In this document: positions 1 through 33,257 of the stretch, in pieces
How positions within the stretch are numbered: position 1 is the first letter of the stretch
Layout: each line of letters starts with the position of its first letter
Source: Planctomyces sp. SH-PL62
GTDB lineage: Bacteria > Planctomycetota > Planctomycetia > Planctomycetales > Planctomycetaceae
Direction: 5' to 3'
Assembly (NCBI GenBank): GCA_945905295.1
Contig: CAMDPX010000060.1
Coordinates: 1 to 33,257, forward strand
DNA: 33,257 nucleotides
Translations under genes and position numbers: made by a program
Notes under the pieces: model-generated
Databases searched by the model: none
What the model was told of the DNA's origin: nothing
Seen by the model: the letters and a program-made list of their open reading frames with translations, nothing else

Positions 1-60
1 CGTCAGCCCCCCCGGTGGAGTCGCGAACTCACCGGGGGGCTGACGCCGCCCCGCTCGCCA
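1..60. repeat. Palindromic repeat family A, copy 1 (left end cut by window)
   Basis: Positions 31-60 are identical to the right arm of the copy at 3036-3121. Positions 1-16 are the inner part of the left arm, which has one extra C in its C-run; the rest of that arm lies outside the window. The copy sits 11 bases beyond the stop codon of the A2M gene. It could fold in transcripts leaving that gene, but no T-run follows, so a terminator role is not supported. Confidence 0.85.
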
Positions 61-71
61 AATGGTCTGAC

Positions 72-3000
72 TCACGGAGTGATCCGGACTCGCAGCGGGT
101 CGGTCCAGTGCTTCTGCTCGGCGGTGTAGTAGAGGTACGCTCGCGAGGCCGGAGCGGTGTACTCGCCGGGGATGGCTGCGTTCAGAGTGATCGCGAATCG
201 GTGCTCGGCCTGCGGGTGGATCGTTCGCCAATAGCAGAGGACTTCGCGCGGTCGCAGTTCGTAGTAATCGAATGCGCCGGCGTCGCGGAGTTCGTTGAGC
301 TCTTCCGCTCGCGGTTCCAATCCAGCCGGAAGTCCGAGCACCGCGACGGTCATCGGCAGCCCGCGCGCAGTCGTGTTCTTCAGCACCGCTTCGAGACGCA
401 CCGTGTCGCCGGCCCCGATCGTTGGCAGTGTCGTGTTCTCATTCAGCAGCTTGGCCGAGAGTCTCACCGGGCAATTCGAATCGCTCGGCGGCTTCGGCGT
501 GTGGTAGAGCACTTCCAGCGCGAACGACAGACGACCGAATCCAGGAGCACGCAGTTCGAGTTCCGTCTCTCCCGGCACCAGCTTCGAGCCGATCCCGGTC
601 AGTTCGATCGTGGAACTGGCGTCCGTCCCTTCGGGCAGAGTCATCTGTGCCAGCACCTCTTGATCGCGCACGACTTGCAGCGATCCGCCGCGACGAGCAA
701 CTCCCGCCGTCTTCGCGAAGCCCACCAGAGCCTTCAGCGCCAGAACCGTCGCTTGCGTCGAACCAAAGCCGCCGTGTCCTTGGCGATGAGTGACAATCCA
801 CTTCGCGGCTCGGTCGGCCGAGCCGTTGAATTTCGGGCTCTTCAGCCAGGCGATCGTGGCCAGCGCGGTCGTTTCCATCTGCAGCGACAATCCACCGCTT
901 TGCGTCACGGTGGTAGAGCCGGTCAGGCTGCCATCCACCGCTTGCAGTTCGGTCAGCGTTTGCAGAAGACGTTCGCCATCGGCCGTTCGTCCTGCATTGA
1001 GCAACGCCGCAGCCGAGAGCGCGACTAAGTACGAATCACGCGAAGCGTTCGCGACGGCAGTGAGATGATCGAGTTCGGTTTTGAGATCTGAACTTGGAGT
1101 TTTGGAATTCGCCGCAGCATCGGCTTCCGTCAGTGCCCACAGCACGTAGGCATCGACGATGTCTTGCTGCACCGACCAGACATGCAGATGTCGCGGGTTG
1201 CGATGGAAGCCTCCCTGTCCGTTGCGGCGATTGAGCAACCAAGTTCGCGTCCGTTCCACCATCACGGCATCGACCGGCATGACTTCGGCCATGTCGTGAT
1301 ACTGCATCAGCCCAAAGGCGGTGAGTGCCTCGTGGCCGGGATCGCTGCCGAACCATTCGTAGCCGCGCTGCTTGCACTCGAAGCTGGTCAGCTTCTGATA
1401 ACCGCGATCGAGGAAGTCTTTCGCCTTCCGAGTGACGGCGGGATTCGCGAGCTGATTCTGCTGGAGATACTGCAACGCCATCGTATTGGGATAGTTCGTG
1501 GAGGTAGTTTGCTCGAAGCAGCCGTGCGGTTCACCGAGGATGCTCTCGGCGCCTGACAGCAGATCGGCCAGCGGCGACGGATACGCTCGCAGCGTGACCG
1601 CCAGCGAACCGGGGACGGCATCGCTGGGAATCTTCAGTTTCAACCGTTCGGTGCCGTTGATGACTCCGGCCAGCGATTCGCGAATCGGATAGCCGCTCGG
1701 AGCGACATGCAGTTTGCGCCGCACGGCATCGTTGAATCCTCCAGCAATGCCTCGCAGCTCGATGAACGCATCCGACTCGGCCGAGCCGTGTGTGACATTC
1801 AGCGAGATGTGCTCGCGGCGTTGATCGTTGGCCGCGACCGTGACGCTGCGAGATTTGTCGCCGACCACTTGCAGTGTTCCATCCGCCGACAATCCGATCT
1901 GCACTTGTTGTTGCTCGGACGTGCGATTGATGACCGCGACCGGCAGGTCGATGCGATCGCCGGTCGTGACCTCCAGCGGCAGCTTCGGTTCGATTTGGAA
2001 CGGCAGCCGAGACAGCACCTCGCCACCACCGGAGCCGATGCGGCCATCGCCGGTGTGTGCGTCGGCCAGGACTCGGAAGGTCGTCACCGAATCGGACAGG
2101 TCGAAGCGAATCGTCGCCTCGCCATTCGCGTCGGTGATCAGCAGCGGTTGCCAGAACAACGTCTCGGTGAAGTCTTCGCGCAGTCCCGATTCGCGTCGCA
2201 CATGTCGGTGAGCATACTCGCGCACCGGAAACCGCAACTCATCGAGCAACTGGTTACTCAGCCCATCGGCATCCAACCCGCGAGCTTCCAACAAGCGCCG
2301 CAAGTCGTTCGCACTGAGCAATCGTGTCGCAGGCTGATCCTTGCCAGAATTAAAAGGTGCTCCCGCTCCACCGCCGGCGAGGTTCTTGCCCTCGTCAACC
2401 ACGAATGGCTTCGCGGCCGGATCACTGGGTTCACGACGACTCGCCTTAGGAACGATTGCCGGCGGAGTCGCTCGAAACCTGCGGTTCTCGTTGTCTGCGA
2501 GCTTAGCCGCATCCACGAAACGCAAAGCTTCGCTCGACGCCTCGGAGGGCGAGCTTCGATCAAACATCATGTCCGATACGGGTGCTGATGATCCCTGAGC
2601 CATACCTCGCACAACGCTTTTGGATGCCGCGGCTTTCGGTCCCAGATCCTCACCCCCAGTGCAACCAACCAGCCAACAGGACGTCCCCGCTGTGGCGAGC
2701 CACAGCCAGGCTCCTACACCGGTGGCCGTCTTCCAGCGCGGACGCATCAGGATCGAAAGCAGCCACGCGGTGAGAATCACGACCAACACGACGCGGCTGT
2801 CGTCCAGCAGTTGGCTCCACGCGGCGTTCATTTTCCGCGAGTGGATTCCCGCCTGTTCGTTGATCACCGGCCCGTTATCGAACTCCGCCGGTTGATTCGC
2901 TTGGCCGTCGAGGTCGATGAGCTTGGCGACTTGCTGACGAAAGTCCGGATTCGGCTCCGATGTGTTCTGCACAACGAACCGCCGCCAGCCCTGAGTTCCC

Positions 3001-5339
3001 AGTAGCAGATCGACCGCCTCAGCCGCCGATGCCATTGGCGAGCGGGGCGGCGTCAGCCCCCCGGTGCGTTCGCCAATTCTTTCGCCATCAAACCGGGGGG
3101 CTGACGCCGCCCCGCTCGCCAGAGAATCGGGTAGATAAAAGTTCGCGTGCTCCAGATCCTCCGGCTTGTTGATCTCGCTGGTGAGCAGGAAGTGCGTGCG
3201 CAGCGTCGGCCGCTCGTGTTCATCGAGACTCAACGCCGCATCGTCGACGACGGTGACCCCCAACATCGCAGCCGTCGGCCGGTCATGCTCATCGGTGACT
3301 TGCAGAGTCAGCCGCAACGGATCGCCGGGCGACGCGTGGGGCACGTTTTCAACGTGCCCGTCCGATTTGTTTTGTCTCGGCCCATTCAGAGTCGTTGCCT
3401 GGCCGGGCACGTTGGAAACGTGCCCCACGAGACGTACTCGCAACTTCGCGTCGCTCTGACGAAACACCAATCGCTCAACCAGCGGAGTCGCCGGAGTCGT
3501 CAGCGTGTTGGACACCGTCAGCCGGATCACTCCGCCGACGTTGGCCGCGATCGGCAGCTTCAACGAAGTGCTCCCGCGAGCGAGCGTGAACTTCGACTCG
3601 CCCACGCTGACGCCACGACACGATGCCTTCACCAGAATCGGCAACGGAGAATCCGTGCGGACTTTGAACGAGATCGCTTCATCCGCCGCAAACACTCCGC
3701 TTCCGGTGTCGAGCACCGGCAGGCCACTGGTCACTGCGGGCAACTCCGGCGCGTTTGTCACGTCGACTGGCCGAGCGACCTTTAGCACATATCGTTCGCC
3801 GCGAGATGGAGTGAATCGAAAACTGCCCATTCCGTCACGCACCGTCTCCGCACGAGCAACCTCGCGGCCTTGTTGATCGAGGATCTGTCCGGCGACATGA
3901 ATCGGTTTGCCGAGCGGATTCCTCGCCGCGAAGTACACGCGGTTCTCCAAGCCGGCGACGAGGTGTCCGCCTTCGGGATAGAAGTCGACTTTCACTTTGC
4001 CGAGCTGAATCGGGATCGTCTTCACCTGCGTCTCCTGAGTGCCGCCGTCGTCAATCGACACGGCCAGTTGCCCGTCGCCATCAGCAATGTGTTGAGGCAA
4101 TCGGAACGAGACGACGCACGTGCCGACTTCGCTGGTCAGCGACTCTTGTCGAGCGACTTCGCGGCCATCGACGGTCGCGGTGATGCGGACCTTCGCCTTC
4201 ACGAGCGGTCCACCTTCGGCTCGCGCGGCGGAGAAGTCCGCTTCGACCAACTCGCCGGGGCCGTGACTGCGACGCTTGAACTCGATGTCCTTCTTGAATC
4301 GCGGCACGCGATATTGCTGCACCAGCAACTTTCGTTGCTCGTCCGGGAAGAACCCATCCAGGCTCTTGGCAACCAGCGTGTACTCGCCCCCCGTCGCCGA
4401 GGCGGGCAACGCGAATGCTCCGTTACCCACTCCACGCTGCGACACGCCGTCACGCTGAGCGTTCGGAACGGCTGCACCGCTGGGATCGCGTAACTCAAAG
4501 TGGATTGGCACATCCACGTCCGCCCGCAACGAATGCCGTTCGAGAGTCAGCGAGCGGAACAAGATCGTCTCCCCCGGCCGATACAGCGGCCGATCGACTG
4601 TGAGATACGTCAGGCACCGCGTCGGCTCCAGCGGCAACGTCGTGTGCGCGGGAGTCATCGAGCCATCAGGTGCGGTCGCGGTCACATGCAGTTGCGAGTC
4701 CTTCGGCAGTTTGAGATTCGAAGGCACAGAGTATTGCACTTTGCCCGATGTGTCGGTGCTCACGTCTTGCCGATGCAGAACCGCGTTCGCCGCGCGGACC
4801 TCGACGTGCAGCATTGCCGGCATGGCGAAGACTCGCCGGTCACCGCGAGTGACCGTGAACTGAAACTGATTCAGCGTCGAGCGCGCTCCGTCAGCAACGC
4901 TCATCGCCTGCAAACGGATCGGCAGCATCGGCGAGTTCGGGAGACGCCGCGTAAATCGCATTCCGACGATTCCGCACATCAGCGCGATCGCCACGCTCGC
5001 AATCATCCGTCGCACGAATCGCCAGCGAGCGACACGTCGCACGTCAGGGATCGGGTGTTCAAAATTCAAAATTGGCCGAGTTGACGCAGCGACGTCGGGT
5101 TTCGCGTAATCGGCCAATTTTGAATTTTGAACACCCGACCCTTTGCGTTTTTCGTGCGGTACGCCGCGCAACTTCGCCGCCTCGGCGAACTGCCCGGTCA
5201 GCTTGAGCACCTCGGCCCAGGCGAGCGCGACGTCCGCCTCGGACTCGATCCGCTTCCGCCATCGTGCTGCTTCGGCGTCGTCGAGCAACCCGTAATGCAA
5301 TTCGAGCAGCGTTTGCTGGATGTTGTTTTCGTTTGACAT
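72..5339 (-). CDS. Membrane-anchored alpha-2-macroglobulin family protein with anti-sigma-like N-terminus
   Basis: Bacterial A2M proteins are thioester protease traps of the envelope. This one has 1755 residues. Residues 1-65 are a cytoplasmic-type helical region (ELHYGLLDDAEAARW) resembling anti-sigma N-termini but without zinc-finger cysteines. A membrane segment lies at about 112-127, followed by MG-type beta domains. Two more hydrophobic segments lie at about 850-866 and 877-897, then the A2M/thioester domain with CFEQ at 1274-1277, so the Cys-Gln thioester pair is kept. I chose the ATG at 5339: the longer frame to 5375 reads into a repeat and encodes a different-looking leader. The ECF sigma gene lies just upstream on the same strand. 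Three unrelated palindromes are inserted in frame at residues about 68-97, 637-669 and 740-768. Family assignment is firm; the sensor role is inference. Confidence 0.9.
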   Translation of the reverse strand: MSNENNIQQTLLELHYGLLDDAEAARWRKRIESEADVALAWAEVLKLTGQFAEAAKLRGVPHEKRKGSGVQNSKLADYAKPDVAASTRPILNFEHPIPDVRRVARWRFVRRMIASVAIALMCGIVGMRFTRRLPNSPMLPIRLQAMSVADGARSTLNQFQFTVTRGDRRVFAMPAMLHVEVRAANAVLHRQDVSTDTSGKVQYSVPSNLKLPKDSQLHVTATAPDGSMTPAHTTLPLEPTRCLTYLTVDRPLYRPGETILFRSLTLERHSLRADVDVPIHFELRDPSGAAVPNAQRDGVSQRGVGNGAFALPASATGGEYTLVAKSLDGFFPDEQRKLLVQQYRVPRFKKDIEFKRRSHGPGELVEADFSAARAEGGPLVKAKVRITATVDGREVARQESLTSEVGTCVVSFRLPQHIADGDGQLAVSIDDGGTQETQVKTIPIQLGKVKVDFYPEGGHLVAGLENRVYFAARNPLGKPIHVAGQILDQQGREVARAETVRDGMGSFRFTPSRGERYVLKVARPVDVTNAPELPAVTSGLPVLDTGSGVFAADEAISFKVRTDSPLPILVKASCRGVSVGESKFTLARGSTSLKLPIAANVGGVIRLTVSNTLTTPATPLVERLVFRQSDAKLRVRLVGHVSNVPGQATTLNGPRQNKSDGHVENVPHASPGDPLRLTLQVTDEHDRPTAAMLGVTVVDDAALSLDEHERPTLRTHFLLTSEINKPEDLEHANFYLPDSLASGAASAPRFDGERIGERTGGLTPPRSPMASAAEAVDLLLGTQGWRRFVVQNTSEPNPDFRQQVAKLIDLDGQANQPAEFDNGPVINEQAGIHSRKMNAAWSQLLDDSRVVLVVILTAWLLSILMRPRWKTATGVGAWLWLATAGTSCWLVGCTGGEDLGPKAAASKSVVRGMAQGSSAPVSDMMFDRSSPSEASSEALRFVDAAKLADNENRRFRATPPAIVPKASRREPSDPAAKPFVVDEGKNLAGGGAGAPFNSGKDQPATRLLSANDLRRLLEARGLDADGLSNQLLDELRFPVREYAHRHVRRESGLREDFTETLFWQPLLITDANGEATIRFDLSDSVTTFRVLADAHTGDGRIGSGGGEVLSRLPFQIEPKLPLEVTTGDRIDLPVAVINRTSEQQQVQIGLSADGTLQVVGDKSRSVTVAANDQRREHISLNVTHGSAESDAFIELRGIAGGFNDAVRRKLHVAPSGYPIRESLAGVINGTERLKLKIPSDAVPGSLAVTLRAYPSPLADLLSGAESILGEPHGCFEQTTSTNYPNTMALQYLQQNQLANPAVTRKAKDFLDRGYQKLTSFECKQRGYEWFGSDPGHEALTAFGLMQYHDMAEVMPVDAVMVERTRTWLLNRRNGQGGFHRNPRHLHVWSVQQDIVDAYVLWALTEADAAANSKTPSSDLKTELDHLTAVANASRDSYLVALSAAALLNAGRTADGERLLQTLTELQAVDGSLTGSTTVTQSGGLSLQMETTALATIAWLKSPKFNGSADRAAKWIVTHRQGHGGFGSTQATVLALKALVGFAKTAGVARRGGSLQVVRDQEVLAQMTLPEGTDASSTIELTGIGSKLVPGETELELRAPGFGRLSFALEVLYHTPKPPSDSNCPVRLSAKLLNENTTLPTIGAGDTVRLEAVLKNTTARGLPMTVAVLGLPAGLEPRAEELNELRDAGAFDYYELRPREVLCYWRTIHPQAEHRFAITLNAAIPGEYTAPASRAYLYYTAEQKHWTDPLRVRITP
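3036..3121. repeat. Palindromic repeat family A, copy 2, in frame inside the A2M gene
   Basis: Arms 3036-3065 and 3092-3121 form a perfect 30-bp inverted repeat with a 26-nt spacer. The right arm is identical to 31-60. Each arm contains an inner GGGGC/GCCCC pairing. It encodes an extra loop of about 30 residues rich in A, S, G and P, between YLPDS and the EAVDLLLG segment. Confidence 0.95.
3335..3429. repeat. Palindromic repeat family B, in frame inside the A2M gene
   Basis: Arms 3335-3360 and 3404-3429 match at 25 of 26 positions around a 43-nt spacer. Each arm folds on itself (GGGCACGTT pairs with AACGTGCCC in the left arm). The protein reads GHVSNVP and GHVENVP from the two arms, a signature of the insert and not of A2M domains. 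Confidence 0.93.
5051..5138. repeat. Palindromic repeat family C, in frame inside the A2M gene
   Basis: Arms 5051-5079 and 5110-5138 form a perfect 29-bp inverted repeat with a 30-nt spacer. The arm is AT-rich in the middle (TTCAAAATTCAAAATT), unlike the GC-rich host gene. It encodes about residues 68-97, between the cytoplasmic N-terminal region and the first membrane segment. Confidence 0.95.
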
Positions 5340-5358
5340 GACTGAACTCACAAAAAGG

Positions 5359-5484
5359 GGAACACTGATCGACACTAATCTTCGCTAATGAATCAGGAAC
5401 AATCCTTGAAACTTGCGGATCGATGTTTGACAGATCTGCTTTTCTGCTTCTTGATTAGTGCTAATTAGTGGCGATTAGTGTTCC
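5359..5484. repeat. Imperfect inverted repeat, family D (ATTAGTG type), between sigma factor and A2M genes
   Basis: Left arm 5359-5397 and right arm 5451-5484 are diverged inverted copies built from the tandem words GATTAGTG, CTAATTAGTG and GCGATTAGTG. The right arm overlaps the last codons and stop of the sigma gene (stop at 5475-5477), so the element supplies that protein's C-terminus. The left arm lies in the A2M leader region. Confidence 0.75.
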
Positions 5485-6026
5485 TGTTGCCTTCCACTTC
5501 CGACGGAAACTCGCAGTTGTTGAATCGCCGCTCGCATCCGTGTCTTCACCGTGCCGAGCGGCAGTGCTGTCGCAGCGGCGATTTGTTCGTAGCTCAGGCC
5601 GCCGTTTTGTCGGAGCAGAAAGACTTCCTGCTCTTCCGGACGGAGCCGCAATAACGCTCGCCGCAGCGAGTCGAGTTGTTCCTCTTGCAGCAGAGCCACA
5701 TCGGGCCCAGTCGCGGTTGCGAGCATCGCAGCATCCTCCGCCAACGGTTGCTTGCGCCGGTTCCACGCCGTGCGACGCAGATCTCGGCCGGTGTTCAACG
5801 CCACGCGAAAGACCCAGGCTTTCAGATCGACGACCTCTTCAATGGGCGGATTCCGCCAGCACTTCAGAAACGTCTCCTGCACCGCGTCGCGAGCGTCTTC
5901 CAAATTTCCCACGAGGTAATACAGCGTCCCCAAGAGCTCGCCGTGCGCAGCCTGAAACAACGCCTCCAGCCGCGTGCCGAAGTCGTCCGCATTTGCTTCA
6001 GAAGCCGGAGCGGCACGAGTCATCAT
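5475..6026 (-). CDS. ECF-type RNA polymerase sigma factor
   Basis: An alternative sigma factor of 183 residues, normal length for the ECF group. Region 2 lies at about residues 22-60 (LVGNLEDARDAVQETFLKCW), where it would bind core polymerase and the -10 element. Region 4 lies at about 125-172, with the helix-turn-helix LSYEQIAAATALPLGTVKTRM for the -35 element. The start is ATGATG, so residue 1 or 2 may be used; no clear Shine-Dalgarno is visible. The A2M gene follows 135 bases downstream on the same strand, and its N-terminal domain is a candidate anti-sigma partner. The last residues and stop fall within repeat family D, so the C-terminus may have been trimmed or replaced by that insertion. 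Confidence 0.93.
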   Translation of the reverse strand: MMTRAAPASEANADDFGTRLEALFQAAHGELLGTLYYLVGNLEDARDAVQETFLKCWRNPPIEEVVDLKAWVFRVALNTGRDLRRTAWNRRKQPLAEDAAMLATATGPDVALLQEEQLDSLRRALLRLRPEEQEVFLLRQNGGLSYEQIAAATALPLGTVKTRMRAAIQQLRVSVGSGRQQEH

Positions 6027-6136
6027 GGGGATTCAGCAGAGAGACGAAGCCATCGCACAATTGGATTTGAGATTCCAGGCGGCTTCGGAAAATTCCCCGA
6101 ATTTGAATGCTGACTCGATCGCGTGCGTCCCTTCGC

Positions 6137-6205
6137 GTTCTCTGCGACCTTCTGTTCCAAGCAAAACGGTTTTGAACAGAAGGCCGCAAAGATCGCAGAG
6201 TGAAC
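6137..6205. repeat. Imperfect inverted repeat, family E
   Basis: The left arm 6137-6156 (ending CCTTCTGTTC) pairs with the right arm 6174-6205 (starting GAACAGAAGG), with a bulge in the right arm. The spacer contains a small CAAAACGGTTTTG palindrome. It lies upstream of the ECF sigma gene and could affect its leader, though no promoter is recognisable. Confidence 0.7.
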
Positions 6206-6215
6206 GCCGAGTACA

Positions 6216-6242
6216 CCCGCGTTCTGGCGAACGCGGCTACGG
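6216..6242. repeat. Solo arm of palindromic repeat family F
   Basis: These 27 bases are the exact reverse complement of the left arm at 26802-26828. They contain the inner hairpin CGTTC/GAACG around TGGC. No second arm is present nearby, so this is a half-unit. Confidence 0.85.
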
Positions 6243-6268
6243 CCAACACGGGGTTTCAAACCATTTGC

Positions 6269-6595
6269 CTACGCAAGGTCGTTCGAGGTGAGCGTGTCTT
6301 GAGCTAAATGGCGGATCGCATGGACGACAACAGCTTGTCCACGGATTTCAAAAACCGCGCGATGGGCTTTGCGGCGGCCAACGCCATAGGTCAGTTCGCG
6401 AACATCGAACGGCACGCGGCCCTGTTCGGGAGCGAACGGACAGCGTTCTGGATTCCGCGATAGCGTTCGCAGAGTGGCCTGAAATCCCTCCAGCCAACGA
6501 ATGGCTTGGTCAGACGAATGATGCTCGGCCCACCACAACGCGGCGTTATACAACTGGATCTTCGCTCTGGGTTGCAGGTGGACTTCAAAAGTCAT
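6269..6595 (-). CDS. RelE/ParE-superfamily toxin
   Basis: Predicted type II toxin of 108 residues. The pattern is typical of RelE/ParE: N-terminal strand, a long helix pair (NAALWWAEHHSSDQAIRWLEGF, about residues 16-37), a NPERCPFAPE turn, then strands with RELTYGVGRRKAHRAVFEI and a final VVVHAIRH strand. RelE members cleave mRNA on the ribosome and ParE members poison gyrase; the sequence does not say which applies. I chose the internal ATG at 6595 over the one at 6604 because it overlaps the antitoxin stop as ATGA, which implies translational coupling. Confidence 0.85.
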   Translation of the reverse strand: MTFEVHLQPRAKIQLYNAALWWAEHHSSDQAIRWLEGFQATLRTLSRNPERCPFAPEQGRVPFDVRELTYGVGRRKAHRAVFEIRGQAVVVHAIRHLAQDTLTSNDLA

Positions 6596-6828
6596 TTCGT
6601 CCATCCGAGCTTTTGCCGGACGTCCTCAAAGGCTTCATCCAATGGCTGTGTGCGTCCTTCTTCAAAGTCCTGATGCCCCGCCAAGAGGTCGGCCACGGTT
6701 GCGTCGCGCTCCTGTTCGGCTCGCCATTGACGCAAACACTCTTCCAGCGACGGGGGCTGGTCTCCTTGTTGCACGCGTTGCGACGCGAAGCGAGAAAACT
6801 GCTGGATTTCCTCGTGGGTGGCGGGCAT
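6592..6828 (-). CDS. Antitoxin partner of the RelE/ParE-like toxin
   Basis: A protein of 78 residues (MPATHEEIQQF...) that ends in the 4-base overlap with the toxin gene. It is charged and helical with no obvious DNA-binding fold; the C-terminal part (QDFEEGRTQPLDEAFEDVRQ) resembles the toxin-wrapping tail of short antitoxins. The frame is open further upstream to 6915, but the ATG at 6828 gives the usual antitoxin size. The function rests on gene order, overlap and size more than on a motif. The pair lies just downstream of aspS on the same strand. Confidence 0.75.
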   Translation of the reverse strand: MPATHEEIQQFSRFASQRVQQGDQPPSLEECLRQWRAEQERDATVADLLAGHQDFEEGRTQPLDEAFEDVRQKLGWTK

Positions 6829-6939
6829 AACTCGTGTCCTGAAATTGCGCCTTTGAACTCGCCATAAAAAGCGACGAACGGCCGACAGGTTAGCCTCGGC
6901 AGTTGACGGGGACAAATCCTTTCTCGCTGAAACTCACAG

Positions 6940-8706
6940 CTACGGCTTCGGCACGTCGGTCTTGATGTGCAGATCGCGAAGTTGTTTGAGATCGACTTCC
7001 GATGGTGCGCCGGTCATCAGGTCGGCGGCCTTCTGGGTTTTCGGGAAGGCGATGACTTCGCGGATGTTGTCGTTGCCGAGGAACATCATCACCCAGCGGT
7101 CGAGCCCCAACGCGATGCCCGCGTGTGGAGGGGCTCCGTGAGCGAGCGCTTCCAGCAGGAAGCCGAAGCGTTCTTGCGCGACTTCGGGCGTGACGCCGAT
7201 GAAGTCGAAGACTTGTTGCTGCACGTCGGGGTCGTGGATGCGGACGCTGCCGCTCGCCGCTTCGTAGCCGTTGCAGACCAGATCATACGACTGAGCACGC
7301 ACGCGGCCGGGGTCGGTCTTCAAGTATTGCAGGTCTTCTTTCACTGGTTGGCAGAACGGATGATGCTCGGCGTCCCACTTCTGTTCTTCTTCGTTCCAGC
7401 CGAACAGCGGGAAATCGAGCAGCCAGGCGACCTTCATGTCGTTCGGGTTGTAGAGATTCAACTCCTTGCCCAAGCGAATGCGCAGCGAAGCCAGCGCTGC
7501 GGAGGTGACCTTATTGGTATCGGCGACGCAGAGGATCAAGTCGCCGTTCTCGGCACCGAACTTCGCGATGATCGCATTCAGTTGTTCTTCGGTGAAGAAC
7601 TTCGTGATCGACGATTCGAGTTTGCCGTCCTTCATTTTGAAGAAGGCCAGCCCCTTCGCGCCGTAGATTTTGACGAACTCGGTCAGCTCGTCGATGTTCT
7701 TGCGGCTGTACTTGTCGGCTGCTCCCTTCGCGCACAGACCGCGGACTCGGCCGCCGTTGGCGATCGTGTCTTTGAAGACGCCGAACGTCGAATCTTTCAC
7801 GATTTCGCCGAGGTCTTGCAGTTCCATGCCGAACCGCAGATCGGGCTTGTCGTTGCCGAAGCGTTCCATCGCTTCGCGGTGAGTCAACCGAGTCAGCGGC
7901 AGCGGCAGTTCTTCGCCGCGGATCTCTTTGAAGAGATGGGCCATCAAACCGTCGATCGTGTTGAGGATGTCTTCCTGTTCGACGAACGCCATTTCGACGT
8001 CGATCTGCGTGAACTCCGGCTGGCGATCGGCACGCAGGTCTTCATCGCGGAAGCAGCGAGCGATCTGCATGTAGCGGTCGTAGCCGGCCATCATCAGCAA
8101 CTGCTTGTAAAGCTGAGGCGACTGCGGCAAAGCGAAGAACGTCCCCGGATGCACGCGGCTGGGGACGAGATAATCGCGAGCCCCTTCGGGCGTGCTGCGC
8201 CCCATGATCGGCGTTTCGATGTCGAGGAATCCGTGCTGATCGAAGTAGTCGCGGACGGCTTTCGTCAGCTTATGCCGCAGCATCATCGCCTTCTGCAATT
8301 GCGGTCGGCGGAGGTCGATGTAGCGATACTTCAGCCGCAGCTCTTCGTTCGGCAGCGTGGAAGAACCGGGCTCAAAGGGAGGCGTCTTGGACTTATTGAG
8401 CAGCACCATCGTGGTGACATCGACTTCGACTTGTCCGGTGGCGTGCTTCGGGTTCTCCATCCCTTCGCCGCGAGCCGACACTTTGCCAGTGACCTGCACG
8501 ACGAACTCCGACCGCAACGTTTGAGCGACCTCAAAGGCAGCCGCTTGGTCGGGCTCGAAGACGATCTGCGTAATGCCATATCGATCCCGCAGGTCGATGA
8601 AGATCAACCCGCCGTGATCTCGGCGGGAATCCACCCAACCGCCCAATGTGACTTCTTTCCCGACATCGCCAATCCGCAATTCACCACACGTATGAGTCCG
8701 CAGCAC
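6940..8706 (-). CDS. aspS: Aspartyl-tRNA synthetase, probably non-discriminating
   Basis: Class II synthetase that charges tRNA-Asp, 588 residues (the E. coli enzyme has 590). It has an N-terminal OB-fold anticodon domain ([20 protein letters not shown]), motif 2 with [20 protein letters not shown], the bacterial GAD insertion, and motif 3 with [16 protein letters not shown] chose the GTG at 8706, preceded by GGAAGG about 10 nt upstream, because [10 protein letters not shown] matches the usual family start; an in-frame GTG at 8724 is the alternative. With this start His31 and Gly82 occupy the positions that in known non-discriminating enzymes replace Leu and Lys of the E. coli type. The enzyme may therefore also make Asp-tRNA-Asn, which GatCAB would amidate. 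Confidence 0.97.
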
Positions 8707-8861
8707 AGTCCACAATCCTTCCACAAAAACAGGTCAGGCGTTGCCGACCAAGAATCAAAATCGACTTGAGATTGATAAGCGGGGCGGAGATTATAGGCCC
8801 CAACCGAACCCCGCAACGGGGAGTTTCCGGTTCAATCGATCGCTCGATGGGAGATGCCAGC

Positions 8862-9095
8862 ATGACCCAAATCGTTGTGGACGCGCAAACGAAAGACGAA
8901 GTCCTCCGCGAGACGAACGTCGTCGAGGTTGTCGATGCGCAAGGAAACATGCTGGGCTTTTTCCGTCCCATGCGCCGGCCGGCCAGCGATTCGGCGTCGA
9001 TTCCACCGCTGACCGAAGCTGAGCTTGATCGCCGTGCCGCTCAGCCAGGTAAGTACACAACGGAAGAAGTGCTGCAACACTTGCGGAGCCTCTGA
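8862..9095 (+). CDS. Putative antitoxin of a second toxin-antitoxin pair
   Basis: A protein of 77 residues starting MTQIVVDAQTKDEVL. It has a short strand-rich N-terminal half (VVEVVDAQGNMLGFF) and a charged C-terminal helix (TTEEVLQHLRSL). This matches the small antitoxin-like proteins common beside RelE/ParE toxins in cyanobacteria and planctomycetes. A GGGAG sequence lies 8-9 bases before the ATG at 8862; the longer open frame from 8766 lacks comparable support. The stop overlaps the toxin start as TGATG. It is divergent from aspS, sharing an intergenic region of about 155 bases. Confidence 0.75.
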   Translation: MTQIVVDAQTKDEVLRETNVVEVVDAQGNMLGFFRPMRRPASDSASIPPLTEAELDRRAAQPGKYTTEEVLQHLRSL

Positions 9096-9349
9096 TGTAC
9101 ACGGTCGCGTGGACTGACGACGCGCTGGATGATTTGACGCGGCATTGGATGAGCGCCACTTCCGAGGTGCGGCAAGAGATCAACGATGCGATGGCCTTGT
9201 TGGATCGTCATCTCCGGGCAAATGGGCCACGGCTGGGGGAATCACGAGCGAAGGGGCGTCGAGTCCTGCACGTCGATCCGGTCGCCGTCCTGTTTCAAGT
9301 GTCTGAGATGGATCGGTTAGTCACGGTGATTCAGGCTTGGACGTTTTGA
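9095..9349 (+). CDS. RelE/ParE-superfamily toxin, second pair
   Basis: A protein of 84 residues beginning MYTVAWTDDALDDLTRHW. It has the helix-strand arrangement of the RelE/ParE fold and a C-terminal strand block (RRVLHVDPVAVLFQVSEMDRLVTVIQAW). It overlaps the antitoxin stop by one base, so the two are probably translated together. It is unlike the toxin at 6269-6595 in sequence, so the two pairs flanking aspS are not a recent duplication. Activity cannot be inferred. Confidence 0.8.
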   Translation: MYTVAWTDDALDDLTRHWMSATSEVRQEINDAMALLDRHLRANGPRLGESRAKGRRVLHVDPVAVLFQVSEMDRLVTVIQAWTF

Positions 9350-9465
9350 TCGGCAGTGCGCCGCTGGTGAGCGATTCCGGGCATTGATAGCATGGCCCGC
9401 CACGATCCAATCGGCGGGTGTGATTCACCGGCCTTCCACTCTGCGAGGCACATCGAAAGCTCATC

Positions 9466-11619
9466 ATGCTGAAGACTCACGCCGTCGGAATCGACTTGGG
9501 GACGACGTATTCCTGTCTCTCGTATCTCAACGAACATGGCGAGCCGGTGACGCTGCCCAACCAAGAAGGGGAGATGACCACGCCGTCGGTCGTCATGTTC
9601 GATGGCAATGACATCATCGTCGGGACCGAAGCCTTGCGAAACGCGGTGCTCAAGCCGACGCACGTCGTGCAGAATGCCAAGCGATACATCGGCACGAACA
9701 AGTCCTGGACCATCGAAGGTAAGGAGTACACGCCGGTCGATGTCGGAGCACTCGTGCTGCGGAAGATGCTCGAATCGGCCAAGGAACAAATCGGCGAGGT
9801 CACGCAAGCGGTCATCACCGTGCCGGCCCAGTTCAGTGACTGGCAGCGGCAAGCGACGGTCGAGATGGGCTTCAAAGCCGGCCTGAAGCGCGTGGACATC
9901 ATCAACGAACCGGTCGCCGCCGCGTTGTGCTACGTGCTGGGGAGCGAAGGCTTGTGGTTCACTGAACTGACCGACGAGCAGCGGATCCTGGTTTACGATC
10001 TCGGCGGCGGCACGTTCGACTTGTCGCTGGTGAAGTACCACAAGGACGAAGTCAAAGTGCTGGCCAGCACCGGCGACTTGAAGCTCGGCGGCATCGACTG
10101 GAACGAAGCGTTGCAGGAGGCAATCTGCGACCGGTTCGCGCGCGAGTTCGGCGACGATCCGCGCCGCGATCCCGAATCCATGCAGCTTCTGGCGATGGCG
10201 GTCGAGAACACGAAACGCTCGCTGACCGTCCGCCCGCGAGCCGCTCTGACTTGCTCGCACGGCAAGCATCGCAAGGTCTATCAAATCGAACTGCCGGAGT
10301 TCGAGAAGCTGACGAAACCGCTGCTCAATCGGACCATCGCGATCACTCGCGATTTGCAGAAGGCATATCAATTCGGCATCAAGCAGACCGACACGATTCT
10401 GACCACCGGCGGCTCGTCGCGGATGCCGTCAATTAAGAAGGCGCTGGGCGAACTGGGCTTCCGCACGCTCAACACGTCGCTGTCGCCGGACCAGTCGATC
10501 TCGCACGGAGCGACCTACTACGCCGGCATGTTGCTGACCAACGCCGATTTCGCGAAGTCGATCCTGAGTCCGTCAGCCAGCGCGAAGCTCGCCAAGATCA
10601 AGCAGCACAGCGTGAATGCTCGCGCGCTCGGCATCTTGATTCGCGACACCGAGAAGAACACACGCATCCCGCACTTCCTGATCCCCGCGAATTCCGAACT
10701 CCCCACATCGATCACGCAGACCTTCGGCACCGTCATCCCGAACCAGCGCCGAGTCAACCTGCACATCGTCGAAAGCGGCACCGTCGCCGATCAGCGGTAT
10801 GTCGAACTCGGCACCTGCATCGTCGAAGACTTGCCGAAGAACCTGCCGGAACAATCGTTGGTGGAAGTCACGATCACCTACAACGAACAAGCCCGTGTGG
10901 AAGTCACGGCAAAGGATGTCACCAGCGGCAAGCAAGCTCAGACGGTGATCGTGCGGCAAGAGAACGTGGTCGCGAAGAAGCCCTCGTCCGAGAAACCCGC
11001 AGCACCGGTCGCCGATGAGGACGCACAAGCCGCTTGGACTTCACCGTCGCTCAAAGCGACCAGCGGAGTCACCGCCAAGCCCGCAGCGACGAATCCGAAC
11101 CGCGAACGTCAGGGAGCCGCCCCGCCTGTTCCGCAGAAACCCGCCGCAACCGCGCCGGCCGCGAAGCCCGCCGCGACGAGACCGGCTCAAGCGCCTGCAA
11201 AGCCAGCTCAATCACAAACGACCGCTGGTCCGAAGTCTGTGCTCAGCAACCCGCGACTCGAGGAGTCCAACCAACCGGTTCCGCTCTGCAACGAATGCGG
11301 CGAAGCGTTGAACTTCAAGGGCCTCTGTCCGGCCTGCGGTTGGAACGCGGCCACGAAGAGGCCCGTCGCTGGTGCGAAACCTCCGGTGAAGCCAACCCCT
11401 ATCGCCGCCAAACCAGGACCACCCAGGCCCCCTGTGCCACCGGCCAGAAGTCTCGCTCCGCCCACCAAACCCGCCGCTCCAAAAACGAAAGTCACGGACG
11501 ACGACGAATTGATGGAGATGGCGATCACGTCGATGAACAAGCCGGGCACCGCGAAACCACCGATCAAAAAGCCGCCGCTCAAGAAGGGCGAAGACGAGTT
11601 TTGGAAAGACGAGAAATGA
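9466..11619 (+). CDS. Hsp70 (DnaK-like) protein with disordered tail and C-terminal zinc ribbon
   Basis: A chaperone-type ATPase of 717 residues. The nucleotide-binding domain spans about 1-370, with phosphate-1 loop GIDLGTTYS (8-16), phosphate-2 loop YDLGGGTFDLS (from 177) and a TTGGSSRMP adenosine-site segment. A beta substrate-binding domain covers about 385-505. The usual helical lid is not visible. In its place comes a Pro/Ala/Lys-rich, probably disordered stretch, a zinc ribbon with Cys608, Cys611, Cys621 and Cys624, another Pro-rich stretch and a Lys/Glu-rich end. The usual DnaK linker (DVLLLD) is also not recognisable. No dnaJ or grpE lies nearby, so this is likely a specialised paralogue and not the housekeeping DnaK. 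Confidence 0.9.
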   Translation: MLKTHAVGIDLGTTYSCLSYLNEHGEPVTLPNQEGEMTTPSVVMFDGNDIIVGTEALRNAVLKPTHVVQNAKRYIGTNKSWTIEGKEYTPVDVGALVLRKMLESAKEQIGEVTQAVITVPAQFSDWQRQATVEMGFKAGLKRVDIINEPVAAALCYVLGSEGLWFTELTDEQRILVYDLGGGTFDLSLVKYHKDEVKVLASTGDLKLGGIDWNEALQEAICDRFAREFGDDPRRDPESMQLLAMAVENTKRSLTVRPRAALTCSHGKHRKVYQIELPEFEKLTKPLLNRTIAITRDLQKAYQFGIKQTDTILTTGGSSRMPSIKKALGELGFRTLNTSLSPDQSISHGATYYAGMLLTNADFAKSILSPSASAKLAKIKQHSVNARALGILIRDTEKNTRIPHFLIPANSELPTSITQTFGTVIPNQRRVNLHIVESGTVADQRYVELGTCIVEDLPKNLPEQSLVEVTITYNEQARVEVTAKDVTSGKQAQTVIVRQENVVAKKPSSEKPAAPVADEDAQAAWTSPSLKATSGVTAKPAATNPNRERQGAAPPVPQKPAATAPAAKPAATRPAQAPAKPAQSQTTAGPKSVLSNPRLEESNQPVPLCNECGEALNFKGLCPACGWNAATKRPVAGAKPPVKPTPIAAKPGPPRPPVPPARSLAPPTKPAAPKTKVTDDDELMEMAITSMNKPGTAKPPIKKPPLKKGEDEFWKDEK

Positions 11620-11730
11620 GGGCTTAGGGGCTGGGGGCTAGGGAATCGCAAGAACCTTGATGACCGGACTTGTTGCCTCGACCCTCACTCTGTCAGCCTT
11701 CGCTAACCCCTAACCCCCAGCCCCTAACCC
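11620..11730. repeat. Inverted repeat, family G (GGGGCTGGGGGTTAGGG type)
   Basis: The left arm 11620-11643 starts directly after the Hsp70 stop codon, and the right arm 11708-11730 ends 11 bases before the menC ATG. The arms pair over about 22 positions with one bulge and one or two mismatches; the spacer is about 64 nt. It fills most of the intergenic space. The C-rich right arm leaves no Shine-Dalgarno before menC. Confidence 0.8.
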
Positions 11731-11741
11731 CTCCTCCAATC

Positions 11742-12851
11742 ATGCACATCGACCGCATTGACTTGTTCCACGTCGCGATGCCGCTGATCTCTCCGTGGCG
11801 AACGGCCTACGGTGAAGACGCGACGATTGATTCGCTCCTCTGCCGCATGACGAGCGGTTCTGTCGAAGCCTGGGGGGAGAGCGCGCCGTTCGCCGCGCCG
11901 TGTTACAGCCCGGAATGGGCCAACGGGATTTTCTCGTTGTGCCGCGATTGGCTCGCGCCGCAACTGGTCGGCAAGGAGGTCGCGTCCGGTGCCGACTTGC
12001 AGCAGCGACTATCGCTCTTCAAAGGGAACTCGTTTGCGAAGGCCGCACTCGATACCGCGTGGTGGGCTTTGCAAAGTCGCATCGTCAACAAGCCGCTGCA
12101 CGAGTTGCTAGGCGCAACGCGCACTGAGGTCGCCGTCGGTGCCGACTTCGGTGTGCTCGACAGTCTCGATGAATTATTGAGCGGCATCGGCCAGGCGATC
12201 GCGAATGGCTTCCCGCGCATCAAATTGAAATTCCGCCCCGGCTGGGATCTGCCGATGCTTGCCGCCGTGCGCAAGCAGCATCCGACGCATCCGATTCACA
12301 TCGACTGCAACAGCGGCTATCGGATCACCGATCTAAAGCTCTTCCAGCAGGCGGACGAGTTCAATCTCGCGATGTACGAGCAGCCGCTCAACCACGACGA
12401 CGTTGTCGATCACGCCGAACTGCAACGCCAAGTCCGCACGCCGGTCTGTCTCGACGAAAGCGTTTACAACGTCCGCCAGGCGGAACTCGCCATCCGGCTG
12501 AAGAGCTGCCGCTTCGTCAACATCAAGCCGGGCCGCATCGGCGGCCTGACGAATGCCGTCGCCGTCCACAATCTCTGCCAAGCGGCCGACATCCCCTGCT
12601 GGGTCGGCGGCATGTTGGAAAGCGCCGTCGGTGCGAGCCTGTGCGTGTCGCTCGCGATGCTCGACAACTTCACGTACCCCGCCGACATCTTTCCCAGCAG
12701 TCGCTTCTATCACGAAGACCTCGCCGACCCGCCGCTGGAATTGATCCGCCTGCCCGACGGAACACCTGGAGTGCGAGCGTTATCGCGGCTGCCGGAACCC
12801 AACCCGGATCGGTTGCGGAAGTTGATCGTGCAAAGCGCCGTTGTGAAATAA
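11742..12851 (+). CDS. menC: o-Succinylbenzoate synthase (enolase superfamily)
   Basis: Predicted to dehydrate SHCHC to o-succinylbenzoate in menaquinone synthesis; 369 residues. The muconate-lactonizing subgroup signature is complete: KxK at Lys161/Lys163, metal ligands Asp188 (HIDCN), Glu213 (YEQPL) and Asp238 (CLDES), and Lys262 in NIKPGRIGG. The divergent OSBS/N-succinylamino acid racemase group shares all of these residues, so racemase activity cannot be excluded. I chose the ATG at 11742 (MHIDRIDLFHV) because the longer frame reads through the preceding repeat. No other men genes lie in the window. A membrane protein gene follows after 19 bases. Confidence 0.9.
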   Translation: MHIDRIDLFHVAMPLISPWRTAYGEDATIDSLLCRMTSGSVEAWGESAPFAAPCYSPEWANGIFSLCRDWLAPQLVGKEVASGADLQQRLSLFKGNSFAKAALDTAWWALQSRIVNKPLHELLGATRTEVAVGADFGVLDSLDELLSGIGQAIANGFPRIKLKFRPGWDLPMLAAVRKQHPTHPIHIDCNSGYRITDLKLFQQADEFNLAMYEQPLNHDDVVDHAELQRQVRTPVCLDESVYNVRQAELAIRLKSCRFVNIKPGRIGGLTNAVAVHNLCQAADIPCWVGGMLESAVGASLCVSLAMLDNFTYPADIFPSSRFYHEDLADPPLELIRLPDGTPGVRALSRLPEPNPDRLRKLIVQSAVVK

Positions 12852-12870
12852 ATCGTCGGTAGGCGCGGAC

Positions 12871-13584
12871 ATGATGAGCGACAATTCTTCCAACTCGATT
12901 GTTGCCGAAATGGAGTTGCCGTCGGTGGGTGGACGCGGGACGACCGTTTGGTACGCATTCATCGGGGGTTTCGTCACGACCGCGATTTGGCACTTGTTAA
13001 ATTGCCGATCGGCGGAGTGGATGACGATTGTCGCATCCTGTCTCTGGTTGATCTTGGTCTTCGCGGCTTTTCTAAATGAGTGTCACGAAGACGGCGGATT
13101 GTCACAGTACCTCATCAATCGCTTGGGAGAATTTGGTGCGGCGCGGTTTCTGACCGTGGAACGCACCGAAAATGGTGAGCCAGAGGCATGTTTTGGTTAC
13201 TGTCTTCACCGAAGGCGTTATTACTTTCTCAAAGTACCTTTGAGTGAAATCGTTTCCTTAAACTGGAACACCGGACAAGCCACGTCACTCGCTGGTCGCG
13301 ACACGAACGATTGGCATACCTGCCTCTGGCATCTGACGAATCGTGACACGATGGTCTCAAAAATGACCGTGCGCGATCGCGGTCGCCGAGAAGACGTCTA
13401 CATCTTTGGACCCTGGGGGACCAAGGAGACCGTCGACCCCTTCGCACACCGAACGGTGAAATTCCTTTCTGATTTTGGTGCTGTGTTGCAGGCGACAGCG
13501 AAGGAACACGAATTCGCCAATCCGGCACTCCTGACGGATTCCTCACACGAATCAAAGACAACCTCGACTGGAGACGACTCATGA
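12871..13584 (+). CDS. Hypothetical two-helix membrane protein
   Basis: A protein of 237 residues that I do not recognise. Two hydrophobic helices lie at about residues 26-44 (TVWYAFIGGFVTTAIWHLL) and 50-68 (WMTIVASCLWLILVFAAFL), followed by a soluble region of about 165 residues. That region has a PH-like flavour (RRRYYFLKVPLSEIVSLNW, then VYIFGPW), but this is only an impression. Its stop overlaps the next start as ATGA, so it is probably co-translated with the DUF4838 gene. The start may be either of two adjacent ATG codons. Confidence 0.8.
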   Translation: MMSDNSSNSIVAEMELPSVGGRGTTVWYAFIGGFVTTAIWHLLNCRSAEWMTIVASCLWLILVFAAFLNECHEDGGLSQYLINRLGEFGAARFLTVERTENGEPEACFGYCLHRRRYYFLKVPLSEIVSLNWNTGQATSLAGRDTNDWHTCLWHLTNRDTMVSKMTVRDRGRREDVYIFGPWGTKETVDPFAHRTVKFLSDFGAVLQATAKEHEFANPALLTDSSHESKTTSTGDDS

Positions 13585-15905
13585 AGGCTTTCGGCAGACT
13601 TGTTGCGATCGTTTGTTGGCTACCTTCATTGGCGCTTGCCGATGTCACTTTGATTGCCGACGGCCAACCGCGCGCCGCGGTGTTTGTTTCCGAGCGTGTC
13701 TGGGATGACGCGACGAAGAATCCGGAGTCGGCCGGTGTGTGGCGGTCGCTCAAGCCGGAGGACAATCGGCGGCGGTTGCGTGAGTCCGTGCGCGACTTCG
13801 TCGGCATCGTCGAGCGGATGTCGGGAGCGAAGTTGCCCATCGAGGTCGGTGCTCCGAAGGACGGCGATTCGCGAACAGCGATCCTAGTCGGCGAGTTGGC
13901 CGTGGCGAAGTTCGGGCCGCCGACGAAAAAGGCCGAGTATCAGCAAGGGCTGCGGATCGTCACCGGCAACAAAGCCGTCGGATTGATTGGCGAGAGTGAT
14001 CTCGCGACGAGTTACGCGATTTACACGCTGCTCGATCAGTTGGGCTGCCGCTGGTTGTTGCCGAGTCCGATGGGCGAGGCGTTGCCGGCGTCGAAGACGA
14101 TCACGCTTAAGGATCAAGATGTCTCGACCGCACCGTACACGATTTATCGCGGGCTATGGTATTGCGACAACGACTTCGCGCGGCGGAATCGGCTGGGGGG
14201 CATGGAGCTGTCGTGTGGGCACTTCCTGGAATTCAACGTGCCGAAAGAACTGCGTGCGCAGCATCCCGAAATCAAAGCCATCATCGGAGGCAAGCCGCAC
14301 GAGCACTGGATCAAGTGGACTCACCCGCTGGTCGCCGAGGCGCTCACCGCGAAGCTGCTCGATACGCTCGCGAAGAACCCGGAGACGAAATCGGTGTCGC
14401 TCTCGCCCGATGACGGCGCGACGTGGGATGAGTCCGATGATACGAAGTTCGACGCCGGAGACTTCGATCCATCGCTGCAAACGGTCGCGAAGGCGGATCG
14501 GTTGATGGTCCTGTGCAATCGGATCGCGGCGGCGATCGCGCCGAAATACCCGGAGGTGAAGTTCGGAGTGCTGGCGTATGTCGATTACACCCGTCCGCCC
14601 GTGCGTGAGAAACCGCATCCGGCGATCGTGCCGCAGATCGCGCCGATCACGTTCAGTCGAGCTCACCCGCTGAACGATCCGGGCGAGCCGAACAACAAGT
14701 CGATGCAGCATCTCGTCGAGGGCTGGGGCAAAGTCGTGCCGGCGACGAGCTATTACTTCTACGGCTTCTATCTGGCCGAGGTCTCGTCGCCGAACCCGAT
14801 GCTGACGAAGTGGGGCCACGACATCCCGTTCATTTACCAGCGCGGAGCCTGTCGCTACTGGCAACCGGAGACGCTGACGAACTTCGACACGTCGCTCCAC
14901 GCGCATTGGCTCGGTCTGCGCATGGCGTGGGATCCGTCACAGAAGCCGGAAGCGATCGTCGATGAAATCAACTCGCGGCTGTACGGTCACGCGGGCGCGG
15001 CGATGTCGGCCTACTGGCGGCACATCGACGACACCTGGGTCAAAGTCCCGGAGTATGCCGGCTGTGGCTTCGGTCATCTCCGTCGTTGGAACGTTGAGAA
15101 GATGACGGAGTCTCGCCGCTTGATGAACGCCGGTCGCGCCGCATGTACGACCGATGCCGAAACCGCGCGAGTCAAACTCGCTGACGATTCGCTCGCCGCA
15201 TTCGAGATGCTCATGCAGCAGAGACGTGATCTCGCCGAGGGCCGCTGGTCCACGCTGGCGGGGCAAGTCACCGCCTATCGCACGCGGCTGATCGAACTCG
15301 GCAAGCAGTACGAGCCGCAGTTCGCGTTTACGAAGATGGCGTGGACCGGCGAGGCCACGCTCAATGTTCGCTACTTCGATGCGTTCTATGGTTTGACGCA
15401 CAACGATGCCGCTCGCGTGGCGACGCAGTTCAATGTCGTTGCCGCGCCGCTGAAGCAGTGGCGATTCCAAACGGACAAAGACAAACAAGGAGAAGCCGCC
15501 GGCTGGTCGAAGCCGGAGTTCGATGACTCCGCCTGGAAGACCACCGATTGCGTCGTCGATACGTGGTCGTCGCTCGGCCTGCACAACTACATGGGGAGTG
15601 CGTGGTATCGGATGAAGCTCAAGGTTCCGCCGCTCGCCGCCGGCAAGAAGACATTTCTGTGGATCGGCTCAACCGACGGCCGCGTGAAAGTCTTCGTCGA
15701 CGGCCAGCACGTCCCGCACATCAACGACAAGGGGGAGAAGGCGGACTCCGTCAGCGGCTACTGCCAACCGTTCTCGTTCGATATTTCCTCGGTCGTGAAG
15801 CCCGACGCTGAAAACTCGATCTCGCTATTCTGCACCCGCGAGATCGTGAATGAACTCGGAACTGGCGGCCTGCTGTCACCTGCGGCGGTGTATGCGGAAA
15901 GATGA
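13581..15905 (+). CDS. Secreted DUF4838 domain protein (glycoside hydrolase-like)
   Basis: A protein of 774 residues with a signal peptide (MKAFGRLVAIVCWLPSLALA). An N-terminal domain like that preceding alpha-glucuronidases (AILVGE, then YAIYTLLDQLGCRWLLPSP) spans about 20-180. The DUF4838 barrel-like domain covers about 185-500, with conserved-looking stretches RGLWYCDNDFARRNRL, SLSPDDGATW and YYFYGFYLAE. A helical region follows, then a C-terminal beta-sandwich, probably carbohydrate-binding, at about 630-770 (WYRMKLKVP, FLWIGSTDGRVKVFVDG). DUF4838 proteins are linked to polysaccharide breakdown, but substrate and catalytic residues are unknown to me. It overlaps the upstream membrane-protein gene by 4 bases. 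Confidence 0.88.
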   Translation: MKAFGRLVAIVCWLPSLALADVTLIADGQPRAAVFVSERVWDDATKNPESAGVWRSLKPEDNRRRLRESVRDFVGIVERMSGAKLPIEVGAPKDGDSRTAILVGELAVAKFGPPTKKAEYQQGLRIVTGNKAVGLIGESDLATSYAIYTLLDQLGCRWLLPSPMGEALPASKTITLKDQDVSTAPYTIYRGLWYCDNDFARRNRLGGMELSCGHFLEFNVPKELRAQHPEIKAIIGGKPHEHWIKWTHPLVAEALTAKLLDTLAKNPETKSVSLSPDDGATWDESDDTKFDAGDFDPSLQTVAKADRLMVLCNRIAAAIAPKYPEVKFGVLAYVDYTRPPVREKPHPAIVPQIAPITFSRAHPLNDPGEPNNKSMQHLVEGWGKVVPATSYYFYGFYLAEVSSPNPMLTKWGHDIPFIYQRGACRYWQPETLTNFDTSLHAHWLGLRMAWDPSQKPEAIVDEINSRLYGHAGAAMSAYWRHIDDTWVKVPEYAGCGFGHLRRWNVEKMTESRRLMNAGRAACTTDAETARVKLADDSLAAFEMLMQQRRDLAEGRWSTLAGQVTAYRTRLIELGKQYEPQFAFTKMAWTGEATLNVRYFDAFYGLTHNDAARVATQFNVVAAPLKQWRFQTDKDKQGEAAGWSKPEFDDSAWKTTDCVVDTWSSLGLHNYMGSAWYRMKLKVPPLAAGKKTFLWIGSTDGRVKVFVDGQHVPHINDKGEKADSVSGYCQPFSFDISSVVKPDAENSISLFCTREIVNELGTGGLLSPAAVYAER

Positions 15906-15910
15906 GCGTT

Positions 15911-15975
15911 GTAGCCACGTTCGCCAGAACGTGGGTCACGCGAGGAAAACCCCACGTTCTGGCGAACGTGGCGAC
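15911..15975. repeat. Palindromic repeat, family F-related (GTTCTGGCGAAC core)
   Basis: Arms 15911-15935 and 15951-15975 match at 24 of 25 positions around a 15-nt spacer. Each arm holds the inner hairpin CGTTC-GCCA-GAACG seen in family F. It starts 6 bases after the DUF4838 stop and ends 17 bases before the next gene, so it could insulate or terminate, but no T-run follows. Confidence 0.92.
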
Positions 15976-15992
15976 GAAGGCATGAGCTTGGT

Positions 15993-16706
15993 ATGGCCCG
16001 CGATCCTCAAAAGTTGTTGAACCGATTGAGCGATTGGACGGCTCAGTACGTCGAACGACAACGTCGGCTGAGTTGGATCGGGTGCGCCGGTTGCGGGGTG
16101 GCGTCGTTGCCGGTTTTCTTTGTCACGTTTTGGGTGATCTACGGTGTGCTGTGGATCGGGTTCCAAGGCTTGTTGACGACTCACACCGCGCGGTTGCTCG
16201 GCAGCGGGTTGATCGTGCTGTTCCTGATCCCGTGTTATGTGACTGCGAATTGGAACGAACTGCGCAATCTGAAGTTTGAATCCTCCGACCGTTTGCTGGT
16301 CGCACGCATGGTCGCGCGGGCTTCGGGGATCGGAGGCTTGGCGTTTTTGGCGGGACCGCAAACGGCGCATGCGATGGTCAAGGTGCTATCGGTCACGCTG
16401 CTGTTTGGGCCGTGGTTGGTGCATTTCGCAATCAAGATGGCTGGCCGAGCGAGCTTGTTGGACAAACTGAATGTCGCCGCCATCAGCCAAGCGCTGGCAT
16501 TGCTGATCGAGGAAGAGCACCGCCTGTCGCTCGACGATTTGGCGCGGCAGACGCTGACCACGGAAGACGACTTGGCGATGGACCTGGCGCTGGTCGATGG
16601 AGTGATCCCGCTGAAGTCCGGTGAGCTGGGCTTCACGCTGAATGACGAACTGCGAGATGAACTGCTATCTCATCGGCCCGGCGCAGCGTCACGAACATCG
16701 GAGTGA
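15993..16706 (+). CDS. Hypothetical multi-pass membrane protein
   Basis: A protein of 237 residues that I do not recognise. Hydrophobic segments lie at about 30-55 (GCGVASLPVFFVTFWVIYGV), 68-85 (LLGSGLIVLFLIPCYV) and 110-145 (two short segments). A soluble C-terminal region of about 80 residues has a winged-helix look (RLSLDDLARQTLTTEDDLAMDLALVD, then GVIPLKSGELGFTL). It converges on the kinase gene with a gap of only 7 bases, leaving no room for a separate terminator on either strand. Confidence 0.8.
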   Translation: MARDPQKLLNRLSDWTAQYVERQRRLSWIGCAGCGVASLPVFFVTFWVIYGVLWIGFQGLLTTHTARLLGSGLIVLFLIPCYVTANWNELRNLKFESSDRLLVARMVARASGIGGLAFLAGPQTAHAMVKVLSVTLLFGPWLVHFAIKMAGRASLLDKLNVAAISQALALLIEEEHRLSLDDLARQTLTTEDDLAMDLALVDGVIPLKSGELGFTLNDELRDELLSHRPGAASRTSE

Positions 16707-16713
16707 CGATCGC

Positions 16714-19700
16714 TCAGGGAGCAACTTCCGGGAGCTTGCGGCGCGAAGTCGATTCCGTTGTCAACGACTTCTTCCAGTCGATGTGAGCGGTGCCCGATCC
16801 GCTACTGACTCCATTCAGTCCGTGCGCCAGGACGGTCACGCGCAGTCCGATCAATCCGTTGGCCGGCAAGTTCTTCACGTCAGCGGTTCCCCAATGGATC
16901 GATTCCTCATTCGGTTCCAGCAACCCAAGAGCCAGTCCTCTCGCGCCGACTGCGGCGTTCAACTCATCGGGCAGAAGCGTTCCCTCGGAGTGTCCCCCAC
17001 CGCCTCCCGCCGACCGCATTTCGATGCGCCATCTGCTGTGACTGCCAGCGACCGCTTCTTCGAGGATTCGCGACCAACGGAATTGCCCGGTGATGGGCTT
17101 CTCCGCCGAGGCCAAGAGATACGCGCAATGCGGCGGGACGAGTACGGTCTCGTTGTCGCGGCGCGTCACGATTTCAAAGGTCGCTACTTGCCCGGCCGGA
17201 ACGGTGAACTCCACGCCGATGCCGTTCGTGATCGTGCCCAGCGGAGGCAGGGCCGTGAAATCTTGTGAGACCGTTTGAACTCCACTCGAACCATTGAACA
17301 TCGCGGTGACTCCGAGCAGCAGAGCCAGTGGCCCGAACACGCTCAACACGCCGACCACGGCTCCGACTCCCGTGAACAGCCACTCGATGAACTTGCCGTG
17401 CTTCTCCCCCTGCGATTCAAACGCGGCGACGACTCGCGGCCGAGTGAAGTACACGAGCTGCCCGATCAGCCACGTCAGGCCGACAACCATCATCCCGCCG
17501 AAGAGCACCACAATCGTGAACAGCGTCACAAAGTCTTGAGCATCGGGATCGACTCCTTCGGCGATCACCGTCTGCTGGATATCCGCGTAAAGATCAGGGA
17601 GCACGAAGCGAGCCAAGTACGGAGCGTCGAACACCACCGAGGCTAAGCCGTAGATGCACACACCCAGCGTCAACTTTCTCGCCCACGGCTCCCACAGGAA
17701 CAACCCGATGCTCGCCGCAAACATTCCGGCCGCCATCGTGAAGCCCAACACCGCATCGACTTGCTCCCACAATTGCCAGAGGCGCGGCATCGGCTTGGCG
17801 AACTCCGCTGGCTCTTCCATCGCGCAGACCAGCATCAACACGACCGCTCCGACGAGATTGAACGTCGCCAGCACAGGGACCAGCTTCGGCAGCGGAGTCA
17901 CTCCCAGACTTAGCGAGTCGGAAGGCATGGGAGCAGCCTGCATTGTCACTGCTCGGCGCGCAAAAAAGACGACGTTCAGAATGATGACGCTCAGCCAGAA
18001 CAGGAGCGCCCCGCTGGCGATGATCATGATCTTTGGATGCCCTGGATAATTATTTTCGTTGATGCCATAGAACCATTGAGCCGTATTCGTCGCCATCCCG
18101 AACAATCCAAACAGGATCGCCATCGGAATGCCGACTCGACTGCCGTAGCTAGGCCGAATGACACGGCCTGAGTCATCAGAGGGCGAGGTGGCAGATTCCA
18201 GTGATGCACGACGGCGAGCAAAAAAAAGGATGTGCAGAATAATGGTGGTCACCCAGAACAAGTTCGCCCAACTCATGAGGACGAACATTGCCGGCTGTTG
18301 TTGAAAATTGTCTTTTTGGCCAAATACCGGAGCAAAGTTCATCATCGCCACCGCGCCCAATCCGAACAGGACCGCCACTGGAATGCCGACTTGCTTGGCA
18401 TAGCTCGGATTCGGCACCGTGGCGGACTGAGCCACCTCACGGAATGGCTCTGGCGGATCACGTTGCTCAATCGGTGCCGAGACCGGCGCAGGCACCGGTT
18501 GTTCCCACAACGATTTTTCTTCAACTTCAATTCGGCAGCGACACGAAAGAATGTGCGCGTCGTACCAGACCACGATTTCATCGCCGATCCCGTCGCCGGC
18601 TTTAATCGTCGAGCGGATCTCCATCTTGCCCCCGAACCCACCCTGACGAACCAAGCCATCATCGAGATAAAGGCGCTCCGCGAAGGCTCGCCCACCGTCG
18701 AACACAATCGTGTGTCCCTTGAAATTGACTTTCCAGCACAAGCGTCGCTTGATGCGGGACGAGTAGGCCAAGAGTCCAATTCCGGCGAGCGCGGCCATCG
18801 CGCCTGCGCAAAGCAGGATCGAACGGTAGCCGGTCAAGGTCTTGGCCAGGGATGCCAGTCCCATCGGAAACGTCATCAACAGACTGACAAGACCGATAGC
18901 GGCCACGAGATGGTGCAGCCTTCGGTTCCGTGTCTCAGTGACATCGAGCAGCTTATGGACTTGAGTCGTCAGGCGGCGGCTTTGATCGCGGTGTTGATCG
19001 TCAGGCGTCATGGGAGCTCGGTCGGCGATTGCCGAAAACGACGTCACGGCTGACTTCAATTCGCTGGCGTGCTGATAGCGCTGTTCTGGCTGCTGCTCCA
19101 GCGCTCGCAGCACGATTTCGTCCAACCGCACATCGACTTGAACTCGCTTCGACGGCGGAGCGAACCGGCCCATCGGCAACTCGCCAGTGAGCAGTTCGTA
19201 GAAGACGACTCCCAGCGAATAGATGTCGGCGCGGTGATCGACTTCGCTCGAACCCTGCATCTGTTCGGGAGCCATGTACCGCAGCGTCCCCATCACCTGA
19301 TGCGTCGCCGTCAGCGAATGATCGCTGGCGTCCTGGCCCAGCAGTTTCGCGAGGCCGAAGTCGGCGATTTTCACTCGGCCCCGTTTGTCGATGAGGATGT
19401 TTTCCGGCTTGATGTCCCGATGCACGACCCCTTCGTCGTGAGCGAACTGCAACGCCTCACAAATCTGCGGCACGATCGCCAACGCCTCGGCCGACGTGAG
19501 CGCGCTCGTAGTGACCCGATTCATCGGGTCTCGCGCCGCGTTTGGTGACTGATCGACCGCATGAATGCGGTCACTACGAGCGAGCACCTGCCGCAGGTTC
19601 GCACCGTCGACGAACTCCATCACGATGTAGCACAGGCCGGCCGTCTCACCGAAGTCGTACACGGCGACGATGTGCGGATGACTCAACCGCGCCAGCGCAC

Positions 19701-20055
19701 GAGCCTCTCGCTGGAACCGTTCGGTGAACGCCGGATCGCGACTGATCTCCGGTGGCAGAATCTTGACCGCCACCAACCGATCCAATCCCGGTTGCCGAGC
19801 TTTGTAAACCGCCCCCATGCCTCCCTTGCCAAGCAGTTCCAGAATCTCCAATTGCGGAAACAGCGGGGTGAGTTCCTCGACCGTCGGCGGGACAAATCCA
19901 GAAGCCGGCGGAGTCAGCTTGGTTGGCCCCGGATCAACGAATGCCGCCGATTGGCTGTCGGTGCTGGCCTTCAGCAGGCAGCGCGGGCACAAACCCGCCG
20001 GAGAATTCACCGGGATTTCAGCATCGCATTGCGGGCAGCGTCGCGGTTCGCTCAT
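16714..20055 (-). CDS. Membrane Ser/Thr protein kinase with N-terminal zinc ribbon
   Basis: A Hanks-type kinase of 1113 residues. A zinc ribbon (Cys7, Cys10, Cys23, Cys26) precedes the kinase domain at about 69-340: GKGGMG loop 76-81, Lys98, HRDIKPEN 212-219 with Asp214, DFG 232-234 and an APEQ segment. All catalytic residues are present. The rest has many membrane segments: a pair near 385-430, a soluble insert of about 90 residues, two similar modules of about 85 residues each (both containing VGIP and FFARR), more helices, and a final region of about 200 residues that is probably extracytoplasmic. A palindrome inserted in frame adds about 27 residues (159-185) between the hinge region and helix D/E. 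It is transcribed with the upstream sigma gene. Confidence 0.93.
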   Translation of the reverse strand: MSEPRRCPQCDAEIPVNSPAGLCPRCLLKASTDSQSAAFVDPGPTKLTPPASGFVPPTVEELTPLFPQLEILELLGKGGMGAVYKARQPGLDRLVAVKILPPEISRDPAFTERFQREARALARLSHPHIVAVYDFGETAGLCYIVMEFVDGANLRQVLARSDRIHAVDQSPNAARDPMNRVTTSALTSAEALAIVPQICEALQFAHDEGVVHRDIKPENILIDKRGRVKIADFGLAKLLGQDASDHSLTATHQVMGTLRYMAPEQMQGSSEVDHRADIYSLGVVFYELLTGELPMGRFAPPSKRVQVDVRLDEIVLRALEQQPEQRYQHASELKSAVTSFSAIADRAPMTPDDQHRDQSRRLTTQVHKLLDVTETRNRRLHHLVAAIGLVSLLMTFPMGLASLAKTLTGYRSILLCAGAMAALAGIGLLAYSSRIKRRLCWKVNFKGHTIVFDGGRAFAERLYLDDGLVRQGGFGGKMEIRSTIKAGDGIGDEIVVWYDAHILSCRCRIEVEEKSLWEQPVPAPVSAPIEQRDPPEPFREVAQSATVPNPSYAKQVGIPVAVLFGLGAVAMMNFAPVFGQKDNFQQQPAMFVLMSWANLFWVTTIILHILFFARRRASLESATSPSDDSGRVIRPSYGSRVGIPMAILFGLFGMATNTAQWFYGINENNYPGHPKIMIIASGALLFWLSVIILNVVFFARRAVTMQAAPMPSDSLSLGVTPLPKLVPVLATFNLVGAVVLMLVCAMEEPAEFAKPMPRLWQLWEQVDAVLGFTMAAGMFAASIGLFLWEPWARKLTLGVCIYGLASVVFDAPYLARFVLPDLYADIQQTVIAEGVDPDAQDFVTLFTIVVLFGGMMVVGLTWLIGQLVYFTRPRVVAAFESQGEKHGKFIEWLFTGVGAVVGVLSVFGPLALLLGVTAMFNGSSGVQTVSQDFTALPPLGTITNGIGVEFTVPAGQVATFEIVTRRDNETVLVPPHCAYLLASAEKPITGQFRWSRILEEAVAGSHSRWRIEMRSAGGGGGHSEGTLLPDELNAAVGARGLALGLLEPNEESIHWGTADVKNLPANGLIGLRVTVLAHGLNGVSSGSGTAHIDWKKSLTTESTSRRKLPEVAP
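19503..19582. repeat. Palindromic repeat family H, in frame inside the kinase domain
   Basis: Arms 19503-19524 and 19561-19582 match at 20 of 22 positions around a 36-nt spacer. A nested GACCC/GGGTC hairpin lies at 19513-19530. It encodes about residues 159-185 of the kinase, between NLRQVL and LTSAEALAIVPQI, which are normally nearly adjacent in this kinase type. Confidence 0.88.
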
Positions 20056-20123
20056 GACGGAGTTCCTGTGGCTGAGTGATTCTGCCAGCCTCTAAAGAAA
20101 TCGCGAACCGTTGTGACATGAAA

Positions 20124-20160
20124 ATCTGAGATTTGAAATTTCAAATTTGAGATCTCAGAT
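20124..20160. repeat. AT-rich inverted repeat, family I
   Basis: Left arm 20124-20138 (ATCTGAGATTTGAAA) pairs with 20139-20146 plus 20154-20160, interrupted by seven bases. It lies between the sigma factor stop and the kinase start on the minus strand. It is markedly AT-rich against a GC-rich background, which suggests an inserted element. Confidence 0.75.
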
Positions 20161-20172
20161 CTCAGATACCCG

Positions 20173-20901
20173 TCACGCCCCCAACGCCTCGAACAGCCGG
20201 CCGATCTCGTCCTCGACTTCGTCATCGCTTTCAACGGTGGCCGCGACCTCTTCACGCAGCAGTTCGCGATACCGCTTTCGCAACCGATGCGCCGCCTGCC
20301 GCGCGGCTTCTTCGGACACCTGCAACTCGGCAGCTACGGAGGCGTAATCCATCGCCGCTCGGCTGCCGATCAGCGTCACTTTGAGCAACTCAAACTGTCG
20401 CGACTTGTCCGCCATCGCGAACTCCTCCTGCAAGCGTCGCACGACGACATCCAACAAGGTCAGCGCCCACTGGCGTTCAAACTCGCGTTCGGGCGTGTCG
20501 GTGTGAGTTGGCTCGAACGACAGACGCGACTCGCCGATTTCCCAATCGAGCGACAATCGCTCGCGACCGCCGCCGCGCTTCTGAGCGTTCGCGCGGTCCC
20601 ACTCGTTCGCCAGAAAGTTTTTCAGCGACGTCAGCAAGAAACTCCGAAACCGGCCACGTTCCGGAGACGCTGCCGCCAGCGAGTTCTTCTCCAACAGACG
20701 CAAAAAGAATTCTTGCGTCAGGTCTTGAGCCTCAGGGACCGTCGCCACTCGCCGCCGAGCGAAGGCGTATAACGGAAACCAATATCGCCGACACAACGTC
20801 TCCAACGCCGCTCGCGCCGCCGAATCGTCGGGCTGAGCCGCTCGCAAGACGATGCTCCATTGCGTCGTCGCGAAGCCGGATTGTTCTGGCGGCAGGCTCA
20901 T
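20173..20901 (-). CDS. ECF-like sigma factor linked to a Ser/Thr kinase
   Basis: A protein of 242 residues. Region 2 begins near the N-terminus with FATTQWSIVLRAA and YWFPLYAFARRRVATVPEAQ, then DLTQEFFLRLLEKN, a pattern typical of planctomycete extended ECF factors. The region 4 helix-turn-helix (DYASVAAELQVSEEAARQAA) lies at about 185-205. The start at 20901 (MSLPPEQSGF) lies 10 bases after the Uma2 stop; an in-frame extension to 21012 would overlap Uma2 and is not family-like. The kinase starts 117 bases downstream. Planctomycete sigma factors of this kind often neighbour kinases, so phosphorylation control is plausible but unproven here. Confidence 0.9.
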   Translation of the reverse strand: MSLPPEQSGFATTQWSIVLRAAQPDDSAARAALETLCRRYWFPLYAFARRRVATVPEAQDLTQEFFLRLLEKNSLAAASPERGRFRSFLLTSLKNFLANEWDRANAQKRGGGRERLSLDWEIGESRLSFEPTHTDTPEREFERQWALTLLDVVVRRLQEEFAMADKSRQFELLKVTLIGSRAAMDYASVAAELQVSEEAARQAAHRLRKRYRELLREEVAATVESDDEVEDEIGRLFEALGA

Positions 20902-20911
20902 GAATCGTTCA

Positions 20912-21532
20912 TCAGACGGGACGAGGTTCGGAGACGGCAGGAGTTTCGTCGGACTCCTCCACCATGAAATCGACTCGGTCAAAGACCTCGGCCAGCGGCA
21001 ATTCCACACCAATCGAGCTGAGCAGCAGCGATCGCTCCAGTCCCGAGACCGCCGTCAGCGTCCAAGTGTCGTCGTCGTTTCGCAGGAACCGCTGCACCAT
21101 CGGCTCATCCTGAGACACCAGCACATACTCGCGAAGTGCCGGGATCGTTCGGTAATGATCGAACTTCTTGCCTCGATCATACGCCTCGGTCGACTTCGAC
21201 AAGACTTCGACAATCAACATCGGATTCAGCACCGTGTCCTTATGCTCGTCATCCAATTCCAACTCACCACAGACCACGCTGGCGTCGGGATAGGTGTAAA
21301 GACCGGTGCGACACCGGATTCGCAAGTCACTGTCGTAGGGGACGCAGGGTTTTCCTTTCAGCCGCGTGTTCAACTCGGTCAGAATATTCGTTTTGAGACG
21401 GCTGTGTTTCGGCGATCCTCCCGCCATCGCGAACATCTCGCCACGAAAGAACTCACTGCGATAAGTGGCGGCGCGTTCGATGCGGAGATACTCGACAGCG
21501 GACAAAGACGGAACTCGTTTTGGCGGCCCCAT
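20912..21532 (-). CDS. Uma2 family endonuclease-like protein (DUF820)
   Basis: A protein of 206 residues of the restriction-endonuclease-like Uma2 family. The PD-(D/E)xK-type core is visible: YPDASVVCGELE (Asp), then PMLIVEVLSKSTEAYDRGKK (Glu followed by Lys), and the usual YVLVSQDEPMVQRFLR strand. The N-terminal RSEFFRGEMFAMAGGSPKHS is also family-typical. Biological targets of Uma2 proteins are unknown. An AGGAGG ribosome site lies 4 bases before the ATG, unusually strong for this window. It is the first gene of an apparent Uma2-sigma-kinase operon. Confidence 0.9.
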   Translation of the reverse strand: MGPPKRVPSLSAVEYLRIERAATYRSEFFRGEMFAMAGGSPKHSRLKTNILTELNTRLKGKPCVPYDSDLRIRCRTGLYTYPDASVVCGELELDDEHKDTVLNPMLIVEVLSKSTEAYDRGKKFDHYRTIPALREYVLVSQDEPMVQRFLRNDDDTWTLTAVSGLERSLLLSSIGVELPLAEVFDRVDFMVEESDETPAVSEPRPV

Positions 21533-21737
21533 GTGGCCTCCTTTTTGTCATGGACGACAGATTTCCGGCGGCCATGATAATCGACAACGCCCGGAGGGGG
21601 GCAATTCCTGCAAGGCGGCGCAGCTTCACAATCGCCTTCCGATTGGAGGCGTGTTAGGTTACTCGACCGCTCACGATTGCCTGATCCCGCCTGCGACCTT
21701 CGACCGATGGTCGTGAAATCCATTGGAGAGCAAGCCT

Positions 21738-23105
21738 GTGTCACAGTCCTCGATGATTCGGCCAATCGCCGGTCGCCAGCCACGACGAGACTTTCTTCGT
21801 GCTTCGGGTGTCGCACTCGGAGCAATCTCTGGAATCGGAACTTCTTTCGCGCGGGACGCCTCCGAATCGTCGTCGCCAGCCGCTCCCGCTCAGCGAGCGA
21901 TCGTCCTCTTTTTGCAAGGGGGATGTTCGCAGCTCGACTCATGGGATTTGAAGCCCAACGCTCCGGTCGAGTACCGAGGTGAGTTCGATTCCATCGCGAC
22001 GGCGACTCCCGGCTACCGAGTCAGCGAGCACATGCCGATGCTGGCCGCGAGGACGAATCAATTCAATGTGCTGCGGAGCGTCCATCACGGCACCCCCAGT
22101 CACGAGGCAGCGATTCACTGGGTGCTGACCGGCTACGACTATCCGGGAGCGAACACGACCACGAAGAATCGGAACGACAAGCCTTCGGTCGGTTCTTTCG
22201 TCGCGAAGATGCGCGGCTCCAGCAAGCCTGGTTTGCCAGCATACTTTTGCGTGCCCGACAAAGGGCAGCTTGGCGATCGCGTGCGATATGCCGACTCGCA
22301 CTTCTTGGGCATGGCCTACTCGCCGTTTGAGTCCGGTCCCATCCCGGTCGATGCCGAGTCGCCGTATCGAGTCCCTCAACCGCTGGTCATGTTCCGCGAC
22401 ATGCCGCTGACTCGCTTCGGCGAACGGCAAGGATTGTTGCAACAGTTAGACGGTTTCCGTCGCGAAGCCGATGCCTCGGGGATGATGTCCGGCATGGATT
22501 TGTTCCGACGCACGGCGCTCGACATGATCAATCATCCGGTCACACAAGCCGCGATCGATCTCTCGAAAGAGACGTTGGAAACTCGGCAGCGATACGGCAG
22601 CAATAAGTTCGGCCAGCGAGTCTTGATGGCTCGCCGCCTGGCCGAGGCCGGCGTGCCGTTCACGTTGGTCAATCTGGCCGACAACCAGGATTGGGACACA
22701 CACACCGACAACTTCAATTCGATGAAGACGCGACTCCTGCCTTTGTTGGATCGCGCCGTCGCGACGCTGCTCGATGAACTCAGAGAGCGTGGGCTGCTCG
22801 ACACAACGCTGGTCGCGGTCGTCTCGGAATTCGGACGCACGCCGAAGATCAACAACAACGCCGGCCGCGATCACTGGAGCGATGTCTTCTCCGTCATGCT
22901 GACCGGTGGCGGGTTGAAGACCGGCCAAGTGCTCGGCACCAGCAACGCTCGCGCGGAGATCCCGCAGGACCGGCCGATTCACTACAACGACGTCCTGGCC
23001 ACGATCTATCAACAGCTCGGCATCGCCACCGACCGAGTCTTCATGCACGAAGGCCGGCCCGTGCCGATTCTGTATCAGGGGACTCCGATCCCGGAATTGA
23101 TTTGA
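21738..23105 (+). CDS. DUF1501 family protein with Tat leader (first of tandem pair)
   Basis: A 455-residue member of DUF1501, a sulfatase/alkaline-phosphatase-like fold very abundant in planctomycetes, function unknown. The twin-arginine leader RRDFLRASGVALGAIS predicts export of a folded protein. Family marks are FLQGGCSQLDSWDLKP near residue 55 and VSEFGRTPKINN with GRDHW near 370-385. I chose the GTG at 21738 because GGAGAG lies 7 bases upstream; an in-frame ATG at 21753 and a TTG at 21723 are alternatives. The usual DUF1549/DUF1553 cytochrome partner is absent; a second DUF1501 gene follows. Confidence 0.9.
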   Translation: MSQSSMIRPIAGRQPRRDFLRASGVALGAISGIGTSFARDASESSSPAAPAQRAIVLFLQGGCSQLDSWDLKPNAPVEYRGEFDSIATATPGYRVSEHMPMLAARTNQFNVLRSVHHGTPSHEAAIHWVLTGYDYPGANTTTKNRNDKPSVGSFVAKMRGSSKPGLPAYFCVPDKGQLGDRVRYADSHFLGMAYSPFESGPIPVDAESPYRVPQPLVMFRDMPLTRFGERQGLLQQLDGFRREADASGMMSGMDLFRRTALDMINHPVTQAAIDLSKETLETRQRYGSNKFGQRVLMARRLAEAGVPFTLVNLADNQDWDTHTDNFNSMKTRLLPLLDRAVATLLDELRERGLLDTTLVAVVSEFGRTPKINNNAGRDHWSDVFSVMLTGGGLKTGQVLGTSNARAEIPQDRPIHYNDVLATIYQQLGIATDRVFMHEGRPVPILYQGTPIPELI

Positions 23106-23167
23106 AAGTAGACGAGTCACTCCGTGACTCGATTCGGATTCGAGTCACGGAGTGACTCGCCTACTTT
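23105..23167. repeat. Palindromic repeat family J (GAGTCACTCCGTGACTC)
   Basis: Arms 23105-23131 and 23141-23167 match at 26 of 27 positions around a 9-nt spacer. Each arm is itself a hairpin (GAGTCAC-TCC-GTGACTC). The left arm begins at the last base of the first DUF1501 stop codon, and the right arm ends 14 bases before the second DUF1501 start. Confidence 0.95.
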
Positions 23168-23181
23168 GCTGGATCTTGCAC

Positions 23182-24549
23182 ATGCTCACGATTGCAAATC
23201 AATTTGGCGGCGGCGCGATCAGTCGTCGCGAGTTGCTGCGCGTGGGTGCGCTTGGCGTCGGCGGTCTGACTCTGGCGGATCTGTTGCGGTACGAGGCGAA
23301 CGCGGCAGATCCCGACTCGGAGAGTCAGGCTACGGAGGAAACTCGCCGTCCGAAGTCCGTGATTTATGTCGTTTTAGATGGTGGTCCTTCGCATTTGGAC
23401 ATGTGGGATTTGAAGCCGCAGGCTCCGGCAGAATATCGCGGGCCGTTCTCGCCGATCGCGACGAAACTGCCGGGCGTGTCCATCTGCGAGCACATGCCGT
23501 TGCAGGCCGCGATGCTGGATCGAGCCGCGTTGATCCGCGGGATTCGGTCGGTCGAGAACGATCACTATCTCAGCGAGGTCTACACCGGGCTGCCGCGATC
23601 ATCGGGCAAGCGGCCGGCGTTCGGGTCAGTCGTCAGCAAGTTATCGCCGACGAAGCATTCGCTGCCGACCTACGTCAGCCTCAAGCAGCATTCCGGTGAC
23701 TTGTTCGATTACGAGAAACCTCACTACGTCGGAGCCGCTCACGCACCGTTTCGCCCATTCGAGGAATCGCTCAAAGACCTCACGCCGGTCAAGAACCTCG
23801 AAGTGCTGGAGAACCGCAAGGCGTTGCTCGCCGCGTTCGACAATCTGCAACGCGAACTGGATCGGCCGCAGGCGTTCGGCGGACTCGATCGGTTTCAGGC
23901 TCAAGCGTTGGAGATGATCGCGTCGCCAAGAGTTCGCGAGGCGTTCGATCTCACGAACGAATCGCCGGAGACGCTGGCTCGCTACGGCCACAAGGTCGGC
24001 AAGTATCCGCACCAAACGGCGAAGCAGTACATGTATGACTGGAACGGCAAGCCGTTCCTGATGGCTCGGCGATTGGTCGAGGCGGGCGTGCGCGTGGTCA
24101 CGCTGCACGCGGCCGAATGGGATCATCACAGCAGCCCGACAGGCGACATCTTCTTCGCGTTGAAATGTCTGATGCCGGTGCTCGATATGAGCCTCACCGC
24201 GCTCGTCAACGATCTGAAGGATCGCGGCCTGTCCGACGACGTGCTGGTTGTGGTGCTCGGTGAGTTCGGCCGCACGCCGAAGATTTCACCGGTCGGTCCC
24301 GGCCGTGAACACTGGGCCGACGCTGGCTGCGCGTTGTTCTTCGGTGGCGGTCTGACAATGGGGCAAGTCATCGGCGAAACCGATTCGCGTGCCGAACGCT
24401 CGATCAACGGCACGATCAGTTTTCAGAACATCATGGCGACGATCTATCACACGCTCGGCATCGATCTCGACGTGAAGCTGCCCGACTTCAACGGCCGCCC
24501 GCAGTATCTGCTCGATGACTGCGTACCGATTCGTGAATTGCTGGCCTGA
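23182..24549 (+). CDS. DUF1501 family protein with Tat leader (second of tandem pair)
   Basis: 455 residues, the same length as the upstream DUF1501 but clearly diverged. The twin-arginine leader is SRRELLRVGALGVGGLTLADLL. Core motifs are VVLDGGPSHLDMWDLKP near residue 75 and VLGEFGRTPKISPVGPGREHW near 365-385. I chose the ATG at 23182 because the frame upstream (from 23152) lies in the right arm of a palindrome and reads MTRLLCWILH, which is not leader-like. Probably exported and co-expressed with the first copy unless the palindrome blocks transcription. Confidence 0.9.
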   Translation: MLTIANQFGGGAISRRELLRVGALGVGGLTLADLLRYEANAADPDSESQATEETRRPKSVIYVVLDGGPSHLDMWDLKPQAPAEYRGPFSPIATKLPGVSICEHMPLQAAMLDRAALIRGIRSVENDHYLSEVYTGLPRSSGKRPAFGSVVSKLSPTKHSLPTYVSLKQHSGDLFDYEKPHYVGAAHAPFRPFEESLKDLTPVKNLEVLENRKALLAAFDNLQRELDRPQAFGGLDRFQAQALEMIASPRVREAFDLTNESPETLARYGHKVGKYPHQTAKQYMYDWNGKPFLMARRLVEAGVRVVTLHAAEWDHHSSPTGDIFFALKCLMPVLDMSLTALVNDLKDRGLSDDVLVVVLGEFGRTPKISPVGPGREHWADAGCALFFGGGLTMGQVIGETDSRAERSINGTISFQNIMATIYHTLGIDLDVKLPDFNGRPQYLLDDCVPIRELLA

Positions 24550-24688
24550 GCAGAGTGCTTCGCGATCGGCAGACTTCCGGACCGTTGGGATGCGAGCACA
24601 ACGTTATGCGATCTGGACAGGCTGGATTTTGGGTGTTGTCCTAAATGACCGTGCGGAATCAGTGTCGATGACAAGCGGTCGAGATGAA

Positions 24689-24755
24689 ATCAGCCGGAAC
24701 GCGCTAGCGTCCGGTTTTTTCCACCCGAACCGGACGCTAGCGCGTTCCGGCTGAT
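24689..24755. repeat. Palindromic repeat family K, with a possible terminator
   Basis: Arms 24689-24716 and 24728-24755 form a perfect 28-bp inverted repeat around an 11-nt spacer. The arm core CGCTAGCG is itself palindromic. In the plus direction the left arm can fold (CCGGA/TCCGG) directly before a run of six T at 24715-24720, so it could terminate transcription from the second DUF1501 gene. The T-run is part of the spacer, so this may be incidental. Confidence 0.9.
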
Positions 24756-24856
24756 GAAACATGACACAGCGACATCAACTTTTAGATCTCAAGCAATCTA
24801 GCGCAGATTAGCGTTCCAAGTTGAGTTCCCGACCAAACCACCTTCAGGACGAATCG

Positions 24857-26590
24857 TTACCGCGCGCCGTCAACCGTGAGCGTGTCCAAAGGTTGGAAGC
24901 GATCAAGCCACGACGTATCGGGGACCAGCGCCGGGTGCTTGTACTGAGAATCGCCTGTGCCGGAACGCTGGGCCTCGGCGGCCATGTAGTCCGACCAGGT
25001 GCCCGGCGCGAGACGTGCCAGTTGGGGCGAGTCGATGTAACGATCGCCGCGCTTCCCGGCATACATCACGTTCTGCTGGATGAGTTCCCGGTCGACGATC
25101 CGGAGAAACTGCCGCGCGACCGACGAATCTTCAATGACGGACCGCTCGATCAATAATGTGTAATTGGGAATCTGTCCGTTACGTCGCACAGGAACCGCCA
25201 TGAAGCAGTCGACGCACAGGTCCAACTCGCGCGCGGCCACTTCGACCGCGTGCGCGATCTGATAGCCACTCACCTTTTCTCCCTCCATGTCGGCGCATTG
25301 ACCTTCCTTGTGCAAGAACTCCAAGACCGGAGCCTGGCCGATGTAGCTCTGGCAGCGGACCAGATCGCCGATGTCATAGCGATACAGTCCGCCGGACGTG
25401 GTCATGATGATGTAGTACTCGCGTCCCACTTCCAGTTCGTGACATTCAAAGACTCGTGGCTGGGGCGAGCCTCGTTCGTCGGCCGCGACGAACTCGTAGT
25501 ACGAGCCATCCACGGCCAAGACTCCTTCGGGCGTTCCGTCGTGCAGCGGAACCGTGTGCCGTCCTTCGTTGGAAACCAGCCCCAGATCGCGCGTCGGCAC
25601 GTTTCCGTAATAGCGCGGCAGCTCTCGCGACTGATACCCGACCGTCCCTCCCAACCAGCAGGCGACGAGCGACAGCGGCCAATAGTCCTTGGGGTACAGC
25701 GTCCCGGTCTTCTCCACGATTTGTTCGAGCATCCGTGCCCGTTCCGGACGCTTCACTTGAATCGAGCGTGCGATCTTTTGCCGAAAAGCTGGAGGCACAT
25801 CCAAGCTGTCGCTGAGCGTGCCATCGTGGATATCACGAATCAGACTCTGCCGGTGTTCGTCGCCCGTTTTCGCCAGACGGATCAGGTTCGCGGGCGTGAT
25901 GGCCACGAGCAGTCCGACCGGCGTTGTCATCGCCAATCGCAGAATCGTGTAATACTTGGCCAATGGCTCGCGGATGTTGGCGACGTCTGGCGGCACTGCG
26001 TAGAAGGCACGATAGACACGATTTTGAAACCTTGAAGCGACTGAACTCACCATTCCGATCGACAGGCCGTTGGGAGCACGATCGAGGTCGCCCGGCCCCA
26101 TCACTTGCAACACTTTCGTCCCGATCATTTCGGGATGCTCGACGATCGCTTTGACGCCCCAGATCTCCCATGAGCGCAGGTACTCGCGCAGCCAAGTACG
26201 CGTCACAGGATTCAGCTTGGGTTCCCCCGTTGTCCCCGTCGTGCAGGCGAACGCCAGAACCTGCTCATCAGCCGGAAAGAGCGAGTCGAGCCGCCCTTCG
26301 CTCACTTCCGTGATATACGGGGCGGCATACTCATAGGTTGAAACGGGAACTTGGCGTCGAAAATCTTCGATCGTGGCAATCTTCGAGAAGCCATGATCCC
26401 GCCCGAAGCGAGTCTCGGCACAGCGGCGAAGCTTCTCGAACAGCAAGGCCCGCTGGACCGCATGCGCTCGCTCCAGCATGGCCTCGAATCGACGCAGCTT
26501 CCGTCGGTAAAACGGAATCGCCGCGGCTTTGGCAACCCCGGTCATCGCCGTACGAAACAGCCGATCCCAGACTGGCGAACCATCATTCAT
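24857..26590 (-). CDS. GH3 family acyl-adenylate/amido synthetase-like protein, copy 1
   Basis: A 577-residue GH3-family protein. In plants GH3 enzymes adenylate acids such as auxin or jasmonate and join them to amino acids; bacterial roles are mostly unknown. The ATP/AMP-binding motif TTGTTGEPK is at 117-125. Other family segments are YYGNVPTRDLGLVSNEGRH and the YRYDIGDLVRC motif in the last third. The ATG at 26590 is chosen because its N-terminus aligns with the neighbouring paralogue; an extension to 26659 looks unrelated. No carrier protein or natural-product genes lie nearby, so the substrate is open. Confidence 0.88.
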   Translation of the reverse strand: MNDGSPVWDRLFRTAMTGVAKAAAIPFYRRKLRRFEAMLERAHAVQRALLFEKLRRCAETRFGRDHGFSKIATIEDFRRQVPVSTYEYAAPYITEVSEGRLDSLFPADEQVLAFACTTGTTGEPKLNPVTRTWLREYLRSWEIWGVKAIVEHPEMIGTKVLQVMGPGDLDRAPNGLSIGMVSSVASRFQNRVYRAFYAVPPDVANIREPLAKYYTILRLAMTTPVGLLVAITPANLIRLAKTGDEHRQSLIRDIHDGTLSDSLDVPPAFRQKIARSIQVKRPERARMLEQIVEKTGTLYPKDYWPLSLVACWLGGTVGYQSRELPRYYGNVPTRDLGLVSNEGRHTVPLHDGTPEGVLAVDGSYYEFVAADERGSPQPRVFECHELEVGREYYIIMTTSGGLYRYDIGDLVRCQSYIGQAPVLEFLHKEGQCADMEGEKVSGYQIAHAVEVAARELDLCVDCFMAVPVRRNGQIPNYTLLIERSVIEDSSVARQFLRIVDRELIQQNVMYAGKRGDRYIDSPQLARLAPGTWSDYMAAEAQRSGTGDSQYKHPALVPDTSWLDRFQPLDTLTVDGAR

Positions 26591-26801
26591 GAGCGAAATC
26601 TCTAGCTGGAGTCCATTCAAACGGAAGCAGCCAGAGGCATCCTGCTCACTCTGCTCCATCGCGTTGTGAGAAGCGACAGTCGTCGAAGCCTAACCACACG
26701 GTCTGAGATGGCCAAGCGGCATCACCGGAATCGACGCCGCGATCGGCAGAGAGCGGTCGAACGTGAGGGCGACGCTCAGGCGAACGGCAGGACTTTTCTT
26801 A

Positions 26802-26858
26802 CCGTAGCCGCGTTCGCCAGAACGCGGGAGCCCCGCACTCTGGCGAGTGCGGCTACGG
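26802..26858. repeat. Palindromic repeat family F, full copy with paired changes between arms
   Basis: Arms 26802-26828 and 26832-26858 (27 nt each) differ at four positions around a 3-nt spacer. The left arm contains CGTTC-GCCA-GAACG; the other arm, read in the same orientation, contains CACTC-GCCA-GAGTG. The four differences form two pairs that keep the inner hairpin in each arm. It lies between the two GH3 genes. The left arm is identical in reverse complement to the solo arm at 6216-6242. Confidence 0.92.
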
Positions 26859-26889
26859 GGAAGTTATCTGTTGCCGTTCGCCGAAGAAC

Positions 26890-28605
26890 TCACTCTGCAG
26901 GAAGCTGCACGCGATCGACTGGCTGGAATTGTTCCAGCCATTTCGCATCCTGCACCAGCGCGGGATGTTTGTACTGCGCGTCGCCGGTTCCTCGGCGCTC
27001 GACTTCGGCTTGGATGAATTTTTCCCACGTCCCATCGGCAATCCGCCAGAGCCGCATCGGCCCCAGCACTTTCTCGCGCCGGCGTGCCGAATACAGAAAG
27101 TTGCTCGCACGCAGACAGCGATCGGTCTCTTCGAGAAACTGCTGGGCCGTGTCCAAGCCGGGCACGTTTTCCTGTTCGACGACGATGACATAGCACGGGA
27201 GTTCGCGTCCGGGGCGCGTCGGGACCGCAGTCAGGTATTCCAGCCGAATGCCGAGTTTCTGAGCCGCGTCACTCGCGGCTTCAAGAAACTGATGCTCGGT
27301 GACCTTTTCCCCTTCGAGATCACCGCAGCGGTCACCCTTCTGGCGAAACTCCAGCACGGGGGCCTCGCCGATGAAGCCGCGGCAGCGCACGATGTCGCCG
27401 ATATTGAAGCGGAAATATCCGCTGTAGGTGGTCATCACGATGTAGTAGTCGCGATCGACTTCCAGCTCGTGCCCTTCCAAGGCGATCGGCTGAGTGGAGT
27501 CGATTTCATCGACCGCGACGAATTCGTAGAAGCCGTTGCTGATGGCGAGCGGCCCCTGAGGCTTGTGGTCTTCAAAGGGGATCGTGTGCCGTCCTTCGCT
27601 CGAGACCAGCCCCTGATCTCGCATCGGGACATCACCGAAATACTCAGGCAGATAACGCGACTGGTAGCCGGCCGTGCCTCCCAGCCAACAGGCGATGATC
27701 GGCTGAGGCCAGTAATCCTTGGGATAGAGCCGTCCCGTTGACTCGACAATCCGTTGCAACTCTCTCGCACGCGCCGGATCGCTGCGTCGAACGCGCGATT
27801 GAAGCCTCTCACGAATCTCAGCCGGGATGTCGAATGCGGTTGAGAGCGTGCCGTCGTGAATGTCACGAATCAGAGACTCGCGATGCTCGTCCCCCAGTTG
27901 CGCCAACCGCAGCAGCGTTCCGGGATTCATCAGCACGATCAGCCCGATCTGCTCCGCCACACTCAGCCGCAGCGTCGTGTAATAGCGCGAGACCGGATCG
28001 CGAATGTCGGTGATTTCATTCGGGATCGCATAGAACGGCTGCACGATCGCACGCTGCTGGCGAGCCAATAACGCGCTGACCATGCTGATGGGAATGTTGC
28101 CGGGAGTCCGGCCCATATCCCACGAACCAATGAGCTGGACGATCTTGGTCCCCACTTTGGGCAGATGATCGAGCAGCATTTTCCCGCCCCACAAATCCCA
28201 CGACTGGCGGTACTCCTTGAGCCACGGCCGCGTCACCGGATTGAGCTTGGGAGTTCCAGTGGTACCGGTCGTGATCGTGAACCGCTCGACCCGTTCCTCC
28301 GGAGGAAACAGGGCTGTGAACTCACCGCGAGCGACCGCGTTGATGTACGGCGCGAAGTAGTCATATCGCGAAATGGGAACTCGGCGGCGATAGTCCTCGA
28401 CCGAGTTAATCTCGGCAAATCCGTGGTCGCGTCCGAAGCGAGTGTCACGACAGCGACGCAGCCAGCCAAACAGCATGTCCCGTTGAACGCGGCGAGCCTC
28501 GTGCAGCAGCCGCTCAAACCGCCGATAACGCCCGGCATACGCCGGGACCACGACTTGGCGAGCGACGGCGGACAAAACTCGATGAAGCGCGCTTTGAAAG
28601 CTCAT
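26890..28605 (-). CDS. GH3 family acyl-adenylate/amido synthetase-like protein, copy 2
   Basis: 571 residues, a close paralogue of the GH3 protein at 24857-26590 and aligned along its whole length. Shared stretches include TRFGRDHGF, TTGTTG (112-117 here), IRDIHDGTLS, LYPKDYWP, GTGDxQYKHPALV and the FRFNIGDIVRC segment, where copy 1 has YRYDIGDLVRC. The two genes lie in the same direction, 299 bases apart, with a family F palindrome between them. A tandem duplication followed by divergence is the simple reading; different acyl or amine substrates are possible. Confidence 0.9.
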   Translation of the reverse strand: MSFQSALHRVLSAVARQVVVPAYAGRYRRFERLLHEARRVQRDMLFGWLRRCRDTRFGRDHGFAEINSVEDYRRRVPISRYDYFAPYINAVARGEFTALFPPEERVERFTITTGTTGTPKLNPVTRPWLKEYRQSWDLWGGKMLLDHLPKVGTKIVQLIGSWDMGRTPGNIPISMVSALLARQQRAIVQPFYAIPNEITDIRDPVSRYYTTLRLSVAEQIGLIVLMNPGTLLRLAQLGDEHRESLIRDIHDGTLSTAFDIPAEIRERLQSRVRRSDPARARELQRIVESTGRLYPKDYWPQPIIACWLGGTAGYQSRYLPEYFGDVPMRDQGLVSSEGRHTIPFEDHKPQGPLAISNGFYEFVAVDEIDSTQPIALEGHELEVDRDYYIVMTTYSGYFRFNIGDIVRCRGFIGEAPVLEFRQKGDRCGDLEGEKVTEHQFLEAASDAAQKLGIRLEYLTAVPTRPGRELPCYVIVVEQENVPGLDTAQQFLEETDRCLRASNFLYSARRREKVLGPMRLWRIADGTWEKFIQAEVERRGTGDAQYKHPALVQDAKWLEQFQPVDRVQLPAE

Positions 28606-28804
28606 TCAAGCGAGTCTAGGCAGAACCAAATTGAATCGAAAGCGCGAGCTACACGAGCGATCTGCCGAAGCCCGCCCGCCAGCCAGTTGGAGCACATTGA
28701 AACTCGTCACGAAAACAAGCGACTCGCTACGATGACGCTGCGATTGTCGAAGTCAGTGCCAGACAATTGCGAAACCATCACAGTCCTTGCGGGAGTCTCC
28801 AGCC

Positions 28805-29801
28805 ATGTTGCGAATCCGAATGAACTCGCGTCTAACGATCGGGCTGTTGGTGGCCGCGTTGCTGCTCTCGCCAGCCATCCTCCGTGCGGCCGATGTCTTG
28901 GATGGAGGCAGCTTCTTCAGTGCCGATGCGCTCGCCCAGGCGAATCAGAAGATTCGAGAGATCGAACAGAAATCAGGACACGAGATTCGTATCGAGACCT
29001 TACGCCACCGTGCCGGCCGACCAGGTCGAAGCGGTTTCAAAGATGGACAAGTCGCAGCGTGAGACGTTCTTCACGAAATGGCAGCACGACCGGGCCGCGG
29101 CCACGAAATCGCGCGGCGTGTTCGTGTTGATCTGCAAGACCCCTTCGCACCTGCGTCTGTGGGCTGGCACAGCGATTCAACATGCGGGCTTCGGTGCCGC
29201 ACAGGCCCAGACCGTCCGCGAGACATTGCTGACCGGCTTTAAGGCGAAGCAGTACGACAAGACTCTGACAGATGTGGTGGCGCAGCTCGCGACAACATTC
29301 GATGGGTTGAGCCACGCGAAGAACAAAGCGGCCGAGGCGGGTCACAAGTCTGTCGCGCATTCGGCTCCCAAGCCGTCGCATGCTCCGGCACCTCACGCAC
29401 CCGCGCCGGCAGCTCCCCAGGCGACTGGCGGTAATTTCCTATTCATCGTCGTCCTGGTCATCGGGGGCATTCTGCTGTTCTCTTTCGTGGCCAGAATGTT
29501 CGGCGGAGGACAAAGCAATGTCCCTGGAGGCTTTGGCGGTGCCGGCTACGGCGGGGGGGGCGGTGGATTCTGGAGTGGACTGACAGGTGGCCTCTTCGGC
29601 GCGGTGGCGGGCAACTGGCTCTACAACCAATTTTCCGATCATCACGCCTCGGCAAACGACACGCATTCGCCGATGGGGGACTCATCAAACAGGAGCGACT
29701 GGTCCGATGCCGGCTCTTCCGACGGCGGCGGCAACGACTTTGGTGGTGGAGATTTTGGAGGTGGTGGCGGTGGCGACTTTGGTGGCGGCGGAGATTTTTG
29801 A
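28805..29801 (+). pseudogene. TPM-domain (DUF477) membrane protein, reading frame broken by one extra base
   Basis: The gene starts at the ATG at 28805 (GGGAG 9 bases upstream) with a signal peptide (LTIGLLVAALLLSPAILRA) and the start of a TPM domain (SADALAQANQKIREIEQKSG). Near 29000 the frame shifts: GAGACCTTACGCC gives a dead end at 29062, whereas removing one T restores GAG-ACC-TAC-GCC and the domain continues (YATVPADQVEAV) in the frame ending at 29801. The total of 997 bases is one more than a multiple of three. The rest has the second half of TPM, a His/Pro/Ala linker, a membrane helix (FLFIVVLVIGGILLFSFVA) and a Gly-rich tail (GGGDFGGGG). It may be a real mutation or a sequencing error. 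Confidence 0.85.
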
Positions 29802-29976
29802 CTTCGTGACAGATCCCCAACGGACGCCGCAAAAACGAAACTGTGCAAGCAGGTTGTCGTCATCAAATTGTTTTGATTCGACTCTCGTTCTCGATACCAT
29901 CTCGGTTCGATAACAGTACCAGCCGATTCGCGCGAGGCGTGGGCGGCCTGCTTGGTCACTTGCCGAAGGACAAACA

Positions 29977-31395
29977 ATGAGTCGTTTAACGAGCACGGTG
30001 CAGCCCATGATTTCCCGCCGCAGTCTGCTTCAAGCGGCTGGAGTCGGTGCATTGCCTTTGGGGTTGCCGGGCATGGTTGCTGCCGGAGTTGATACCAAAA
30101 AAGGGCTCGGCAAAGGAGCAGCGAAGAAGTCCTGCATTTTCATCCTGTGTTGCGGTGGTCCGAGCCATTTGGACACCTGGGATTTGAAGCCGGATGCGCC
30201 CGACACCATTCGCGGACCGTATCAGCCGATCCCGACGGCGGTGCCGGGGATGCGCATCAACGAGATGCACACGCGATTGGCAAAACTGACCGACCACATC
30301 GCGTTGATTCGGTCAATGACGCATGTCGGCAACATCAGCAACCACTTCGATGCGATGCACCATCTGCTGAGCGGACAAGCGCAGGCACCGGCCGACGCAC
30401 CGTACATCGGGTCGATCCTGTCGAAGGCTCGGCCGGACGAACGAAGCATCGCGCCATATGTCTGGCTCATCAAATGCGTCGGCGACCCGGTCTTCTGTGC
30501 GGCGAACATTGGGAACGGCGGGCACCTCGGAGCGATGCACAGCCCGTTGTTTGTCGGCTCGGCCACCAATCATCCGGCCATGCCGACCTTCAAGGCTCCG
30601 GACGAATTGATCGCCACTGTCTCGACCGAGCGGATGCTCGAACGTCGCCGGTTACTCGATGGACTCACCCCAACACTCAGCGACATCACGACGCATCGCT
30701 CGACCACCGATTGGCAAGACCTGCACGGCCGAGCGTTCGATTTGACAAGCGGCTCGGAAGGCCGCGAGCCGTTTGAACTGCAACGCGAACCGCAGGCGGT
30801 GCGAGATCGTTACGGCATGCACCCACTGGGACAGAACCTGCTGCTGGCGCGGCGGCTGATCGAATCGGGCGTCGGCTTCGTCACGGTCAATGGCTGGACC
30901 GGTCAGTCCCCCAACGGTGGCGGCGGACCTCCCGCCTCGAGCTGGGACATGCACGGCGGCGAGATGGGAATGGGGAACGCTTTCGGCAGCGGTTCGTATG
31001 GCATGGGCTGGTGCTTGCCATGTCTCGATGAAGGTGTCTCCGCGTTGATCACCGACCTGCACGATCGCGGCATGTTGGAGAACACGATGGTGGTGGTCAC
31101 CGGCGAATTCGGACGCACACCGAACATCAACCAAAACGGCGCTGCCAATCCCGGCCGCCAACACTGGCCGAGTTGCTATTCAACCATCGTTGCCGGCGGC
31201 GGCATCCGCGGCGGCCGAGTCTATGGCGAGTCCGACAAGCACGGTGCCTACGTCAAAGACCGCCCCGTGCGTCCGCAAGATTTGGGAGCCACGATCTTCC
31301 ACTCGCTCGGCATCCCGCTCGATCTGCGTCTGGGCAAAGACGGCTTCACGCGACCACTCTCCACGGGCGAGCCGCTTCTCGATCTATTCGGGTAG
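29977..31395 (+). CDS. DUF1501 family protein, third copy
   Basis: 472 residues. The leader has ISRRSLLQAAGVGALPLG, a twin-arginine-type signal. Core motifs are ILCCGGPSHLDTWDLKP near residue 60 and VVTGEFGRTPNINQ with GRQHW near 370-390. A GAAGGA ribosome site lies 6 bases before the ATG at 29977. It differs from the tandem pair at 21738-24549 in its central region, which has a Gly-rich insertion (GGGGPPASSWDMHGGEMGMG). No DUF1549/DUF1553 partner gene is adjacent; the broken TPM gene lies upstream. Confidence 0.92.
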   Translation: MSRLTSTVQPMISRRSLLQAAGVGALPLGLPGMVAAGVDTKKGLGKGAAKKSCIFILCCGGPSHLDTWDLKPDAPDTIRGPYQPIPTAVPGMRINEMHTRLAKLTDHIALIRSMTHVGNISNHFDAMHHLLSGQAQAPADAPYIGSILSKARPDERSIAPYVWLIKCVGDPVFCAANIGNGGHLGAMHSPLFVGSATNHPAMPTFKAPDELIATVSTERMLERRRLLDGLTPTLSDITTHRSTTDWQDLHGRAFDLTSGSEGREPFELQREPQAVRDRYGMHPLGQNLLLARRLIESGVGFVTVNGWTGQSPNGGGGPPASSWDMHGGEMGMGNAFGSGSYGMGWCLPCLDEGVSALITDLHDRGMLENTMVVVTGEFGRTPNINQNGAANPGRQHWPSCYSTIVAGGGIRGGRVYGESDKHGAYVKDRPVRPQDLGATIFHSLGIPLDLRLGKDGFTRPLSTGEPLLDLFG

Positions 31396-31733
31396 CCGCC
31401 AGGTGACGTGACAACTCATCGTTCAAGCCGATCAGGAGATCCACAAGTCGATCTCGGCCCTGCGGCGCTCATCTAGGTGGCTGCAGCCAAATGGCGACAG
31501 GCGGTCGAGCGAGGCATTGGAGGCGTGTCGCGCGGACGGACTCTCTTACCGCTGAAGAAATGGACGCGCCGACGATCCTATGGATGGGGACGTCACAGAT
31601 CTGGCCAACGCGATCGCTTCAGCCATCACGCCGCTCTTCGAGCAGCATTGAAAGTTTGTGAACACTTCAAAACTGGAGCATTTGCAAGAGCAGCAATTCG
31701 CCCAACTCTGGGACACGTTGCACCCTCCGATTT

Positions 31734-31760
31734 GCACAGTTTTGACACAACGAACTGTGC
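31734..31760. repeat. Hairpin with 8-bp stem
   Basis: GCACAGTT (31734-31741) pairs perfectly with AACTGTGC (31753-31760) around an 11-nt loop. No T-run follows on either strand. Confidence 0.75.
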
Positions 31761-31781
31761 CAATCCGACTCGCAAATGCAA

Positions 31782-31816
31782 ATGGCTCTCTCGCAGTATC
31801 TATACGAGAGAGCCAT
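31782..31816. repeat. Hairpin with perfect 12-bp stem
   Basis: ATGGCTCTCTCG (31782-31793) pairs perfectly with CGAGAGAGCCAT (31805-31816) around an 11-nt loop (CAGTATCTATA). It is too stable to be casual, but it lacks the T-run of an intrinsic terminator. It could belong to a small RNA, a recombination site or an attenuator. Confidence 0.8.
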
Positions 31817-32154
31817 GTCGGAATGCGGAGAGGGGGGGAAACGATCCACGGGATTTCGCAACCCTTGTATTTGTAGCACGTTGCGACCGAGGCCGAAACA
31901 GGTCAAGAACTTGTGATTTCACGCCAGATCACTGACGATCTTTGAGATTCCCGGCTGGTCACTAGGATTTGCCACCCCGTTTTCACAAACCTTTCACAAA
32001 TTGTCGGCGTTCGATGAGACCACAAAAGCCTGAATAGTCTCCGCCATCAAGACACTGCCGAGGCGACTTACAGGCCTGGTTCAAATCGAGCAGTTTTCGG
32101 GTAGCCGGCGCGCAGCGGTAGCGCAGTCGTTGGGTGTGGCTGAACGACGGATCG

Positions 32155-33257
32155 TTAGGCGGCGTGGCTGGGCGAGTTGGTCAGTTGGTCCAGCCAGTGC
32201 AACTGGGGCTGGCCGGTGAGCAACTCGTGGGGGCTGCGGCCGACTCGATCGGGGCGGTCGCTGCGCGGGAACCGGTGATGGTTCAGGTAGAAGCGGACGA
32301 GATCCAGGTATTCGCCGCTCAGATGGCGGCGGAGGAAAAAGTAGTTCCGCAGCCGGCTGTTGATGTTTTCGACGACGGAACTGGCTCGAACCGTGTGGTC
32401 GGCGAGGGCCGCGACGGCGGTTCGCAGCGCGCGGGTCACGGGGGTCAGCCGGTGCGTGCATAGCGGCGCGAGTCGTTCCAGTTCCGCGACGAGGAAGTCG
32501 AACAGGTCGCGACGCGTGGCGACATCGGGACCGGAAACGGACAGCACGTCGTCGCGCAGCCAACTCACCAACAGCGACACGTCCGCCGCCAGACGAACCG
32601 CACGCGACTCCTCTTGCCGCGCCTGAGCCAGTCGTTTCGAGTGTTTGTGCCCCTGGCCCTGGCGCTTGGCCTGCCGCATGCGCCGCTCTTGCTGTTCGCA
32701 GGCGGTGATGGTTCCGTAGGCCCGGTTCTCCAGGTACGTCGCGACTTGGCCCACTTCCCGGATCGCGTGGAAGACATCGCCCCGACACGGCAACCCTGGC
32801 GACGCCAACTGCTGACCAGCCCGCAACCCACGACCTCCGTCCGCGATGGTCGCCTCGGGATTCCAGCCGTGATCGCCCAGTTCCATCAGCCGCAGACCCC
32901 ACGTGTCGGCATCGCGATGCTCCTCCAGGCTCAAGAGGTAGCAGTACGTGGACGCGACATCGCAACCCACCAGCACCGGCTGGCCGTTCTGAAAGATCTC
33001 GTCGTGCGCCCCGATGCGGACTCCCGACAGATCCGCCCGCTCATTGATCCGCCGCGCCGACACCGCCGCCGCACACACGAGGTTGTGAATCGTCCCCACC
33101 GAGATCGAGATCCCCAACACCTCCGTCAGCAACGCCACCGCCCCGCGATACGAACTGTGACAACCGAGGATCAAGGCCAGCACCAGCCGCCGAATCAAAC
33201 GACCGGTGACCGGAATCCAGAACAAGACCCGCTCGTCCGCGTCGCCTGGCGAGTCGG
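32155..33257 (-). CDS. DDE transposase, N-terminus beyond the window
   Basis: At least 367 residues are visible. The frame stays open to the window edge, so the start and probably an N-terminal helix-turn-helix are missing. Candidate catalytic acids are Asp in VGCDVAST, Asp in TIADGGRGL and Glu in SSVVENINSRLRNYFFLRRH. A basic helical insert (RRMRQAKRQGQGHKHSKRL) lies between the second Asp and the Glu. The C-terminus (FYLNHHRFPRSDRPDRVGRSPHELL) is transposase-like. I cannot name the IS family, and no terminal inverted repeat can be defined because only one end is in view. No internal stop or frameshift is seen, so it may be active. Confidence 0.82.
   Translation of the reverse strand, partial: DSPGDADERVLFWIPVTGRLIRRLVLALILGCHSSYRGAVALLTEVLGISISVGTIHNLVCAAAVSARRINERADLSGVRIGAHDEIFQNGQPVLVGCDVASTYCYLLSLEEHRDADTWGLRLMELGDHGWNPEATIADGGRGLRAGQQLASPGLPCRGDVFHAIREVGQVATYLENRAYGTITACEQQERRMRQAKRQGQGHKHSKRLAQARQEESRAVRLAADVSLLVSWLRDDVLSVSGPDVATRRDLFDFLVAELERLAPLCTHRLTPVTRALRTAVAALADHTVRASSVVENINSRLRNYFFLRRHLSGEYLDLVRFYLNHHRFPRSDRPDRVGRSPHELLTGQPQLHWLDQLTNSPSHAA

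Follow-up and report, generated by a model that had tools for sequence, protein, structure and literature searches.

In-frame palindromes of different families at shared sites in genes of related planctomycetes

In Rickettsia, the palindromic elements of Ogata et al. (RPEs) lie in frame in unrelated protein genes, and the peptides they encode have been modelled as solvent-exposed, according to excerpts of PMC10969869 and PMC3767692. The latter excerpt further describes orthologues that have different RPE groups at matching or nearby sites and, for RPE-4, RPE-6 and RPE-7, weighs hot spots against one diverged insert, leaning to a common origin. Excerpts of Di Nocera et al. 2013 (PMC3733652) report dimers of GTAG/CGTC REPs inside ORFs, in cases several per gene, and, for recB of Xanthomonas, REPs of different kinds at roughly one position. 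Section 16 of that paper describes the TIRs of TIRYTs as long inverted repeats around a tyrosine transposase, with the motif GGGGWSAS. Among the literature titles and abstract openings surveyed, no account of in-gene palindromes in Planctomycetes stood out; the excerpts of PMC3733652 mention the phylum. In-frame palindromes are already known from the Rickettsia RPEs and the intragenic REPs, and the addition made here is the frequent re-use of a site by different families.

Three palindromes in an A2M-family gene

The window, a stretch of 33,257 nucleotides from Planctomyces sp. SH-PL62, contains an A2M-family gene at 72..5375 on the minus strand, with a likely ATG start at 5339. The gene was recognized from Pfam matches (MG2, A2M, TED_complement and bMG10), an open frame and orthologues, those of the same genus being 82-85% identical. 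A sequence-only reading of the window had proposed that three unrelated palindromes were inserted in frame in this gene. The three are real, with 29/29, 25/26 and 30/30 arm positions paired at sites A (5051..5138), B (3335..3429) and C (3036..3121), respectively; palindromes are given here without strand. Pairwise local alignment of their arms yielded nothing above scores of 4-6, and ORF 72-5375 (-) has no internal stop, palindromes included.

Site A, assigned to family F3 by arm clustering, is flanked by a conserved N-terminal segment and by a hydrophobic stretch that, by eye, resembles a membrane helix. Its in-frame status derives from comparison with same-genus orthologues, the classifier having scored this site one-sided owing to the short N-terminal flank. 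Site B, of family F2 (GTGGGGCACGTTTTCAACGTGCCC), consists of two mutually facing REP-like hairpins and encodes the peptide GHVSNVP...GHVENVP. Site C, of family F0 (CGTCAGCCCCCCGG type), encodes ASGAASAPR...TGGLTPPRSP. A second copy outside the gene had been proposed at 1..60. An F0 palindrome does lie there, judged from its sequence, but the contig (C60) starts where the window does, which cuts this copy short.

The mobility that had been proposed for these palindromes finds support, movement itself being inferred from copy number and from presence and absence. The same genome has 204 + 214 occurrences of a 21-mer from the site C arm and 111 + 99 of the site B hairpin; the site A element has weaker relatives, in 22 matches of which several are its own reverse. 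Homologues of other genera are without the inserts, in 6/6 that reach site B and 7/7 at site C. Within the genus, two of three relatives are palindrome-free at site A, and one of three keeps a mere remnant at site C.

The inserts had also been expected to lie in surface loops or linkers. Sites B and C do correspond to short turns in distant homologues, but some elements elsewhere lie within domain matches. AlphaFold2 prediction of the segment spanning B and C, together with three orthologues, gave a mean pLDDT of 35.6, too low for the predicted map to be used, so exposure at the surface stays a supposition. A search of solved structures gave 50 matches, of which 49 fell on the A2M/TED half, one on residues 190-302 and none on the insert region. 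Folded as RNA, 3036-3121, 3335-3429 and 5051-5138 have energies of -82.5, -56.7 and -53.2 kcal/mol, with z-scores of -13.2, -7.4 and -11.4. At the gathering threshold, Rfam returned no match in the window.

Abundance, reading frame and site re-use

Palindromes are common in this metagenome-assembled genome: 452 were found in 1.77 Mb, a sample made up of the larger contigs of the 8.6-Mb genome, and 95 of these are in frame inside genes. By extrapolation, in-frame inserts in the whole genome may number some 460. With inverted repeats defined by arms of at least 20 bp and at least 85% pairing, 1.57 Mb yielded 408, versus none after these 1.57 Mb had been put through a single order-2 Markov shuffle. 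These first 408 form 88 arm clusters, 32 of which have at least three members; the counts retain clusters F21, F24, F28 and F29, which are low-complexity, tandem-like repeats. Where the flanks are coding, 84 elements continue one open frame, 22 shift it and five introduce a stop. The excess of in-frame elements is thus 84/106 versus an expected one third (p = 4e-22), as called with a home-made dicodon model whose frame accuracy is 87% on 180-bp windows. Element length modulo 3 was uninformative about frame selection. At the A2M loci of other genera, two palindromes occur in 113 kb, a density that describes those loci and is no genome estimate.

The hosts are varied. Of the six elements in a large synthase, five fall clear of all the best Pfam matches listed and the sixth lies inside a linker-type extension; several kinases and PSD1 proteins, however, carry theirs inside the domain match. 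That one gene can collect several elements, as the A2M gene had suggested, holds more widely, with at least two elements in 18 of 58 host ORFs.

Five further palindromes were found in the window at the same threshold as those of the A2M gene. A G-rich palindrome lies at 11618..11733, between two genes; relatives G002 and G005 have other palindromes at this place, and G004, G006 and G011 just 6 bp. A GTAG-tagged F4 palindrome at 15914..15972 has an F4 counterpart at the same place in G010, a degenerate F4 in G007 and an F3-type element in G002. The Ser/Thr kinase gene at 16714..20055 on the minus strand (Pkinase at residues 70-338) carries an F10 palindrome in frame within the kinase domain, at 19503..19582, and relatives have other palindromes in a neighbouring loop of this gene. 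An F32 palindrome lies at 23105..23167 and an F7 palindrome at 24689..24755.

Orthologous positions were compared for 41 of the 452 elements, drawn from L136 and L139, which were picked as rich in in-frame elements, from the window, chosen for the finding itself, and from 400 kb of G010, which were unselected. At eight of 20 testable in-frame sites, at least one same-genus relative has a palindrome of a different family. Counted by pairs, different-family occupancy was 12/42 in frame versus 2/633 in controls drawn from 395 random coding points (Fisher p = 5e-14, for pairs that are not independent). A different family here means arms below a similarity score, and there is distant likeness between some families: GGGGTC is common to F1 and F3, and GCGCTAGC to F5 and F7. 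The sequence-only reading had foreseen neither such re-use by other families nor the 18 multi-element host ORFs.

The A2M gene illustrates the pattern. Site A holds an F0 element in G010 and is palindrome-free in G002 and G007. Site B has an F3b-type element in G002, an F5-type element in G007 and a 16-bp F1 arm in G010, so that four species show four families, one as a single-arm remnant. Site C retains the same family in G010, a degenerate palindrome in G007 and a 14-bp remnant in G002. Across the comparison, at least 10 bp of a common arm persist in 7 of 22 palindrome-free in-frame pairs versus 4.1% in controls. A few pairs scored as empty really contain degenerate palindromes, as G007 does at site C and at E377 and E378. 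Insertion boundaries are unclean: where a relative has no palindrome, other sequence of between 6 and about 50 bp stands there instead. Particular protein loops seem to be landing places that mobile DNA has refilled repeatedly.

Y1 transposases and the origin of the inserts

Of 13 Y1_Tnp loci, seven have one palindrome family on both sides: F1 at L030; F3, the family of site A, at L031 and L032; F26 at L033; F6 at L034 and L035; and F8 at L036. The other six lack a matching pair, and the surroundings of all 13 transposase matches, to a distance of about 1.5 kb, yielded no F0 (the family of site C) and no F2 (that of site B). Among eight proteins compared with NCBIfam, L033 alone is above the RAYT cut-off. 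L030, L031, L032 and L034 match RAYT below it, L024 and L025 are IS200 above cut-off, and L036 matches both models below cut-off; the proteins of L026-L029 were left unused, the ORF picked there not being the transposase frame. The transposases of L031 and L032 have a DnaA-like C-terminal segment.

Copies of F1 were also counted in 12 genomes, with 173 + 173 arms in the source genome (G000), 69 + 79 in G010, 64 + 59 in G002 and, per strand, 0-9 in each of the remaining nine; a reversed-pattern control gave 0. F0 and F2 follow other species patterns. Over these genomes, F1 copies bore no relation to the F1-linked transposase: the best homologue of that protein in G010 has 36% identity despite the many F1 arms there, so transposase presence does not track copy number.

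We consider it likely that the inserts are non-autonomous elements of REP/TIR type that are moved by Y1 transposases and selected into gaps or into in-frame loops and linkers, where their slots are refilled. Y1 (HUH) transposases of the RAYT/TIRYT/IS200 kind would probably move them as single-stranded hairpin DNA, with insertion leaving no target-site duplication signal, as tested in nine families, and presumably striking genes and gaps alike. Selection would purge gene-breaking copies, and the survivors would be intergenic or, in frame and stop-free, in protein loops and linkers. Such a survivor pattern includes the in-frame excess that we observed and a loop or linker position that comparison with homologues shows. 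A place would then be refilled by the family expanding in that species, and earlier copies would wear down until a single arm is left. Such remnants, like the re-use, are directly seen; the same place would be refilled because tolerated places are few and an old insert would itself be something the gene can do without.

A new palindrome might instead prefer, or swap with, an older one, a transposase or repair acting on hairpins. We regard such in-place replacement as unlikely. The 12 of 42 pairs with different families at one site speak for it, as does G007, where an F1 remnant adjoins a new palindrome at E337 (the source genome and G010 keep an intact F1 there) and the palindrome at E341 is adjoined by 11 bp left from an arm of a different kind. 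However, a remnant of the family that the source genome has at the site was found outside the new palindrome in only one of 23 different-family pairs, and the place at 11618, with three palindromes and 6 bp in three relatives, shows that an older element is unnecessary. Similarly doubtful are 'palindrome slots' in proteins of this genus, loops taken over one after another by unrelated mobile palindromes because an occupied slot, a hairpin in single-stranded DNA, attracts or exchanges with the next element, while hairpin arms inside genes stay matched by arm-to-arm correction; if these were true, mobile DNA would be swapping peptides of ~20-35 residues between species at set places in a protein.

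In 18 orthologous pairs, 45 of 972 arm bases had changed versus 106 of 475 loop bases (4.6% vs 22%), and seven compensatory double arm changes were observed where, by our arithmetic, about 0.35 would be expected if changes were independent. Arm complementarity is thus partly kept through paired changes while the loop drifts. The matching may reflect arm-to-arm correction or selection on pairing, and fold-back copying may help to explain it. Arm pairing mostly preserved between species, together with very stable RNA hairpins, would suit functional additions under positive selection, either as loop peptides or as hairpins regulating A2M mRNA. By contrast, loops change faster than arms, sister species can differ at one site in unrelated peptides or even by loss, and the host genes are of many unrelated kinds; we hold this explanation to be improbable.

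As short, non-autonomous inverted repeats present in many copies, the elements resemble ordinary MITEs, which arise by deletion from DDE insertion sequences that have terminal inverted repeats. In nine families, however, and at lengths 2-8, never more than three copies of any family matched as target-site duplications, with ends defined by family seeds so that a shifted duplication could escape. Within families, the bases immediately flanking the arms are also conserved, reaching 2.2 bits in F1, and may belong to the element ends or mark a target preference. Several families also flank Y1 transposase genes, an argument that does not reach F0 or F2, and we hold a MITE origin to be quite improbable. 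Local fold-back copying (template switching) into immobile palindromes, which would suit the (near-)perfect arms within a copy and the paired arm changes, is scarcely credible given identical arm sequences by the hundred at unrelated loci.

Relation to RPEs, REPs and TIRYTs

The preferred reading, Y1-moved elements of REP/TIR type, places these palindromes beside several known systems. Many short hairpin copies, often in inverted pairs, recall REPs and BIMEs. A further mark of REPs is GTAG, or a variant of it, at the hairpin foot; by eye, F4, F6, F10, F12, F13 and F15 have GTAG at or near the outer end. Compared by motif only with GTAG/CGTC REPs, F2 (site B) begins with GTGG and F0 has an internal CGTC; sites A and C have no GTAG foot. 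As in TIRs of TIRYTs, F1 and F3 palindromes flank Y1 genes, and they begin with GGGGTC; the motif GGGGWSAS fits F3b (GGGGTCAG) but neither F1 nor the site A copy. Unlike TIRs, each copy is a closed palindrome with a variable loop, occurs also inside genes and, in F1, belongs to a set of 173 + 173 exact arms.

In-frame insertion in protein genes is shared with the Rickettsia RPEs. The setting differs, here being an 8.6-Mb planctomycete genome with elements of about 50-150 bp, dozens of families and Y1 transposases beside several of them. Loops of A2M, kinase and polyketide-type synthase proteins that accept foreign peptides form a natural experiment, as does the survival of near-perfect palindromes within genes. 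Whereas the excerpts of PMC3733652 give a single case in Xanthomonas recB, re-use is common here, at 8 of 20 tested in-frame elements. Unlike the common-origin view in the excerpt of PMC3767692, families at shared sites in this genus have no arm similarity by score. One diverged insert does not fit, because F2, F0, F5 and F3 share sites without such similarity; the re-use data favour insertion hot spots. In a genus that offers families by the dozen, genomes of sister species and copies linked to transposases, the debate between hot spots and a diverged insert that began with the RPEs becomes testable.

Palindromes of the A2M gene and their families

The A2M gene (72-5375, minus strand) contains palindromes at three sites: A (5051-5138), B (3335-3429) and C (3036-3121). 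As the sequence-only reading had proposed, the arms are perfect or near-perfect, with 29/29, 25/26 and 30/30 bases paired, respectively, the elements share no kinship (local alignment scores of 4-6), and the frame stays open across all three. The second copy claimed outside the gene (1-60) is present but incomplete, as the contig start cuts it. With the threshold unchanged, the window contains five more palindromes. An overlapping AT-rich palindromic repeat at 20124-20167, adjoining a kinase gene, is unlike the hairpin families in character.

A chance origin was tested by shuffling: 408 inverted repeats occurred in 1.57 Mb of the SH-PL62 genome (G000; 8.6 Mb in 476 contigs, of which the window is C60) versus none in one order-2 Markov shuffle. 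These data indicate that such repeats are not chance products of this composition. A larger set comprised 452 palindromes in 1.77 Mb, and the same-genus relative G010 had 105 in 400 kb of unselected sequence. The arms of the first 408 formed 88 clusters, 32 with at least three members and a few of low complexity. Consistent with the suggestion that the arms recur, exact matches on the two strands of the whole genome numbered 204 + 214 for the F0 arm (site C family), 111 + 99 for the F2 hairpin (site B family) and 173 + 173 for the F1 arm. Reversed-pattern controls for these three families yielded no matches in any of the 12 genomes compared. Among these genomes, counts peaked in G000, G007 and G010 for F0, in G000, G010 and G002 for F1, and in G000, G002, G005 and G006 for F2, a pattern that separate expansions would produce. 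F0 palindromes stand at the start or end of many contigs (window 1-60; contig ends in G007 and G005); such repeats therefore probably break assemblies, making the counted copies lower bounds.

The matching of arms was compared in 18 orthologous same-family pairs, restricted to those still recognised as palindromes. Of 486 arm pairs, 449 were unchanged, 29 had changed on one side, 7 on both sides while still pairing, and 1 on both sides without pairing; loops had changed at 106/475 positions. By our own arithmetic, these rates predict ∼1 double change and 0.35 pairing double changes. The seven observed indicate that paired change exists, one-sided changes being four times as many. Among same-family copies, changes shared by both arms exceeded independence in 8/8 families tested, an excess inflated by shared ancestry (observed versus independence: F0, 94 versus 32; F1, 59 versus 23; F6, the weakest, 3 versus 1.3).

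In-frame placement in genes

Frames were called using a dicodon model with 87% frame accuracy on 180 bp. Coding flanks lay in one open frame for 84/408 palindromes; 22 had same-strand coding flanks in shifted frames, 5 had a stop, and the remaining 297 were one-sided, non-coding, opposite-strand or at an edge. The in-frame excess (84/106 versus an expected one-third) corresponds to p = 4e-22. In the larger set, 95/452 palindromes were in frame versus 4090/6000 random points kept off palindromes. Palindromes are thus approximately threefold rarer in genes, and those remaining there are mostly in frame. Extrapolation from the sample, which comprised the larger contigs, gives ∼460 in-frame elements genome-wide.

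The 84 in-frame palindromes occupy 58 ORFs, 18 of which carry at least two. The host genes are ordinary, encoding a polyketide-type synthase, kinases, an SNF2 helicase, cytochrome-c-type planctomycete proteins and an M56 peptidase. The idea that the elements are tolerated as loops or linkers is supported. In homologues from other genera, the A2M sites are a turn of a few residues in 6/6 sequences reaching site B and 7/7 at site C. According to the alignment, judged by eye, site A follows a conserved N-terminal segment and precedes a hydrophobic stretch resembling a membrane helix. In the synthase gene (L136:1805-9139, minus strand; 2445 residues), six in-frame palindromes belonging to three families encode residues 605-633, 705-725, 1152-1174, 1632-1659, 1760-1789 and 2064-2094. 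Five fall outside all best Pfam matches listed, where a second PP-binding stretch has no position; element 1152-1174 lies inside KAsynt_C_assoc (1104-1225), a linker-type extension. Several kinases and PSD1 proteins, by contrast, have their element within the domain match, so insertion is not limited to interdomain linkers.

Occupants of orthologous sites in relatives

In three same-genus A2M orthologues (82-85% identity; G002, G007 and G010), the palindromes at sites A-C were missing, degenerate, reduced to a remnant or of another family except at site C of G010, as would be expected of mobile inserts in the earlier reading. Site A holds F3 in SH-PL62 and F0 in G010, and is palindrome-free in G002 and G007. 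Site C holds F0 in SH-PL62 and G010, a degenerate F0 in G007 and a 14-bp remnant in G002. At site B, F2 in SH-PL62, an F3b type in G002, an F5 type in G007 and a single 16-bp F1 arm in G010 amount to four families in four species. A GGGGTC end is common to F1 and F3; the other site B families had no arm likeness in a similarity-score test. A fourth variable site (alignment columns ∼1427-1444) is occupied in the G010 gene (L129) by another insert, NYLKSQISNLKSQISNSKSE, which consists of short tandem-like repeats and is not a clean palindrome.

The kinase gene at 16714-20055 (minus strand) was compared with relatives at L173, L174, L178 and L188. Outside the loop between VYDFG and YIVMEF these genes are very similar; within it, four kinds of peptide encoded by palindromes occur among six sequences, paralogues included, from four relatives (G002, G006, G007 and G010). 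The SH-PL62 kinase has just ETAGLC in this loop, its own insert lying ∼16-20 residues beyond.

An orthologous site was readable in the fetched relatives for 41/452 elements. At in-frame sites, 42 element-by-genome pairs comprised 8 with the same family, 12 with a different family and 22 without a palindrome; of the 20 elements, 8 were matched by a different family in one or more relatives, 6 by the same family only and 6 by no palindrome. Random in-frame coding points had a palindrome in 2/633 pairs (395 points). Across all site classes, 75 pairs comprised 18 same, 23 different and 34 none, with 6/735 in controls. One intergenic site comprises 6 bp in G004, G006 and G011, and holds three different palindromes in G000/G010, G002 and G005. 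Overall, site re-use is general, the in-frame contrast with controls being approximately ninetyfold despite pairs that are not independent and regions partly picked as element-rich.

Stretches of 10 bp or more from a common arm were present in 7/22 palindrome-free in-frame pairs versus 4.1% of controls. Insertion probably hits widely, with survival being selective. A less likely rival explanation is preferential replacement at slots already occupied.

Transposases and known in-frame palindromes

Palindromes of one family flank the transposase match on both sides in 7 of 13 Y1_Tnp loci: F1 at L030, F3 at L031 and L032, F26 at L033, F6 at L034 and L035, and F8 at L036. The F3b type, which occupies site B in G002, also occurs at L032. 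In an NCBIfam scan of the proteins of 8/13 loci, L033 matched REP-associated tyrosine transposase above the cut-off and L030, L031, L032 and L034 did so below it; L024 and L025 were IS200, and L036 matched both below the cut-off. The F3-flanked genes at L031:721-2055 and L032:1342-2403 encode a DnaA-like C-terminal segment (NCBIfam match well below cut-off), and at L031:1364-1463 an F3 palindrome lies within the open frame of the transposase gene itself, past the Y1 match.

The elements are probably moved by Y1 transposases. Three observations count against this: F0 and F2 had no adjoining transposase among the 13 loci, bases directly adjoining the arms show within-family conservation, and G010 is F1-rich yet lacks a close L030 homologue. 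No target-site duplication signal was detected in the nine families tested; HUH transposition is not expected to produce one.

In-frame palindromes have precedents in RPEs (PMC10969869, PMC3767692) and in intragenic REPs (PMC3733652). The latter paper describes different REPs at one site in Xanthomonas recB, a precedent for re-use. The R. japonica paper set a hot spot against divergence of one insert and leaned towards divergence (PMC3767692). The present data extend this to a planctomycete genus with dozens of families, and add a measure of how often sites are re-used by other families, the remnants that earlier occupants left, and paired changes of arms in place. Together, these features make the present system a variant of an established type.
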